In this document: positions 1 to 64,000 of the stretch, one piece after another
Layout: every line of letters starts with the position of its first letter
How positions within the stretch are numbered: position 1 is the first letter of the stretch
Assembly (NCBI RefSeq): GCF_011758655.1
Contig: NZ_JAAMPA010000003.1
Location: 248,001 to 312,000, forward strand
Origin: Modestobacter marinus
GTDB lineage: Bacteria > Actinomycetota > Actinomycetes > Mycobacteriales > Geodermatophilaceae
Direction of reading: 5' to 3'
Length of the DNA: 64,000 nucleotides
Made by a program: the position numbers and the translations under genes
Notes under the pieces: model-generated
The model's input: only the letters and a program-made list of their open reading frames with translations
Told to the model about the DNA's origin: nothing
The model's database searches: none

Positions 1-824
1 AGGCTGGCTACGTCGGCGAGGACGTCGAGAACATCCTGCTCAAGCTGATCCAGGCGGCCGACTACGACGTCAAGCGCGCCGAGACCGGGATCATCTACAT
101 CGACGAGGTCGACAAGATCGCCCGCAAAAGCGAGAACCCGTCGATCACCCGCGACGTCTCCGGTGAGGGCGTGCAGCAGGCGCTGCTGAAGATCCTCGAG
201 GGCACGACCGCGTCGGTGCCCCCGCAGGGTGGCCGCAAGCACCCGCACCAGGAGTTCATCCAGATCGACACCACCAACGTGCTGTTCATCGTCGGTGGCG
301 CCTTCGCCGGGCTGGACCAGGTAATCGAGGCCCGCACCGGCAAGCAGGGCATCGGCTTCGGCGCCGAGGTCCGCGGCAAGGCCGAGATCGAGGAGGCCAA
401 CGCCTTCGCCCAGGTCATGCCCGAGGACCTGCTGAAGTTCGGCATGATCCCCGAGTTCATCGGCCGGCTGCCGGTGATCACCAGCGTGCAGAAGCTCGAC
501 CGCACCGCGCTGATGAACATCCTCACCGAGCCGAAGAACGCCCTGGTGCGCCAGTACCGGCGGCTGTTCGAGCTGGACGGGGTGGAGCTGGAGTTCACCG
601 ACGACGCGCTCGAGTCGATCGCCGACCAGGCCATCCTGCGGGGCACCGGTGCCCGCGGGCTGCGGGCGATCATGGAGGAGGTGCTCCAGTCGGTGATGTA
701 CGACATCCCCAGCCGCGAGGACGTCGCCACCGTCGTCATCACCCGCGAGGTCGTGCTGGAGCACGTGAACCCGACGATCGTCCCCCGCAAGCCCGCCCGC
801 GCCCCCCGCGAGAAGTCCGCCTAG
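1..824 (+). CDS. clpX: ATP-dependent Clp protease ATP-binding subunit ClpX (3' part)
   Basis: C-terminal 273 residues of ClpX, the AAA+ unfoldase that recognises tagged proteins and feeds them to ClpP in the cytosol. The gene enters from the left edge with its frame at base 3. The visible part opens with [10 protein letters not shown] and carries the Walker B segment [13 protein letters not shown], then the sensor and pore region ([16 protein letters not shown]) and the C-terminal AAA small domain ([11 protein letters not shown]). The N-terminal zinc finger and Walker A lie outside the window. The stop is TAG and a GC-rich hairpin follows 20 bp later. Identification is firm; only the length is unknown. 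Confidence 0.95.
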
Positions 825-843
825 GCCACCGGGTCACCCGACA

Positions 844-870
844 GCCCGTTCCCCTTCCGGGGGAGCGGGC
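844..870 (+). terminator. Hairpin after clpX
   Basis: Stem GCCCGTTCCCC / GGGGGAGCGGGC with a short TTCC loop, 20 bp past the clpX stop. It has no T-tract, which is usual for actinobacterial terminators. The rest of the interval up to base 1002 contains only the promoter/operator region of the next gene. Confidence 0.55.
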
Positions 871-956
871 CGTCGCCGTTCCCAGCAGGAAGAGCGTGCG
901 GGAACTGCTGCTCAGGGCGGTCCGGGCTGGCACTCCGCGCCCGCTGTAGGCCCCCT

Positions 957-975
957 CCACAGGTGGCACCTGTGG
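957..975. promoter_or_regulatory. Candidate operator and promoter of the DUF559-type gene
   Basis: Hyphenated palindrome CCACAGGTGGCACCTGTGG (9-bp arms, one central base). It lies across the expected -35 position of a promoter whose -10 box is CAGGCT at 991-996, six bases before the GTG at 1003. The placement suits a repressor site, and AbiEi-type antitoxins are known to autoregulate; that this gene does so is inference. Confidence 0.45.
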
Positions 976-1002
976 GTGGTCGGGGGCGGGCAGGCTTGCG
1001 CC

Positions 1003-1917
1003 GTGCGACCTGATCCCGATGCCGTCGTCGGACCCACCGGGTGGACGACCTGGGCGCAGCTGACCCGGCAGCTCAGCCCGACGACCGTGCGGGCCTGGGT
1101 GGCCACCGGGCGGCTCGTCCAGCTCGGCCCGGCCCGCTACGCGACCCCGGCAGCGGCCGGGCGGTGGCGCACCAGGGTGGCCGCAGCGCTGCACGAGAGG
1201 GACGCGGTCGCCAGCCACACCACCGCGCTGGCGCTGTGGGGACTGCTGGCACCGCCGGCCGGCCCAGTGCACGTCACCGTCCACACCGGCGCCAGCGGCC
1301 GGGGGTCGGCGGCGGTGGTCCGCCACCGGGGGCTGGACGTGGACTGGCACCGCCGGAGGGCCGACGGGCTGCCGGTGACCTCGGTCGAGCGTTCGCTGGT
1401 CGACGCCTGGGCGTGCCCGGCCGGGGTCGACCGGGAGGACCTCCGAGGTGCGGCGATCACCGCCGTCCGGAACCGGCTGTGCACGGCATCCGCGGTCGCG
1501 GACGAGCTCGTCCTGCGGCCACGCCTGCCTGGTCGCCGCGAGCTGGTCGAGCTGGTGCAGCTGCTCGCCGACGGCTGCCAGAGCGAGCTGGAGATCTGGG
1601 GCTGCCTCCGGGTGCTGCGCGGGCCAGGCATGCCCCGCTTCGTTCAGCAACGCCCGCTCGTCCTGGCTGGGAAGCGGGTCTTCCTGGACGTCGCCTACGA
1701 GGAGGTGCTGCTGGCGGTCGAGCTGGACGGCGCCGCGTGGCACGGCTCTCGGGAGCAGCGGGAGCGTGACATCCGCCGGGATGCGCTGGCCGCGACACTC
1801 GGGTGGCAGACGCTCCGGTTCGGCCACCGCCGGCTCACCGGATCACCCGACGAGTGCCGCCGCCTCATCTGCGCCACCCACGACGCGCGCCGCCGGTTGT
1901 TCGACGGTGGGCGCTGA
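1003..1917 (+). CDS. AbiEi-like antitoxin-domain / DUF559 protein
   Basis: 304-residue protein of the family common in actinobacteria that combines an N-terminal winged-helix region (about residues 5-70) resembling AbiEi-type antitoxins with a C-terminal DUF559 (Vsr/restriction-endonuclease-like) domain. The C-terminal part (about 200-300) contains FLDVAYEEVLLAVELDG...WHG and later RRDALAATLGWQTLRF, the usual D/E-x-D/E endonuclease-like core. No toxin gene lies beside it, so a classic toxin-antitoxin pair is not supported. Start GTG 1003 was chosen because CAGGCT sits six bases upstream (leaderless arrangement); GTG 976 is an in-frame alternative. The stop lies inside a long inverted repeat. 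The cellular role is unknown. Confidence 0.75.
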   Translation: MRPDPDAVVGPTGWTTWAQLTRQLSPTTVRAWVATGRLVQLGPARYATPAAAGRWRTRVAAALHERDAVASHTTALALWGLLAPPAGPVHVTVHTGASGRGSAAVVRHRGLDVDWHRRRADGLPVTSVERSLVDAWACPAGVDREDLRGAAITAVRNRLCTASAVADELVLRPRLPGRRELVELVQLLADGCQSELEIWGCLRVLRGPGMPRFVQQRPLVLAGKRVFLDVAYEEVLLAVELDGAAWHGSREQRERDIRRDALAATLGWQTLRFGHRRLTGSPDECRRLICATHDARRRLFDGGR

Positions 1918-1960
1918 GTGACAGGTCCTGGGTGCGGGACCGGCACTCAGCGCCCACCGT
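1904..1960. terminator. Bidirectional terminator, 17-bp perfect stem
   Basis: Arms 1904-1920 and 1944-1960 (starting ACGGTGGGCGCTGAG) are perfect reverse complements. An inner GGTCC/GGACC stem sits in the loop. It lies between the convergent DUF559-type gene and valS; its left arm encodes the last residues and the stop of the former, and its right arm ends eight bases before the valS stop. It can therefore serve both transcripts. Confidence 0.8.
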
Positions 1961-1967
1961 TCGGCGG

Positions 1968-4556
1968 TCAGCTCTCGGTGGGGGTCTCGGCCAGGACGAC
2001 GTCGACGTGGAGCGGGCCCTCGCCGGCCACCACGGTCAGTTCCGCGATCCGGCCGGCGTCCACCAGGTCACCCCGGGCGGCCTCGACCGCGGCCTTCCGC
2101 GCCTCGGGGACGGTCACCGTCGTCGTCGCGACGTCGGTGCGCATCGAGGTCTTCGCGTCGGACTTCGCCTTGCGGACCAGCGACAGCACCTCGGCCGCCG
2201 CCGTCACCACCGCCGGGTCGCCGCCGGTCGGCAGCTCGGTGGCGGTGGGCCACAGGGCGCGGTGCACCGAGCCGGTCTGCCACCAGGACCAGACCTCCTC
2301 GGTCACGAACGGCAGCACCGGGGCGAGCAGCCGCAGCTGCACCGACAGCGCCAGCGCCAGCGTCGCCTGCGCGGACGCGGCCTCGGGGCCGGTGCCGTAC
2401 GCCCGGGTCTTCACCAGCTCCACGTAGTCGTCGCAGAACGACCAGAAGAACGACTCGGTGACCTCGAGCGCCCGGGTGTAGTTGTAGGCCTCCATCGCCG
2501 CGGTCGCCTCGTCGACGACCTGGGCCAGCGACGCGAGCAGCCCGCGGTCGATCGGCTCGGTGACCGCCTCGGCGGTCAGGTCGGGGGAGGCGCCCAGCCC
2601 GAGCACGAACTTGCCGATGTTGAGCACCTTCATCGCCAGCCGCCGGCCGACCTTCATCTGCGCCTCGTCGAACGGGCTGTCCGCCCCCGGCCGGGCGCCG
2701 GCGGCGCGCCAGCGCACCGCGTCGGTGCCGTAGCGCTCCAGCACGTCGATCGGGGTCGTCGCGTTGCCCTTGGACTTCGACATCTTCTTGCGGTCGGGGT
2801 CGACGACGAAGCCCGAGATGGTCGCGTGCGTGAACGGCACCGAACCGTGCTCGAAGTGCGCCCGGACGACGGTGGAGAACAGCCAGGTGCGGATGATGTC
2901 GTGCGCCTGGGGCCGCTGGTCCATCGGGAAGACGTGCGCGAACAGCTCCGGGTCGGTCTCCCAGCCGGAGGCGACCTGCGGCGACAGCGAGGAGGTGGCC
3001 CAGGTGTCCATCACGTCGGGGTCGGCCATGAACCCGCCGGGCACCCCGCGCTGGTCGGCGGTGAAGCCCTCGGGGACGTCGGAGGACGGGTCGACCGGCA
3101 GTGCGGACTCCGGCGCCAGGATCGGCGAGGTGTAGTCGGGCTCGCCCTCGGCGTCGAGTGAGTACCAGACCGGGAACGGGACGCCGAAGAACCGCTGCCG
3201 GCTGATCAGCCAGTCGCCGTTGAGCCCCTCGACCCAGTTGTCGTAGCGGTGCCGCATGTGCTCGGGCACCCACTGGATCTCCCGGCCGCGGGCCAGCAGG
3301 GCGTCCCGCAGGTCGCCGTCCCGGCCGCCGTTGCGGATGTACCACTGGCGGGTGGTGACGATCTCCAGCGGGCGCTCGCCCTTCTCGAAGAACTTCACCG
3401 GGTGGGTGATCGGCTTCGGGTCACCGACCAGGTCACCGGACTCGCGGAGCAGCTCGACGATCCGCTGCTGGGCGGAGAACGAGGTCTTGCCGGCCAGCTC
3501 GCCGTACACGTCGGCGGGGACGCCGGCCGGGGCGTCGGCGACGAAGCGGCCGTCCCAGCCGATCACGGCCCGGGTCGGCAGCTGCAGCTCCCGCCACCAA
3601 GTGACGTCGTTGAGGTCGCCGAAGGTGCAGATCATCGCGATGCCCGAGCCCTTGTCCGGCTCGGCCAGCCGGTGCGCGACGACCGGGACCTCGACCCCGA
3701 ACAGGGGAGTGCGGACGGTCTTCCCGAACAGCGGCTGGTACCGCTCGTCGTCCGGGTGGGCGACCAGGGCGACGCACGCGGGCAGCAGCTCGGGGCGGGT
3801 GGTCTCGATGAAGACCGGGCCGTCGGCACCGTGGAAGCCGATGCGGTGGTAGGCGCCCGGCCGCTCCCGGTCCTCCAGCTCGGCCTGGGCGACCGCGGTG
3901 CGGAAGGTGACGTCCCAGAGGGTCGGCGCCTCTTGGGCGTAGGCCTCACCACGGGCCAGGTTGTGCAGGAACATCTTCTGCGCGGTGGCCCGGGAGGACT
4001 CCGAGATCGTCCGGTAGACGTTGGACCAGTCGACCGACAGCCCGACCCGGCGCCACAGCTCCTCGAAGGCGGCCTCGTCGACCGCGGTGAGCCGCTCACA
4101 GAGCTCGACGAAGTTGCGCCGGGAGATCGGCAGCTGGTCCTTGCCCGGCTTCTCCGGCGGGGTGAACGACTCGTCGTAGGGCAGCGAGGGGTCGCAGCGC
4201 ACGCCGTAGTAGTTCTGCACCCGGCGCTCGGTCGGCAGGCCGTTGTCGTCCCAGCCCATCGGGTAGAAGACGTGCTTGCCGCGCATCCGGTGGTAGCGGG
4301 CGACGATGTCGGTGTGCGTGTAGCTGAACACGTGGCCGACGTGCAGCGAGCCGCTCGCGGTGGGCGGCGGGGTGTCGATCGCGTAGGTCTGCGCGCGGGG
4401 GGCGGCCAGCGCGGCGTCCCGGTCGAAGGCGTAGGTGTCGTCCTCGGCCCAGCGGGCGACCCACTTGGTCTCCAGCCCGTCGATGGAGGGCTTGTCGGGT
4501 ACACCGACGGCGGTCCCCGGGGGAGTGCTGTCCAGGGGGCGGGTGTCAGCGACCAT
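1968..4556 (-). CDS. valS: Valine--tRNA ligase
   Basis: 862-residue class I aminoacyl-tRNA synthetase that charges tRNA-Val. HIGH-type motif GSLHVGH is near residue 60, the editing/CP1 domain follows, and the KMSKS loop is present as KKMSKSKGN. The anticodon-binding domain ends without the long C-terminal coiled-coil arm of E. coli ValS, and the segment [10 protein letters not shown] is typical of the archaeal/rickettsial-like 'type 2' ValS; that subtype call is from memory of the family. Start ATG 4556 was chosen because TAGGAT lies seven bases upstream (leaderless). The open frame extends further upstream but runs into divergent folC. Confidence 0.95.
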
Positions 4557-4575
4557 GACTGGCATCCTAAGAGCG
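4557..4575. promoter_or_regulatory. Divergent leaderless promoters of valS and folC
   Basis: Only 19 bp separate the two start codons. On the minus strand TAGGAT (4564-4569) lies seven bases before the valS ATG. On the plus strand CATCCT (4563-4568) lies seven bases before the folC ATG. The two -10 boxes are essentially the same hexamer read on opposite strands, so there is no room for ribosome-binding sites and the transcripts would begin at or next to the start codons. Confidence 0.6.
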
Positions 4576-5973
4576 ATGAGCACCTCACTTCCCCGTGACC
4601 TGGCCCGGGTCGAGCAGGCGCTCCTGGCGCGGTGGCCGGAGAACCGGCTCGAGCCGTCGCTGACCCGCATCTCCGCCCTGGTCGACCTGCTGGGCTCCCC
4701 GCACCGGGCGATGCCCGTCGTCCAGGTCACCGGCACCAACGGCAAGACCACGACCGCGCGCATGATCGACGAGCTGCTGCGCGGCTTCGGCCTGCGGGTG
4801 GGCCGGTTCACCAGCCCGCACCTGGAGTCGATGCGCGAGCGGATCGTGCTCGACGGCGAGCCGCTGCCGGCCGAGCGCTTCGTCGAGGTCTACGACGACA
4901 TCGCGCCCTACGTGCAGATGGTCGACGCGGGCAGCGACGTCCCGATGTCCTTCTTCGAGGTGACGGTGGCGATGGCCTACGCCGCCTTCGCCGAGGCACC
5001 GGTCGACGTCGCCGTCATCGAGGTCGGCATGGGCGGCACCTGGGACGCGACCAACGTCGCCGACGCCCGGGTCGCCGTCGTCACCCCGGTCTCGCTGGAC
5101 CACGCCGAGTACCTCGGGCCGGACGTCGCCACGATCGCCACCGAGAAGGCCGGGATCATCAAGCCGACCGCCGAGGACGCCGTGCTGCCCGACGGGCGCC
5201 CGGACGGCGGCGTCGTCGCGGTGCTCGCCCACCAGCCGGCCGGTGCGCTGGAGGCGCTGGTGCGGCGGGCGATCGAGGTCGACGCGACCGTGGCCCGGGA
5301 GGGCACCGAGTTCGGCGTGCTCGAGCGCCGGGTCGCCGTCGGCGGGCAGCAGGTGCGCCTGCAGGGCCTGGGCGGCGAGTACGACGAGGTGTTCCTGCCG
5401 CTGTTCGGCGCGCACCAGGCGCAGAACGCCGCCGTGGCGCTGGCCGCGGTGGAGGCGTTCCTGGGCGCGGGGTCGGCCACCGGCCCGGTCGCCCAGGACG
5501 TCGTCCGGGAGTCCTTCGCCGCGGTCCGCTCGCCCGGCCGGCTGGAGCGGGTGCGCACCTCCCCGGCGGTGCTGGTCGACGCCGCGCACAACCCGGCCGG
5601 CATGGCGGCCACCGTCGAGGCGGTCCGGGAGTCCTTCGACTTCACCCGGCTGGTCGGCGTCGTCGGCTGCGTCCAGGGCAAGGACGTCCCCGGCATGCTC
5701 GCCGAGCTGGAGGGCCTGTGCGCCGAGCTGGTGGTCACCCAGAACAGCTCGCCGCGGGCCATCCCGGCCGACGAGCTGGGGGCCCTGGCGGTCGACGTCT
5801 TCGGTGCCGACCGGGTCAGCGTGCACCCGCTGCTCACCGACGCGCTGGAGTCGGCGATGGAGCTGGCCGAGGCCGGCCCGGACGACGCACTCGGCGGGTC
5901 CGGCGTGCTGGTCACCGGCAGCGTGATCACCGCGGGGGAGGCCCGGGCCCTGCTGTCCGGCACGCAGCGGTGA
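4576..5973 (+). CDS. folC: Bifunctional folylpolyglutamate synthase/dihydrofolate synthase
   Basis: 465-residue Mur-ligase-fold enzyme that adds L-glutamate to dihydropteroate and to tetrahydrofolates using ATP. The P-loop is [12 protein letters not shown] (about residues 51-62). The folate-binding loop ([12 protein letters not shown]), the catalytic region ([13 protein letters not shown]), the carbamylated-Lys region ([11 protein letters not shown]) and the C-terminal DAAHNPAG motif all follow in order. Length is normal. ATG 4576 is preceded by CATCCT in a 19-bp shared divergent promoter with valS. The stop codon overlaps the start of the next gene (GTGA), indicating coupling to the DUF4233 membrane protein. 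Confidence 0.95.
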
Positions 5974-6359
5974 CCGCACCCGACCCGGTGCGCGCCGGCA
6001 AGGCCCTCGGCGGGGCCGCCGCGGCGATCCTGTTCCTGGAGGGGATCGCCGTCCTCTTCGTGCCGCGGGGCATCGCCCAGACCGACGACGGGCTGACCGG
6101 CACCCGGCTGACCGTGCTGCTCGTGCTGGCGGCGCTGCTGATCCTGGCCAGCGGGGTGCAGCGCCGTCCGCAGGGTCTGGTCATCGGCACGGCGCTGCAG
6201 GTCCCGCTGCTGCTCACCGGGCTGCTCAGCGGGGCGATGTGGCTGGTCGGCGGCCTGTTCGTGGCGATCTGGCTCTACCTGCTGCAGGTCCGCAAGGAGC
6301 TGCTCGGCTCGCAGTTCGGCCCGCCGCCGGCCGCACCCCCGCCACCGCCCGCGGGCTGA
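5970..6359 (+). CDS. DUF4233 membrane protein
   Basis: 129-residue protein with three to four hydrophobic segments (about 15-33, 46-63, 72-90, 90-103) and a proline-rich C-terminus (PPPAAPPPPPAG). It matches the small membrane family DUF4233 that follows folC throughout actinobacteria. The GTG start overlaps the folC stop by four bases, so it is translationally coupled. Its biochemical function is not known; the conserved position suggests a membrane role linked to the folC transcript, but nothing in the sequence identifies it. Confidence 0.8.
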   Translation: MTAPDPVRAGKALGGAAAAILFLEGIAVLFVPRGIAQTDDGLTGTRLTVLLVLAALLILASGVQRRPQGLVIGTALQVPLLLTGLLSGAMWLVGGLFVAIWLYLLQVRKELLGSQFGPPPAAPPPPPAG

Positions 6360-6367
6360 CCGGCGCG

Positions 6368-6901
6368 CTAGGCCGCCGAGGCGTCGCCGAGCTGCCCGCG
6401 CAGGCGGTCGGCGTCGGTGCCCAGCTGCCGGAGCAGCCGGGTCACCAGCGGGTCGTCGACCGCGAGCAGCCCGGCCAGCACGGCACCGCTGTCGATCGCC
6501 CGGGCCCGGCGGCGCGCCCTGGACCGCAGCACGTGCCGCAGCGACTCCTCGAGCGCGCGCTTGCTGCCGTCGGCGAACGGGATGTGCCCCGCCGGGCTGC
6601 CGCTGCGGTCGAGCGCGCCCGGCCCGAAGGCCGCCTCCGCAGCTGCTCGCACCCGGTCGAGGTCGATGCCCACGGCGGCGAGGGCATCGGCGTCCAGGTC
6701 GCCGCCGGAGCGTGCCATCGCCGACCGGACCGACGCGTGGTCGGCGCCCACGGCCCGCAGCACGGTGCCACCGCGGCCGGGGTCCTCGGACAGCGCGAGC
6801 AGCAGGTGCACCGGTTCGATCTGCTCGGCCCGATGCTCCCGGGCCTCTTCCTGGGCCATGACGACGACCCGCCGGGCCTCGTCGGTGAAGCGCTCGAACA
6901 C
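6368..6901 (-). CDS. Clp N-terminal-domain protein (no ATPase)
   Basis: 177-residue protein beginning FERFTDEARRVVVMAQEEAR, the double Clp_N repeat found at the N-terminus of ClpC/ClpA. The second repeat is visible around KRALEESLRHVL (about residues 115-165). It has no AAA+ domain, so it is a stand-alone adaptor-like protein, not a chaperone. GTG 6901 was chosen by homology and by an upstream GAAGGG element. It lies one base after the HTH gene stop and is surely its operon partner. The stop is TAG. Expression should follow the double operator at 7128-7170. Confidence 0.8.
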   Translation of the reverse strand: MFERFTDEARRVVVMAQEEAREHRAEQIEPVHLLLALSEDPGRGGTVLRAVGADHASVRSAMARSGGDLDADALAAVGIDLDRVRAAAEAAFGPGALDRSGSPAGHIPFADGSKRALEESLRHVLRSRARRRARAIDSGAVLAGLLAVDDPLVTRLLRQLGTDADRLRGQLGDASAA

Positions 6902-6902
6902 G

Positions 6903-7124
6903 TCAACGGTCCCTTCTCGAGGTGGCGTGCTTCTTGTGGACCGCCTGCCGGCTGACGCCGAGGGCGTCGGCGATCTGCTGCCACGACCAGCCGCGGGCCC
7001 GGGCCGAGGAGACCTGGAGGGCCTCGAGGCGGTCGGCCAGGTCGCGCAGGGCCCGGATGGCGCGCAGCCCGGTGTCCGGGTCGTCGGCCGCGGCGGCGGT
7101 GGTGACGTCGGTGGGGGAGGCCAT
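6903..7124 (-). CDS. Small HTH regulator, likely autorepressor
   Basis: 73-residue protein with a C-terminal helix-turn-helix GWSWQQIADALGVSRQAVHKKH (about residues 45-66) and an acidic N-terminus. It is divergent from ndk and first in an operon with the Clp-N-domain protein. Its promoter is near-consensus (TTGACA-17-TATGTT) and both promoter hexamers lie inside two identical palindromes, GTCAAC-N4-GTTGAC, ending four bases before the ATG. That geometry implies direct autorepression; the binding itself is inference. The ATG at 7124 is the only start consistent with that promoter. Confidence 0.8.
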   Translation of the reverse strand: MASPTDVTTAAAADDPDTGLRAIRALRDLADRLEALQVSSARARGWSWQQIADALGVSRQAVHKKHATSRRDR

Positions 7125-7127
7125 GTC

Positions 7128-7170
7128 GTCAACATAGGTTGACGGGTCCCACCTGTCAACCGAAGTTGAC
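7128..7170. promoter_or_regulatory. Double operator and promoter of the HTH/Clp-N operon
   Basis: Two perfect 16-bp palindromes, GTCAACATAGGTTGAC (7128-7143) and GTCAACCGAAGTTGAC (7155-7170), with centres 27 bp apart. On the minus strand they contain -35 TTGACA (7154-7159) and, 17 bp away, -10 TATGTT (7131-7136), six bases before the HTH start. The right palindrome is also about 20 bp upstream of the ndk -10 box (TACGCT, 7184-7189), so ndk could be co-regulated. Confidence 0.75.
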
Positions 7171-7196
7171 TGATGGGGTCCCGTACGCTCCCGGCC

Positions 7197-7616
7197 GTGT
7201 CTGCACCCACTGCTGAGCGTTCGCTGGTCCTGGTCAAGCCCGACGGCGTGGCCCGCGGCCTGGTCGGCCAGGTCATCGCCCGCCTCGAGGCCAAGGGCCT
7301 GCGCCTGGTCGCCGCCGAGCTGCGCACCCTGACCACCGAGGTCGCCGAGGAGCACTACGGCGAGCACCGCGAGCGGCCGTTCTTCGGCTCGCTGGTCGAG
7401 TTCATCACCGGGGGGCCGCTGCTGGCCCTCGTGGTCGAGGGACCGCGGGCCATCGAGGCGTTCCGCGCGCTGGCCGGCGCCACCGACCCGGTGAAGGCCG
7501 CTCCCGGCACCATCCGCGGCGACTTCGCCCTCGAGGTGCAGGCCAACATCGTGCACGGCTCCGACTCGCCCGAGTCGGCCGCCCGGGAGATCGCGCTCTT
7601 CTTCCCCGCTCTCTGA
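7197..7616 (+). CDS. ndk: Nucleoside-diphosphate kinase
   Basis: 139-residue NDK that transfers the gamma phosphate between NTPs and NDPs by a ping-pong mechanism. The N-terminal [16 protein letters not shown] is the nucleotide-binding signature, and the catalytic His is near residue 120 in [12 protein letters not shown]. Length is normal. GTG 7197 was preferred over ATG 7173 because the family starts here and TACGCT lies seven bases upstream (leaderless). It is divergent from the HTH/Clp-N operon and followed by a dispersed terminator-like repeat. Confidence 0.95.
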
Positions 7617-7686
7617 CGAAGGCCCCCCCTCGCCTCCCCTCGCTCGCGAGCTCGCGACGGGCCCCGGCGAGGGGGCCGGGGGGCGA
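7616..7686 (+). terminator. Terminator-like dispersed repeat, copy 1 (after ndk)
   Basis: GAAGGCCCCCCCTCGCC, then a CTCGCTCGCGAGCTCGCG core, then GGCGAGGGGGCCGGGG. The ends pair as GGCCCCCCTCGCC / GGCGAGGGGGCC. Similar elements follow def, hemW and the response regulator gene in this window. A TACCCT -10 box for the radical SAM gene lies just downstream at 7718-7723. Confidence 0.65.
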
Positions 7687-7732
7687 AGTCACGACCTCGG
7701 CCCCCGGGGGCAGCGGCTACCCTGGGCGGGTC

Positions 7733-9658
7733 ATGACTGTCGATTCTCTGTACCCCCGCCTCGAGCCGCTCCTCGCCCAGGTGCAGAAGCCCATCCAGTA
7801 CGTCGGTGGCGAGCTCAACGCCCAGGTGAAGCCGTGGGACGACGTCGCCGTCCACTGGGCGCTGATGTACCCCGACGCGTACGAGGTCGGGCTGCCCAAC
7901 CAGGGCCTCATGATCCTGTACGAGGTGCTCAACGAGCGCCCGGACGCCCTGGCCGAGCGCACCTACGCCGTCTGGCCCGACCTGGCCGGGCTGATGCGCG
8001 AGCACGGCGTCGGCCAGTTCACCGTCGACGCCCACCGCCCGGTGCGGGAGTTCGACCTGCTCGGCGTCAGCTTCGCCACCGAGCTGGGCTACACCAACCT
8101 GCTCGAGGCCCTCGACCTCGCCGGCGTCCCGCTGCACGCGGTCGACCGCGACGAGAGCCACCCGGTGGTCGTCGCCGGCGGGCACGCCGCCTTCAACCCC
8201 GAGCCGGTCAGCGACTTCGTCGACTGCGCGGTGCTCGGCGACGGCGAGCAGGTCGTCGGCGACATGACCGACGTCGTCGCCGCCTGGAAGGAACAGGGCC
8301 GCCCCGGCGGCCGCGTGGAGCTGCTGGCCCGGCTCGCCCGGGTCGACGGCGTCTACGTCCCCCGCTTCTACGCCGTCACCTACGGCGCCGACGGCACGAT
8401 CGCCGAGGTGCTCCGCACCCGGGACGACGTCCCGGCCCGGGTCGGCAAGCGCACCGTGATGGACCTCGACGAGTGGCCCTACCCGAAGCAGCCGCTGGTC
8501 CCGCTGGCCGAGAGCGTGCACGAGCGGATGAGCGTGGAGATCTTCCGCGGCTGCACCCGGGGCTGCCGGTTCTGCCAGGCCGGGATGATCACCCGCCCGG
8601 TCCGCGAGCGGACGATCACCGGGATCGGCTCGATGGTCGACGCCGGGCTCAAGGCCACCGGCTACGAGGAGGTGGGCCTGCTCTCGCTGAGCAGCGCCGA
8701 CCACTCGGAGATCGGCCAGCTGGCCAAGGAGCTCGCCGACCGGTACGAGGGCACCAACACCGGGCTGAGCCTGCCGAGCACCCGGGTCGACGCCTTCAAC
8801 GTGACCCTGGCCAACGAGCTGTCCCGCAACGGCCGCCGCTCCGGGCTGACCTTCGCCCCCGAGGGCGGCAGCGAGCGGATCCGCCGGGTGATCAACAAGA
8901 CCGTGTCCAAGGAGGACCTGGTCCGCACGGTCACCACGGCCTACGCCAACGGCTGGCGCCAGGTGAAGCTCTACTTCATGTGCGGTCTGCCGACCGAGAC
9001 CGATGAGGACGTGCTGGAGATCGCCGAGCTGGCGGTCGAGGTCATCCGCGCCGGCCGCGAGGCCAGCGGCAGCAAGGACATCCGCTGCACCGTCTCCATC
9101 GGTGGCTTCGTGCCCAAGCCGCACACCCCCTTCCAGTGGGCGTCCCAGGCCAGCGCCGAGACCATCGACCACCGGCTCAAGGTGCTGCGCGAGGCGATCA
9201 ACGCCGACCGCCGGATCGGCCGCTCGATCGGCCTGCGCTACCACGACGGCAAGCCCGGGGTGATCGAGGGCCTGCTGTCCCGCGGCGACCGCCGGGTCGG
9301 CCGGGTCATCGAGCGGGTCTGGCGCGACGGTGGGCACTTCGACGGCTGGAGCGAGCACTTCTCCTACGACCGGTGGCAGACGGCCGCCGCCGAGGAGCTC
9401 GCCGCGTTCGGGCTCGACCTCGACTGGTTCACCACCCGGGAGCGCACCGAGCACGAGGTGCTGCCCTGGGACCACCTGGACTCCGGGCTGGACAAGGAGT
9501 GGCTCTGGGACGACTGGCAGGACGCGATCAGCGAGGACGAGGTCGGCGACTGCCGCTGGACCGGCTGCTACGACTGCGGTGTCTGCCCGACCATGGGTAC
9601 CGACATCCAGATCGGGCCCACCGGGCGCAGCCTGCTGCCGCTGACCGTGGTCCGGTAG
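7733..9658 (+). CDS. TIGR03960-type radical SAM protein, B12-binding-like N-terminus
   Basis: 641-residue protein of the actinobacterial radical SAM family found immediately before a TIGR03936-type partner and rne. Residues about 60-200 resemble a cobalamin-binding Rossmann domain. The radical SAM cluster motif is CTRGCRFC (CxxxCxxC, near residue 277-284), followed by GLSLPSTRVD and FAPEGGSERIRR. The extreme C-terminus has a Cys-rich segment (CRWTGCYDCGVCPTMG), which could bind another cluster. A TACCCT box is nine bases before the ATG. The stop is TAG and overlaps the next start by one base. The substrate is unknown; linkage to rne suggests an RNA role, but this is inference. Confidence 0.85.
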   Translation: MTVDSLYPRLEPLLAQVQKPIQYVGGELNAQVKPWDDVAVHWALMYPDAYEVGLPNQGLMILYEVLNERPDALAERTYAVWPDLAGLMREHGVGQFTVDAHRPVREFDLLGVSFATELGYTNLLEALDLAGVPLHAVDRDESHPVVVAGGHAAFNPEPVSDFVDCAVLGDGEQVVGDMTDVVAAWKEQGRPGGRVELLARLARVDGVYVPRFYAVTYGADGTIAEVLRTRDDVPARVGKRTVMDLDEWPYPKQPLVPLAESVHERMSVEIFRGCTRGCRFCQAGMITRPVRERTITGIGSMVDAGLKATGYEEVGLLSLSSADHSEIGQLAKELADRYEGTNTGLSLPSTRVDAFNVTLANELSRNGRRSGLTFAPEGGSERIRRVINKTVSKEDLVRTVTTAYANGWRQVKLYFMCGLPTETDEDVLEIAELAVEVIRAGREASGSKDIRCTVSIGGFVPKPHTPFQWASQASAETIDHRLKVLREAINADRRIGRSIGLRYHDGKPGVIEGLLSRGDRRVGRVIERVWRDGGHFDGWSEHFSYDRWQTAAAEELAAFGLDLDWFTTRERTEHEVLPWDHLDSGLDKEWLWDDWQDAISEDEVGDCRWTGCYDCGVCPTMGTDIQIGPTGRSLLPLTVVR

Positions 9659-10425
9659 TGGCCCGCACCCCCGACGGCCCACCGCCGCCGCCCACCGTGC
9701 AGAAGCTGCGGCTGCGCTACACCAAGCGCGGCCCGCTGCGCTTCGCCTCCCACCGCGACCTCGCCCGGGCCCTGGAGCGGGCGCTGCGCCGCGCCCAGGT
9801 GCCGATGGCGTTCTCCGCCGGCTTCAGCCCGCACCCGAAGATCTCCTACATGGGCGCAGCGCCGACCGGCGCGGCGTCGGAGGCGGAGTACTTCGAGATC
9901 GGGCTGTCCGCCCGGCGCGACCCGGAGCAGGTGCGGGCCGCGCTGGACGCCTCGCTGCCGCCGGGCATCGACGTCCTCGAGTGCGTCGAGGCCGTCGAGG
10001 GCAGCGGCTCGCTGGCCGACCGGCTGGACGCCACCCGGTGGCGGATCGACCTCCCCGGCGTGGCCGCCGACGAGCTGTCGAGCGCGGTGCAGGCCTTCCT
10101 CGCCGAGGAGGTCGTGCTGGTCTCGAAGCGGACCAAGAACGGCACCAAGGACGTCGACGCGCGGGCCGCCGTCGTCTCCGCTGCGGTCACCGTTGAGGCA
10201 GGTTGTGCCATACTGCTCGTGGTCGTACGGCAGCTCACGCCGACCGTTCGACCGGATGACGTGATGGCCGCTCTGGCTGCCGTCGCCGACCTGCACCCGC
10301 CGTTGCCCGCCCGGGCCGTGCGTGAGGCGCAGGGCCGGCTCGACGACAGCGGTGACGTCGCCGATCCGCTGGGGCCCGACCGCGTGGCCAGTTCCCGCTG
10401 CCAGGGGGAGCCGGCTCAGGTCTGA
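9658..10425 (+). CDS. TIGR03936 / DUF2344 radical-SAM-linked protein
   Basis: 255-residue partner of the preceding radical SAM enzyme; in many other bacteria the two are fused or adjacent. The recognisable core is LRLRYTKRGPLRFASHRDLARALERALRRA followed by PMAFSAGFSPHPKISY (residues about 15-65), here cited in two pieces of one conserved block. GTG 9658 overlaps the TAG stop of the upstream gene, so the two are translationally coupled. The C-terminal half is less conserved and its last 40 residues look unconstrained. Function is unknown. Confidence 0.85.
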   Translation: MARTPDGPPPPPTVQKLRLRYTKRGPLRFASHRDLARALERALRRAQVPMAFSAGFSPHPKISYMGAAPTGAASEAEYFEIGLSARRDPEQVRAALDASLPPGIDVLECVEAVEGSGSLADRLDATRWRIDLPGVAADELSSAVQAFLAEEVVLVSKRTKNGTKDVDARAAVVSAAVTVEAGCAILLVVVRQLTPTVRPDDVMAALAAVADLHPPLPARAVREAQGRLDDSGDVADPLGPDRVASSRCQGEPAQV

Positions 10426-10712
10426 CCCGGTGGACCCGGATGCGCCGGGCGTCGCCTGCGACACGTCTGCCAGCCGTGGCGCTGCACCACCCGAACTCGG
10501 CACCACCTGAGCCTTCGAACCACCGCACCACCCGTGTTCAGCACGCTGCACCACCGGGCACCAGCCGCACCGGCCGGAGCGCGGACCCAGACTTCGCGGG
10601 CCGGGCAGAACCGCCGCTCCCAGCGGCCGCCCGATCCGCCCGACCCACGTTCCTGCGCGGCCGCCAGTCGGAGACGATCGGCGCCCGGGGACGCACAGGA
10701 GGCGAGCCCTTC
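10426..10712 (+). other. Leader region before rne
   Basis: 287 bp without a credible gene. The open frame of rne continues upstream through it (from 10440) but the translation is compositionally unlike any RNase E. On the transcript strand it is rich in CACC/ACCA runs and poor in stable structure. No clear -10/-35 pair was found. It may be a long 5' UTR, a position at which RNase E autoregulation is known in enterobacteria; here that is only a possibility. Confidence 0.4.
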
Positions 10713-13700
10713 GTGGCCGACCACGACGACAACGAGAACAGCACCGACACCAGCACCGCGGAGGGATCAGCGCCCGCCGATCTGCTCGGTGGCCCGGCCC
10801 CGGAGCCGGACACCGGTGACGGGTCGGCGGAGCCGGACGCCGAGGACCTCCCTGAGGAGCCGGTCGAGGTGCCGATGGCCGAGGCCATCACCCCCCAGCC
10901 CGAGCACGAGCTCCCCAGGTTCGGCGCCCAGTTCAGCTCGCCGGAGCCCACCACCGTCACCGCCCGGCCCCGCCGCCGGGCCACCCGGCCGGCCGTGACG
11001 GCAGACCCCGACTCGGTCGAGCCGCCGGCCCCGCAGCTCTCGCCGGTGGCTCCCGCCTTCGTCAGCTTCGTGGCCCCCGAGCCCGAGGTCGCCGCACCGC
11101 GCCGCCGCAGCCGCCGTCCGCAGGCCGAGTCGCCGGCGGAGTCGACCGACGCCGACTCCGGCCGGACCGACGACCGGCCGGCCGCCGACGAGCGTGACGC
11201 CGAGCAGGCACCGCCGCGGCGGTCCCGCAGTCGCCGCCGTGCCCTCGCGGAGAGCGAGCCGGTCGAGGCCGAGGACACCGAGACCACCGAGACCGACGAG
11301 CGGGACACCGACGAGCGGGACACCGAGGACGCCGACGACCGCGACGGCGACGACGGCGGCTCCTCGGGCAGCCGCCGCCGGCGCCGGGGCCGTCGGGGCC
11401 GTGGCCGTGGACGCACCGGCGAGGACGGCAGCGACGGCGACCGCGACGACGAGGACACCGACACCCCGGCCGCGGCCGAGGAGTCCGAGGACAGCACCGA
11501 GCCCGAGGGCCAGGACGACGACAGCGAGGACGACGACTCGGCCGAGGGCGGCTCAGGGTCGAGCACCCGCCGTCGCCGCCGGCGCCGTCGTCGCGGCAGC
11601 AGCGGCGAGAACGGCAGCAGCGAGGACAGCACCGAGGACGCCGACGACCGGCCGGAGCGGGCCGGGCGCAACGGCCGCACCTCCAGCGACGACGACGTCC
11701 GTGGGGTGGCCGGCTCCACCCGGCTCGAGGCCAAGCGGCAGCGGCGTCGCGAGGGCCGCGACGGTGGCCGCCGGCGCGCGCCGATCCTGAGCGAGTCGGA
11801 GTTCCTGGCCCGGCGTGAGGCCGTGGACCGGGCGATGGTCATCCGCCAGCAGGGGGAGCGCACCCAGATCGCCGTCCTCGAGGACGACGTCCTGGTCGAG
11901 CACTACGTCACCCAGGCGCAGGCCACCTCGTTCGCGGGCAACGTGTACCTGGGCCGCGTGCAGAACGTGCTGCCCAGCATGGAGGCCGCGTTCGTCGACA
12001 TCGGCAAGGGCCGCAACGCCGTCCTGTACGCCGGTGAGGTCAACTGGGACGCCGCCGGCCTGTCCGGCAAGTCGCGGTCGATCGAGACCGCGATGAAGTC
12101 CGGCGACAAGGTCCTGGTCCAGGTGACCAAGGACCCGATCGGCCACAAGGGTGCCCGGCTGACCCAGCAGGTCAACCTGCCCGGCCGCTTCCTGGTCTAC
12201 GTGCCCGGTGGCTCGATGACCGGCATCAGCCGCAAGCTGCCGGACAAGGAGCGCCAGCGGCTGAAGGACATCCTGAAGAAGATCGTCCCCGAGGACGCCG
12301 GCGTCATCATCCGCACGGCCGCGGAGGGCGCCTCGGAGGAGGAGCTCACCCGGGACGTGGCCCGGCTGCAGGCGCAGTGGGAGGTCATCCAGACCAAGGC
12401 GTCCTCGACGTCCAGCGCGCCGACGTTGCTCTACGGCGAGCCCGACCTGGCGATCCGGGTCATCCGCGACGTCTTCAACGAGGACTTCAAGCGGCTGGTC
12501 GTCCAGGGTGACGACGCCTGGGACACCGTCGAGGCCTACGTCGCGCACGTGTCCCCGGAGCTCTCCGAGCGGCTGCAGCGCTACACCGGCACCGGCGACG
12601 TCTTCCGTGACCTGCGGATCGACGAGCAGCTGATGAAGGCCCTCGACCGCAAGGTGTGGCTGCCTTCGGGCGGCTCGCTGGTCATCGACCGCACCGAGGC
12701 GATGACGGTCGTCGACGTCAACACCGGCAAGTTCGTCGGCTCGGGCGGCAACCTCGAGCAGACCGTGACGCGGAACAACATCGAGGCCGCCGAGGAGATC
12801 GTCCGCCAGCTCCGGCTGCGCGACATCGGCGGGATCATCGTCATCGACTTCATCGACATGGTCCTGGAGAGCAACCGCGACCTCGTGCTGCGGCGGCTCA
12901 CCGAGTGCCTCGGCCGCGACCGCACCAAGCACCAGGTCGCCGAGGTCACCTCGCTGGGCCTGGTGCAGATGACCCGCAAGCGGGTCGGCCAGGGGCTGCT
13001 GGAGGTCTTCTCCGAGCCGTGCGAGCACTGCCGTGGCCGGGGTGTCCTGGTGCACGTCGACCCGGTGGACGAGAAGAAGCGGTCCAGCGGCAACGGCAAC
13101 GGCGGCGGCGGGAACGGCGGCGGCAACGGTGGCGGCGGCCGGAACCGGGGCGACTCGGGGAGCGGGTCGGGTTCGGGCAGTGGCTCTGGCAGTGGTGGTG
13201 CCTCCGGCCCGGGCCGGGACAAGGGCCGGGACGACCGGGCGAAGGACGCCGCTGTCGCGACCCCCGACGCCGCGGAGACCGCACCCGTGACCGAGGACGC
13301 GCGCCCCGAGGGCGACGCCGCCGACGCGCCGGGCGCCGACGCCGCCGAGACCGGCGGCGGTCGCAGTCGTCGCAGCCGGGGTGGCCGCGACCGCGGATCG
13401 CGGAGCGGCAACGCCGCCGAGCGCGGTCCCGTGGACGCCGGCTCGCCGGCCGCCCAGGCCGACCAGGACGAGGCGGCCCCGGAGCCGGCGGACGGGGGCA
13501 CCGCGACCTCGCGTCGCGAGGACCCGGCCGCGGGCTGGGACGTCGCCGACGCCATGGCGCTGCAGGGCGGGGCGTCCTTCGACGAGCCCGTCGCCGGCGG
13601 ACAGGCCACGGGGGAGCAGGTCGCCGCGGAGCAGGTCACCGAGTCGACGGACGAGCCGGCCGGTGAGGGTCGTGGCCGCCGCAGCCGGGGCCGTCGAGGC

Positions 13701-14066
13701 CGTGGGCAGGCAGCCGGGGCCCGCGGGGCCGAGGACGCCCCGGTCGCCGACGCGCCCGACAGTGGACTGCCGGACGCCGACGCGCTCACCGGGGAGGAGA
13801 CCCTCCCCACGGGCGAGACCGCGGTGCAGGTGGTCGCCGAGGAGCCGACGCCTGCCGAGGCGTCGACCCCGGACACCGTCCTGGCCGCCGCGGTGGCGGC
13901 GCCGCCGGCCAGCCCGGATGCCCCGGAGGCAGCGGAGGAGCGGTCGGAGCCGGCCGTCGTCGTGCCGCCCCAGCCGGTCGCCGAGCCCGTGGCCGACCCG
14001 GAGGTCCCGGCGGTCCGGCCGCGGCGCCGCAGGGCCGCCTCGCGGCCCGCAGGCCCGCCCGCCTGA
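10713..14066 (+). CDS. rne: Ribonuclease E/G
   Basis: 1117-residue endoribonuclease of the RNase E/G family (rRNA maturation and mRNA decay). The catalytic core is in the middle (about 370-800): S1-like segment GNVYLGRVQNVLPSMEAAFV, then PDKERQRLKDILKK, DNase I-like residues MTVVDVNTGKFVGSGG and DFIDMVLESNRD, and Zn-link CEHCRGRG. The long N-terminal (about 1-365) and C-terminal (about 790-1117) arms are low complexity, with acidic runs and Arg-rich blocks such as [14 protein letters not shown], typical of actinobacterial RNase E. GTG 10713 has an AGGAGG sequence ten bases upstream. A double hairpin follows the stop. Confidence 0.92.
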   Translation: MADHDDNENSTDTSTAEGSAPADLLGGPAPEPDTGDGSAEPDAEDLPEEPVEVPMAEAITPQPEHELPRFGAQFSSPEPTTVTARPRRRATRPAVTADPDSVEPPAPQLSPVAPAFVSFVAPEPEVAAPRRRSRRPQAESPAESTDADSGRTDDRPAADERDAEQAPPRRSRSRRRALAESEPVEAEDTETTETDERDTDERDTEDADDRDGDDGGSSGSRRRRRGRRGRGRGRTGEDGSDGDRDDEDTDTPAAAEESEDSTEPEGQDDDSEDDDSAEGGSGSSTRRRRRRRRRGSSGENGSSEDSTEDADDRPERAGRNGRTSSDDDVRGVAGSTRLEAKRQRRREGRDGGRRRAPILSESEFLARREAVDRAMVIRQQGERTQIAVLEDDVLVEHYVTQAQATSFAGNVYLGRVQNVLPSMEAAFVDIGKGRNAVLYAGEVNWDAAGLSGKSRSIETAMKSGDKVLVQVTKDPIGHKGARLTQQVNLPGRFLVYVPGGSMTGISRKLPDKERQRLKDILKKIVPEDAGVIIRTAAEGASEEELTRDVARLQAQWEVIQTKASSTSSAPTLLYGEPDLAIRVIRDVFNEDFKRLVVQGDDAWDTVEAYVAHVSPELSERLQRYTGTGDVFRDLRIDEQLMKALDRKVWLPSGGSLVIDRTEAMTVVDVNTGKFVGSGGNLEQTVTRNNIEAAEEIVRQLRLRDIGGIIVIDFIDMVLESNRDLVLRRLTECLGRDRTKHQVAEVTSLGLVQMTRKRVGQGLLEVFSEPCEHCRGRGVLVHVDPVDEKKRSSGNGNGGGGNGGGNGGGGRNRGDSGSGSGSGSGSGSGGASGPGRDKGRDDRAKDAAVATPDAAETAPVTEDARPEGDAADAPGADAAETGGGRSRRSRGGRDRGSRSGNAAERGPVDAGSPAAQADQDEAAPEPADGGTATSRREDPAAGWDVADAMALQGGASFDEPVAGGQATGEQVAAEQVTESTDEPAGEGRGRRSRGRRGRGQAAGARGAEDAPVADAPDSGLPDADALTGEETLPTGETAVQVVAEEPTPAEASTPDTVLAAAVAAPPASPDAPEAAEERSEPAVVVPPQPVAEPVADPEVPAVRPRRRRAASRPAGPPA

Positions 14067-14073
14067 CCGAGGA

Positions 14074-14103
14074 CCCCGGGCAGGGCACCGTCCCTGCCCG
14101 GGG
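14074..14103 (+). terminator. rne terminator
   Basis: CCCCGGGCAGGG (14074-14085) pairs perfectly with CCCTGCCCGGGG (14092-14103) around a six-base loop, seven bases past the rne stop. Confidence 0.75.
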
Positions 14104-14137
14104 CCGGGTCGAGCCGCACCCACGCGGTTCGACCCGG
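14104..14137 (+). terminator. Second hairpin downstream of rne
   Basis: CCGGGTCGAGCCGC (14104-14117) pairs with GCGGTTCGACCCGG (14124-14137), one G-T pair, loop of six. It abuts the first hairpin and lies before the rplU promoter, so the two form a tandem barrier. Confidence 0.6.
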
Positions 14138-14152
14138 GCACAACGCCTCGGG

Positions 14153-14158
14153 TACGCT
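14153..14158 (+). promoter_or_regulatory. -10 box of the rplU-rpmA promoter
   Basis: TACGCT upstream of rplU. A start near 14165 would give a leader of about 130 nt containing GC-rich complementary segments, the position where ribosomal-protein leaders often regulate translation. No known L21 leader class was recognised. Confidence 0.5.
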
Positions 14159-14297
14159 GGACGGGTTGCTCCACCACGGGCCGCGCACCTCGGTGCCGCC
14201 TGGGAGGCGCGAGCAGCACGTCCAGCACTCGGCCCTCGTGGCGGTCGTGCGCGCAGGACACAGTGCTGGACACATGGAACCGATCGAGGAGTCAGTG

Positions 14298-14609
14298 GTG
14301 TACGCAGTCGTCAAGGCCGGTGGAGCGCAGCACAAGGTGGGTGTCGGTGACACGTTCACCGTCAACCGCCTCAGCGGAGAGGCCGGTGACACCGTCACCC
14401 TCCCGGCCATCCTGCTGGTCGACGGCGACACCGTCACCGCCGACGCCCAGACGCTCGCCGGCGTCACCGTGACCGGCGAGATCGTCGAGCACGGCAAGGG
14501 CCCGAAGATCCACATCCACAAGTTCAAGAACAAGACGGGCTACCACAAGCGCCAGGGGCACCGTCAGCCCCTGACCAGCGTCGTGGTCCGCGACATCACG
14601 AAGGGCTGA
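14298..14609 (+). CDS. rplU: 50S ribosomal protein L21
   Basis: 103-residue L21, a 23S rRNA-binding protein of the large subunit. It opens [18 protein letters not shown] and ends with the basic [15 protein letters not shown] and LTSVVVRDI segments, all characteristic. GTG 14298 was chosen because the family begins at this residue and GAGGAG lies six bases upstream; ATG 14275 (longer by eight residues) and GTG 14295 are alternatives. It forms an operon with rpmA, four bases downstream. Confidence 0.93.
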
Positions 14610-14613
14610 CGAC

Positions 14614-14901
14614 ATGGCACACAAGAAGGGCGCATCGTCGTCCCGCAACGGTCGCGACTCCAACGCCCAGCGCCTGGGCGTCAAGCGCTTCGGTGGTCAG
14701 GTCGTCAAGGCCGGTGAGATCATCGTCCGCCAGCGCGGCACGCACTTCCACCCGGGTCTCGGCGTCGGCCGCGGCAAGGACGACACCCTGTTCGCGCTCG
14801 TCCCCGGCGCGGTGACCTTCGGGTTCCGCCGCGGCCGCCGCGAGGTCGCCATCACCGCCGTCGGCGCGCCGGTGGCCGCCCGCGAGACCGTCTCGGTCTG
14901 A
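14614..14901 (+). CDS. rpmA: 50S ribosomal protein L27
   Basis: 95-residue L27, whose N-terminal tail reaches the peptidyl-transferase centre. It starts directly at [16 protein letters not shown] without the cleaved leader of Firmicutes L27 and contains the family signature [20 protein letters not shown]. It sits between rplU and obgE as in most bacteria and is closed by a 17-bp stem terminator. Confidence 0.96.
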
Positions 14902-14952
14902 GCAGTCCCCGGCCCGTTCCCCGGAACACAGGCCGGTCGCACGACGCACGAC

Positions 14953-14990
14953 ACGGGTGGCGGCGCCGGTACTCCGGCGCCGCCACCCGT
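14953..14990 (+). terminator. rplU-rpmA terminator
   Basis: ACGGGTGGCGGCGCCGG pairs perfectly with its complement at 14974-14990 around a four-base loop (TACT), 50 bp after rpmA. It is one of the strongest stems in the window. Confidence 0.85.
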
Positions 14991-15035
14991 TCCCCATTCC
15001 GGACAGTTCGGCCGTAACGCAGAGAGGCGGCGATC

Positions 15036-16523
15036 ATGGCCGCTTTCGTCGACCGCGTGACGGTCCACGTCTCGGCAGGAAAGGGTGCCAACGGGGTCAG
15101 CTCCGTGCACCGCGAGAAGTTCAAGCCGCTGGGCGGCCCCGACGGGGGCGACGGGGGTGACGGCGGCGACGTCGTCCTCCAGGTCGACCCGAGCGTGCAC
15201 ACCCTGCTGGACTTCCACCACCGCCCGCACCAGAAGGCCGGCAACGGCAAGCAGGCGGCGGGCGACTACCGCAACGGCGGGCGCGGGGCCGACCTCGTCC
15301 TGGGCGTCCCCTCCGGCACCGTCGTGAGCGTCGGCGGCCAGGTCGTCGCCGACCTGGTCGGGGCCGGTGCGCGGGTGGTGCTGGCCCGCGGCGGCAAGGG
15401 CGGGCTGGGCAACGCCGCGCTGGCCAACGCCCGCCGCAAGGCCCCCGGTTTCGCGCTGCTGGGCGAGCCGGGGGAGGCCGTGGACGCCGTCCTCGAGCTG
15501 AAGAGCATCGCCGACGTCGGTCTGGTCGGGTACCCCTCGGCCGGCAAGTCCTCCCTCGTCGCCTCGATGTCGGCCGCCCGCCCCAAGATCGCCGACTACC
15601 CCTTCACCACGCTCGTGCCGCAGCTGGGCGTCATCCGCTCCGGCGACACGACCTACACGATGGCCGACGTCCCCGGGTTGATCCCCGGCGCGTCCGTCGG
15701 CAAGGGCCTGGGCCTGGAGTTCCTGCGGCACGTCGAGCGCTGCGCCGTGCTGGTGCACGTGGTCGACATGGCGACCATGGAGCCCGGACGCGACCCGGAG
15801 ACCGACATCGAGGCCCTCGAGCACGAGCTGCGCGAGTACGGCGGCGACGAGCTCGACCTGGTCGGCCGGCTGCGGATCGCCGTGCTGAACAAGATCGACG
15901 TCCCGGACGGTCGCGAGCTGGTCGACCTGGTGCGCGCCTCGCTGGAGCAGCGCGGCCTGCAGGTGTTCCCGATCAGCGCGGCCACCGGGGAAGGGGTGAC
16001 CGAGCTGGGCTACGCGCTCGCCGCCGCCGTCCGGGAGCACCGCGCCTCGCTGCCCGAACTCCCGCCGGCCCCGATCACGATCGTGCCGCGCGCCGTCGAC
16101 GACGGCGGCTTCACCGTCGAGCCCGACCCCCGCACCGACGGGTGGGTCGTGCTCGGGGTGCGCCCGGAGCGCTGGGTCCGGCAGACCGACTTCGGCAACG
16201 ACGAGGCCGTCGGCTACCTGGCCGACCGGCTCAACCGGCTGGGCGTGGAGGAGGAGCTGGCCAAGGCCGGCGCCGTCCCCGGCGACGCGATCACCATCGG
16301 CGACGTCACCTTCGACTGGGAGCCCACCCTCCCGGCCGGCACGCTCACCATCGAGGAGACCGCGGGCCTGGGTGGCCGCGGCACCGACACCCGGCTCGAG
16401 GACAACACCCGGCTGTCGGCCGAGGACCGCCTCCGGGCCAAGAAGGCCCGCCGGCTGCCGTACGAGGTCACCGAGGGGGACGGCTGGATCGACGCCGACC
16501 TCCTCGACGACACCGACCGGTGA
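15036..16523 (+). CDS. obgE: GTPase Obg/CgtA
   Basis: 495-residue ribosome-associated GTPase. The Gly-rich Obg fold covers about residues 1-158 ([20 protein letters not shown]), the G domain follows with G1 [12 protein letters not shown]3 DVPGL and G4 NKID, and the C-terminal OCT domain covers about 340-430. A charged C-terminal extension ([20 protein letters not shown]) follows. ATG 15036 is preceded by AGAGAGG. The stop overlaps the proB start by four bases. Confidence 0.95.
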
Positions 16524-17641
16524 CCGCCCGCGCGGAGATCGCCGCCGCGCAGCGGGTGGTGGTCAAGGTCGGCTCCTCGTCGCTGACCACCCTGCCCGGC
16601 GGGCTGGACGAGACCCGCCTTCGGGCGCTGGTCGACGTCCTCGGCGCGCTGCGGGCGGCCGGCCGGCAGGTCGTGCTCGTCTCCTCCGGCGCGATCGCCG
16701 CGGGGCTGGCGCCGCTCGGGCTGGGTGGCCGGCCGCGCGACCTGGCCACCGCGCAGGCGGCGGCGAGCGTCGGGCAGCTGCGGCTGGTGCAGACCTACGC
16801 CGACGCCTTCGCCGCCCACGACGTGACCGTCGGACAGGTGCTGCTCACCGCCGACGACCTGACCCGGCGCGGCCACTACCGCAACGCGCAGCAGACGATC
16901 GAGCGACTGCTGTCCCTCGGCGTGCTGCCGATCGTCAACGAGAACGACACGGTCGCCACCGAGGAGATCCGGTTCGGCGACAACGACCGGCTGGCGGCGC
17001 TGGTCGCCCACGTCGCCCTGGCGGACGCCCTGCTGCTGCTCTCGGACGTGGACGGCGTCTACGACGGCGACCCGCGCACCGGGCCGGCCGCGCTGGTCGA
17101 CACCGTGCGCGGCCCCGCCGACCTCGCGGCGGTCACGCTCGGCTCGGCCAGCCGCAACGGCGTCGGCACCGGCGGGATGGCCACCAAGGTGGAGGCCGCG
17201 TTCATCGCCTCGGCGGCGGGGGTGCCCGTCGTGGTGACCTCCACGCCACAGGCGGCGGACGCGCTGGCCGGTGAGCGGGTGGGCACCCTGTTCGCCCCGA
17301 CGGGGCGCCGTCCCTCGGCCCGGCAGTTCTGGCTCCGCTACGCCAGCCGCCCGCGCGGCCGGGTGCTGCTGGACGAGGGGGCGGTGCGGGCGGTCCGCGA
17401 GCGGCACGCCTCCTTGCTGGCCGCGGGTGTCACCGGGGTGACCGGCGAGTTCCTCGCCGACGACCCGGTGGAGCTGGTCGGCCCGGACGGCGAGGTGGTC
17501 GCCCGCGGCCTGGTCGCCTACGACGCCCGCGAGCTGCCCGCCCTGCTCGGCCGCAAGACCGGTGACCTGGACCCCGAGTACCGCCGCGAGGTCGTGCACC
17601 GCGATGAGATGGTGCTCGTCGGGCGCACCACCCGCGGCTGA
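16520..17641 (+). CDS. proB: Glutamate 5-kinase
   Basis: 373-residue enzyme that phosphorylates L-glutamate in the first step of proline synthesis. The amino-acid kinase domain (about 10-260) has [27 protein letters not shown] and [12 protein letters not shown]; the PUA domain follows (about 280-360, starting near [13 protein letters not shown]). The GTG start overlaps the obgE stop (GTGA). A def-like gene separates it from proA, so proline genes are on the same strand but interrupted. Confidence 0.95.
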
Positions 17642-17653
17642 GAGACTGCCCCC

Positions 17654-18133
17654 GTGACGATCCGTGCCATCCGCGAGATCGGCGACCCGGTGCTGCGCAC
17701 CCCGGCCGACCCGATCCGTGCCTTCGACAAGGACCTCGCCGCGCTCGTCCGCGACCTGGAGGAGACCGTCGACCACCCCGGTCGGGCCGGGGTGGCGGCG
17801 ACCCAGATCGGGGTCGGCCTGCGGGTCTTCTCCTACAACGTCGACGGCGTCATCGGCCACCTGGTGAACCCGGTGATCACCGAGCGCTCCGAGGAGACCC
17901 AGGACGACGACGAGGGCTGCCTGTCGATCCCGGGCCTCTACGCCCCCACCGTGCGGGCGATGCACTGCGTCGCCGAGGGGTTCGACGTCCACGGCGAACC
18001 GCTGCGGATCGAGGGCAGCGGGCTGCTGGCCCGCTGCCTGCAGCACGAGGTCGACCACCTCGACGGGAAGCTCTTCGTCGACCGGCTGACCGGCGACGCC
18101 CGCAAGCGGGTGCTCCGCGCGCTGCGCACCTGA
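17654..18133 (+). CDS. def: Peptide deformylase
   Basis: 159-residue Fe/Zn hydrolase that removes the formyl group from nascent N-formyl-Met. All three motifs are present: GVAATQIGV (GxGxAAxQ position), EGCLSIPG with metal-ligand Cys near 89, and QHEVDHLDG with ligands His131/His135 and catalytic Glu132. It lies between proB and proA, 12 bp after the proB stop. It is shorter than some deformylases but complete, and may be one of several in the genome. A dispersed repeat follows. Confidence 0.9.
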   Translation: MTIRAIREIGDPVLRTPADPIRAFDKDLAALVRDLEETVDHPGRAGVAATQIGVGLRVFSYNVDGVIGHLVNPVITERSEETQDDDEGCLSIPGLYAPTVRAMHCVAEGFDVHGEPLRIEGSGLLARCLQHEVDHLDGKLFVDRLTGDARKRVLRALRT

Positions 18134-18210
18134 CGAAGGACCCCTCGAAGGACCCCCGTGCCCCCCACCACTCGCAGGCTCGCGGCGGGACCCGGCACGG
18201 GGGCCGGGCG
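18134..18210 (+). terminator. Terminator-like dispersed repeat, copy 2 (def-proA)
   Basis: GAAGGACCCC occurs twice in tandem, then GACCCCCGTGCC, an ACTCGCAGGCTCGCGGCGGG core and GGCACGGGGGCC; the last pairs with the GACCCCCGTGCC arm. It occupies almost the whole def-proA gap, with the proA -10 box TAACCT starting right after it at 18211. Confidence 0.65.
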
Positions 18211-18222
18211 TAACCTCCAGGC

Positions 18223-19473
18223 GTGTCCGACGCCGACTTCCCGCTGATCGGGGCCGCCGCGGCCCGTGCCCGCGAGGCCGCCCGCGTGCTGCGCACCCTG
18301 CCCACCGAGACCAAGGACGCCGCGCTGACGGCGATGGCCGAGGCGGTCCTGGAGCGGGCCGACGAGGTGCTCGCGGCCAACGCCGCCGACGTCGAGGCCG
18401 CCGCGGCGGACGGCACGCCGGCCTCGGTGCTGGACCGGCTGCGGCTGGACCGCACCCGGCTGGCCGCGGTGGCCGACGCGCTGCGGCACCTGGTCTCGCT
18501 GCCCGACCCGGTCGGCGACGTCGTCCGCGGGTCGACGCTGGCCAACGGGCTGCAGCTGCGGCAGGTGCGGGTGCCGCTCGGGGTGGTGGGGATCGTCTAC
18601 GAGGCCCGGCCCAACGTGACCGTGGACGCCGCCGGACTGTGCCTGAAGAGCGGCAACGCGGCGTTGCTGCGCGGGTCGGGCTCGGCGCACCGCACCAACA
18701 CCGCGCTGGTCGCCGTCCTCACCGAGGCCGCCGAGAAGGCCGGGCTGCCGGCCGGGTCGATCGCGCTGCTGCCCGCCGACCGGGCGTCGGTCGGCGAGCT
18801 GCTGAACGCCCGCGGCCTGGTCGACGTGGTCATCCCGCGCGGCGGGGCGTCGCTGATCTCCCGGGTGGTCCGCGAGTCCACCGTGCCGGTGATCGAGACC
18901 GGCGTCGGCAACTGCCACGTCTACGTGGACGCCTCCGCCGACCCGGCGATGGCCGAGGCGATCGTGCTGAACGCCAAGACGTCCCGGGTCAGCGTGTGCA
19001 ACTCCGCGGAGACCCTGCTGGTGCACCGGGACGTCGCCTTCCTGCCCCGGCTGCTGACCGCGCTGGCCGACGCCGGGGTCACCCTGCACGGCGACGAGAC
19101 CGCTGCCCGGGCGCACGAGGGCGTCGTCCCGGCCACCGACGAGGACTGGGCGACCGAGTACCTGTCGATGGACATGGCCGTCCGGGTGGTCGACGACCTC
19201 CCGGGCGCGCTGGACCACATCAGCCGGTGGGGGAGCGGGCACAGCGAGGCGATCGTCGCCGACTCCGCCCGGGCGATCGCCGAGTTCACCGCCGGCGTCG
19301 ACGCCGCCGCGGTGCTGGTCAACGCCTCCACCCGGTTCACCGACGGCGGCGAGTTCGGGTTCGGCGCCGAGATCGGCATCTCCACCCAGAAGCTGCACGC
19401 CCGTGGCCCGCTCGGGCTGCCGGAGCTCACCTCCACCACCTACGTCGTCACCGGCAGCGGCCACACCCGCTGA
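18223..19473 (+). CDS. proA: Glutamate-5-semialdehyde dehydrogenase
   Basis: 416-residue NADPH-dependent reductase of gamma-glutamyl phosphate, second step of proline synthesis. Signatures are [14 protein letters not shown], the nucleotide-binding [12 protein letters not shown], and the active-site Cys near 259 in [12 protein letters not shown]. Length is normal. GTG 18223 follows TAACCT by six bases (leaderless), so proA has its own promoter despite lying behind proB and def. Confidence 0.95.
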
Positions 19474-19505
19474 TCCCGGCACGCCCCAGCTCAACGAGGA
19501 GCCGC

Positions 19506-20390
19506 ATGTCCCGCACGCCCACGCACGCCGCCCAGTTCGCCGACGTGGCGGACGTGACGACGCGGCTGTCGGCCGCGGGGTACCTGCCCGACGCGCAGAT
19601 CGCGACGACCGTCTTCCTGGCCGACCGGCTGGGCAAGCCGCTGCTGGTCGAGGGGCCGGCCGGGGTGGGCAAGACCGAGCTGGCCAAGGCGATGGCCGCC
19701 GCGACGAGCTCGGAGCTCATCCGGCTGCAGTGCTACGAGGGCCTGGACGAGGCGCGGGCGCTGTACGAGTGGAACTACAAGAAGCAGCTGCTGCGGATCT
19801 CCGCGGCCGGCACCGGCGGGGCCGACTGGGACACCGTGCACGACGACGTCTTCGGTGAGGAGTTCCTGCTCGCCCGCCCGCTGCTGACCGCGATCCGGCG
19901 GACCGAGCCGACCGTGCTGCTCATCGACGAGACCGACAAGGCCGACGTCGAGGTGGAGGGCCTGCTGCTGGAGGTGCTCAGCGACTTCCAGGTCACCATC
20001 CCCGAGCTGGGCACGATCACCGCCGCCCGTCGACCGCTGGTGGTGCTCACCTCCAACGCCACCCGCGAGCTCTCCGAGGCGCTCAAGCGTCGCTGCCTGT
20101 ACCTGGCGCTGGACTACCCGAGCGCCGAGCGGGAGCGGGAGATCGTGCTGTCCCGGGTGCCCGACCTCGCGCCGGGCCTGGCCGACCAGCTGGTGCGCAC
20201 GGTGCGCGCGCTGCGGGCGCTGGAGCTGAAGAAGTCGCCGTCGATCTCCGAGACCCTCGACTGGGCGCAGACGCTGCTGGCCCTCGGCCTGGACACCCTG
20301 GACGAGTCGGCGATGCGCTCGACGCTGGGCGTGGTGCTCAAGCACGCCAGCGACCAGGCGCGGGCCGCCGCCGAGCTCCGGCTGAACTGA
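19506..20390 (+). CDS. MoxR-type AAA+ ATPase
   Basis: 294-residue AAA+ ATPase of the MoxR/CoxD branch. Walker A is EGPAGVGKTELA (about 47-58), Walker B VLLIDETDKAD, sensor 1 LTSNATRELSEALKRRC. Such ATPases act with a VWA-domain partner in metal-centre or enzyme-complex maturation. GAGGAG lies seven bases before the ATG. The stop overlaps the start of the VWA gene (TGATG), so the two are coupled. No CO-dehydrogenase or other target gene is in the window, so the client is unknown. Confidence 0.85.
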   Translation: MSRTPTHAAQFADVADVTTRLSAAGYLPDAQIATTVFLADRLGKPLLVEGPAGVGKTELAKAMAAATSSELIRLQCYEGLDEARALYEWNYKKQLLRISAAGTGGADWDTVHDDVFGEEFLLARPLLTAIRRTEPTVLLIDETDKADVEVEGLLLEVLSDFQVTIPELGTITAARRPLVVLTSNATRELSEALKRRCLYLALDYPSAEREREIVLSRVPDLAPGLADQLVRTVRALRALELKKSPSISETLDWAQTLLALGLDTLDESAMRSTLGVVLKHASDQARAAAELRLN

Positions 20391-21829
20391 TGTCGCCGGG
20401 AGCCGCCGCCGTCGAGCCGGGTGGGCTCGTCGGGCACCTGGACGGCTTCGTCCGCGCGGTGCGGGAGGCCGGCGTGCCGGTCGGGATCAGCCAGGCCGTG
20501 GACGCCGCCCAGGTGCTCACCGTGGTCGACCTGCTCGACCGGGAGCAGCTGCGGCACGGCCTGGCCGCGGTGCTGCTCCGCCGGGCCGCCCAGCGCGAGG
20601 TGTTCGACGTCCTGTTCGACCTGTGGTGGCCGCTCACCGACCGGCCGGTGACCGCGGCCGAGGAGGACGCGACCCAGGACGACGAGGACGACGACGGGAC
20701 GGGCGCCGAGGGCCCGCTGCCGGTGGGCGACCCCGGTGCGCTGGCCGAGGCGCTGCGCGCCGAGCTGCTGCGGCTGCTGCTGGAGGGCGACGAGGAGGCG
20801 CTGCGCCGGTTCGCCCGGCTGGCCGTCGACCAGCTCGGCGCCGGGGCGCCGAGCCCGTCCGGGCAGTCGTTCTTCAGCTACCGGGTGCTGCGCGCGCTCT
20901 CGCCGGACACCCTCGTGGCGCAGCTGCTGGCCGGGATGCTCGCCGGCGCCGAGCGCGGGGGACTGGCCGAGCAGGTGGCCCGGTCGACGGCGAAGGAGCG
21001 GATCGCGGCGTTCCGGACGGCGGTGGAGGCCGAGGTGCGGCGGCGCACCGCCGCGGAGAAGGGGCGGGACAAGGTCGCCCGCAACGCCGTCCGCCCGATG
21101 GCCGACCAGGTCGACTTCCTCCGCGCCCAGCAGGCCGACCTGGCCGAGCTGCGCCGCACCGTCGCGCCGCTGGCCCGGCGGCTGGCCGTGCGGCTGGCGG
21201 CCCGCCGGCGGCTGGGCCGGGCCGGGCGGCTGGACTTCCGCCGCACGGTGCGCGCCTCGCTGGCCACCGGCGGGATGCCCCTGGTGACCCACCACCGGCC
21301 GCGGGCGGTGCACAAGCCCGAGCTGGTGGTGCTCTGCGACGTCAGCGGCTCGGTGGCCGGCTTCAGCCACTTCACCCTGATGCTGACCCAGGCGCTGCGC
21401 GAGCACTTCAGCGGCGTGCGGGCGTTCGCCTTCGTCGACTCGACCGACGAGGTCACCCGGTTCTTCACCCCCGGCGCCGACGTCGTCGACGCGATCGCCC
21501 GGATCGGCCGGGAGGCCGACCTGGTCAGCTTCGACGGGCACAGCGACTACGGCAACGCGCTGGAGGTCTTCGCCGAGAGGTGGCCGGCCGCGGTCGGGCC
21601 GAAGACGTCGTTGCTGGTGCTCGGCGACGGTCGCACGAACTACCGGCACCCGGGTCTGCCGACGCTGGCGGACCTGGTCCGGCGGTCGCGGTCGGCCCAC
21701 TGGCTCAACCCGGAACCGCGCCGGCTCTGGGGGAGCGGCGACTCGGCCGCCGACCGGTACGCCGACGTCATCCCGATGGTGGAGGTCCGCACCGCCGCCC
21801 AGCTGGCCGACTTCGTCACCACCCTCTGA
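20390..21829 (+). CDS. VWA-domain protein, CoxE-like
   Basis: 479-residue partner of the upstream MoxR ATPase. The C-terminal von Willebrand A domain (about 305-470) carries the MIDAS motif DVSGSVAGFS; upstream is an acidic linker (EEDATQDDEDDDG, near 85-97) and a helical region. The start overlaps the moxR stop. There is no signal peptide or membrane segment, so both proteins are cytosolic. The pair resembles CoxD/CoxE; the substrate cannot be inferred from the neighbours. Confidence 0.82.
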   Translation: MSPGAAAVEPGGLVGHLDGFVRAVREAGVPVGISQAVDAAQVLTVVDLLDREQLRHGLAAVLLRRAAQREVFDVLFDLWWPLTDRPVTAAEEDATQDDEDDDGTGAEGPLPVGDPGALAEALRAELLRLLLEGDEEALRRFARLAVDQLGAGAPSPSGQSFFSYRVLRALSPDTLVAQLLAGMLAGAERGGLAEQVARSTAKERIAAFRTAVEAEVRRRTAAEKGRDKVARNAVRPMADQVDFLRAQQADLAELRRTVAPLARRLAVRLAARRRLGRAGRLDFRRTVRASLATGGMPLVTHHRPRAVHKPELVVLCDVSGSVAGFSHFTLMLTQALREHFSGVRAFAFVDSTDEVTRFFTPGADVVDAIARIGREADLVSFDGHSDYGNALEVFAERWPAAVGPKTSLLVLGDGRTNYRHPGLPTLADLVRRSRSAHWLNPEPRRLWGSGDSAADRYADVIPMVEVRTAAQLADFVTTL

Positions 21830-22144
21830 GCCGGCCCGGAGCAGGTCCGGAGTCGGCCGGAACATGACGACACGCCGACGGAATCGTTCCCACGGGCGCA
21901 CCTCCCTGCGGAGTCGGCAACGGGACGGCATCGTCCGGTAAGGCACGACGGCGGGGCGGACGACGGGGCCGCGGCGGTGGACCTCCGGGCCACCGGCCGG
22001 CCCCACGCCCGCGACCGGCGCCACGGGGGAGCCGGTCGCCGAGCAGTGGGCGCGAGGACCACCCGGCCGTCGTGCCCCTCCTGCCCGCCGATGGAGCCGG
22101 TGGTCGGACGACCGGCTCCGGCCGGGCCGGGCTAGGCTCGGTCG
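21830..22144 (+). other. 315-bp intergenic region before nadD
   Basis: No credible gene. It contains several stems: GCGACCGGC/GCCGGTCGC (22011-22019/22031-22039) and GGAGCCGGT/ACCGGCTCC (22093-22101/22111-22119). The nadD -10 box TAGGCT is at 22133-22138, six bases before the start codon. The left half (21840-21950) has A-containing segments unlike the flanking coding DNA. It matches no riboswitch I recognise; it could hold terminators for the VWA operon or a small RNA. Confidence 0.4.
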
Positions 22145-23002
22145 GTGGCAGGACGTCGACTCGGGGTGATGGGCGGGACGTTCGACCCCATCCACCACGG
22201 GCACCTGGTGGCCGCGAGCGAGGTGGCCGGGCTGTTCGGGCTCGACGAGGTCGTGTTCGTGCCCACCGGCCAGCCGTGGCAGAAGTCCGACCGGGGGGTG
22301 AGCCCCGCGGAGGACCGCTACCTGATGACCGTCATCGCGACCGCCTCCAACCCGAGGTTCTCGGTCAGCCGGGTCGACGTCGACCGGGGCGGGCCGACGT
22401 ACACCATCGACACACTCACCGACCTGCACCGCCTGCACCCCGACGCCGAGCTCTTCTTCATCACCGGCGCCGACGCGCTCGCCCAGATCGTCGGCTGGCG
22501 GGACACGGACAAGCTCTTCCAGCTGGCCCACTTCGTGGGCGTCACCCGGCCCGGGTACCAGCTGGCCGACGCCGACCTCCCGCGAGGTGCGGTCAGCCTG
22601 GTCGAGGTCCCGGCGCTGGCGATCAGCTCCACCGACTGCCGCGACCGGGTGCGCCGGGGGCGGCCCGTCTGGTACCTGGTGCCCGACGGTGTGGTGCAGT
22701 ACATCGAGAAGCGCGGCCTGTACCACCCCGGCACGGCGGGGTCCGACGAGCCGCTGGCCGGCACCGGCCCGCGGGGCGGTGGCTTCCCGGCCGAGCGGCT
22801 CGAGGCCCCGGACGACGGCGAGACCGCAGCTGTGGACCGACGCGAGACCGTGGCCCTCGACCACTGCGGGACGGCAGCTCCGGACCACCGGCCGACCGCG
22901 CCGCCGGACCACCGGCCGACCGCCAGACCCCGCCCCGACCTGAGCGACACCCCCATCCCCGGGGACGACCCGTCCCCCGACCTGCAGGAGATCCCCCGAT
23001 GA
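22145..23002 (+). CDS. nadD: Nicotinate-nucleotide adenylyltransferase
   Basis: 285-residue NadD; it adenylates nicotinate mononucleotide in NAD synthesis. Motif [11 protein letters not shown] (residues 10-20) and the C-terminal [13 protein letters not shown] are present, with [18 protein letters not shown] closing the domain at about residue 198. The last ~85 residues are an extra low-complexity tail with repeated DHRPTA units, absent from standard ~200-residue NadD. GTG 22145 follows TAGGCT by six bases. The stop overlaps the rsfS start (ATGA). Confidence 0.93.
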
Positions 23003-23508
23003 CCGCCTCGGACGAGGCACGCGAGACCGCGCTGATCGCAGCGCAGGCCGCCGCCGACAAGCTCGCCACCGACGTCTCGATCGTCGACGTCAGTGACCGC
23101 CTGGCGATCACCGACGCGTTCGTGCTGACCTCGGCACCCAACGAACGTCAGGTCCAGTCGATCGTCGACGGGGTGGAGGAGCGCCTGCGCGAGCACGGCG
23201 TGAAGCCGGTCCGCCGCGAGGGCGTGGCCGAGGGACGGTGGGTGCTGCTCGACTTCGTCGACGTCGTCGTGCACGTCCAGCACGCCGAGGAGCGCGCCTA
23301 CTACGCCCTCGAGCGGCTCTGGAAGGACTGCCCGGTGATCCCGTTCACCGACGGTGCGGCCCCCGCCGCCCCGACGCCCGCCGAGGAGGCTGCCGTCGAC
23401 GACGAGGCTGCCACCGTCGACGACGAGGCTGCCGCAGGCGACGACGAGGCTGCCGCAGGCGACGAGGGCGCCAGCGGTGAGGACGTCGCGGGCGAGTCCG
23501 GCCGGTGA
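22999..23508 (+). CDS. rsfS: Ribosome silencing factor RsfS
   Basis: 169-residue protein that binds L14 and blocks subunit joining when nutrients are short. The RsfS domain (about 5-120) is clear from [30 protein letters not shown] helix and [13 protein letters not shown]. The last 45 residues are an acidic Ala/Asp/Glu tail encoded by 21-bp tandem repeats. ATG 22999 overlaps the nadD stop, and its own stop overlaps the next gene, giving a tight nadD-rsfS-phosphatase operon as in mycobacteria. Confidence 0.92.
23401..23463 (+). repeat. 21-bp tandem repeat inside rsfS
   Basis: Three in-frame copies of a 21-bp unit beginning GACGACGAGGCTGCC, with partial units on both sides. They encode DDEAAxx heptapeptides in the C-terminal tail, so copy-number change would lengthen the tail without breaking frame. 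Confidence 0.75.
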
Positions 23509-24275
23509 CGCAGGGCGCCGACGCCCCCGCGGTGCCCCGACTGCTCGTGTGGCGGCACGGCCGTACCGAGTGGAACGCCGCCGGGCGCTTCCAGGGGCAG
23601 CTCGACCCGCCGCTGGACGCCGAGGGGCGGTCCCAGGCCGCGCGCACCGCACCGCACCTCGCCGCCCTGCTGGCGGGCCAGGAGACGCTGCTGGTCTCCA
23701 GTGACCTGCAGCGCGCGGTCGACACGGCCGGTGCTCTCGCCCCGCTGCTGGGCGTGCCGCTGCGCGTCGACGAGCGGCTGCGCGAGCACGGGCTGGGCAG
23801 CTGGGAGGGCCTGACCCGTCATGAGGTGGCCGATCAGCACCCGGGTCAGTACGCCGACTGGATGGCCGGCCGACCGGTGCCCGAGCGCGGCGGTGAGGCC
23901 CAGGCCGACGTCGCCGCCCGGGCCCTGGCGGCCGTGGCCGACCTGCCGCCGGCGGCCACGGCCGTGCTGGTGACCCACGGCGGGACCGCCGGCCGGTTGA
24001 TCGAGGCACTGCTGGGCCTGGGGGCGGCGCACAAGCGGGTCTTCGGGCCGCTGGGCAACTGCCACTGGAGCGAGCTGTCCTTCCAGGCGTCGGGGTGGCG
24101 GCTGATGCGGCACAACCTGTCGGCGCTGGCGCCGGAGCGCGTGGAGGGCGGCATGCGGTCACCGGGTGACCGCGGCGCGTTCCCCGAGCCCTCGGCCACC
24201 GATGCGCCGGATGCCCCGCAGGCGGGCGCCAGCCCCGAGGAGGGCGCGCCGGCGACCGACGCCGACGCCGGCTGA
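23505..24275 (+). CDS. Histidine phosphatase (phosphoglycerate-mutase-like)
   Basis: 256-residue enzyme of the histidine phosphatase superfamily. The phosphohistidine motif is VWRHGRTEWN (His18), with the second arm SSDLQRAVDTA and the distal VLVTHGGTAGRL. In mycobacteria the gene at this place after nadD-rsfS encodes the glucosyl-3-phosphoglycerate phosphatase GpgP, a plausible function here, but sequence alone does not exclude other substrates. GTG 23505 overlaps the rsfS stop. The last ~40 residues are an unstructured Pro/Ala/Asp tail. Confidence 0.85.
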   Translation: MTQGADAPAVPRLLVWRHGRTEWNAAGRFQGQLDPPLDAEGRSQAARTAPHLAALLAGQETLLVSSDLQRAVDTAGALAPLLGVPLRVDERLREHGLGSWEGLTRHEVADQHPGQYADWMAGRPVPERGGEAQADVAARALAAVADLPPAATAVLVTHGGTAGRLIEALLGLGAAHKRVFGPLGNCHWSELSFQASGWRLMRHNLSALAPERVEGGMRSPGDRGAFPEPSATDAPDAPQAGASPEEGAPATDADAG

Positions 24276-24321
24276 CCAGCCACCCCCGCGGCGCCGCGCC
24301 CCCCGCGGCTAGCCTCGCGCC

Positions 24322-25242
24322 ATGTCCGTCGCCGTGGTCACCGACTCGACGGCCTACCTGCCGGCCGACGTCGTCGAGCGCTACGGCATCGAGGTGGTGC
24401 CGCTGTACGTGGTGCTCGCCGGGCGGTCCGGTCGGGAGGGCAGCGACGTCACCTCCGCCGAGGTCGCCCGGTCGCTCGCCGTCCGGGGTGGACACGTCAG
24501 CACGTCGCGCCCGACGCCGGGGGACTTCGTCGCCGTCTACCGGCGGCTGCTGGACGGTGGTGCCGACCGGCTGGTGTCGGTGCACCTGTCCGGCGAGCTG
24601 TCGGGCACCTGGGACGCCGCCCGGGTGGCCGCGACCCAGGTGGGTGAGCACCTGGTGACCGTGCTGGACTCCCGGTCGGCCGCGATGGGCACCGGGTTCG
24701 CCGTGCTGGCCGCTGCCCGGGCCGCGGCCGACGGGGCCTCGGCCGCCGAGGTGGCCGACGCGGCGCGGCAGACCGCGGCGGCGACCCGCACCTTCTTCGT
24801 CGTCGACACCCTGGAGCACCTTCGCCGGGGCGGGCGGATCGGTGCCGCGGCCGCGCTGCTGGGCAGTGCCCTGGCGGTGAAGCCGGTGCTGCACGTGACC
24901 GACGGCCAGGTGGTCGCCCTGGAGAAGGTCCGCACCTCGGGCCGGGCCCTCGCCCGGCTGGTCCAGCGCGCGGCCGACGTGGCCGGTGACGTGCCGGTGG
25001 CCGCGGCGGTGCACCACCTCGCCGCGCCAGAGCGCGCCCAGCGGCTGGCCGACCAGCTCGCCGCCCGGCTGCCCTCGCTCACCGAGCTGTACGTCAGCGA
25101 ACTGGGGGCCGCGGTCGGGGCGCACGTCGGGCCGGGAGCGGTCGGGGTGGTCGTCGACCCGACGCCGCGATCGGCGACCGAGGCAGGACAGCGGCCGGAG
25201 GACCCGCCACCAGCGGACCCGGCGGAGCACGTGGGGGACTGA
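24322..25242 (+). CDS. DegV family fatty-acid-binding protein
   Basis: 306-residue DegV-type protein; family members bind fatty acids and the FakB branch presents them to the kinase FakA. N-terminal VAVVTDSTAYLP, HVSTSRPTPGDF and SVHLSGELSGTW are the ligand-binding signatures; the middle has DTLEHLRRGGRIG. ATG 24322 follows TAGCCT by six bases (leaderless). It is a monocistronic unit between the nadD operon and comEA. No fakA is visible. Confidence 0.88.
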   Translation: MSVAVVTDSTAYLPADVVERYGIEVVPLYVVLAGRSGREGSDVTSAEVARSLAVRGGHVSTSRPTPGDFVAVYRRLLDGGADRLVSVHLSGELSGTWDAARVAATQVGEHLVTVLDSRSAAMGTGFAVLAAARAAADGASAAEVADAARQTAAATRTFFVVDTLEHLRRGGRIGAAAALLGSALAVKPVLHVTDGQVVALEKVRTSGRALARLVQRAADVAGDVPVAAAVHHLAAPERAQRLADQLAARLPSLTELYVSELGAAVGAHVGPGAVGVVVDPTPRSATEAGQRPEDPPPADPAEHVGD

Positions 25243-25298
25243 GGGCGGGAGCTCGCACACCCGGTCACCCTCCGGCGCGCCCGGCCCTGCGCGGGGGC

Positions 25299-25330
25299 CG
25301 TCGTCCACAACGGTGACCGTCGTCCACAAC
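25299..25330 (+). repeat. Two 13-bp direct repeats, DnaA-box-like
   Basis: CGTCGTCCACAAC occurs at 25299-25311 and 25318-25330, in the same orientation 19 bp apart, upstream of the comEA -10 box (TAGCGT, 25367-25372). TCGTCCACA differs by one base from the actinobacterial DnaA-box consensus TTGTCCACA. Function is not established. Confidence 0.4.
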
Positions 25331-25379
25331 CTGCCCGCGGCCCCGGTCGGGCGCTGAGCGGGTCCCTAGCGTCCCTGCC

Positions 25380-26231
25380 GTGCGCCCTCCTGCCCGTCGC
25401 AGCGACGACTCCGACGTCATCCGGGCCCGGCTGCGCGCCCTGCTGGCCGAGGGGCAGCACCGGGGCTGGGTCCCCGATGCGGACGAGCCGGGTGCACCCG
25501 ACGACGGCGGTGGCTGGCCGGACGACGAGGACGACCGGGCGACCCAGCCCGTCGAGCCCACCCACCTGCCCGCCGGGCTGGGCCGGCACCGCGCTCCCGG
25601 GCGTGCTGCCCGGGTCGACCCCGGCCGGCCGGGCGCGTGGGCGCTGTGGGCGGTCGCGGTGCTGGCGGCGGTCGTCGTCGTCGGCTGGACATGGGTCGAC
25701 CGCCCAGCCGTCGACCAGGTGCCGGCCGCCGCGTCCCGTGGTGCCGAGGTGACCACCGAGCCCTCGGTGCCGCCGCCGTCGGCCGCCCCCGCGCCCGCGG
25801 CGCCGACCGGCACGGTCGTGGTCTCCGTGGTCGGCCTGGTCGGTGCCCCCGGCCTGGTCACCCTGCCGGCGGGGGCGCGGGTGGCCGATGCGCTGGCCGC
25901 GGCCGGCGGGCTGCTGCCCGAGGCCGACGCGGCGTCGGTCAACGCAGCGGCCCTGGTCACCGACGGCCAGCAGATCGCCGTCGGTGTGCCCGGGGCGGTG
26001 GCCGCAGCCGGGCCGACGGGTGGCGCGGTGGTGGGCGGTGCCCCGCTGGACCTGAACTCGGCGACCGTCGCGGAGCTGGACGCCTTGCCGGGGATCGGCC
26101 CCGTGCTCGCCCAGCGGATCGTCGACCACCGCACCGCGCACGGGCCGTTCACCAGCGTCGAGCGGCTGGACGACGTCAGCGGCATCGGCCCGGCGATCTT
26201 CGCCGAGCTGACCGAGCGCGTGCGGGTCTGA
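25380..26231 (+). CDS. comEA: ComEA-like DNA-binding competence protein
   Basis: 283-residue membrane-anchored DNA receptor. An N-terminal cytosolic segment rich in Asp is followed by one TM helix (about 83-105, ALWAVAVLAAVVVVGW), a Pro/Ala linker, an SLBB domain (about 140-200, VSVVGLVGAPGLVTLP) and the helix-hairpin-helix pair (LDLNSATVAELDALPGIGP, then TSVERLDDVSGIGP). GTG 25380 follows TAGCGT by seven bases. comEC follows two bases after the stop, so the two act together in DNA uptake. Confidence 0.92.
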   Translation: MRPPARRSDDSDVIRARLRALLAEGQHRGWVPDADEPGAPDDGGGWPDDEDDRATQPVEPTHLPAGLGRHRAPGRAARVDPGRPGAWALWAVAVLAAVVVVGWTWVDRPAVDQVPAAASRGAEVTTEPSVPPPSAAPAPAAPTGTVVVSVVGLVGAPGLVTLPAGARVADALAAAGGLLPEADAASVNAAALVTDGQQIAVGVPGAVAAAGPTGGAVVGGAPLDLNSATVAELDALPGIGPVLAQRIVDHRTAHGPFTSVERLDDVSGIGPAIFAELTERVRV

Positions 26232-26233
26232 CC

Positions 26234-29200
26234 GTGCCACCGCCGGGTGCCGGTCAGGCCGTGCCACCGCCAGGTCCAGACCCGGCCGTGCCACCACCGA
26301 GTCCCGGTCCGGCCACACGACTGCCGAGTGCGGTGGTCATGCGGCCGCCGGGTGCCCGGCACGCCGTCCACCGGGTGCCGGCGACGGACCGGTGGTCCTG
26401 GCTCGACCTGCGGCTGGTCCCTCCTGCCGCGACCGTGTGGGCGTTGACCCTGCTGGCGCCCCGGCTGCCCGCCGGGCTGCTCCTCACCCTCGCCGTGGCC
26501 GCGGCCCTGGCCGCCGCCGGTCTGCTGCTGGCCGGGCGCGCCGGCCGGCCCGGCGCGCTGCGACGGGTCGCGGCGCGCGGCGTCGTCATCGGCTGCCTCG
26601 CCGCGGTGACCGTCACCGGCGCCACCTCGGCGGTCCGGGCTCAGGCGCGGGCCGCCTCGCCCCTGCCGGCACTCGCCGAGCGCGGGGCGGTCGTCGAGGT
26701 GGTCCTGGAGCTGACCGACGACCCCCGTCCGGTGGCCGGCGCCGGAGCGGCCCGGGTGCTGGTGCGCGGCACGGTCTCCTGGGCTGCGGACCGGCCCGTG
26801 GGCGACGACCCGGTACTGCTGTTCGGTGCCGCCGAGGAGTGGGCCGGCCTGCTGCCGGGCCAGGCGGTGCGGCTGCACGTCCTCGCGCGCCCGGCGGAGC
26901 CCGGGGACGCCGTCGTGGCCGTCCTGTCGGCGCGCTCGCCACCCGACCGGCTCGGCGGCCCCGGCGCGGTGCAAGACGTGGCCGGTGCGCTGCGGGCCGG
27001 GCTGGTCGACTCGGCTGCCCGCACCCTGCCCGAGCGCGCGGCCGGTCTGCTCCCGGGCCTGGTCGTGGGCGACACCAGTGGCATGGACCCGGTGCTCACC
27101 GAGGAGTTCCGGCGGGCAGGGCTGGCCCACCTGACCGCAGTCTCCGGCGCCAACGTCGCGATCGTGGTGGCGTTGGTGCTCTGGCCGTTGCGGGCCCGGG
27201 CCGTGGACCGGCGGTGGCAGGCGCTGGCCGCAGCGCTGGCGATCGCCGGGTTCGTCGTCCTCGCCCGCCCGGGGGCCAGCGTGCTGCGGGCCGCGGCCAT
27301 GGGCGCGGTGGCGGTGCTGGCGCTGGCCTCCGGCCGGGCCCGGGCCGCCGTCCCGGCGCTGGCGGCGACCGTGCTGGTGCTGCTCCTCCTCGCACCCGGG
27401 CTGGCCGGCGACGTCGGGTTCGCCCTCTCGGTCTCCGCCACGGCGGCGATCGTGCTCCTGGCTCCTGGGTGGTCCCGGGCGCTGCGCCGGCACCGCGTCC
27501 CCCGTCCGCTGGCCGACGCCGTCGCGGTCAGCGCGGCCGCCGGCCTGGTCACCGCGCCCCTGGTGGCCGGCATCTCCGGGCTGGTCAGCGTGGTGTCCCT
27601 GCCGGCCAACCTGCTGGCCGCACCAGCAGTGGCACCGGCGACCGTGCTCGGCGTGCTGGCCGCCCTGGTGTCACCCGCTGCGCCGTGGCCGGCCGACGCG
27701 CTCACCTGGCTCGCCGGGTGGCCGGTGCGCTGGCTGGTCGCCGTCGCCGAGCGTGCCGCGGCCGTGCCCGACGGCGCCACCGGCTGGCCGACCGGCATCC
27801 CCGGTGCGGTCCTGCTGGCCGTCGTCCTGGGCGGCGCCGTCTGGGCGTTGCGGCGCTGGCCCCGGCTGCGCCTGCTGGCGCTCGCCGCCCTGCTGGGCGT
27901 CGTGCTGGTCGGCTGGCCGCTGCGCCAGCTCAGCCGGGGCTGGCCACTGCCGGACACGGTCGTGGTGGCCTGCGACATCGGCCAGGGCGATGCGCTCGTG
28001 CTGCCGACCGGCCCGGGTGAGGGGGTGCTGGTCGACGCGGGCCCGGACCCGTCCCTCGTCGACGGCTGCCTGCGCCGACTGGGGGTGGAGCGGCTGCCGC
28101 TGGTGCTGCTCTCGCACCTGGACGCCGACCACGTGGGTGGGCTCTCCGGTGCCCTGGCCGGGCGGGACGTCGGGGTGGTGGCCACCGGGTCGCTGGCGCC
28201 CGACGACGAGCGGGTGTCGCAGCTGGACCGGGCCGTGGCCGAGGCGGGTGCGGACCACGTGGTCCTCCTGCCCGGTGACCGGCGGACGGTCGGCAGCGCG
28301 GACTTCGAGGTGCTGGCCCCCGACCCGGCCGAGGCCGTCGCCGGTGCCGAGCCCAACGACCTCAGCCTCGTCGTGCGGGCCACGCAGCGCGGCCTCCGGG
28401 TGCTGCTCACCGGCGACCTCGGCGCCGAGGCGGAGGCGCGCCTGGTGGCGGCCGGTCTCGACCTGACCGCCGACGTGTTCAAGGTGCCGCACCACGGCAG
28501 CGCCGACGCCGACCCGGGCTTCCTCGCCGCCAGCGGGGCCGCCGTCGCGCTGATCTCGGTGGGCGCCGACAACAGCTACGGCCACCCGACCCGGCGGCTG
28601 CTGGACTGGCTGGCCGGCGCCGGGATGCGCGTCCACCGGACCGACCGGGACGGCGACGTCGCGGTGGTCGGCCGGGCGGGGGAGTGGGGAGTGGCCGTGC
28701 GGGGACCGGACGCCGCGCTGCGCGCCGATGCCGCGGCCGCGTCACAGGAGACGAGCACGTGGGACGACGGGACGTGGGACGACGGCACGTGGGGAGACGG
28801 CAGGTCGGGAGACGGCAGGTGGGGAGACGGCAGGTGGGGAGACGGCACGGCGCCAGAGAGCCCTTGGCGGGACAGCGCGTCGCAGGACAGTCCGTGGGGA
28901 GGCGGCCCGTCGGGGTTGGGCAGGTCCGGGACGCGGCCTGCAGGTGCGGCGGCGAGCCGGTCCCGTCGGTGTCCCGTGGCAGCATGGCCCCGTGGCAACA
29001 GCGGCACCTCCGGCTCCGACCTCCCGGCTCCGGGTCGTGGTGGGCGAGGAGGAGCTGCTGCGCGCACGGGCGGTCTCCGCCGTGCGCGCGGCGGTCCGCG
29101 AGCGCCACCCCGACAGCGAGGAGCACGAGCTCCCGGCGGCCGGTCTGGCGGTCGGTCAGCTGGCCGACGTGCTCGCGCCCTCCCTGTTCGGCGGGCACCG

Positions 29201-29767
29201 GCTGGTCGTCGTGACCGGGGTGCAGGAGTCCGCGGCGGCGCTGGCCGACTCCCTGGTCAGCTACACCAAGGAGCCCGACCCGGAGCTCACGCTGGTCGTC
29301 GTCCACAGCGGCGGGAAGCGCAACGAGGCGCTGCTGAAGGCGTTCAAGGCGGCGGGTGCCGCGGTCGACGAGTGCCCGAAGATCAGCTCGGCGGGGGAGC
29401 GGGTCGCCTTCGTGCGCAACGAGGTGCGGTTCGCCGGCGGCAAGATCACTCCGGATGCGGTGACCGCGTTGCTGGACGCGGTGGGCAACGACCTCCGCGG
29501 GCTGTCGGCGGCCGCCAGTCAGCTGGTGTCGGACTTCGGTGGGGTCATCGACGCCGACGCCGTCGCCCGCTTCCACCGGGGCCAGGCCGAGGTCACCGGG
29601 TTCACCGTCGCCGAACGGGTGCTGGTCGGGGACATGGCCGGCTCGGTCGAGATGCTCCGCTGGGCGCTGGACCGCGGGGTGGCCCACGTGCTCATCGCCG
29701 ACGCGCTGGCCGACGGGGTGCGCACGGCCGCCCGGGTCGCCTCGTTGAACACCTCCAACATCGGTGA
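26234..29767 (+). CDS. comEC: ComEC/Rec2 competence membrane protein with run-on frame
   Basis: DNA-translocating channel of competence. After a Pro-rich N-terminus come TM helices, the ComEC core (GLVVGDTSGMDPVLTEEFRR, HLTAVSGANVAI), more helices, and a beta-lactamase-like domain (DIGQGDALVL, LSHLDADHVGGL, VPHHGSADADPGF) ending near base 28710. The frame then has no stop until 29767: it continues through six TWDDG-like pentapeptides and out of frame through most of holA. The last ~350 codons are unlikely to be functional protein as written; a lost stop is the simplest reading. Start is GTG 26234 or ATG 26339. Confidence 0.7.
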   Translation: MPPPGAGQAVPPPGPDPAVPPPSPGPATRLPSAVVMRPPGARHAVHRVPATDRWSWLDLRLVPPAATVWALTLLAPRLPAGLLLTLAVAAALAAAGLLLAGRAGRPGALRRVAARGVVIGCLAAVTVTGATSAVRAQARAASPLPALAERGAVVEVVLELTDDPRPVAGAGAARVLVRGTVSWAADRPVGDDPVLLFGAAEEWAGLLPGQAVRLHVLARPAEPGDAVVAVLSARSPPDRLGGPGAVQDVAGALRAGLVDSAARTLPERAAGLLPGLVVGDTSGMDPVLTEEFRRAGLAHLTAVSGANVAIVVALVLWPLRARAVDRRWQALAAALAIAGFVVLARPGASVLRAAAMGAVAVLALASGRARAAVPALAATVLVLLLLAPGLAGDVGFALSVSATAAIVLLAPGWSRALRRHRVPRPLADAVAVSAAAGLVTAPLVAGISGLVSVVSLPANLLAAPAVAPATVLGVLAALVSPAAPWPADALTWLAGWPVRWLVAVAERAAAVPDGATGWPTGIPGAVLLAVVLGGAVWALRRWPRLRLLALAALLGVVLVGWPLRQLSRGWPLPDTVVVACDIGQGDALVLPTGPGEGVLVDAGPDPSLVDGCLRRLGVERLPLVLLSHLDADHVGGLSGALAGRDVGVVATGSLAPDDERVSQLDRAVAEAGADHVVLLPGDRRTVGSADFEVLAPDPAEAVAGAEPNDLSLVVRATQRGLRVLLTGDLGAEAEARLVAAGLDLTADVFKVPHHGSADADPGFLAASGAAVALISVGADNSYGHPTRRLLDWLAGAGMRVHRTDRDGDVAVVGRAGEWGVAVRGPDAALRADAAAASQETSTWDDGTWDDGTWGDGRSGDGRWGDGRWGDGTAPESPWRDSASQDSPWGGGPSGLGRSGTRPAGAAASRSRRCPVAAWPRGNSGTSGSDLPAPGRGGRGGAAARTGGLRRARGGPRAPPRQRGARAPGGRSGGRSAGRRARALPVRRAPAGRRDRGAGVRGGAGRLPGQLHQGARPGAHAGRRPQRREAQRGAAEGVQGGGCRGRRVPEDQLGGGAGRLRAQRGAVRRRQDHSGCGDRVAGRGGQRPPRAVGGRQSAGVGLRWGHRRRRRRPLPPGPGRGHRVHRRRTGAGRGHGRLGRDAPLGAGPRGGPRAHRRRAGRRGAHGRPGRLVEHLQHR
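28757..28846 (+). repeat. 15-bp tandem repeat at the comEC 3' end
   Basis: Six 15-bp units (type ACGTGGGACGACGGG drifting to AGGTGGGGAGACGGC), in the comEC frame encoding TWDDG, TWDDG, TWGDG, RSGDG, RWGDG, RWGDG. They lie just past the last conserved ComEC residues and all three forward frames are open here. Confidence 0.8.
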
Positions 29768-29996
29768 GCTGGCCCGCCAGCTCAAGCTCCCGCCGTGGAA
29801 GGTCAAGAAGGCGCATGCGCAGGCGCGGGGCTGGAGCATCGACGCGCTGCAGCAGGCGATCGGGGTGGTCGCCGAGCTCAACGCCGACGTGAAGGGGGTC
29901 GCCGCCAGCGCCGACTACGCGCTGGAGCGGGCGGTCCGCCGGATCGTGGGCATCCGTGCGGCCGCGGCCGGCGGGCGGGCCCGCGCGCTGCGCTGA
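28992..29996 (+). CDS. holA: DNA polymerase III subunit delta
   Basis: 334-residue clamp-loader subunit that opens the beta sliding clamp. It begins VATAAPPAPTSRLRVVVGEEELL and contains the delta-family segments LVVVHSGGKRNEALLKAF and GNDLRGLSAAASQLVSDFGG, with a C-terminal domain (LKLPPWKVKKAHAQARGWS). GTG 28992 is the homology-supported start, with a weak CAGCAT -10 box six bases before it. The gene overlaps the run-on comEC frame by about 780 bp. Codon-position bias favours holA over the comEC frame in this stretch, judging from the protein sequences. Confidence 0.92.
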   Translation: MATAAPPAPTSRLRVVVGEEELLRARAVSAVRAAVRERHPDSEEHELPAAGLAVGQLADVLAPSLFGGHRLVVVTGVQESAAALADSLVSYTKEPDPELTLVVVHSGGKRNEALLKAFKAAGAAVDECPKISSAGERVAFVRNEVRFAGGKITPDAVTALLDAVGNDLRGLSAAASQLVSDFGGVIDADAVARFHRGQAEVTGFTVAERVLVGDMAGSVEMLRWALDRGVAHVLIADALADGVRTAARVASLNTSNIGELARQLKLPPWKVKKAHAQARGWSIDALQQAIGVVAELNADVKGVAASADYALERAVRRIVGIRAAAAGGRARALR

Positions 29997-30305
29997 GCAC
30001 CGGATCCGGCTGCCAGCGCATCTCGGTCGCCCGCTGGCCGCGGCCGACGGGCTTGCCACGCATCACGCTGACCGTGGTCGGAGGGCGAGCCCGCGGGTAG
30101 CGCTGGACGCCCGACCCGGCGCCCGCGCATCCCGGCCGCGGCCGGCGGGCTGGCCCTGCGTTGCGCTGACCGCGGTCGGCGGGCGGGCGGACCCGCGCCG
30201 TACGCCGACCGCGCGACCCGGCTGACTGCGCACCCTGGCGCCACCGCGTCCGGGACGGCCCGCCGGCCGACCAGACGCTCGGCGACTGGGGCGAGGACCC
30301 AGGAA
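29957..30305 (+). repeat. Degenerate duplications downstream of holA
   Basis: About 310 bp without a gene. The 3' end of holA (type GGCCGCGGCCGGCGGGC...GCGCTGA) recurs in diverged form near 30040-30080 and 30138-30180, and the two downstream copies continue similarly for about 98 bp (GTCGG-GGGCG-CCCGCG-GACCCGG pattern). This looks like old duplication of the gene end decaying by mutation. No RNA or protein gene was recognised. Confidence 0.4.
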
Positions 30306-30345
30306 CGCGACGAGCCCCCTCCCGGCAGGGAGGGGGCTCGTCGCG
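30306..30345 (-). terminator. rpsT terminator, 18-bp perfect stem
   Basis: CGCGACGAGCCCCCTCCC (30306-30323) pairs perfectly with 30328-30345 around a GGCA loop, 15 bp beyond the rpsT stop. It is symmetrical and could also stop readthrough from holA. Confidence 0.85.
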
Positions 30346-30360
30346 GAGCGGACGCTCAGC

Positions 30361-30621
30361 TCAGAGGCTGGCGGCCTTCTTGGCCAGCGCCGACTTGCGG
30401 TTCGCGGCCTGGTTCTTGTGGATGACGCCCTTGCTGGCCGCCTTGTCCAGGGCCTTCGAGGCGGTCACGAGGGCGGCCTCGGCCGCTGCCTTGTCCCCGG
30501 CGTCGGCGGCAGTGCGGAAACGCCGCACCTGCGTCTTCAGGGCGGACCGGACAGCGACGTTGCGCTGACGAGCGATCTCGTTGGTCTTGATCCGCTTGAT
30601 CTGGGACTTGATGTTCGCCAC
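30361..30621 (-). CDS. rpsT: 30S ribosomal protein S20
   Basis: 86-residue basic S20, a 16S rRNA-binding assembly protein. It begins [15 protein letters not shown] and ends [19 protein letters not shown], both diagnostic. GTG 30621 was chosen over an upstream ATG by homology. It has its own promoter about 90 bp upstream and a strong terminator. Its place between holA and lepA, on the opposite strand, is common in actinobacteria. Confidence 0.95.
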
Positions 30622-30706
30622 GCGTGAGCCTCGGATGTGTCGCAGGGAGGTGTACTTCTGACAGTGCGTCCACGGCACAACGAAGGGCAGCGCGGACCGG
30701 CCTCAC

Positions 30707-30735
30707 AAGATACCAGCCCACTGCTCGTGGCCCAA
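30707..30735 (-). promoter_or_regulatory. rpsT promoter
   Basis: Reading the minus strand, -35 TTGGGC (30730-30735), exactly 17 bp, then -10 TATCTT (30707-30712). A start near 30700 gives a leader of about 80 nt before the rpsT GTG. Confidence 0.65.
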
Positions 30736-30820
30736 CCGCACAGGGCGCGGGGAGCGCTCGGCGACGTCGTCCCGGGCAATCGCTCTACCCGGGGCGGGGA
30801 CGTGGGACGATGGGTCCACT

Positions 30821-32665
30821 GTGACGACTCCTGCCTCCACTGATCCCGCCCGGATCCGGAACTTCTGCATCATCGCCCACATCGACCACGGCAAGTCGAC
30901 GCTGGCCGACCGGATGCTCGAGGTGACCGGGATCGTCGAGGGCCGTCAGATGCGCGCCCAGTACCTCGACCGGATGGACATCGAGCGCGAGCGCGGCATC
31001 ACCATCAAGGCGCAGAACGTGCGCCTGCCGTGGACGCCGCGGTCCGGACCGCTGGCCGGCGACGAGTACGTGCTGGACATGATCGACACCCCCGGCCACG
31101 TCGACTTCACCTACGAGGTGTCCCGCTCCCTGGCCGCCTGCGAGGGGGCCGTGCTGCTGGTCGACGCCGCGCAGGGCATCGAGGCGCAGACGCTGGCGAA
31201 CCTGTACCTGGCGATCGAGAACGACCTGACGATCATCCCGGTGCTCAACAAGATCGACCTGCCGGCCGCGCAGCCGGAGAAGTACGCGGCCGAGATCGCC
31301 GGCATCATCGGCTGCGACCCGGCCGACGTGCTGCGGGTCAGCGGCAAGACCGGCGAGGGCGTCGCCGAGCTGCTGGACATGATCGTGGAGAAGATCCCGG
31401 CGCCGGTGGGCGACGCCGAGGCCCCCGCCCGGGCGATGATCTTCGACTCGGTCTACGACATCTACCGCGGCGTCATCACCTACGTCCGGGTCGTCGACGG
31501 CCGGATCAGCGGCCGCGAGCGGATCAAGATGATGTCCACCGGCGCGGTCCACGAGCTGCTGGAGATCGGCGTCATCTCACCCGAGCCCAAGCCGGTGCCG
31601 GGCCTTGGCGTCGGCGAGGTCGGCTACTTCATCACCGGGGTGAAGGACGTCCGCCAGTCCCGGGTCGGGGACACCGTGACCCTGCAGCACAAGCCGGCCA
31701 GCGAGCCGATCGGCGGGTACAGCGACCCCAAGCCGATGGTCTACTCCGGCCTCTACCCGATCGACGGCAGCGAGTACCAGCTGCTGCGCGAGTCGCTGGA
31801 CAAGCTGCTGCTCAACGACGCGGCGCTGGTCTACGAGCCGGAGACGTCCGCGGCCCTCGGCTTCGGCTTCCGGGTCGGCTTCCTGGGCCTGCTGCACCTG
31901 GAGATCGTCCGCGAGCGGCTGGAGCGCGAGGCCGGGATCAGCCTGATCTCCACCGCGCCCAACGTCGTCTACCGGGTGGTGATGGAGGACGGCACGGAGG
32001 TCGTCGTCACCAACCCCAGCGACTGGCCCAGCGGCAAGATCGACCGGGTGTTCGAGCCGATCGTGAACGCCACGATCATCGCCCCCAGCGACTACACCGG
32101 CGCCATCATGGAGCTGTGCCAGAGCCGGCGCGGGTCGCTGACCGGGATGGACTACCTGTCCGAGACCCGGGTCGAGCTGCGGTACACGCTGCCGCTGGGC
32201 GAGATCATCTTCGACTTCTTCGACGCGCTGAAGTCCCGCACCCGCGGCTACGCCTCGCTGGACTACTCCGAGGCGGGCGAGCAGGAGTCGAAGCTGGTCA
32301 AGGTGGACATCCTGCTGCAGGGCGAGGCCGTCGACGCCTTCTCCGCGATCGTGCACGCCGACAAGGCCTACAGCTACGGCGTCCTCATGGCCGGGAAGCT
32401 GCAGGAGCTCATCCCGCGGCAGCAGTTCGAGGTGCCGATCCAGGCCGCCGTCGGCTCCCGGGTGATTGCCCGCGAGACCGTCCGCGCCATCCGCAAGGAC
32501 GTGCTGGCCAAGTGCTACGGCGGTGACATCAGCCGCAAGCGCAAGCTGCTGGAGAAGCAGAAGGAGGGCAAGAAGCGGATGAAGATGGTCGGCCGCGTCG
32601 AGGTCCCCCAGGAGGCCTTCGTGGCCGCGCTCTCCACGAACGACTCGACCGCCGCGAAGAAGTGA
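30821..32665 (+). CDS. lepA: Elongation factor 4 (LepA)
   Basis: 614-residue translational GTPase that back-translocates or helps stalled/assembling ribosomes. G1 [10 protein letters not shown]2 [12 protein letters not shown]3 DTPGHVDF and G4 NKIDLP are present. The LepA-specific C-terminal domain ends [20 protein letters not shown] with the following KKRMK, which is diagnostic against EF-G and BipA. Length is standard. GTG 30821 is the family start. The stop overlaps the next start by four bases. Confidence 0.96.
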
Positions 32666-33321
32666 TCACCGGGCGCATCGAGGCGGTCTGCGTCTCCGGC
32701 AGTGACCTGCTGCCGTTGCCCGGTAAGCGTCCGAACCGCAGCGGCATCGACAAGAAGCCGGTCACCGGCCGGGTCGCCGTCCACCCGCTGGGGCTGGACG
32801 GCGACGTCCAGGTCAACCGGAAGCACCACGGCGGCGAGGGCCAGGCGGTCTACGCCTACGCCCAGGACGACGCCGAGTGGTGGGAGGCCGAGCTCGGCCG
32901 GGAGCTGCCCCCGGGCCGGTTCGGCGAGAACCTGCGCACCTCCGGGCTGGACCTGGTGGGCGCCGTCATCGGTGAGCAGTGGCAGGTCGGGACGGCGCTG
33001 TTCCAGGTGACCGCCTGGCGGACGCCGTGTGCCAACTTCGCCCGCTTCTGGGACGTGCCCGACCTGGTCAAGCGCTTCGCCGCCCGCGGTGCCACCGGCG
33101 CCTACCTCCGGGTGCTGCAGACCGGCGACGTGGGCGCCGGCGACGCCGTCACGGTCCTCTCCCGTCCCGACCACGGCATCACGGTGGCCACGGCGTTCCG
33201 CGTGGTGATGACCGAGAAGGCGCGGCTGCCCGAGCTGACGGCGATCCTGCCGTTCGTCGCGGACAAGGACCGGCCGGTGCTCGCCGCCAAGATCGAGAGG
33301 CGGCTCGCCGCCCAGGCGTGA
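32662..33321 (+). CDS. MOSC domain protein (YiiM-like)
   Basis: 219-residue cytosolic MOSC protein with the C-terminal three-helix '3-alpha' region. The MOSC part (about 25-165) has [47 protein letters not shown] and the conserved Cys in [10 protein letters not shown]. Family members act in molybdenum-cofactor-dependent detoxification of N-hydroxylated compounds (YiiM) but the substrate here is inference. GTG 32662 overlaps the lepA stop. Its end is four bases from the convergent dehydrogenase gene. Confidence 0.85.
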
Positions 33322-33325
33322 CCGC

Positions 33326-34291
33326 TCAGATCGTGAAGACGATCTTCCCGGCCGTGCGCCCCTCGAGCATCCGCTCGAAGCCCTCGCGGGCCCGGGACAG
33401 CGGCAGCTCCACGTCGATCGCCGGGCGCACCCCGGTGATCCGGCACATCTGGATCAGGTCGTCGAGCTCGTCCCGGGTGCCCATCGTGGAGCCGATCACC
33501 GACAGCTGGGTGAAGAACACCCGGTTGAGCTCGGCGCCGGGGTTGAAGCCGGTGGTCGCCCCGCAGGTCACCACCACGCCGCCGGGCCTGAGCGACTTGA
33601 TGCTGTGCGACCAGGTGGCCTCGCCGACGGTCTCCATCACGCCGTCCACCCGCTCGGGGAGCCGGGCACCGGACTCGAACGCCTGGTCCGCCCCCAGCGC
33701 CAGCGCCGCCGTCCGCTTCTCCTCGCTGCGGCCGGTGACCCAGACCCGGTAGCCGGCCGCGCTGCCGAGCCGGATCAGCGCCGTGGCGACCCCGCCGCTG
33801 GCCCCCTGCACCAGGACCGTCGACCCGGGCCGCAGGCCGGAGCGGACGAAGAGCATCCGGTAGGCGGTCAGCCAGGCGGTGGGCAGGCAGGCGGCCTCGG
33901 CGAAGGAGAGCTCGGCCGGCTTGGGGACGACGTTGCGCCGCGGCACGACGACGCGTTCGGCCAGCGTGCCCTGGTGCACCTCCGACAGCAGCGAGCGCTT
34001 CGGGTCCATCGTCTCGTCACCGGTCCACCCCGGGGAGGTGATGACCGCGTGCACCACCACCTCGTTGCCGTCGGCGTCGATGCCCGCCGCATCGCAGCCC
34101 AGGGTCATCGGCATCCGCTCGGCGGGCAGGCCGACCCCGCGCAGGCTGAACAGGTCGTGGTGGTTGAGCGAGGCGGCCTTCACCTCGACCGTCGTCCAGC
34201 CCTCGGGCGCCTCCGGCTCGGGCCGGTCACCGACCTCCAGCACGGAGAGCGGGTCCTTCGGGGCGGGGGTGGCGACGAACGCAGCGAGCAT
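33326..34291 (-). CDS. Quinone-oxidoreductase-like MDR dehydrogenase
   Basis: 321-residue medium-chain dehydrogenase/reductase. GroES-like N-terminal domain (VEVKAASLNHHDLFSLRG) and a Rossmann domain with VLVQGASGGVATALIRL. The structural-zinc cysteine cluster is absent, which places it with zinc-independent quinone oxidoreductases/enoyl reductases despite names often given to such proteins. NAD(P)H specificity and substrate are unknown. ATG 34291 follows TAGCGT by six bases (leaderless). It stands alone between MOSC and the secreted protein. Confidence 0.8.
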   Translation of the reverse strand: MLAAFVATPAPKDPLSVLEVGDRPEPEAPEGWTTVEVKAASLNHHDLFSLRGVGLPAERMPMTLGCDAAGIDADGNEVVVHAVITSPGWTGDETMDPKRSLLSEVHQGTLAERVVVPRRNVVPKPAELSFAEAACLPTAWLTAYRMLFVRSGLRPGSTVLVQGASGGVATALIRLGSAAGYRVWVTGRSEEKRTAALALGADQAFESGARLPERVDGVMETVGEATWSHSIKSLRPGGVVVTCGATTGFNPGAELNRVFFTQLSVIGSTMGTRDELDDLIQMCRITGVRPAIDVELPLSRAREGFERMLEGRTAGKIVFTI

Positions 34292-34361
34292 GAGCGGACG
34301 CTAACCGAGTGCCGCCGCCGCTGCGACGCGGGTCACCCCCGCCCCTCGGGTCGGAGTCCGC

Positions 34362-34940
34362 TCAGCAGGTCCGCCGTTCCTGCCGGATGTCGGCGTCGTC
34401 CTCGGCGTTCAGTGTCAGCACCGCCGACCCGACACCCGGCACGACGGCCAGCATGCCGCCGGTCACCCGGGCCGGGCGGACCTGGAGGGTGACCGTGCAC
34501 CCCTCCTCGTCGGTCCAGGACTGCTCGACGACCTCGCCGTGGCCGGTCCACCGCAGGTGGACGGCGGCATACCCGCGCACCGTGCCCTCCGCCGAGCCGC
34601 ACTCATACCTCAGCCAGCCGGTGGCCCGGGCGGACTCCAGGCCGGTCACCTGCGCCGGTACGGAGTCCTCGGTGAGGCACTCGTAGCCGCCGATGAACAC
34701 CTCGCCGCGGGCGAACGCCGGCACCCCGGCCGGGGCGTAGGCCTCGAACAGGCTCTCCGCGCCGCCCCCGCCGGTCCGGTCCTCGCCGTACAGCAGGGCG
34801 GTGGCATAGCCGATCGCGCCGTCGGACGTCCCGGCCCCGGGTCCCGGGGCGGGAGGCGACGCCGCCGCCGTCCCGGTCCCGACCAGCAGCAGCGCAGCCA
34901 CCGAGCTGCCGCAGACCCAGGTTCGTGTCCTCGTCCGCAT
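34362..34940 (-). CDS. Secreted protein of unknown function
   Basis: 192 residues with a Sec signal peptide: Arg-rich start, hydrophobic core (SSVAALLLVGTGTAA) and a likely AxA cut near residue 27. The mature part has three Cys (GYECL, LRYECG, EEGCTV) plus a C-terminal Cys, suggesting disulphides. No domain recognised. ATG 34940 is preceded by GAGGAGG at ideal spacing, one of the few clear Shine-Dalgarno sites here. It is not obviously related to selD upstream. Confidence 0.65.
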   Translation of the reverse strand: MRTRTRTWVCGSSVAALLLVGTGTAAASPPAPGPGAGTSDGAIGYATALLYGEDRTGGGGAESLFEAYAPAGVPAFARGEVFIGGYECLTEDSVPAQVTGLESARATGWLRYECGSAEGTVRGYAAVHLRWTGHGEVVEQSWTDEEGCTVTLQVRPARVTGGMLAVVPGVGSAVLTLNAEDDADIRQERRTC

Positions 34941-35102
34941 GACCTGTCCTCCTCGACGGGCCGGTCGTCCAGCCGGCCGCCTCGTGCGGCCGCGGGCCCG
35001 CCGGGAGGATGGCAGCGCAGCAGCCCGGTCGGGGGCGTCGTCCGGTGCGCGAGGGACCGGCTCTCCGGCGCGTCGCCGGCGACACGCTGGCCGGCGCCCC
35101 GG

Positions 35103-35189
35103 GCCGTCAGCGGACGAGCGCCCGGGTCCGCTGGCGACGCCCCGGTCCGCTCCTCGCTCGCTGGCGCTCGCTGCGATGCTCCCGAGCCG

Positions 35190-35200
<11 letters not shown>
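35103..35200. repeat. Duplicated selD end with hairpin
   Basis: The 15-mer GCCGTCAGCGGACGA at 35186-35200, which spans the selD stop, recurs at 35103-35117, 83 bp downstream of selD. In the distal copy CAGCGGAC (35108-35115) pairs with GTCCGCTG (35126-35133), giving a possible selD terminator. A GCTCGCTCGCTGGCGCTCGC stretch lies between the copies. The whole 34941-35189 interval has no gene. Confidence 0.5.
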
Positions 35201-36197
<997 letters not shown>

Positions 36198-36205
36198 GTC
36201 GCACC

Positions 36206-36211
36206 AATCTA
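36206..36211 (-). promoter_or_regulatory. selD -10 box
   Basis: TAGATT on the minus strand, eight bases upstream of the selD GTG, consistent with a leaderless or near-leaderless transcript. The remainder of the selD/tRNA interval (36212-36328) shows no further recognisable site. Confidence 0.5.
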
Positions 36212-36328
36212 GAGGCCGGACGGCCGGCCGGACACGGCACGGCCGGGTCCCCGCTGGCCGGTCCGGTGCCGACTCGGCACCTCACGGCGAGTGCGCCGGC
36301 TCCGGGTCGCGTCCCGCCGGCGCGTGCG

Positions 36329-36334
36329 TAGGCT
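36329..36334 (+). promoter_or_regulatory. tRNA-Sec -10 box
   Basis: TAGGCT seven bases before the first base of the mature tRNA, so transcription should begin at or near the tRNA 5' end with little or no leader. The -35 region is weak. Confidence 0.6.
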
Positions 36335-36341
36335 CGGGGGC

Positions 36342-36437
36342 GGAGGCGTCAGGGTGTCTGGTGGCCCCCGCGGCCTCTAAAGCCGACGTGGTCGAGCATC
36401 TCGGCCAGGCGGGTTCGATTCCCGTCCGCCTCCGCCA
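36342..36437 (+). tRNA. selC: Selenocysteine tRNA with CUA anticodon
   Basis: 96-nt tRNA-Sec with encoded CCA (36435-36437) and discriminator G. Acceptor GGAGGCG pairs with CGCCTCC; T-arm GCGGG-TTCGATT-CCCGT; long variable arm TGGTCGAG-CAT-CTCGGCCA (8 bp), as in tRNA-Sec. Anticodon stem CGGC/GCCG closes a seven-base loop CTCTAAA: C32, T33, anticodon C-T-A (36377-36379), A37, A38. Normal tRNA-Sec has TCA for UGA; CTA predicts reading of UAG. The divergent selD and downstream selA/selB support Sec identity over tRNA-Ser or a suppressor. UAG-Sec is documented in Geodermatophilus and Blastococcus. The eighth acceptor pair is a T/C mismatch. Confidence 0.92.
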
Positions 36438-36442
36438 GCCCT

Positions 36443-36478
36443 CCGGCCGGCCCGGTCCTCACCGACCCGGCCGGCCGG
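36443..36478 (+). terminator. Hairpin after tRNA-Sec
   Basis: CCGGCCGG (36443-36450) can pair with 36471-36478, with an inner CCGG/CCGG pairing, five bases after the tRNA CCA. Between it and lacI (36479-36630) no gene is seen. Confidence 0.5.
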
Positions 36479-36630
36479 TGCCCGGAGTGGGCCCCGGCCG
36501 GCGGGGCGTCGTCCCGGCGTGGGCCTCGATGGCCTGGTCGCTGTGGCAGTCTCCCCGAGGACGACGGGCGGATGCCCGCCTCCGGGTCCCGATCGGGGGC
36601 CCGTGAGGCCACGAGCGGGAGGAGGTGCCG

Positions 36631-37629
36631 GTGGCCGCCACCCTGCACGACGTGGCCCGGCTGGCCGGTGTGTCCTTCAAGACGGTCTCGAACGTGGTCA
36701 ACGACTACCCGCACGTCCGGGCCAGCACCCGGCAGCGCGTGCTGGCCGCGATCGAGGAGCTGGGGTACCAGCCCAACCTCTCCGCGCGCAGCCTGCGCTC
36801 CGGACGCAGCGACGCGATCAGCCTGGCGGTGCCGGAGCTGCGGCTGCCCTACTTCGCGGAGCTGGCCGACGAGGTGATCCGCGCCGCCGAGCGACGCGGC
36901 CTGGTGGTCCTGATCGAGCAGACCAACCGGGACCGCCAGCGCGAGATCGACCTGCTGTCCAGCAACCGGCTGCGGATGGTCGACGGGCTGCTGTTCAGCC
37001 CGCTGGGCATGAGCGAGCAGGACGCCGCGCTGCTGGAGATCGGCGTGCCCCTGGTGCTGCTGGGGGAGCGGCTGTTCCACCCGGCGGTCGACCACGTGAT
37101 GATCCAGAACGTCGAGGCGGCGCGCGGCGCGACCCGGTACCTGCTCGAGCGCGGGCGGCGGCGCATCGCGGTGGTGGGCTACCACCCCGGCGAGGTCATC
37201 GGCTCCGCCGGCCTGCGGTTCCGCGGCTACCGGGAGGCGCTGGAGGAGGCCGGGATCGCCCTCGACGAGCGCCTGCTCGGGGTGGCCGAGCTCTGGCACC
37301 GGCACCAGGGGGCCGAGGCCGCGCACCAGCTGCTGGAGTCCGGCGCGGACTTCGACGCGGTCTTCGCCTTCAACGACACCCTCGCCCTGGGTGCGATGCA
37401 CGCCCTGCTGGCCGCCGGACGGCGGGTCCCCGAGGACGTCGCGGTCATCGGCTTCGACAACACCGACGAGGGTCAGTACTCCCAGCCCACGCTGACCACG
37501 ATCGACCCCGGACGGCGCGAGATCGCCGATCTCGCGGTGGAGACGGTGACCCGCCGGATCGCCGACCGGGAGCTCCCGGTCCAGCACGTGGCGGTCGGCT
37601 GGTCCCTCGTGGAGCGCGAGTCCACCTGA
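36631..37629 (+). CDS. LacI family transcriptional regulator
   Basis: 332-residue repressor. The N-terminal HTH plus hinge (about 1-55: TLHDVARLAGVSFKTVSNVV, LSARSLRSGRS) is followed by a periplasmic-binding-like sugar-sensing domain (DGLLFSPLG, GFDNTDEGQYSQPTLTTI). GTG 36631 has GGGAGGAGG five bases upstream. It lies directly before the arabinoside operon, whose promoter carries a LacI-type palindrome, so it should repress that operon until an arabinose-containing ligand binds; the ligand is inferred from the GH51 gene. Confidence 0.9.
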   Translation: MAATLHDVARLAGVSFKTVSNVVNDYPHVRASTRQRVLAAIEELGYQPNLSARSLRSGRSDAISLAVPELRLPYFAELADEVIRAAERRGLVVLIEQTNRDRQREIDLLSSNRLRMVDGLLFSPLGMSEQDAALLEIGVPLVLLGERLFHPAVDHVMIQNVEAARGATRYLLERGRRRIAVVGYHPGEVIGSAGLRFRGYREALEEAGIALDERLLGVAELWHRHQGAEAAHQLLESGADFDAVFAFNDTLALGAMHALLAAGRRVPEDVAVIGFDNTDEGQYSQPTLTTIDPGRREIADLAVETVTRRIADRELPVQHVAVGWSLVEREST

Positions 37630-37744
37630 CCGCCGACGGCCGGGCGTGAGGTGCCGGCCCGGGCGAGAGCGCTCTCCCACGCGCCGCCGCCGGCTCGTCC
37701 GGCGGGGCCCCGCGGGGGCATTGGTCACGAGTCGGTCGCGGTGC

Positions 37745-37773
37745 TTGACAGCACCCCGGCCGGTGAGCAGGAT
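37745..37773 (+). promoter_or_regulatory. Promoter of the arabinoside operon
   Basis: -35 TTGACA (37745-37750), 17-bp spacer, -10 CAGGAT (37768-37773), start expected near 37780. It lies 115 bp after lacI and ~300 bp before the binding-protein gene. Confidence 0.7.
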
Positions 37774-37781
37774 CTCGATTC

Positions 37782-37791
37782 ACAACGTTGT
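37782..37791. promoter_or_regulatory. LacI-family operator
   Basis: ACAACGTTGT, a perfect palindrome with the central CG typical of LacI-family operators, flanked by A/T (TTC...AAAA), placed at +1 to +12 of the promoter at 37745-37773. The A/T content stands out from all surrounding DNA. The lacI gene immediately upstream is the natural partner. Confidence 0.8.
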
Positions 37792-38071
37792 AAAAGTGCT
37801 CCACCGCACAGCTCGTCCAGCGAGCGGACCACAGGATCGCCCAACCACGGCGACCGGAACGCCTCTCCCGGACGCAGGCAGGACCCCGTCGCAGGGCACG
37901 GGTCCGGCGCCGCCGGCGCCGGGCGCACCGGTCCTCGCGCACGCCCCGGCCAACGCATCGCGCACGACCGCACCACCAGGCACTCCGCACCACCGCGCAC
38001 CCCGCACAGCACGCACTCCGCACCACCCCACGACGACGACGTCAGTGGGCGCCACTCCTACAGGGAGCACC
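37792..38071 (+). other. Long C-rich leader of the arabinoside operon
   Basis: About 280 nt between operator and the GTG of the binding-protein gene. The transcript strand becomes strongly C-rich and G-poor between about 37960 and 38045 (CACC, CCGC, CACCCC runs), the composition of Rho-utilisation sites. A weak GGGAG element precedes the start. No small coding frame is convincing. Confidence 0.4.
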
Positions 38072-39424
38072 GTGAAGAACAGACTCCTCACCGTCGTCCT
38101 CGGCGCCGGCACCGTGATGGCCTCGCTCTCCGCCTGCGGTGGCGGGGACGGAGGCGACACCGCCAGCGCAGACGCCGGCAACTGCAGCGTCCCCATCGCC
38201 AAGCCCGAGGCCGCCGTCGTCTCGGTCTGGGCCTGGTACCCCAACATGAAGACGGTCGTCGAGAACTTCAACGGCTCGCACGACGACGTCCAGGTCTGCC
38301 TGACCAACGCCGGCCAGGGCGCCGACGAGTACGCCCGATTCCAGACCGCGGTCTCCGCGGGCACCGGCGCGCCGGACGTGATCATGCTCGAGACCGACAC
38401 CGTCCCGGTCTTCGCGCTCCAGGAGGCGCTCGTCGACCTCACCGAGTACGGCGCCGAGGAGGTCGAGGGCAACTTCGGCGCGGGCGCCTGGGCGGACGTC
38501 TCCAGCGGTGACGCCGTCTACGGCATCCCGGTCGACGGCGGTCCGATGGCGATGATGTACCGCACCGACGTCTTCGAGCAGTACGGCATCACCCCACCCA
38601 CGACGTGGGAGGAGTACCGGGCCGCAGGCGAGAAGCTGAAGGCCGCCGGCGGACCGCTCATGGGCGACTTCCCGGCCAACGTGCCGGCCCCGACCGTCGC
38701 GCTCATGCAGCAGAACGGCGCCGAGCCCTGGGTCTACGACTCCGGCGACCCGACCCAGCTGGAGATCAACCTGAACAGTCCGGAGAGCAAGGAGGTCCTC
38801 GACTACTGGGCCGGCCTGGTGCGCGACGGGCTGGTCGGCACCCAGGACCAGTTCACCACCGACTACATCGCGGGGGCGATCCGCGGTGACTACGCCACCT
38901 ACATCTCCGCCGCCTGGGCGCCCGGCTACCTGACCGGTGCCGGCGCCGGTGAGGGCGAGGACGCCGGCAACTGGGCGGTGGCGCCGCTGCCGCAGTGGGA
39001 CCCGGCCAACCCGGTGTCGGTGAACTGGGGTGGCTCGGTGTTCTCGGTCACCAGCCAGTCCGAGCAGCCCGAGCTCGCCGCGCAGGTGGCGAAGGAGCTC
39101 TACGCCGACGACGCCTCGCTGACCGACGGGTGGACCAGCCAGACGATCTTCCCGCTCAACCAGTCGGTGCTCAGCTCGCAGGAGTTCATCGACAACCAGT
39201 CGGAGTTCTTCAACGGCCAGACGGCCAACAAGGACGTCTACATCCCCGCCGCCGACGCCTACGAGGGCTCGACCTACAGCCCCTTCGGCACGACGTTCTA
39301 CGCCCAGTTCACCGAGGAGATCGCCGCGATCAACGCGGGGGAGAAGACCGGCTCCGAGGCGCTGGACGACCTGCAGGCCGAGATGGAGCAGTACGCGACG
39401 GAGCAGGGCTTCACGCTCCAGTGA
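38072..39424 (+). CDS. Sugar ABC transporter substrate-binding lipoprotein (CUT1)
   Basis: 450-residue extracellular solute-binding lipoprotein (MalE-like, family 1). Signal peptide with lipobox LSAC, lipidated Cys22, then a Gly/Asp-rich tether. The body shows DVIMLETDTVPVFALQEALVD, YGIPVDGGPMAMMYRTDVF and WGGSVFSVTSQSEQPELA, typical of CUT1 receptors. GTG 38072 was chosen for the signal peptide. First gene of the operon; a 16-bp stem follows the stop. The neighbouring GH51 enzyme suggests arabino-oligosaccharides as ligand. Confidence 0.9.
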   Translation: MKNRLLTVVLGAGTVMASLSACGGGDGGDTASADAGNCSVPIAKPEAAVVSVWAWYPNMKTVVENFNGSHDDVQVCLTNAGQGADEYARFQTAVSAGTGAPDVIMLETDTVPVFALQEALVDLTEYGAEEVEGNFGAGAWADVSSGDAVYGIPVDGGPMAMMYRTDVFEQYGITPPTTWEEYRAAGEKLKAAGGPLMGDFPANVPAPTVALMQQNGAEPWVYDSGDPTQLEINLNSPESKEVLDYWAGLVRDGLVGTQDQFTTDYIAGAIRGDYATYISAAWAPGYLTGAGAGEGEDAGNWAVAPLPQWDPANPVSVNWGGSVFSVTSQSEQPELAAQVAKELYADDASLTDGWTSQTIFPLNQSVLSSQEFIDNQSEFFNGQTANKDVYIPAADAYEGSTYSPFGTTFYAQFTEEIAAINAGEKTGSEALDDLQAEMEQYATEQGFTLQ

Positions 39425-39447
39425 GCTGACCCCCCGCCCGGCCGTCC

Positions 39448-39485
39448 GGGTGCCGGGAGCGGGACGACCCCCGCTCCCGGCACCC
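39448..39485 (+). terminator. Intra-operon hairpin between binding protein and permease
   Basis: GGGTGCCGGGAGCGGG pairs perfectly with 39470-39485 around a six-base loop. It should act as partial terminator and 3' stabiliser, giving more binding protein than permease, as known for malE-malF. Confidence 0.7.
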
Positions 39486-39518
39486 CCTCCCTCCCCTGCG
39501 CACGAGAGCGAGACCGCA

Positions 39519-40466
39519 ATGGCAACGCTGGACACGGCGCCGCGGCCGCAGGCCCCGGCCCCGGACCGAGCCCCCGGACGCAGCCGACGGCGCCGCCGCG
39601 GCCGTTCGCAGGGCCTCATCGGCTGGGCCTTCCTGGCCCCCTTCGCCCTGGTGTTCCTGCTCTTCCTGGTGACACCGCTGCTCTACGCCTTCTACCTCAG
39701 CCTCTACACCAAGGGCCTGGCCACCGGTGAGCGCTTCGCCGGCCTGGACAACTACACCCGCGCCTTCACCGACCCGGCCTTCCTGCGCGGCGTCTGGTTC
39801 GTCATCCGGTTCTCCGCGGTCGTCATCCCGGTGCAGATCCTGGTCGCGCTGGCCGCAGCGCTGGTACTGGACTCGGTCACCAGCCGCTTCGCCCGCTTCT
39901 CCCGGCTGATGATCTTCGTGCCGTACGCGATCCCCGCGGTGATCGGCGCCGTCATGTGGGGCTTCCTCTACAGCCCCAACTTCGGCCCCCTGGAGCAGCT
40001 GTTCGGCGACAGCGCACCGTTCCTGCTCAGCCCGGACAACCTGTTCTACGGGTTCACCAACGTGGTCACCTGGCAGTGGGCCGGCTACTACATGATCATC
40101 ATCTACGCCGCCCTGCAGGGCATCGACCCGGCCGTCTACGAGGCGGCCCGGATCGACGGCGCCAACGCGCGGCAGATCGCGCTGCGGATCAAGGTCCCGA
40201 TGATCAGCTCCGCGCTGATCCTCATCCTGGTCTTCTCGCTGATCGGGACGCTGCAGTTCTTCACCGAACCGCAGGTGCTGACCCCGATCTCCAACGGGGC
40301 GATCAGCACCGACATCACGCCGAACGTCTACGCCTTCAACCTGGCGTTCCGGTTCGCGCAGTTCAACTACGCCTCCGCCATCTCCTTCGCGCTGGGCATC
40401 GTCGTCTTCATCGGCGTCTACCTGTTCCTCTTCCTGACCCGCAAGCGTGGGGGGTTCCTCAAGTGA
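39519..40466 (+). CDS. Sugar ABC transporter permease (MalF-like)
   Basis: 315-residue integral membrane protein with six TM helices, first at about residues 35-58. The EAA cytoplasmic loop is YEAARIDGANARQIALRIKVPM, here with the canonical EAA-x3-G spacing (residues about 205-220), which contacts the ATPase. A basic Arg-rich N-terminus precedes TM1. ATG 39519 was chosen from homology; no strong Shine-Dalgarno is seen. The stop overlaps the next permease start by four bases. Confidence 0.9.
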   Translation: MATLDTAPRPQAPAPDRAPGRSRRRRRGRSQGLIGWAFLAPFALVFLLFLVTPLLYAFYLSLYTKGLATGERFAGLDNYTRAFTDPAFLRGVWFVIRFSAVVIPVQILVALAAALVLDSVTSRFARFSRLMIFVPYAIPAVIGAVMWGFLYSPNFGPLEQLFGDSAPFLLSPDNLFYGFTNVVTWQWAGYYMIIIYAALQGIDPAVYEAARIDGANARQIALRIKVPMISSALILILVFSLIGTLQFFTEPQVLTPISNGAISTDITPNVYAFNLAFRFAQFNYASAISFALGIVVFIGVYLFLFLTRKRGGFLK

Positions 40467-41383
40467 GCGTCCTGACCCGAACCGCCGACGTCGAGGCCCC
40501 GCCGACCGGGGCGGCCGCTGCCCCCCGCCGCCGGGGCCGGCGCGCCTGGACCTCGCACGTGTTCCTCGCGTTCCTGGTCCTGTACTTCGTGCTGCCGCTG
40601 TGGTTCCTGGTGGTGGCGAGCACCAAGAGCGGCGGCGGGCTGTTCAACTCGCCCAACGGCGCGCTCTGGTTCGGCGACGGCTTCCACCTGTTCGACAACC
40701 TGTCGACGCTGTTCACCTACAACGACGGCATCTACCTGCGCTGGCTGGGCAACTCGCTGCTCTACGCCTTCGGCGGGGGAGTGGGCGCCACCGTCCTGGC
40801 CGTCCTGGCCGGCTACGCCTTCGCCAAGTTCGACTTCCCGGGCCGGCGGCTGACCTTCGCGCTCCTGCTGGGCGCGGTGATGGTGCCGATGACGGCGCTG
40901 GTGATCCCCACCTTCGTGATGCTGTCGGAGGTCGGGATGACCAACACGGTGTGGGCGGTGATCCTGCCGTCGATGCTCAGCCCGTTCGGCGTCTACCTGA
41001 TGCGGGTCTACTGCGCCGACGCCGTCCCCGACGAGCTGCTGGACGCCGCCCGGATGGACGGCGCCGGGGAGTTCCGGGTGTTCCGGCAGGTGGCCCTGCC
41101 GCTCATGCGCCCGGCACTGGTCACCGTGCTGCTGCTGTCGGTCGTGGGCACCTGGAACAACTACTTCCTGCCACTGGCCGTGCTCTCGGACTCCCAGCTC
41201 TTCCCGGTGACCGTCGGGATCAACCTCTGGCAGGGGCTGGCCGGCGCCAACAACGGCGGCGGGGTGTCGCTGTACACCCTGATCATCGTCGGCTCGCTGG
41301 TCTCGATCCTGCCGCTGATCGGCGCCTTCCTCGGCCTGCAGAAGTACTGGCAGGGCGGGCTCTCCATCGGCAGCCTCAAGTAG
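40463..41383 (+). CDS. Sugar ABC transporter permease (MalG-like)
   Basis: 306-residue second permease with six TM helices; EAA-type loop LLDAARMDGAGEFRVFRQVA (about residues 193-212). The first TM begins near residue 35 after an Ala/Pro/Arg-rich cytosolic stretch. It ends QKYWQGGLSIGSLK, the usual MalG-type terminus. GTG 40463 overlaps the upstream stop. The stop codon is TAG. A small hairpin lies between this gene and abfA. Confidence 0.9.
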   Translation: MSVLTRTADVEAPPTGAAAAPRRRGRRAWTSHVFLAFLVLYFVLPLWFLVVASTKSGGGLFNSPNGALWFGDGFHLFDNLSTLFTYNDGIYLRWLGNSLLYAFGGGVGATVLAVLAGYAFAKFDFPGRRLTFALLLGAVMVPMTALVIPTFVMLSEVGMTNTVWAVILPSMLSPFGVYLMRVYCADAVPDELLDAARMDGAGEFRVFRQVALPLMRPALVTVLLLSVVGTWNNYFLPLAVLSDSQLFPVTVGINLWQGLAGANNGGGVSLYTLIIVGSLVSILPLIGAFLGLQKYWQGGLSIGSLK

Positions 41384-41391
41384 CGCCCGGC

Positions 41392-41416
41392 GCCGCCCGC
41401 CCCCGCGGCGGGCGGC
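41392..41416 (+). terminator. Hairpin between permease and abfA
   Basis: GCCGCCCGC (41392-41400) pairs with GCGGGCGGC (41408-41416), nine bases past the permease stop. The rest of the gap to 41526 is CCGG-rich. Confidence 0.5.
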
Positions 41417-41526
41417 CCCCGCCGGCCCTGCCGGCCTCGTCTGGCTCCGCCGGCCCCGCCGGCCGCAGCCCTCCCCACCCCACCCCATGCGATCGCGGCA
41501 CCGCCGCGCCCTCGAGGAGCACCCCC

Positions 41527-43038
41527 ATGCCCGCTGCACGTCTCACGCTCGACCCGCGCTTCACGGTCGGCGCGGTCCACCGCCGCGTCTTCGGCTCCTT
41601 CGTCGAGCACCTCGGCCGCTGTGTCTACGACGGCATCTACGAGCCGGGGCACCCGGCCGCCGACGAGGAGGGCTTCCGCACCGACGTCCTGGACCTGGTC
41701 CGCGAGCTGGGGGTGTCGACGATCCGCTACCCGGGCGGCAACTTCGTCTCCGGCTACCGCTGGGAGGACGGCGTCGGCCCCCGGGAGTCCCGGCCCAAGC
41801 GGCTCGACCTCGCCTGGCACTCCCTGGAGACCAACCAGGTCGGCCTGCACGAGTTCGCCCGCTGGAACGACCGGGTCGGCAGCGAGCTGATGCTGGCGGT
41901 CAACCTCGGCACCCGCGGCGTCCAGGAGGCGCTGGACCTGCTCGAGTACAGCAACGTCCGGTCCGGCTCGGCGCTGTCGGACCAGCGCATCGCCGACGGC
42001 ACCCCGGAGCCCCTCGGTGTCCGCATGTGGTGCCTGGGCAACGAGATGGACGGCCCCTGGCAGCTGGGGCACCGCAGCGCCGAGGACTACGGCAAGCTCG
42101 CCAGCCAGACGGCCAAGGCGATGCGCCAGCTCGACCCTTCGGTGCAGCTGGTGGTGTGCGGCAGCTCCAACTCGGACATGCCGACGTTCGGCGCGTGGGA
42201 GCGCACCGTCCTGGAGCACACCTACGTCGACGTCGACTACATCTCCTGCCACGCGTACTACGCCGAGAAGGACGGCGACCTGGCCGGCTTCCTGGCCTCC
42301 GCCGTGGACATGGACCGGTTCATCGAGGCCGTCGTCGCCACCGCCGACCACGTCAAGGCGGTGCTGCGCAGCGAGAAGACGATCGACATCTCCTTCGACG
42401 AGTGGAACGTCTGGAACCAGGACCGCTTCCACGACGAGGACCAGATCACCGACATCGAGCAGTGGCCCTACGCCCCGCGGCTGCTCGAGGACGTCTACTC
42501 CGTCGCCGACGCGGTCGTGGTCGGCAACCTGCTGATCTCGCTGCTCAAGCACGCCGACCGGGTGACCTCGGCCAGCCTCGCCCAGCTGGTCAACGTGATC
42601 GCCCCGATCATGACCGAGCCCGGCGGCCCGGCCTGGCGGCAGACGACGTTCTTCCCGTTCGCGCTCACCTCGCGGCTGGCCCGGGGCGACGCGCTGCGGG
42701 TCGAGCTCGCGTGCGAGACCTACCCGACCGGGAAGCACGGCGACGTCCCGGTCGTCGACGCCGTCGCCACGCACGACCCCGCCACCGGCCGGACGGCGCT
42801 GTTCCTGGTCAACCGGGCGATCGAGGGGCCGGTGACGGTGACCGTCGACGCCGGCGCGCTCGGCGACGTCGACGTCCTGGAGACGCACACGCTGCACGAC
42901 GGCGACCCCTACGCCGCCAACACGCTGGCCGAGCCGACCCGGGTCGCCCCGGGGGAGAACAAGAGCGTCCTGCTGGAGAACGGGTCGCTCACCGTGGAGC
43001 TGCCCCCCGTCTCCTGGACGGCGATCTCCCTCGGCTGA
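41527..43038 (+). CDS. abfA: Alpha-L-arabinofuranosidase, GH51
   Basis: 503-residue retaining glycosidase that releases arabinofuranosyl residues from arabino-oligosaccharides. It begins with the GH51 hallmark [19 protein letters not shown]. Catalytic acid/base Glu173 is in [10 protein letters not shown] and nucleophile Glu292 in FDEWNVW, almost the same numbering as Geobacillus AbfA (175/294). No signal peptide, so it acts in the cytosol on imported oligosaccharides. ATG 41527 is preceded by GAGGAG. It lies within the transporter operon, between permeases and ATPase. Confidence 0.95.
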
Positions 43039-43053
43039 GCCACCTGCACCACC

Positions 43054-43083
43054 CCGGGCGGGCGCGCGCAGGCGCCCGCCCGG
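43054..43083 (+). terminator. Hairpin between abfA and the ATPase gene
   Basis: CCGGGCGGGCGC pairs perfectly with 43072-43083 around a six-base loop, 16 bp after abfA. Confidence 0.6.
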
Positions 43084-43126
43084 ACCACCCCCACCCACCG
43101 GATCCACCACCACCAGGAGACGCCCG

Positions 43127-44200
43127 ATGGCGACCGTCACCTTCGACCGAGCAACGTGTGCCTATGCCGGAGCCGACCGCCGGGCGGTCGACGAACTGGA
43201 CCTGGAGGTGGCCGACGGCGAGTTCCTGGCGCTCGTGGGGCCCTCCGGGTGCGGCAAGTCGACGTCCCTGCGGATGCTCGCCGGGCTCGAGGACGTCACC
43301 GAGGGCGCGATCCGGATCGGCGGGCGCGACGTCACCGACGTGCCGCCGAAGGACCGGGACATCGCGATGGTGTTCCAGAACTACGCGCTCTACCCGCACA
43401 TGACCGTGGGCGACAACATGGGCTTCGCGCTCAAGATCGCCGGTGTCGACAAGGCCGAGCGGGACAAGCGGGTCCGGGAGGCGGCGAAGCTGCTGGACCT
43501 GGAGCCCTACCTGGACCGCAAGCCGAAGGCCCTGTCCGGTGGTCAGCGGCAGCGGGTCGCGATGGGCCGGGCGATCGTCCGCTCCCCGCAGGTGTTCCTG
43601 ATGGACGAGCCGCTGTCGAACCTGGACGCCAAGCTGCGGGTGCAGACGCGCACGCAGATCGCCTCGCTGCAGCGCCGGCTCGGGGTGACCACCGTCTACG
43701 TCACCCACGACCAGGTCGAGGCGATGACCATGGGCGACCGGGTCGCGGTGCTCAAGGACGGCGTCCTGCAGCAGTGCGACGCCCCGGGGGTGCTCTACGA
43801 CCGCCCGGCCAACGTCTTCGTCGCCGGCTTCATCGGCTCCCCGGCGATGAACCTGTTCGAGCTGCCGGTGACCGACGGGGGAGTGCGCTTCGGTGACCTG
43901 GTCCTCCCGGTGCCGCGCGACGTGCTCGGCCAGGTCACCGGCGGCACGGTGACCCTCGGCGTGCGGCCGGAGGACCTCGCGCTCGCCGACCGGGGCGTCG
44001 CCGTCCAGGTCGACGTCGTCGAGGAGCTGGGCGCCGACGCCTACGTGTACGGACGGAGCGAGCAGGGCGGGGAGCAGCGTCCGATCACCGTGCGGGTCGA
44101 CGGGCGGCGCCCGCCCCGGCGGGACTCGGTCGTCCACGTCGCGCCGCACCCGGACCGCGTGCACCTCTTCGGCGCCGACGGCGGGCGACTGGGGGCCTGA
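43127..44200 (+). CDS. Sugar ABC transporter ATP-binding protein (UgpC/MsmK-like)
   Basis: 357-residue ATPase. Walker [11 protein letters not shown]-loop [12 protein letters not shown], signature LSGGQRQRV, Walker [14 protein letters not shown]-loop [10 protein letters not shown], then a C-terminal TOBE/OB region ([12 protein letters not shown]) where regulatory proteins can bind. It belongs to the CUT1 ATPases that often serve several transporters; here it is the last gene of the operon and so probably dedicated to the two permeases upstream. Shine-Dalgarno CAGGAG precedes ATG 43127. Confidence 0.92.
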
Positions 44201-44206
44201 GCGCAC

Positions 44207-44235
44207 GCTGCCCCGCCCGCGCCGGGCGGGGCAGC
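44207..44235 (+). terminator. Terminator of the arabinoside operon
   Basis: GCTGCCCCGCCCG pairs perfectly with 44223-44235 around a three-base loop, six bases after the ATPase stop and just before the selA promoter. It isolates selA from the sugar operon. Confidence 0.75.
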
Positions 44236-44245
44236 GCAGCCGTCC

Positions 44246-44251
44246 TAGGCT
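44246..44251 (+). promoter_or_regulatory. selA -10 box
   Basis: TAGGCT, nine bases before the selA ATG; the same hexamer as at tRNA-Sec and nadD. Confidence 0.55.
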
Positions 44252-44260
44252 GGTGGCGAG

Positions 44261-45571
44261 ATGACGACCGACCCCCGCCGCGCGGTGCCGCGGACCGACG
44301 CCGTGCTCGCCGAGCCCCAGGTCGCCGCCGCCGTCGCCCGGCTGGGGCGGGACCTGGTCAAGGCCGCGGTGCAGGCCGCCCAGCAGCGGGTCCGGGGCGG
44401 CGAGCTGGCCCCGGACGACGTCGTCCCGGCCGTGCTGGCCGGGTTGCCCGGCACCGCCGGCAGCCTGCACCCGGTGCTCAACGCCACCGGCGTGCTGGTG
44501 CACACGAACCTGGGCCGCGCCCCGCTGTCGGCCGCGGCCGTCGAGGCGGTGGCCGCCGCCAGCGGCACCACCGACGTCGAGCTGGACCTCCGGACCGGCC
44601 GACGCGGCCCGCGGGGAGAGGGCGCGCTGTCGGCGCTGCTGGCTGCCGTGCCCGCCGCGGAGGCCGCGCTGGTGGTCAACAACTGCGCCGCCGCCCTCGC
44701 GCTGGTGGCCACGGCGCTCGGCGGCGAGCTGGTCATCGCCCGCGGCGAGCTGGTCGAGATCGGCGACGGCTTCCGCATCCCCGACCTGCTGGTCAGCTCC
44801 GGTGCCCGGCTGCGCGAGGTCGGGACGACGAACCGGGTCTCGCTCGCCGACTACACCGACGCCCTCGGCCCGGACACCGGCGCGGTGCTCAAGGTGCACC
44901 CCTCCAACTTCGTCGTCCGCGGGTTCACCCGCTCCGCCGACGTCGCCGAGCTGGCGCCCGCACTGGCCGGCACCGGGGTGCCGCTGGTCGCCGACGTGGG
45001 CAGCGGGCTGCTCCGCCCGCACCCGCTGCTGCCCGACGAGCCGGACCTGCAGACGACGCTGGCCGCCGGCGCGGACCTGGTGCTCTCCAGCGGGGACAAG
45101 CTGCTCGGCGGGCCGCAGGCCGGCATCGTGCTCGGCCGGGCCGACCTGGTGCAGCGGCTCCGCCGGCACCCGCTCTACCGGGCACTGCGGGTGGACAAGA
45201 CGACCCTCGCCGCGCTGGAGGCGACGCTGCGCGGGCCGGTGCCGCCGGTGCGCCGCATGCTCGACGCGGACCTCGGCGGCCTGCAGGCGCGGGCCGACGC
45301 GCTGGCCGAGGTGCTCCGGGCCGCCGGGGTGGCGGCGACGGCGGTGCCGGCCACCGCCCGGGTCGGTGGCGGGGGAGCCCCGGAGTTCGAGCTGCCCAGC
45401 GCGGCGGTGGCGGTGCCGCTGGCCTTCGCGGAGCCGCTGCGCGCCGCCAGCACCCCGGTGGTCGGCTACGCCGCCGGTGACCGCACCCTGCTGGACCTGC
45501 GGAGTCTCGCGCCCGAGGACGACGAGCGGCTGGCCGCGATGGTGCTGGAGGTGGCCCGCCGGTGGACGTGA
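44261..45571 (+). CDS. selA: L-seryl-tRNA(Sec) selenium transferase
   Basis: 436-residue PLP enzyme that converts Ser-tRNA-Sec to Sec-tRNA-Sec with selenophosphate. N-terminal helical domain, then LNATGVLVHTNLGRAPLS, the PLP-binding NNCAAALAL, and the Schiff-base Lys280 in SSGDKLLGGPQAG. All conserved SelA landmarks are present and length is normal. ATG 44261 lies nine bases after TAGGCT. It overlaps selB by ten bases. Its tRNA substrate is the CUA tRNA-Sec 8 kb upstream. Confidence 0.95.
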   Translation: MTTDPRRAVPRTDAVLAEPQVAAAVARLGRDLVKAAVQAAQQRVRGGELAPDDVVPAVLAGLPGTAGSLHPVLNATGVLVHTNLGRAPLSAAAVEAVAAASGTTDVELDLRTGRRGPRGEGALSALLAAVPAAEAALVVNNCAAALALVATALGGELVIARGELVEIGDGFRIPDLLVSSGARLREVGTTNRVSLADYTDALGPDTGAVLKVHPSNFVVRGFTRSADVAELAPALAGTGVPLVADVGSGLLRPHPLLPDEPDLQTTLAAGADLVLSSGDKLLGGPQAGIVLGRADLVQRLRRHPLYRALRVDKTTLAALEATLRGPVPPVRRMLDADLGGLQARADALAEVLRAAGVAATAVPATARVGGGGAPEFELPSAAVAVPLAFAEPLRAASTPVVGYAAGDRTLLDLRSLAPEDDERLAAMVLEVARRWT

Positions 45572-47337
45572 GCGCAGCGGGCCCGACCGGCATGGACGTC
45601 GTCGCCACGGCCGGCCACGTCGACCACGGCAAGTCGACGCTGGTCACGGCGCTGACCGGGATGGAACCGGACCGGTGGGAGGAGGAGCGCCGGCGCGGGC
45701 TCACCATCGACCTCGGGTTCGCCTGGACGACGCTGCCCTCGGGGCGCCGGCTGGCGGTGGTCGACGTGCCCGGGCACGAGCGGTTCGTCGGCAACATGCT
45801 CGCCGGGGTGGGGTCGGTGCCCGCCGCGCTGGTCGTGGTCGCCGCCGACGACGGGTGGTCGGCGCAGACCGCCGAGCACGTCGCCGTCCTGGACGCCCTC
45901 GGGGTGCGGCACGGGTTGCTGGCGGTCACCAAGTCCGACCTCGCCGACCCGGCGCCGGTGCTCGCCGACGCCGCCGAGCGGCTGGCCGGGACGTCGCTGG
46001 GCCGGGTGCCGGCCGTGGCGGTCAGCGCCCGCGCCGGCACCGGGCTGCCGGAGCTGGCGGGCGCGCTGGAGCAGGTGCTGGCCGGGCTGCCCGCGCCCGA
46101 CACGGGCGCGCCGGTGCGGCTGTGGATCGACCGGGCGTTCACCATCCGCGGCGCCGGCACCGTCGTGACCGGCACCCTGGCCGGCGGCACCGTGACCACC
46201 GGCGACCGCCTCGACCTCGGCGGGCGCGCGGTGACCGTGCGCGGGCTGCAGTCGCTGGGCGCGCCGGTCGAGACGGCGTCGGCCACGGCCCGGGTGGCGC
46301 TCAACCTGCGCGGCGTGGCGGTGGAGGAGCTCTCCCGCGGCGACGCGCTGCTGACCCCCGAGGCGTTCCGGCGCACCGCCGACCTCGACGTGACGCTGGT
46401 GCGGCCGGTCGAGGAGAAGCTGCCCGCGGAGCTGGTCGTGCACATCGGGTCCGCGACGGTCGCGGCGCGCGTGCGCCCGCTGGACGGGTCGGCGCTGCGG
46501 CTGCGGCTGGCCACCGAGCTGCCGTTGCGGGTGGGCGACCGGCTGCTGCTGCGCGACCCCGGTGCCCGCCGGGTGCACGGCGCCGAGGTGCGCGACGTGG
46601 ACCCGCCGGAGCTGCGTCGTCGGGGTGCGGCCCGGACCCGCGCAGCCGAGCTCGCCGAGCAGCCGCTGGGTGAGGCCGGGGCGCGGGCGGACCTGCTCCG
46701 GCGGCGGTTCGTGCGCCGCGCGGACTTCGTCGCCATGGGGTGGCCGGTGCCCGCGGACGCCACGGCCGTCGGCTCCTGGCTCCTCGCCCCGGGGCTGGCC
46801 GACGAGCTGGCCGCCCGGGTGCCGCAGGTCGTGGCCCGCTACCGCCAGTTGCGCCCACTGGAGCCCGGCCCGCCGACCGCCGTCCTGCGGTCGGCGCTGG
46901 AGCTGCCCGACGTCGAGCTGGTACCCGCCCTCGTCCGCGAGCCCCTGGCGCTGCGGGACGGCCGGGTCGTCGCCGGCGCGGCGGCGCTGCCGCCGGCGGT
47001 GCAGCGCGCGGTGGACGACATCCGCGCCCGGCTGCTCCAGGAGCCGTTCGCCGCACCGGAGGCCGGTGACCTGGTGGCCGCGGGACTGGGGCCCCGGGAG
47101 CTGGCGGCGGCGGTGCGGGACGAGCAGCTGGTGCGGATCGCCGAGGGCATCTACCTGGCACCCGGCGTCGCCGAGCAGGCCCGCGGCCGGCTGGCGGCGC
47201 TCCCGCAGCCCTTCACGCTCAGCGAGGCGCGCAAGGCGTGGGGGACCACCCGCCGGGTCGCCGTCCCGCTGGCCGAGTACCTCGACGCCCGAGGGGTCAC
47301 CGCCCGCCAGCCGGACAACACCCGCCGCCTGCGCTGA
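45562..47337 (+). CDS. selB: Selenocysteine-specific elongation factor SelB
   Basis: 591-residue EF-Tu-like GTPase that carries Sec-tRNA and binds the SECIS hairpin. G1 GHVDHGKST, G2 RRGLTIDLGFAW, G3 DVPGHERF, G4 TKSD. Domains II-III follow (FTIRGAGTVVTGTL), then the C-terminal winged helices (about 400-591; final segment FTLSEARKAWGTTRRVAVPLAEYL, here cited in part). GTG 45562 overlaps selA; ATG 45592 is an alternative that loses ten residues. In this organism it should act at UAG, since the tRNA anticodon is CUA; SelB does not read the codon itself. Confidence 0.95.
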   Translation: MDVSAAGPTGMDVVATAGHVDHGKSTLVTALTGMEPDRWEEERRRGLTIDLGFAWTTLPSGRRLAVVDVPGHERFVGNMLAGVGSVPAALVVVAADDGWSAQTAEHVAVLDALGVRHGLLAVTKSDLADPAPVLADAAERLAGTSLGRVPAVAVSARAGTGLPELAGALEQVLAGLPAPDTGAPVRLWIDRAFTIRGAGTVVTGTLAGGTVTTGDRLDLGGRAVTVRGLQSLGAPVETASATARVALNLRGVAVEELSRGDALLTPEAFRRTADLDVTLVRPVEEKLPAELVVHIGSATVAARVRPLDGSALRLRLATELPLRVGDRLLLRDPGARRVHGAEVRDVDPPELRRRGAARTRAAELAEQPLGEAGARADLLRRRFVRRADFVAMGWPVPADATAVGSWLLAPGLADELAARVPQVVARYRQLRPLEPGPPTAVLRSALELPDVELVPALVREPLALRDGRVVAGAAALPPAVQRAVDDIRARLLQEPFAAPEAGDLVAAGLGPRELAAAVRDEQLVRIAEGIYLAPGVAEQARGRLAALPQPFTLSEARKAWGTTRRVAVPLAEYLDARGVTARQPDNTRRLR

Positions 47338-47358
47338 CCCGGATCGGCGGTCGACCGC

Positions 47359-47520
47359 TCAGACCGGGCCGCCGCCGGATGCCAGTTGCCGCAGGTCGAC
47401 GTGCGCCGGCGTCTCCACCGGCAGCGGGGGCTCGGCGTCGCGGACCTCGACGAACTGGTCCGGTGTCACCGGCTCCGGGAGCTGCCGGTACTGCGCTCGC
47501 GGGTCTGCCTGCTCGGTCAC
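47359..47520 (-). CDS. Small hypothetical protein
   Basis: 53 residues, VTEQADPRAQYRQLPEPV then TPDQFVEVRDAEPP and ending in SGGGPV. The composition (Gln, Glu, Asp, Val, Tyr) is that of real protein and contrasts with the Ala/Arg/Pro translation upstream in the same frame, which is repeat DNA. GTG 47520 was chosen at this boundary. It converges on selB with 21 bp between stops. I do not recognise the family; acidic, soluble, no motif. Confidence 0.5.
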   Translation of the reverse strand: MTEQADPRAQYRQLPEPVTPDQFVEVRDAEPPLPVETPAHVDLRQLASGGGPV

Positions 47521-47589
47521 GGCCCCAGGGTGCGGCCGCGGAGCGCGGGGCGACAAGTGGTCTTCGCGCGCTAGTGCTCTGGCTGCACT

Positions 47590-47728
47590 GCTGCACCAGA
47601 GCACTAGCGACGGCGGTGCTGCACCAGGGCACGGGCGACGGCTCGGGTGCACCAGGGCACGGGCGACGGCTCGGGTGCACCAGGGCACGGGCAACGGCTC
47701 CGGTGCAGCAGGCACAGGCGCCGGCTCC
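47590..47728 (+). repeat. 28-bp tandem repeat
   Basis: About five head-to-tail units of type GGTGCACCAGGGCACGGGCG + ACGGCTCG. The two best copies (47646-47673, 47674-47701) differ at two bases; outer copies are 25-30 bp and more diverged. No spacers, no open frame of protein-like composition. It fills the gap between the small protein and the enoyl-CoA hydratase gene (47521-47805). Confidence 0.8.
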
Positions 47729-47805
47729 GCTGCGCCGGACCGAACGCGTCGGCACGCCGCACCGGTACCGGGTGCCGGATGCGCGGTGCCCAGTGCGTGC
47801 TCGGG

Positions 47806-48591
47806 CTACTCGCCGGTCGGCACCCAGCGGGCGGGGCGCTTCTCGCGGAAGGCGGCGATGCCCTCCTGGCCCTCCTCGCCGGCGAAAAAGCGCGCCGACA
47901 GCTGCAGCAGCGCCGGGAACTGACCGGCCAGGTCGGTGCCCGAGCGCAGCAGCCGCTTCGTCTCGGCCAGCGCGGACGGTGCGCCCGCGGCCAGTGCGGT
48001 GACCTGCGCAGCGACGGTGGCATCGACCTCGTCGTCCGGGACGGCCAGGTCGACCAGCCCGCCGGCCGCGGCGGTCGCGGCGTCGAAGACCTCACCGGTG
48101 AGCATCAGCCGGTGGACGACGTGCGGGAGCATCCGCGGCCGGCACACCGCGGAGATGACCGCCGGGACGACGCCGATCCGCACCTCGGTGAACGCGAAGC
48201 TGGCGCCGGCGCCGGCCACCACGACGTCGCAGGCCGCGGCCAGCCCCACCCCGCCCGCGCGGGCCGGTCCGCGGACGGCGGCGAGCACGGGCTTGGGCGC
48301 GTTCCAGATCAGCTGCAGCAGCTCGGGGAACTCGTTGACGCCCTGGTCGGCGGCGGCGCCCCCGGTCGCCTCGGCGAGGTCCATGCCCGAGCAGAACACC
48401 CGGCCGGTGTGGTCGAGCACCACCACCCGCACTGCCTCGTCGGCGAAGGCCTCGGTGAGGGCGGCACGGAGCTGGGCGCGCATGGCGCGGGAGAGGGCGT
48501 TCCGGTTGGCGGGGGAGTCGAGGGTCAGCCGGGCCACGCCGGCGGACACGTCGACGGAGAGCACGCGGTCGTCATTGGTCGCGGAGGTCAC
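47806..48591 (-). CDS. Enoyl-CoA hydratase/isomerase family protein
   Basis: 261-residue crotonase-fold protein. Acyl-CoA binding segment DSPANRNALS, oxyanion-hole strands GRVFCSGMDLAEA and RGPARAGGVGLAAACDVVVA. The usual catalytic Glu pair is not clearly conserved at both positions (VRIGVVPAVIS carries none), so hydratase activity is uncertain; isomerase or other crotonase chemistry is possible. GTG 48591 has a weak CAAGAT box six bases upstream and is divergent from hemW by 39 bp. The stop is TAG. Confidence 0.82.
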   Translation of the reverse strand: MTSATNDDRVLSVDVSAGVARLTLDSPANRNALSRAMRAQLRAALTEAFADEAVRVVVLDHTGRVFCSGMDLAEATGGAAADQGVNEFPELLQLIWNAPKPVLAAVRGPARAGGVGLAAACDVVVAGAGASFAFTEVRIGVVPAVISAVCRPRMLPHVVHRLMLTGEVFDAATAAAGGLVDLAVPDDEVDATVAAQVTALAAGAPSALAETKRLLRSGTDLAGQFPALLQLSARFFAGEEGQEGIAAFREKRPARWVPTGE

Positions 48592-48630
48592 GACGCCATC
48601 TTGCCGGGGGCGGTCACACTGGGAGCAGCG

Positions 48631-49863
48631 ATGACCACGACCCTCCCCCTCCTCGGCCAGACCCCGGCACTCCCCGCGGGCCCCTCGATGCTCCCGGCGT
48701 CGGCCCGGAACGGCCTGCCGACGACGCCCTTCGGCCTCTACGTGCACGTGCCGTTCTGCGCGACCCGCTGCGGCTACTGCGACTTCAACACCTACACCTC
48801 CGACGAGCTGGGCCCGGGCGCCAACCGCAGCGAGTACGCCGGCACCGCGATCGCCGAGCTGCGGCTGGCCGCGCAGGTGCTGGGCCCCGACCGGCCGGCG
48901 GTGCAGACCGTGTTCGTCGGCGGCGGCACCCCGACGCTGCTGCCGGCGCAGGACCTGGTGGCCGTCATGGACGCCGTCCGTGAGCTCTTCCCGGTGGCAC
49001 CCGACGTCGAGGTGACCACCGAGGCCAACCCCGAATCGGTGACGCCGGAGTCGCTGGCCACCCTGCGGGCCGGTGGCTTCACCCGGATCAGTCTGGGCAT
49101 GCAGTCCGCCGCCGAGCACGTGCTCGCCGTGCTGGACCGCCGGCACACCCCCGGCCGGGCGGTGCAGGCCGCGCACGAGGCCCGGGCAGCCGGCTTCGAG
49201 CACGTGAACCTGGACCTGATCTACGGCGCGCCGGGGGAGACCGACGCCGACTGGCAGGCCTCGCTCGACGCCGTCCTGGCCGCGCCGGTCGACCACGTCA
49301 GCGCCTACGCGTTGATCGTCGAGCAGGGCACCCGGCTGGCCCGGCGGGTCGCCCGGGGCGAGCTGCCGATGCCGGACGACGACGTGCTGGCCGACCGCTA
49401 CGAGATGGCCGACCGTGCGTTCGGCGCTGCCGGGCTGGGCTGGTACGAGGTGTCGAACTGGGCGCACGACCGGGCGGCCCGGTGCCGGCACAACGAGCTG
49501 TACTGGGCCAACGCCAACTGGTGGGGGATCGGGCCCGGTGCGCACTCGCACGTCGGCGGGCTGCGCTGGTGGAACGTCAAGCACCCGGCCGCCTACGCCG
49601 ACCGGATCGCCGCCGGCCTGCACCCCGCCGCCGACAGCGAGCTGCTGACCCCGGAGGACCAGGCCCTGGAGACGGTGATGCTGGGCCTGCGGCTGCGCGA
49701 CGGGCTGCCGCTGACCGCGCTCAGCGCGGCGGGGCGGGCGCGGGCCGCGGAGTCAGTCGTCCGCGGGCTGCTCGCGGCGGAGCCGCACGAGGCAGGGCTC
49801 GCCGTCCTCACCGACCGCGGCCGGCTGCTCGCCGACGCGGTCGTCCGCGACCTGACCGACTGA
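48631..49863 (+). CDS. hemW: HemW-like radical SAM protein
   Basis: 410-residue HemW-type protein, long misnamed coproporphyrinogen III oxidase; HemW binds heme and acts as heme chaperone. The cluster motif is CATRCGYCDF (CxxxCxxC), followed by FVGGGTPTLLP, EANPESV and GMQSAAEHVL. The C-terminal HemN-like domain has RHNELYWANANWWGIGPGAHS. ATG 48631; the family typically starts further in, so the first ~35 residues are a variable extension. Followed by a dispersed terminator-like repeat. Confidence 0.9.
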   Translation: MTTTLPLLGQTPALPAGPSMLPASARNGLPTTPFGLYVHVPFCATRCGYCDFNTYTSDELGPGANRSEYAGTAIAELRLAAQVLGPDRPAVQTVFVGGGTPTLLPAQDLVAVMDAVRELFPVAPDVEVTTEANPESVTPESLATLRAGGFTRISLGMQSAAEHVLAVLDRRHTPGRAVQAAHEARAAGFEHVNLDLIYGAPGETDADWQASLDAVLAAPVDHVSAYALIVEQGTRLARRVARGELPMPDDDVLADRYEMADRAFGAAGLGWYEVSNWAHDRAARCRHNELYWANANWWGIGPGAHSHVGGLRWWNVKHPAAYADRIAAGLHPAADSELLTPEDQALETVMLGLRLRDGLPLTALSAAGRARAAESVVRGLLAAEPHEAGLAVLTDRGRLLADAVVRDLTD

Positions 49864-49900
49864 GGAAGGACCCCCTCGCCCCCCTGCGAGGGGGCCGGGC
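49864..49900 (+). terminator. Terminator-like dispersed repeat, copy 3 (after hemW)
   Basis: GAGGAAGGACCCCCTCGC, then GCGAGGGGGCC: a short-loop version of the same element found after ndk, def and the response regulator gene. It separates the convergent hemW and recQ. Confidence 0.65.
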
Positions 49901-49934
49901 AGCGGCGCCCGTAGCGGGGCCGGGAGACCGGGTG

Positions 49935-51788
49935 TCAGCCGTGGAGAGCGGCGAGCAACTGCTCGCCGTAGCGCTCCAGCTTGGCCGCGCCGACCCCACT
50001 GACGGTGCCCAGCGCGGCCACGGTGGTGGGTTCCTCGGTGGCGATCTGCCGCAGCGTCGCGTCGTGGAAGACCACGTAGGCGGGCACGCCCTGCTCCTTG
50101 GCGGTGGCGGCCCGCCAGGCCCGCAGCCGCTCGAACGCCGGGGTGGCCGAGGCAGGCAGCTCGGGTGCGGTGGCCCGGTCGCCCCGGGCGCGGGCGGCCC
50201 GGGCCGGGCGCTCGGGCTCGCGCCGCATCAGCACCTCACGCTCCCGGCGCAGCACCGGCCCGCTCGCCTCGTTGAGCGCCAGCGTGCCGTACTCGCCCTG
50301 CACCGCCAGCAGCCCCTGCGCCAGCAGCTGGCGGACGACGCCGCGCCACTGCCCCTCGGAGAGGTCGGTGCCGATGCCGAAGACGGTGAGCTCGTCGTGC
50401 GCGTGCTGGGCGACCTTGTCGGTGCGCCTGCCCAGCAGGATGTCGATGGACTGCCCCGCGCCGAAGGACTGCCCGCGCTCGCGCTGCAGCCGCAGCACCG
50501 TGGACAGCAGCATCTGCGCCGGGATCGTGGCGTCCCAGGACTCCGGGGGGCTCAGGCAGGTGTCGCAGTTCCCGCAGGGCGCGCTCTCCTGGCCGAAGTG
50601 GGCCAGCAACCGCACCCGCCGGCACTCGACCGTCTCGCAGAGCGCCAGCATGGCGTCGAGCTGGCCGGAGAGCAGGCGCCGGTGCGCGAGGTCGCCGTCC
50701 GAGCCCTCGATCATCTTGCGCTGCTGGACGACGTCGGCCAGGCCGTAGGCGAGCCAGGCCGTCGAGGGCAGCCCGTCGCGGCCGGCGCGGCCGGTCTCCT
50801 GGTAGTAGCCCTCGACCGACTTGGGCAGGTCGAGGTGGGCCACGAAGCGGACGTCGGGCTTGTCGATGCCCATGCCGAACGCGATGGTCGCGACCATCAC
50901 CAGCCCGTCCTCGCGCAGGAACCGGGACTGGTGGTCCGCGCGGGTCCGGGCGTCGAGCCCGGCGTGGTACGGCAGGGCCGGGACGCCGTTGCGGACCAGG
51001 AACTCGGCGGTCGTCTCGACCGAGGCGCGGGACAGGCAGTAGACGATGCCGGCGTCCCCGGGGTGCTCGGTGCGCAGCAGGTCCAGCAGCTGCTTGCGGG
51101 GCTCGTTCTTCGGTGCGATCCGGTACTGGATGTTCGGCCGGTCGAACCCGGCGACCACGTGCAGCGCGTCGTCCAGCTGCAGCCGGGTGCTGATCTCGGC
51201 GTGGGTGGCGGGCGTGGCCGTCGCCGTCAGCGCGATCCGGGGGACGTCGGGCCAGCGCTCGTGCAGCATCGACAGGGCCAGGTAGTCGGGCCGGAAGTCG
51301 TGCCCCCACTGCGCGACGCAGTGTGCCTCGTCGATGGCGAACAGGGCGATCCGGCCGCGTTCCAGCAACCGCGCGGTCGGTGAGGCGCCGCCGCCCAGTG
51401 ACTCCGGCGCCACGTACAGCAGGTCGAGCTCCCCGGCGAGGAAGGCCTCCTCGACGTCCCGGCGCTCGGCCCGGTCCTGGCTGGAGTTGAGGAACCCGGC
51501 GCGCACGCCCAGGGCGCGCAACGTGTCAACCTGGTCCTGCATCAGCGCGATCAGCGGGGAGACCACGACGCCGACGCCCTCGCGCAGCAGCGCCGGCACC
51601 TGGTAGCACAGCGACTTCCCGCCGCCGGTCGGCATCAGCACCAGCGCGTCACCGCCGGCGACGACGTGGTCGACCACCTCGCGCTGCGGTCCACGGAAGG
51701 CGTCGTAGCCGAACACCCGACCGAGCACCTCGAGCGCACGGTCCGCGGTCACGGCGTCCTCGAGCGGGGGAGCCTCGGTCACGTCCAC
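49935..51788 (-). CDS. recQ: ATP-dependent DNA helicase RecQ
   Basis: 617-residue SF2 helicase. Motif [14 protein letters not shown], motif [18 protein letters not shown], motif [12 protein letters not shown], motif [12 protein letters not shown]. RecQ-Ct zinc site has the four cysteines in CETVECRR...CGNCDTC, followed by winged helix and a C-terminal HRDC domain (about 540-617). GTG 51788 was chosen because TACCCT lies six bases upstream; ORF starts further up would overlap the promoter. Role: recombination and fork repair. Confidence 0.93.
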
Positions 51789-51820
51789 ATCGCGAGGGTA
51801 GGCGGGCCGGGGGCGGCCGT

Positions 51821-51834
51821 CTGACATCTGTCAG
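51821..51834. promoter_or_regulatory. Palindrome CTGACATCTGTCAG upstream of the ABC-2 exporter
   Basis: CTGACA-TC-TGTCAG, perfect 6-bp arms, between the divergent recQ and exporter genes, 48 bp before the exporter -10 box (CACGCT, 51882-51887). It could be the binding site of the NarL-type regulator encoded at the end of this operon; this is inference from position and symmetry. Confidence 0.45.
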
Positions 51835-51893
51835 GAGGTGTGGACGACGTCTCGCACTCCCGCCGGGACCCCGGGGAGGGCCACGCTCGAGGC

Positions 51894-52805
51894 ATGCCCG
51901 AGACCCCCGCCCTCGCGATCGAGGGGCTGACCGTCCGCTACGGCCAGACGCTCGCCGTCGACGCGCTCGACCTGCGCATCGACCGCGGTGAGACCGTCGC
52001 CCTGCTCGGCTCCAACGGAGCCGGGAAGTCCTCCGTCGTCAACGCCGCGCTGGGCCTCTTCCGCCCGGCCGCCGGGACGGTCCGGCTGCTCGGCCGCGAG
52101 CCGGCCGCCGCGCTGCAGGCCGGCGGCGTCGGCGCGATGCTGCAGCACGGCGGGCTGCCCAGCGAGGCGCGCGTCGGTGAGGTGCTCGCGCTGGTGCGCC
52201 GCCGCTACGCCGACCCCTGGCCGCTGGCGGACCTCGCCGCCACCGCCGGCATCGCCGGGCTGCTCGACCGGGGGGTCGACGCGCTCTCCGGCGGGCAGCG
52301 CCAGCGGGTGCTGCTCGCCCTCGCCCTGGCCGGCGCACCGCCGTTGCTGCTGCTGGACGAGCCGACCTCCGCGATGGACGTCAAGGGCCGGCAGGCCTTC
52401 TGGACGACGATGCGCGGGCTGGCCGACCGCGGGCACACCGTCGTCTTCGCCACCCACCACCTGGACGAGGCCGACGCGGTCGCCGACCGGGTCGTGGTGG
52501 TGGCCGGCGGACGGGTCCTCGCCGACGGGACGGCGGCGAAGATCAAGTCCCGCATCGCCGGGCGCACCGTCCGGTTCCGCTGCCCCGGCCCGCGGGACGG
52601 GCTGGCCGCGATGCCCGGCGTGACCGGGATCGGCGGGGAGGGCGACCTGGTGGAGCTCAACACCACCGACGCCGAGGCCACCCTGCGCGCGTTGCTGGCC
52701 AGCCGCACCGGGCTGCCCGACCTGGAGGTGCGCGGCGCCAGCCTCGAACAGGCCTTCCTGCACCTCACCTCCGACCTGACGACCGCGAACGGAGCGCTCC
52801 GATGA
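51894..52805 (+). CDS. ABC-2 exporter ATP-binding protein
   Basis: 303-residue DrrA/CcmA-like ATPase. Walker A GSNGAGKSSV, signature LSGGQRQRV, Walker B LLLLDEPTSAMD, H-loop FATHHLDEAD; the C-terminal extension (about 225-300) is usual for drug or lipid exporters. ATG 51894 follows CACGCT by six bases. It overlaps the permease gene (ATGA) and is followed by a two-component system on the same strand, suggesting an envelope-stress or antibiotic-responsive exporter; the substrate is unknown. Confidence 0.88.
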   Translation: MPETPALAIEGLTVRYGQTLAVDALDLRIDRGETVALLGSNGAGKSSVVNAALGLFRPAAGTVRLLGREPAAALQAGGVGAMLQHGGLPSEARVGEVLALVRRRYADPWPLADLAATAGIAGLLDRGVDALSGGQRQRVLLALALAGAPPLLLLDEPTSAMDVKGRQAFWTTMRGLADRGHTVVFATHHLDEADAVADRVVVVAGGRVLADGTAAKIKSRIAGRTVRFRCPGPRDGLAAMPGVTGIGGEGDLVELNTTDAEATLRALLASRTGLPDLEVRGASLEQAFLHLTSDLTTANGALR

Positions 52806-53542
52806 CCGATCTGCTGTTCTTCCAGCTCCGCCGGGTGGGGCGCAACCGGCAGTACCTCTTCTTCACCGTGCTGCTGCCGGCGTTGTTCACCGTCTTCTTC
52901 ACCAAGGTCATCGGTGGGCAGGCAGGGGCGACCGACTACCAGGACGTCGCCGGCTCGGTGCTGGTCTCGATGATGGCCTACGGCGCGATCGGTGCGGCGC
53001 TGGGCGCGACGATCCGGATGGCCTTCGACCGCTCCTCCGGCTGGCTGCGGCAGCTGCGGGTGACCCCGGTGCCGACCGGCTCGGTGTTCGCCGTCGACGT
53101 CGTGGTCGGTGCCCTGCTGGTGCTGCCCAGCCTCGTCGTCGTGGCCCTGGTCGGCCGGTTCGTCAACGGCGTCGACCTCGGCCTGGGCACCTGGCTGGCG
53201 CTGGTCGGGTCACTGTGGGCCGGGGCGGTGGTGTTCGTCGCCCTCGGCGTGGCGGTGGGGCTGGCGCTGGACGCCCAGGCCGCGGGGGCGGCCATCGGCA
53301 TCCTGGGCACGGTGCTCGCCGCGCTGGGTGGGCTCTGGTTCCCGGTCGAGCTCTTCCCGGCGGGCATGGCCACGGTGGCCCGCACCCTGCCGTCGTACTG
53401 GTTCGCCGAGCTGGGCCGGGACGTCGCGGCGGGCACGTTCGCCGGCACCCCGGTGCTCGTGCTCGCGGGGTACGGCGTCCTGTTCGCCGCCGCGGCGCTG
53501 GCCGTCGCCCGGCGGCGCCCGCTGCACGCGGTGGCGGGCTGA
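52802..53542 (+). CDS. ABC-2 type transporter permease
   Basis: 246-residue ABC2_membrane protein with six TM helices (first about 20-38, VLLPALFTVFFTKVIG region; last near 222-238). Typical cytoplasmic segment DRSSGWLRQLRVTPVP follows TM2. ATG 52802 overlaps the ATPase stop by four bases. The permease works as a dimer with the upstream ATPase. The next gene, a sensor kinase, starts 36 bp later with its own -10 box. Confidence 0.88.
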   Translation: MTDLLFFQLRRVGRNRQYLFFTVLLPALFTVFFTKVIGGQAGATDYQDVAGSVLVSMMAYGAIGAALGATIRMAFDRSSGWLRQLRVTPVPTGSVFAVDVVVGALLVLPSLVVVALVGRFVNGVDLGLGTWLALVGSLWAGAVVFVALGVAVGLALDAQAAGAAIGILGTVLAALGGLWFPVELFPAGMATVARTLPSYWFAELGRDVAAGTFAGTPVLVLAGYGVLFAAAALAVARRRPLHAVAG

Positions 53543-53578
53543 GCTGTGGCGTGGCTGCGGGGCGCTACGGTCCGTCCG

Positions 53579-54688
53579 GTGAACCGGTCCAGCTGGTGGG
53601 GTCAGGCCATCTGGGCGGTGCCGTGGCTGCTGTTCCAGTACTTCCCGATCGCCGACCTGGTGACCACCGACCGCCCGGCACCGGCCCGCTGGGTCGGCTG
53701 GCTGGGGTTGATCGCCTTCACCGTCGTCTACCTGCGGGTGATCGGCCGGCTCGGCCGGCCCCGGGCGCTGCGGCCGGACTTCGTGGTGATGACCTCGCTG
53801 GCCGTCGCCCTCGTCGTCGGGTTCGGCGCCAGTTGGGCCGGACTGATGATCTACGTGTCGGCCGCGGCCGCCGCCGCGCTGCCGTGGCGCTGGGTGTGGC
53901 CGGCGGTGATCGCCGCGGCGCTGCTCTGCCTCGCGGTGATCCTCGCCGACGAGGTCTCCGGGCAGCTGTTCCTGCCGCCGCTCTGCCTGCTCACCGCGTT
54001 CGGCATCCGGGGCACCGGTTACCTGATCACCGTGAACCGGGAGCTGCAGGAGGCCCGCGAGGAGCTGGCCCGCAACGCGGTCACCGAGGAGCGGTTGCGC
54101 TTCGCCCGCGACCTGCACGACCTGCTCGGCCACTCGCTGTCCCTCATCGCGCTCAAGAGCGAGCTGGCCCGCCGGCTGGCCGAGGCCGACCCGGCGCGCG
54201 CGGCGGCGGAGATGGCCGACGTCGAGGAGGCCGCCCGCCGGGCGCTGGCCGAGGTGCGCGACGCGGTCAGCGGCTACCGGCAGGTCACCTGCGCGCAGGC
54301 GCTCGCCGAGGCGCGCTCCGCGCTGACCGGGGCCGGGATCGACGTCCGGCTGCCCGACCGGGTGCCCGCGCTGCCCGGCACGGTCGACGCGGCACTGGGC
54401 TGGGTGGTGCGCGAGGCGACGACGAACGTGCTGCGGCACAGCCGGGCCGGCACGGTGACGGTCGACCTGGCCGAGGACGGGGTGCGCGCGGTGCTGACGG
54501 TGACCGACGACGGCCGGGGCGCGCACGACCCGGTCACCGTGCTGGGCACGACGCCGGGGTCGGGGCTGGCCGGGCTGCGGGAGCGGGTCGGCGCGCTGGG
54601 CGGTGACCTGGTCGCGGGCCCGGTGGACGGCGGTGGGTACCGGCTGCAGGCCACGGTGCCGCTGCTGCCCGTGTCGGTGACCGCATGA
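53579..54688 (+). CDS. Sensor histidine kinase, DesK-like
   Basis: 369-residue NarL-type kinase. N-terminal membrane part with about five TM helices (residues 5-145), then HisKA_3 dimerisation domain with phospho-acceptor His180 in ARDLHDLLGHSLSL, and a HATPase domain with N-box REATTNVLRHS and G-box DDGRG, GSGLAGLRERV. GTG 53579 follows TACGGT by seven bases; GTG 53546 is an alternative. The stop overlaps the regulator gene (ATGA). The multi-TM sensor without extracellular domain suits membrane-state sensing. Confidence 0.9.
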   Translation: MNRSSWWGQAIWAVPWLLFQYFPIADLVTTDRPAPARWVGWLGLIAFTVVYLRVIGRLGRPRALRPDFVVMTSLAVALVVGFGASWAGLMIYVSAAAAAALPWRWVWPAVIAAALLCLAVILADEVSGQLFLPPLCLLTAFGIRGTGYLITVNRELQEAREELARNAVTEERLRFARDLHDLLGHSLSLIALKSELARRLAEADPARAAAEMADVEEAARRALAEVRDAVSGYRQVTCAQALAEARSALTGAGIDVRLPDRVPALPGTVDAALGWVVREATTNVLRHSRAGTVTVDLAEDGVRAVLTVTDDGRGAHDPVTVLGTTPGSGLAGLRERVGALGGDLVAGPVDGGGYRLQATVPLLPVSVTA

Positions 54689-55293
54689 CGATCCGGGTGC
54701 TGCTGGCCGAGGACCAGGCGCTGGTGCGGGGTGCGCTGCGGGCGCTGCTGGACCTGGAGGAGGACATCGAGGTGGTCGCCGAGGTGGGTCGCGGCGACGA
54801 GGTGCTCGAGGCCGCGCGCGGGTGCCGGCCCGACGTGGCGCTGCTGGACATCGAGATGCCGGGGCAGGACGGGCTCGAGGCGGCCCGGGAGCTGGCCGCC
54901 GAGCTGCCGGAGGTGCGCGCCGTCGTCCTCACCACCTTCGGCCGGCCGGGGTTCCTGCGCCGGGCGATGGAGGTCGGCGCCGCCGGCTTCCTGGTCAAGG
55001 ACTCACCGGTGGCCGAGCTGGCCCGCGGCATCCGGGCGGTGATGGCCGGGGAGCGGGTGATCGACCGCGACCTGGCTGCCGCGGCGCTGGCGATCGGCGC
55101 GACACCGCTCTCGGGCCGGGAGGCCGACGTGCTGCGGGCGGCGGCCGACGGGGCGACCGTCGCCGACATCGCCGGGCGGCTGTACCTGAGCGAGGGGACG
55201 GTGCGGAACTACCTGTCCTCGGCGATCGGCAAGACCGGGGCGCGGACCCGGGTGGAGGCGGCCCGGGTGGCGGAGGAGAAGGGCTGGCTCTAG
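54685..55293 (+). CDS. NarL/DesR-like response regulator
   Basis: 202-residue regulator: receiver domain (1-120) with Asp55 in ALLDIEMPGQDG and Lys in FLVKDSPV, and a LuxR-type HTH (about 140-200, LSGREADVLRAAADGATVAD, TVRNYLSSAIGKTGA). ATG overlaps the kinase stop by four bases. It probably controls the exporter operon, whose upstream palindrome CTGACATCTGTCAG is a candidate site. The stop is TAG and a dispersed repeat follows. Confidence 0.92.
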   Translation: MTIRVLLAEDQALVRGALRALLDLEEDIEVVAEVGRGDEVLEAARGCRPDVALLDIEMPGQDGLEAARELAAELPEVRAVVLTTFGRPGFLRRAMEVGAAGFLVKDSPVAELARGIRAVMAGERVIDRDLAAAALAIGATPLSGREADVLRAAADGATVADIAGRLYLSEGTVRNYLSSAIGKTGARTRVEAARVAEEKGWL

Positions 55294-55353
55294 GAGGACC
55301 CCCTCGCCCCCCACCTCTCGCTCCGCTCGGGGCGGGCCCCGGCGAGGGGGCCG
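55294..55353 (+). terminator. Terminator-like dispersed repeat, copy 4
   Basis: AGGACCCCCTCGCC, CTCTCGCTCCGCTCGGGGCGGG core, GGCGAGGGGGCC. It is the longest-loop copy of the family and lies between the convergent response regulator gene and the VapB-annotated-type gene. Confidence 0.65.
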
Positions 55354-55692
55354 TCAGCGCGCGCTGGCGGTGGTGTCCTGGTCGGCGGCGGGCATCAGCG
55401 AGTCGAGGTCGAGCACCCGGACGTGGATGACGTTGCGCTGCTGCAGGGCGGCGCGCAGGGCCCGGTGCAGGCCGTCCTCCAGGTACGTCTCCCCGTGCCA
55501 CTGGACCGCGTGCGGGAACAGGTCGCCGAAGAAGGTCGAGTCGTCGGCGAGCAGCGTGTCGAGGGCCAGCTCACGCTTGGTGGTGACGAGGGTGTCCATC
55601 CGGATCTGCCGGGGCGGGATCATCGCCCAGTCGCGGGTGGAGAAGCCGTGGTCGGGATAGGGGCGTCCGTCGCGCACCGCCTTGAAGATCAG
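55354..55692 (-). CDS. Conserved actinobacterial protein divergent from hrcA (CTG start)
   Basis: 112 residues, [16 protein letters not shown], then [34 protein letters not shown] and [17 protein letters not shown]. Homologues sit upstream of hrcA across actinobacteria and some carry a 'VapB-family antitoxin' label, for which I see no toxin here; the last block resembles ParB-like folds. Homologues begin at the Met equivalent to this Leu. The codon is CTG (55692), with GGGAGG seven bases upstream and TAGGGT (55743-55748) as -10 box, and no ATG, GTG or TTG between. CTG initiation is therefore likely. Confidence 0.75.
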
Positions 55693-55742
55693 GGCTGAGC
55701 CTCCCGCTCCCCGGCCCCCCGGTGGGGTCGTCGACGACAGCC

Positions 55743-55748
55743 ACCCTA
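55743..55748 (-). promoter_or_regulatory. -10 box of the hrcA-divergent gene
   Basis: TAGGGT on the minus strand, about 50 nt upstream of the CTG start and its GGGAGG site. It excludes the far-upstream ATG at 55899 as a start. Confidence 0.5.
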
Positions 55749-55847
55749 GTGGGGTCCGGAGGTGGTCGCCGACGCCCGGCGTGCCGGGATCGTTCCCATC
55801 CGGGAGGGTCGCGCCACGAGCCGGAGGACGGCGGCGGAGCGCGGTCG

Positions 55848-55878
55848 TATGCTGGCACTCGGTCCGCGCGAGTGCCAG
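55848..55878 (+). promoter_or_regulatory. hrcA promoter -10 with CIRCE operator
   Basis: TATGCT (-10, 55848-55853) overlaps a CIRCE element: CTGGCACTC, nine bases, GAGTGCCAG (55852-55878). This matches TTAGCACTC-N9-GAGTGCTAA with perfect self-complementarity. HrcA bound here would block its own operon, released on heat shock. Confidence 0.9.
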
Positions 55879-55936
55879 GCACCTGCCCTGGGCAGCCACC
55901 GCCGACCACGTCGAACCGGTACGGGAGGTGTCAGCC

Positions 55937-56959
55937 GTGGCGCACGACGACCGGCGCCTGCGGGTGCTGCGGGCGATCGTCCAGGACTACGTCTCCACCA
56001 ACGACCCGGTGGGGAGCAAGGCGCTGGCCGCCCGGTACGACCTCGGGGTGAGTCCGGCCACGATCCGCAACGACATGGCGGTGCTGGAGGAGGAGGGCTA
56101 CATCACCCAGCCGCACACCAGTGCCGGCCGGGTGCCCACCGACAAGGGCTACCGCTTCTTCGTCGACCGGCTCAGCGCGATCAAGCCGCTGTCGGCCGCC
56201 GAGCGCAAGGCGATCGAGAAGTTCCTCGACGGCGCGGTCGACCTGCACGACGTGCTCGGCCGCAGCGTCCGGCTGCTGGCCCAGCTGACCCGCCAGGTGG
56301 CCGTCGTCCAGTACCCGACGCTGGCGCGCAGCGCCGTCCGGCACCTGGAGCTCGTGCCGCTGTCGACGTCCCGGCTGCTGATGGTGCTGATCACCGACAC
56401 CGGCCGGGTCGAGCAGCGCGTGGTGGAGGTGCCGGTCGACACCGAGGCCGACACGGTCGCCGAGCTGCGTGCACTGCTCAACGCCGCGTTCACCGGCGCG
56501 AAGCTGGCCGAGGCCAGCGACAAGGTCGGCGACCTGGTCGACAGCTCCGCCCCGCACCTGCGCCCGCTGGTCGCCGCGGTCAGCGCCACCCTGCTGGAGA
56601 CCCTGGTCGAGCCCTCGGAGGACCGGCTGGTCATCGGCGGGACGGCGAACCTCGCGCAGGGCAGCGCGCTGGACTTCCCCGGCACCGTCCGGCCGTTGCT
56701 GGAGGCGTTGGAAGAACAGGTGGTCGTCCTGCGGTTGATGGCCGAGGTGGGCCCCAGCACGGTGACGGTGAGCATCGGCGAGGAGAACGAGCACGAGGCG
56801 CTGACCGCCGCGTCGTTCGTCTCCGTGGGGTACGGGTCCGGCGACCAGGCGCTCGGTGGCCTGGGTGTCGTCGGCCCCACCCGGATGGACTACGCAGGGA
56901 ACATCGCCGCGGTACGAGCCGTGGCCCGCTACGTCGGCCATCTGCTGGCCGAGAGCTGA
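55937..56959 (+). CDS. hrcA: Heat-inducible repressor HrcA
   Basis: 340-residue repressor of class I heat-shock genes. N-terminal winged helix ([38 protein letters not shown]) and the HrcA dimerisation/IDD region ([25 protein letters not shown] near 230; IGEEN near 280). GTG 55937 has GGAGG eight bases upstream. It is controlled by the CIRCE element 60-85 bp upstream and co-transcribed with dnaJ and rsmE, as in other actinobacteria. Confidence 0.95.
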
Positions 56960-56975
56960 GGACTGAGAACGCTTC

Positions 56976-58112
56976 ATGGCAACCGACTACTACGGCGTGC
57001 TGGGCCTTGCCCAGGGAGCCAGCGACACCGAGATCAAGCGCGCCTACCGCCGGATGGCCCGCGACCTCCACCCCGACGTCAACCCCGACCCGGGCGCGAA
57101 GGAGAAGTTCGGCGAGGTCAGCCGGGCCTACGAGGCGCTGACCGACCCGGAGAAGCGGCGGATCATCGACCTGGGCGGTGACCCCTACGACACCAACGGC
57201 GGTCGCGGTGGGAGCCCGTTCGGCAACGCCGCCGGCTTCGGCGGGCTCGGCGACATCATGGACGCCTTCTTCGGCGGGGGTGCCGCCCGCGGGCCGCGTG
57301 GCCGCACCCGTGAGGGCGAGGACGCGCTGATCCGGGTCGACCTGGACCTCGACGAGACCGTCTTCGGCACCACGACCGAGGTCACCGTCGACACCGCCGT
57401 GCTCTGCGACGCCTGCACCGGTGCCGGCACCGCGCCGGGCACCCACCCGGAGACCTGCTCCACCTGCAACGGCCGCGGCGAGGTGCAGAGCGTGCAGCGC
57501 TCCTTCCTCGGTCAGGTCATCGCCAGCCGCCCGTGCCCCACCTGCCAGGCCACCGGCCAGGTCATCCCGCACCCGTGCCCCAAGTGCGCCGGTGACGGGC
57601 GGGTGCGCTCCCGCCGCACGATCCCCGTCAAGGTCCCGGCCGGCGTCGAGGACGGCATGCGGATCCGGCTCGCCGGCTACGGCGAGGTCGGCCCCGGTGG
57701 TGGCCCCGCCGGCGACCTCTACGTCGAGGTCCGCGAGCGCCCGCACGACGTCTTCACCCGCGACGGCGAGGACCTGCACTGCCGGGTCACACTGCCGATG
57801 ACCGCGGCCGCGCTGGGCACCACGCTGAAGCTGGAGACCCTCGACGGCAACGAGGACCTGTCGATCAAGGCCGGCACCCAGTCCGGCACCGTGCTCACCC
57901 TGCGCGCCCACGGCGCCCCGCGGCTGCGCGGCACCGGCCGGGGCAACCTGCTCGTGCACCTGGACGTGCAGACGCCCACCCGGGTCGACGGCCGGCAGGC
58001 CGAGCTGCTGCGCGAGCTCGCCGGGCTCCGCGGCGAGGACCTCAGCGACGGCAACAGCGCGAACCACGGCGGCCTGTTCACCCGGGTGCGCGACGCCTTC
58101 AACGGCCGATGA
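56976..58112 (+). CDS. dnaJ: Chaperone DnaJ (DnaJ2 type)
   Basis: 378-residue type I J-protein that stimulates DnaK. J domain 1-68 with HPD at 32-34; Gly/Phe linker; four zinc motifs [42 protein letters not shown] (about 140-205; the first and third are not the exact CxxCxGxG form); C-terminal beta domains follow. ATG 56976, 16 bp after hrcA. Linkage to hrcA rather than dnaK-grpE marks it as the second DnaJ. The stop overlaps rsmE (ATGA). Confidence 0.95.
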
Positions 58113-58867
58113 GCGAGGCCCCGGACGCACTCGCGGCCGACGGCGCCCCGCTCTTCCTGCTCGACGAGGTGCCCGGCGGCGACGTCCTGACCGTGGACGG
58201 CGCCGAGGGCCGGCACGCCGTCGACGTGCTGCGGCTCGGGGCCGGTGAGCGGGTCCGGGTGGGCGACGGCAAGGGGCTGCTGGTCGAGGGCTCCGTGCTC
58301 GCCGCCGAGGGGTCGGCGCTGCGGGTGCAGGTGCTCGCCCGGCACGAGGTGCCCGCGCCGCAGCCGGAGTTCGTGCTGGTGCAGGCGCTGCCCAAGGGTG
58401 ACCGGGGCCCGCTCGCCGTCGACCTGGCCACCGAGCTGGGCGTCGACCGGATCGTGCCGTGGACCGCGGCCCGCTGCGTCACCCGGTGGCGGGAGGACCG
58501 GGTCGACAAGGGCCTGGCCAAGTGGCGCTCGGCCGCGCGGGCCGCGACCAAGCAGGCCCGCCGGCCGCGGGTGCCCGAGGTGACCGCGCCGATGAGCACC
58601 CGGCAGGTGTGCGGGATGCTCGCCGACGTCGACCTGGCCCTGGTGCTGCACGAGCAGGCCCGCCAGCCGTTCGCGAAGCTCGACGTGCCGTCCACCGGCA
58701 CGGTCGCGGTGATCGTCGGCCCCGAGGGCGGGCTGACCGACGGCGAGGTGGTCGCCTTCCGGGCGGCCGGCGCGCACTCGGTCCGGCTGGGGCCCGAGGT
58801 CCTGCGGACGTCGACCGCCGGCGCCGCCGCCCTCGCCGCGCTGTCCGCCCGCACCCGCTGGGCCTGA
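58109..58867 (+). CDS. rsmE: 16S rRNA (uracil-1498-N3)-methyltransferase
   Basis: 252-residue SPOUT methyltransferase acting on U1498 of 16S rRNA. N-terminal PUA-like domain, then [33 protein letters not shown] and the knot region [14 protein letters not shown] with [16 protein letters not shown] binding SAM. ATG overlaps dnaJ. It ends the hrcA operon and converges on the ABC permease gene, with an imperfect inverted repeat between. Confidence 0.93.
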
Positions 58868-58875
58868 CGGCACGC

Positions 58876-58942
58876 CGAGTGCGCAGTTGAGGTCGTCGAC
58901 ACGGCGGGACACGCCGGGGACGGCGGCCTCGACTGCTCAGTC
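58876..58942. terminator. Imperfect bidirectional terminator
   Basis: TGCGCAGTTGAGG (58880-58892) pairs with CCTCGACTGCTCA (58927-58939) with two mismatches; an inner CGGCG-GGACA-CGCCG stem lies in the loop. It separates convergent rsmE and the permease gene. Confidence 0.5.
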
Positions 58943-58956
58943 GGCCGGCGGTGGCC

Positions 58957-60573
58957 TCAGCGCAGGGCCGAGCGGGCGCGGGCGCTGACCAGGTCGACGG
59001 CGGCGGTCAGCAGCACGAGCGCCACCAGCACGGTGGTCACCGCGCCCCAGTCGAAGGCGGCCACCTGGCTGGCCAGCAGCGCGCCGAGCCCGCCGGCCCC
59101 CAGCAGCCCGACCAGCACGGTGTCCCGGATCGCCACCTCCCAGCGGTACAGCGCGAACGCCAGCACCGGCCCGGTCGCCGCCGGCAGCACCCCGTACAGC
59201 CAGCCCGCCACCGGCCCGGCACCCAGCGCGGTCAGCGCCGCCCGGGGCCGCGGGTCCAGCTCCTCGGTGGCCTCCGCGGCCAGCCGCCCCAGCACGCCGA
59301 GGGTGTAGACGCCCAGCGCCAGCGCCCCGGGGAGGATCCCCGGCAGCAGCACGAACAGCAGCACCAGCGCCCACACCGGCGGCGGCACGGCCCGCAGCAG
59401 CAGCAGGGCCACCCGGACGGCGCTCCCGGCCAGCCGCCGCAGCAGCGGTGCCCGCCGCGGCGGGTGCGCGGCCACCCCGGCCAGCAGCACCGCCCCGGCC
59501 GTGGCCACGGCGATCGCGATCACCGACATCTGCACCGTGTCGACCGCGGCGGTCGCGACCGCGGACAGCAGCGGCCCGTCGACGTCCGGGGGCCAGGCGG
59601 CGGCCAGCACGTAGCGCAGCTGTTCCCCGGTGCGGTCGGAGACCAGCGTGGCCGGGGAGATCGCCAGGTACCACCACGACCAGACGACCGCGGCCAGCGT
59701 GCCGACGACGGCGGCGGTGAGCGCCGGGTCCCGGCGCAGCTGGTCCCCGGCGGAGCGCGGGTCGGCCACCCGGCGCCGCACCGCGCGGCCGCCGACGTCG
59801 GCGAGCAGGCACAGCAGCGCCAGCGCGTACACGCACGACCAGACCTGCTCCCAGCGCAGCGAGCTGAACGACAGCAGCAGCTGGTAGCCCAGCCCGCCGG
59901 CGCCGATCAGCCCGAGCACCACGGCCGAGCGGACCGCGCACTCCAGCCGGTAGAAGGAGTAGGACAGCAGCCCACCCGAGGCCGGGGGCAGCAGCCCGTA
60001 CAGCGCGGCCGGCACCCGCCCCACCCCGCCGGCCAGCAGCGCCTCGTAGCTCCCGCGCGGCACCTCGTCGAGCAGGTCGGCGAAGACCTTGGCGGTCACC
60101 GCGCCGTAGGGGACGCCGATCGCGAGCACCCCGACCCACGGGTCCAGACCCAGCAGGTTGACCAGCAGCAGTCCCCACACCGCCTCGTGCAGGCCCCGGG
60201 GGACGGCGAGCACGCCCCGGGACAGCGTCCAGCCCAGCCGGCGCCGTCCCCAGGTGGTGCGGGCGACCGCCACCGCACCGACCGCGCCCAGCAGCACCGC
60301 CAGCGCGGCCCCCAGGGCGGCGTAGGCGACGGTGACCAGCACCGAGTCGGCGAGCACGCGCAGAAACGCACCGTCCAGGGCGGGAAAGAGGGCGGCGGAG
60401 GCGAACCGGCCGAACTGCCCGGCACCCGCCGGGTTGACGACGTCGCCGGCGAACGCCCCGGCCCCGGCCAGCGACCAGCCGACGACGGCGAGCGCCCCCA
60501 GCCCCCACGCCCACCGGGTCCGTACCCGGCGCAGCCGTGGGGGCGCCTCCGGCCGGTCCAGGACGGCGGTCAC
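58957..60573 (-). CDS. PhnE-like ABC permease, two fused permease halves
   Basis: 538-residue integral membrane protein made of two PhnE-type permease domains in tandem (about 15-260 and 275-535). Each has a binding-protein-dependent transport loop: SYEALLAGGVGRVPAALYGLLPP in the first, AALTALGAGPVAGWLYGVLPA in the second (partial citations of the EAA region). GTG 60573 overlaps the ATPase stop (GTGA). Phosphonate systems often have one PhnE or two; a single fused polypeptide lets one gene form the whole channel. Confidence 0.85.
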   Translation of the reverse strand: MTAVLDRPEAPPRLRRVRTRWAWGLGALAVVGWSLAGAGAFAGDVVNPAGAGQFGRFASAALFPALDGAFLRVLADSVLVTVAYAALGAALAVLLGAVGAVAVARTTWGRRRLGWTLSRGVLAVPRGLHEAVWGLLLVNLLGLDPWVGVLAIGVPYGAVTAKVFADLLDEVPRGSYEALLAGGVGRVPAALYGLLPPASGGLLSYSFYRLECAVRSAVVLGLIGAGGLGYQLLLSFSSLRWEQVWSCVYALALLCLLADVGGRAVRRRVADPRSAGDQLRRDPALTAAVVGTLAAVVWSWWYLAISPATLVSDRTGEQLRYVLAAAWPPDVDGPLLSAVATAAVDTVQMSVIAIAVATAGAVLLAGVAAHPPRRAPLLRRLAGSAVRVALLLLRAVPPPVWALVLLFVLLPGILPGALALGVYTLGVLGRLAAEATEELDPRPRAALTALGAGPVAGWLYGVLPAATGPVLAFALYRWEVAIRDTVLVGLLGAGGLGALLASQVAAFDWGAVTTVLVALVLLTAAVDLVSARARSALR

Positions 60574-61316
60574 CGCGGGGCGCCGTAGAAGTCGGCCAGG
60601 TCCCCGACCGTGAGCGCGGCCGCGGGCGCGTCGAGCACCACCCGGCCCTCGACCAGGCCGACCACCCGCGTGCAGTGCCGCAGCGCCAGCGCCGGGTCGT
60701 GCAGCGAGGCGATCAGCGCGCCACCCCGCTCGGCGGCGAGCCTGGAGAGCAGGGCGAGGGCACGCTCGGCCAGCACCGGGTCCAGCGCCGACGCCGGCTC
60801 GTCGGCGAGCACCAGCTCCGGCTGCTGCACGAGCAGCCGGGCGAGTGCGACCCGTTGCCGCTGGCCGCCGGAGAGCCGTTCGGTGCGCTCGAACACCCGG
60901 TCGGCCAGGCCGACCCGCTCCAGCGCGGCGAGCACCTCGGGCACCCCCTGGGGGCGCACCAGCGACCACGCCGCCCGCCAGGCCGGCCAATCCGACAGCC
61001 GCCCGGCGTTGACGTTGTGCACCACCCGCAGCTGACCCACCAGCTCCAGGTGCTGGTGGACGGTGCCGACCCGCGCGCGCAGCTGCCGCTGGGCCCGGCC
61101 GCGCAGCGCGGTGGGGTCCGCCCCGAGCACCTGGACCGAGCCGGCGGTGGCCGGCACCGAGCCGTTGACCAGCCCGAGCAGCGTCGACTTGCCCGCACCC
61201 GACGGCCCCACGAGGGCCACCCGCTGGCCGGCGTCGACGGTGAGGTCGACGCCGGCCAGGGCGCGGGTGGTGCCGTAGCGGACCTCGACGCCGTCCAGCC
61301 GGAGGACGGCGGTCAG
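60570..61316 (-). CDS. PhnC-like ABC ATPase (CTG start)
   Basis: 248-residue ATPase of the phosphonate/selenate-type importer. Walker A VGPSGAGKST, signature LSGGQRQRV, Walker B LVLADEPASALD, H-loop LIASLHDPALAL. The conserved N-terminal strand LRLDGVEVRYGTTRAL lies upstream of the first ATG/GTG/TTG codon, and the only fitting start is CTG 61316, which overlaps the binding-protein stop as CTGA, the same geometry as the ATGA/GTGA couplings elsewhere in the window. Starting at GTG 61220 would remove the strand before Walker A. Confidence 0.85.
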   Translation of the reverse strand: MTAVLRLDGVEVRYGTTRALAGVDLTVDAGQRVALVGPSGAGKSTLLGLVNGSVPATAGSVQVLGADPTALRGRAQRQLRARVGTVHQHLELVGQLRVVHNVNAGRLSDWPAWRAAWSLVRPQGVPEVLAALERVGLADRVFERTERLSGGQRQRVALARLLVQQPELVLADEPASALDPVLAERALALLSRLAAERGGALIASLHDPALALRHCTRVVGLVEGRVVLDAPAAALTVGDLADFYGAPR

Positions 61317-62275
61317 CTGATCAGCCCCAGGTCGCGGCCGATCGCCTCGATCTGGGTGTAGTTCGCGGCCTCGGTCGGGATGAAGGACCCGGCGCCGAAC
61401 AGCTCCAGCACCTCACCGCCGGCGGGCAGGCCGGTGAGGTACTCGAGCAGCCGGTCGGGCAGGTCGTCGCCGAGCCGCTCCACCGCCTGCGGGCTGAGCA
61501 GCCAGTGGTAGTCGTGGTAGGCCGGGGTGCGGGCGTACTGCACGACCGCCGCGGGGTCGACCGTCCCGTCCTCGACCCGCGCGTTCCACACCTGCTCGTT
61601 GAGCACCCCGGCCTGGTAGCTGCCGGAGGAGACCAGCGAGATGGTCGCGTCGTGCGAGCCGGAGAACCCGGGGCCGCCGGGGAAGCCCTGCGGGTCGACG
61701 CTCTGCTCGGACAGGAAGTACGCGGGCATGAGCCGGCCGGACGTCGAGGTCTCGCTGCCGTAGGTGAACCGCAGGTCGGCCAGCGGGGTCAGGTCGTCGG
61801 CCGGGGTGAGCCCGGTGGCGGGGTTGACGACGAAGACCGAGGTGAACGACTCGTCGATGTCGCGCTGGGCGATCGGCTCGGCGCCGGGGGTCTGCAGCCG
61901 GCCCTGCACGCCGGTGAGCCCGCCGAACCAGACGAGGTCGAGGTCGCCGGTGCGGAAGAGGGAGACGGCGGCGCCGTAGTCGGTGACCGGCTGGTAGACG
62001 ACGTCGAGGTCGAGTGCCTCGGACATCGAGTCGGCCAGCGTGCCGTAGAGGCGCTGCAGGACCTCGGGGTCCTGGTCCGGGATGGCGCCGATGGTCAGGG
62101 AGCCACGCGACCCGGACGTCGAGGCGGCCGCGCCCCCGGACGACGACACGGGGGACTCCCGGCTGCAGGCGGCGAGCCCGGCAGCGAGGGCGGCGGCGCT
62201 CCCGGCCAGGAAGCCGCGCCTGCTGAGTGCACGTTCTGCGAGACCACCCGACCGGACGGCGCGACGGGTGCTCAC
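61313..62275 (-). CDS. PhnD-like ABC binding lipoprotein, candidate selenate receptor
   Basis: 320-residue lipoprotein. N-terminus has a twin-arginine SRRGFLAGSAAA and lipobox LAAC (Cys37), so Tat export is likely. The body is PhnD-type: LTIGAIPDQDPEVLQRLYG, PVTDYGAAVSLFRTGDLDLVW, FGGLTGVQGRL, AQRDIDESFTSVFVV. This pattern resembles the branch often annotated as putative selenate ABC transporter receptor. No C-P lyase genes are near, whereas selD/selA/selB are 14-27 kb away. Ligand (selenate, phosphonate, phosphite) is not proven. Confidence 0.82.
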   Translation of the reverse strand: MSTRRAVRSGGLAERALSRRGFLAGSAAALAAGLAACSRESPVSSSGGAAASTSGSRGSLTIGAIPDQDPEVLQRLYGTLADSMSEALDLDVVYQPVTDYGAAVSLFRTGDLDLVWFGGLTGVQGRLQTPGAEPIAQRDIDESFTSVFVVNPATGLTPADDLTPLADLRFTYGSETSTSGRLMPAYFLSEQSVDPQGFPGGPGFSGSHDATISLVSSGSYQAGVLNEQVWNARVEDGTVDPAAVVQYARTPAYHDYHWLLSPQAVERLGDDLPDRLLEYLTGLPAGGEVLELFGAGSFIPTEAANYTQIEAIGRDLGLIS

Positions 62276-62353
62276 TACGTCCTCGGATGGGGCTGGGGTG
62301 CGGACACGGGGGACCTCCTGGAGGTGCGGACGACGGGGACGGCCTCATCGTCG

Positions 62354-62460
62354 CCCACGCCCTCCCACCCGGCCGCGCCGACCACCGAAATGGCCATGTT
62401 GGTGGCCACCCACGCCGTCCCGCCCGGCCGCGCCGACCACCAAAGTGGCCATCTTGGTGG
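62354..62460 (+). repeat. 55-bp-period direct repeat with palindromic core
   Basis: Two 52-bp copies (62354-62405, 62409-62460) beginning CCCACGCC and ending CCATNTTGGTGG. Within each, CCACCAAAGTGG/CCATCTTGGTGG-type halves form a near-perfect palindrome. It lies between the convergent-to-divergent spacing of the PhnD-like gene and the chemoreceptor gene end, where it may terminate the latter. The 62276-62353 part shows nothing else. Confidence 0.65.
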
Positions 62461-62468
62461 GCCGGGGG

Positions 62469-64000
62469 TCAGGACATCTCGACGATGCTGCGGGTGACCG
62501 CCGCCTGCTCGGTGAGCACGCCCCCGATGAGGTGCTGGGTCTCGTTGATCCGCTCGACGATGTCCCGGATCGAGGCGAGTGCGCCCACCACGTCCTGCAC
62601 GTCGCCCTGGATCGCCGCCACCCGGCTGCTGACGTCCTCGGTCGCCTGGGCGGTCTCCCGCGCCAGCTCCTTGACCTCACCGGCGACCACGGCGAACCCC
62701 TTGCCCGCCTCCCCGGCCCGCGCGGCCTCGATGGTCGCGTTGAGCGCCAGCAGGTTGGTCTGCTCGGCGATCCCGGTGATCACCTTCACCACCTTGTCGA
62801 TCTCCGCGCTGGAGCGGCCCAGGCCGGCCACGAACCCAGCGGCCTCGCCGGCGACCCGCTGGCCGTCCCCGGCGACCTTCGTGGCCTCGGCGACGTTGCG
62901 CTCCACCTCGTCGATCGAGGCGACCATCTCCCGGCCGGCGTCGGCGATGCGCTGGGTGGCGGCCAGCCGCTCCAGGGTCTGGGAGATCAGGAAGGCGGTG
63001 TTGCGCAGCGCGTCCCGCCGGCTGTCGGCGAGGACCAGCGTGCGCTTGGCGAAGAAGTCCATCGTGCCGACGATCCGGCCGCCGACGCTGATCGGCAGGC
63101 AGACCCCGGAACGGACGCCGGCGTTGCGCGCAGCCGGGGCGCGGACGCAGTCGTGCACCTGGCCGAGGTCCTCGACGAACACCAGCTCGCCGGCCGCCCA
63201 GGTCCGGCCGGCGACACCCACGCCCCTGGCGAAGCCGGCCTCCAGCGTGATCCGCCGGAACTCCGGGCCCAGGTCGCCGGACTCCTGGGCGAACCGCAGG
63301 TCGTTCGTCGAGGAGTCCAGCGCCCAGTACGAGCCGTAGTGCCAGTCGAACTCCCGCCGGATCGTGTCCAGCGCGATGGACAGCGTCTCCTCCTGCGTGC
63401 GCGCCCGGGCGAGCCCGCGGAGCAGGCCGTTGATCGCCGCGACGTCGCCGGCGGCCCGCTTCTGCGCCTCGCCCTCGGCGACCCGGGAGAAGGCCTGCGA
63501 GACCAGCTTCCCGACCGCCCGGAGCACGTCCAGCCGTTCCGGGGTCGGGCACAGCGTCGCGGTGGTGAAGAAGTCCATGGTGCCGACGACGGCGCCGTCC
63601 CGGACGATCGGGAAGCAGATGCCGCTGCGCACCCCCGCCCGCTGCGCGGCCGGCGCCCGGACGCAGTCGGTGAGCTCGCCCAGGTCGGCGACGAAGACCA
63701 GGTCCCGGGCCCGCCACGCCCGCCCGGACAGCCCCACGCCGTCGGCGAAGGACGCCGTCAGGGTGACCTGGCGGAACTCCTGCCCGGCGTCGCCGGACTC
63801 CACGGCGAAGTGCAGCGCGCCGTCCTCGGGCGCGATCTGCCAGTAGGAGCCGTAGGCCCAGCCGAAGCAGTCGCGCACGGTGTCCAGGGCCGCCCGGGCG
63901 ACGTCCGCGGTGGTCGACGCACGGTCCAGGGCGGCGAGCACCCGCGTCACCGCCGTGACGTCGGACCGGGCCTCGGCGAGCTCGGCGCCGGGGTCGGGGA
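62469..64000 (-). CDS. Soluble chemoreceptor with tandem GAF domains (5' end missing)
   Basis: At least 510 residues; the frame is open to the right edge (upstream residues read [15 protein letters not shown]), so the start lies outside. Two GAF domains (about residues 18-165 and 185-330 of the visible part) share [26 protein letters not shown] and RSGxCxP. A short methyl-accepting signalling domain follows, with the hairpin tip [21 protein letters not shown]. No TM helix or HAMP domain, so it is cytosolic. The paired conserved Cys in each GAF may bind a ligand or sense redox state; this is inference. No che genes are in the window. Confidence 0.88.

Follow-up and report, generated by a model that had tools for sequence, protein, structure and literature searches.

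Selenocysteine tRNA gene and its neighbours

The window analysed here is the whole stretch of 64,000 nucleotides of Modestobacter marinus, a soil bacterium. It contains a single tRNA gene detected by ARAGORN and, nearby, selD, selA, and selB, all three above their NCBIfam cut-offs and all matching Pfam, in line with the sel locus proposed by a preliminary description of the sequence:

35190..36197, reverse strand: selD, selenide water dikinase, Cys type (HGGGCACK), no in-frame stop (TIGR00476, 387 bits, cut-off 125; translation)
36342..36437, forward strand: tRNA-Sec gene, CUA anticodon, CCA end encoded (ARAGORN; Rfam RF01852, 65.8 bits)
36377..36379, forward strand: anticodon C-T-A, tRNA positions 34-36, within the loop CTCTAAA (sequence; ARAGORN; Rfam alignment)
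44261..45571, forward strand: selA, L-seryl-tRNA(Sec) selenium transferase (PF03841, 319 bits; TIGR00474, 412 bits, cut-off 268)
45562..47337, forward strand: selB, selenocysteine (Sec)-specific elongation factor with winged-helix domain (TIGR00475, 285.5 bits, cut-off 242; SelB-wing_3)

The Rfam tRNA-Sec model matches 36342-36433 from end to end (model positions 1-91 of 91, E 3.5e-11, gathering cut-off 47 bits), with the long variable arm and the extended acceptor-T stack present and some positions flagged as non-standard pairs. The match is followed by a G at 36434 and by CCA at 36435-36437. Because the loop at 36375-36381 has seven bases, C-T-A falls at 36377-36379, and the covariance model puts C-U-A, and no different triplet, in the anticodon column, where the consensus has UCA. 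This CUA in place of the usual bacterial UCA is the defining difference of the variant. The sequence, ARAGORN, and the Rfam alignment agree with the earlier account of a 96-nt tRNA-Sec with the expected variable arm, acceptor, and T-arm, and with CTA instead of TCA.

A search of the whole genome (5.10 Mb, 12 contigs) with the tRNA-Sec model gave matches at four places, of which two exceeded the cut-off. ARAGORN assigns the three lowest-scoring (48.1, 35.9, and 33.9 bits) to tRNA-Ser, so no second tRNA-Sec, with TCA, was found by the Rfam model and ARAGORN in the 12 contigs, and the window copy is the only tRNA-Sec found. Since one tRNA-Ser of the same genome exceeds the cut-off (48.1 bits), the bit score by itself is no proof of identity; identity rests on the fold found by ARAGORN, the sel genes nearby, and the 17-bit lead over that tRNA-Ser, which together confirm 36342-36437 as a tRNA-Sec with a CTA anticodon.

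ARAGORN labels this gene, and all 22 relatives with CTA among the loci given to it, as tRNA-Pyl, with which it shares the CUA anticodon. A pyrrolysine tRNA inserting Pyl at UAG is nevertheless an extremely improbable reading: the Rfam match to tRNA-Sec is end to end, and no other Rfam family, tRNA-Pyl included, reaches its gathering score in the window; the neighbours are sel genes and not pyl genes; and the in-frame TAG codons described below occupy Sec/Cys-type active-site positions of a formate dehydrogenase (FDH) and of an AhpC-like protein. The naming of CTA tRNA-Sec genes as tRNA-Pyl by ARAGORN calls for caution in annotation.

The distance between the tRNA and selA is ~7.8 kb; elsewhere, selA lies inside the ~1.5 kb flank in 50 of the 60 relative loci, some genomes being counted twice in this set. 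The intervening region (36625-44200) seems, from translations read by eye, to encode a LacI-type regulator, an ABC sugar transporter, and a glycosidase, and a lacI gene 93% identical is found at the same place in a locus of the same genus without selA (L030, G105). Integration of this sugar block at the 3' end of the tRNA was considered and rejected, as the window holds no further copy of the 3' end when up to 3 mismatches are allowed. The genome has one full-strength SelB, the second match being 35% over residues 14-269, and the closest named SelB is that of Modestobacter sp. VKM Ac-2983 (95%).

UAG codons at selenocysteine sites

The preliminary description predicted that this genome uses UAG, and not UGA, in its selenoprotein mRNAs, probably in an FDH encoded outside the window. 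Such a gene is present in this genome. It lies outside the window on the reverse strand (G000:C1:883801-887127; NCBIfam formate_DH_Act, NF041513, 1947 bits, cut-off 1400), and has one in-frame TAG, at C1:886569, which corresponds to the Sec site (NQARI-U-HSATVPG, residue 187) and is directly followed by a hairpin; the gene stops at TGA. An AhpC/TSA-like gene (Pfam match of 43.8 bits, cut-off 26) has a TAG at C2:961719, within DW-U-PYC, and also a hairpin. These are the only genes with an in-frame stop among the four PF00384 matches (in three genes) and the eight PF00578 matches of the genome, and no in-frame TGA was found in either set, so the predicted preference for UAG appears to hold at the level of sequence. 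Annotation that reads TAG as a stop truncates the FDH and AhpC-like genes in Geodermatophilaceae.

The hairpin of FDH could be compared across the family. The TAG stands within NQARI-TAG-H in all 30 fetched family loci, and a helix of seven pairs closed by the loop GGUCU starts eleven bases past it. In the alignment of the 17 distinct rows out of these 30 loci, 119 of 119 helix cells are paired, against 29-60% when the partners are slid by 1-3 columns. Columns 18 and 30, both third codon positions, pair as C-G (7 rows), G-U (7), or G-C (3). The covariation score and the paired-cell count are above those of all 500 shuffles; one of the seven pairs changed on both sides, which was equalled in 492 of the 500 shuffles, and the three further pair types were equalled in 467. 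As five of the seven pairs never vary, the covariation is supportive but not decisive.

These results support a reading of UAG-decoded Sec, and we consider it very probable that the window contains the locus by which a Modestobacter (Geodermatophilaceae) decodes Sec, with UAG as the codon. We infer the charging, delivery, and insertion as follows: SerRS would load the CUA tRNA-Sec with serine, SelA would turn Ser into Sec on the tRNA using selenophosphate from SelD, and SelB would deliver the Sec-tRNA to UAG codons with an immediate SECIS hairpin, where the competitor would be RF1 rather than RF2. About 3 of the 42 ORFs of the window end in TAG (39 end in TGA and none in TAA, by rough GC3-based calls), so UAG must keep two meanings, and a UAG that lacks the hairpin presumably still terminates.

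Two other readings of the locus were weighed. Serine is the first amino acid loaded on tRNA-Sec, and the gene could be a general amber suppressor, with Ser-tRNA reading UAG anywhere and no Sec made. This is very improbable given the intact, conserved selA, selB, and selD genes, the maintenance of the FDH hairpin through changes at third codon positions, and the ordinary ORFs that seem to stop at TAG. The genome might also use both UGA and UAG for Sec, as a relative, Geodermatophilus marinus, has both tRNAs (see below). We regard this too as highly unlikely in Modestobacter: the TCA tRNA-Sec was not found in its genome, and neither of the TGA genes of G. marinus was matched there at the limits used. 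UAG-decoded Sec is the preferred reading of the locus.

Distribution of the variant and possible route of the codon switch

Mukai et al. 2016 are said to have described UAG-programmed Sec in Geodermatophilaceae using labelling experiments. The locus described here shares with the known system the CUA tRNA-Sec and the lack of a UCA copy, the TAG at the Sec site of FDH and in an AhpC-like gene, and the SECIS-like hairpin just past the codon, with limited covariation. A UGSC family search of the window's genome gave no match, but its control was silent too, so that nothing follows from it. The locus differs in that it concerns the genus Modestobacter, which is not named in the parts consulted of the Secmarker paper (PMC5330540). 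That text does contain UAG-encoded Sec in Geodermatophilaceae, including an AhpC with UAG-Sec in Blastococcus saxobsidens DD2, which bears out the preliminary description in treating the phenomenon as established in the family. The window locus therefore adds another case of a known variant, and what we add are family-wide anticodon counts and, as a new lead, a possible two-codon genome in G. marinus.

All 112 Geodermatophilaceae genomes match the tRNA-Sec model at E ≤0.001, and 110 of them above the cut-off, some of the matches being tRNA-Ser-like. The anticodon was read in 92 genomes (and not in the other 20): 85 have CTA, and 7 have TCA only. The CTA count is made of 75 of the 75 family genomes in the order-wide pattern search plus 10 more by ARAGORN, to which the 30 best-scoring loci were given. 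With these counts, UAG-Sec would reach beyond the few genomes already published to the greater part of one bacterial family. The seven TCA-only genomes, all small and fragmented, fall in three genera (g6, g7, and g8), and no FDH match was found at E 1e-60 in the nine genomes of these genera, which may be ancestral in this trait. Genera with nothing but UCA copies make it possible to locate the codon switch and to look for its intermediates.

An FDH match was obtained in 101 genomes, and in 98 of them a match spanning residue 187 contains a TAG, as read from the search rows. The matches of G034 and G096 stop short of this residue. Both FDH copies of G080 (L240 C12, L241 C4) miss ~20 residues around the Sec codon, and the hairpin, and have their parts in different frames, by an assembly fault or real loss; without this segment they are uninformative on the codon. 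For the FDH of G009, one TGA and one TAG were listed; the idea that the TGA is a further Sec codon was rejected, since it is near the 3' end of the frame, where the simplest reading is that it ends the gene. The AhpC-like gene is found in 30 of the 112 family genomes, 28 of which were listed with one TAG; in G104 and G029 there is a frameshift soon after the site, where the TAG is still present. The site thus has TAG in 30 of the 30 genomes with the gene, two of these being frameshifted copies. One of the genomes in which this TAG was seen, G009, seems to be that of B. saxobsidens DD2. A further genome (G037), 88% complete and possibly a mixed bin, has a CTA tRNA-Sec gene on each of two contigs (L039 C168, L073 C25). 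Outside the family, 322 genomes of the order were searched, and the CTA pattern occurs in one, G230, which belongs to another family and is 82% complete. It lies there on a contig of 4.8 kb (L076, C194:1-4845), whose SelD is 88% identical to that of the window, making a binning error (stray contig) likely.

The change from UCA to CUA takes two substitutions, and the tRNA could have passed through UCA-UUA-CUA, with a UUA intermediate expected to decode UAA and, through wobble, also UAG. The genes would have followed step by step, along UGA-UAA-UAG. Judging from the ORF ends in the window (39 of 42 in TGA, 3 in TAG), gene ends in UAA or UAG would have been few. No UUA tRNA-Sec was found among the 92 family genomes whose anticodon was read. 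The CTA tRNA of the window shares 90-91% identity with the TCA tRNAs of two relatives (G071 and G073), which fits an in-place change of the anticodon.

Canonical UGA-Sec cassettes of Actinobacteria, on plasmids of Arthrobacter and Tsukamurella, hold the same genes (FDH, selD, tRNA-Sec, selA, and selB) in a single block, and the Tsukamurella FDH has a hairpin with the GGUCU loop at the same place. They differ in that their tRNA-Sec has TCA and the Tsukamurella FDH has TGA. The Arthrobacter plasmid was typed as conjugative, and whole FDH-selD-tRNA-Sec(TCA)-selA-selB blocks are found also on the Tsukamurella plasmid (L238, L239). The presence of whole blocks on plasmids suggests that the Sec trait can pass from one actinobacterium to another.

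A possible two-codon genome in Geodermatophilus marinus

Geodermatophilus sp. LHW52908 (G059) is given as the type strain of G. marinus in the consulted part of PMC12453565. Its CTA tRNA-Sec adjoins selD, selA, and selB (L072), and its FDH carries TAG. A second tRNA-Sec and two TGA-containing genes lie at one end of scaffold24 (NZ_QVQH01000024.1; contig C17, 69,133 bases):

C17:1169-1263 (L071), reverse strand: tRNA-Sec with TCA anticodon, 81.8 bits
C17:1579-2154 (L071), forward strand: AhpD-like gene (TIGR01926, 112.6 bits, cut-off 81.8)
C17:4496-5467 (L071), reverse strand: second TGA protein, no Pfam/NCBIfam match

The AhpD-like gene, 316 bases from the TCA tRNA, has a TGA as its only internal stop, at NRCFY-U-MESH, a CxxU motif, and has kept its hairpin. 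AhpD-like TIGR01926 selenoproteins with CxxU are listed in a review (PMC13188914, parts consulted). In 64 readable of 67 loci of this family, G. marinus included, the site is TGA in 63 and TGC in 1 (genome_contigs). These loci are mostly titled Acidobacteria or kin, and the hairpin motif is exactly conserved in 57 of the 67. The TGA form occurs only in G. marinus among 397 genomes of the order, the other 11 matches being 32-40% identical and having no internal stop. Among possible donors, no tRNA-Sec was found next to the AhpD gene in the 45 scanned of the 66 relative loci. The TCA tRNA is 67% identical to the CTA tRNA of the same genome and 76-78% identical to two plasmid tRNAs; its greater closeness to the latter fits import. 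A second SelB was sought and rejected: there is one of full strength in G. marinus, and the sole other match is 35% over 14-269.

We lean towards the view, drawn from sequence comparisons, that LHW52908 uses two Sec codons. An inherited CUA tRNA would serve the UAG FDH, and an acquired island of low GC would have brought a UCA tRNA with the TGA AhpD-like gene, and perhaps the second protein. One SelB would serve both codons, and the imported gene would work only since its own tRNA came along, in a family that would have switched through UCA-UUA-CUA and UGA-UAA-UAG. Slightly short of an even chance, in our estimate, is the alternative of a misjoined assembly, or of an imported but inactive island whose TGA genes are truncated. 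The island does lie at a contig end beside apparent transposase genes, GC is 0.59-0.65 at 1-6 kb versus 0.75-0.77 at 20-69 kb (0.69-0.77 at 6-20 kb), and no sel gene was matched in the first 20 kb of C17. On the other hand, C17 has no N runs, a 3-kb piece of it (42-45 kb) aligns over almost its whole length with nine other genomes of the genus, at 78-82%, the TCA tRNA is intact, and the TGA is the sole stop inside the AhpD-like frame, which retains the hairpin. The lack of N runs and the genus-like segment at 42-45 kb also make foreign contamination an unlikely source of the island; a misjoin may still have arisen at an insertion element. Neither a two-Sec-codon genome nor G. marinus selenoproteins were found reported in a search largely outside subscription papers, which included the consulted parts of PMC5330540, PMC12453565, PMC13188914, and PMC7609411. 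If G. marinus does use two Sec codons, it would be a natural test of one SelB serving both, and would show how an imported selenoprotein gene copes under the other Sec codon of its host.

The second protein of the island has an in-frame TGA at QY-U-MAV. It has no match on plasmids, and none was found at E 1e-30 in 34 genomes with AhpD relatives nor in the window's genome. Its homologues number 262, with coverage of 79-85% among the 120 matches listed, and all ten that were fetched start at the Met that follows the TGA of G. marinus. As an ATG comes directly after the TGA and the hairpin is weak, the evidence for this protein as a selenoprotein is weak. The family to which it belongs (P0001-P0120), which has no match in Pfam or NCBIfam, is a candidate selenoprotein family.
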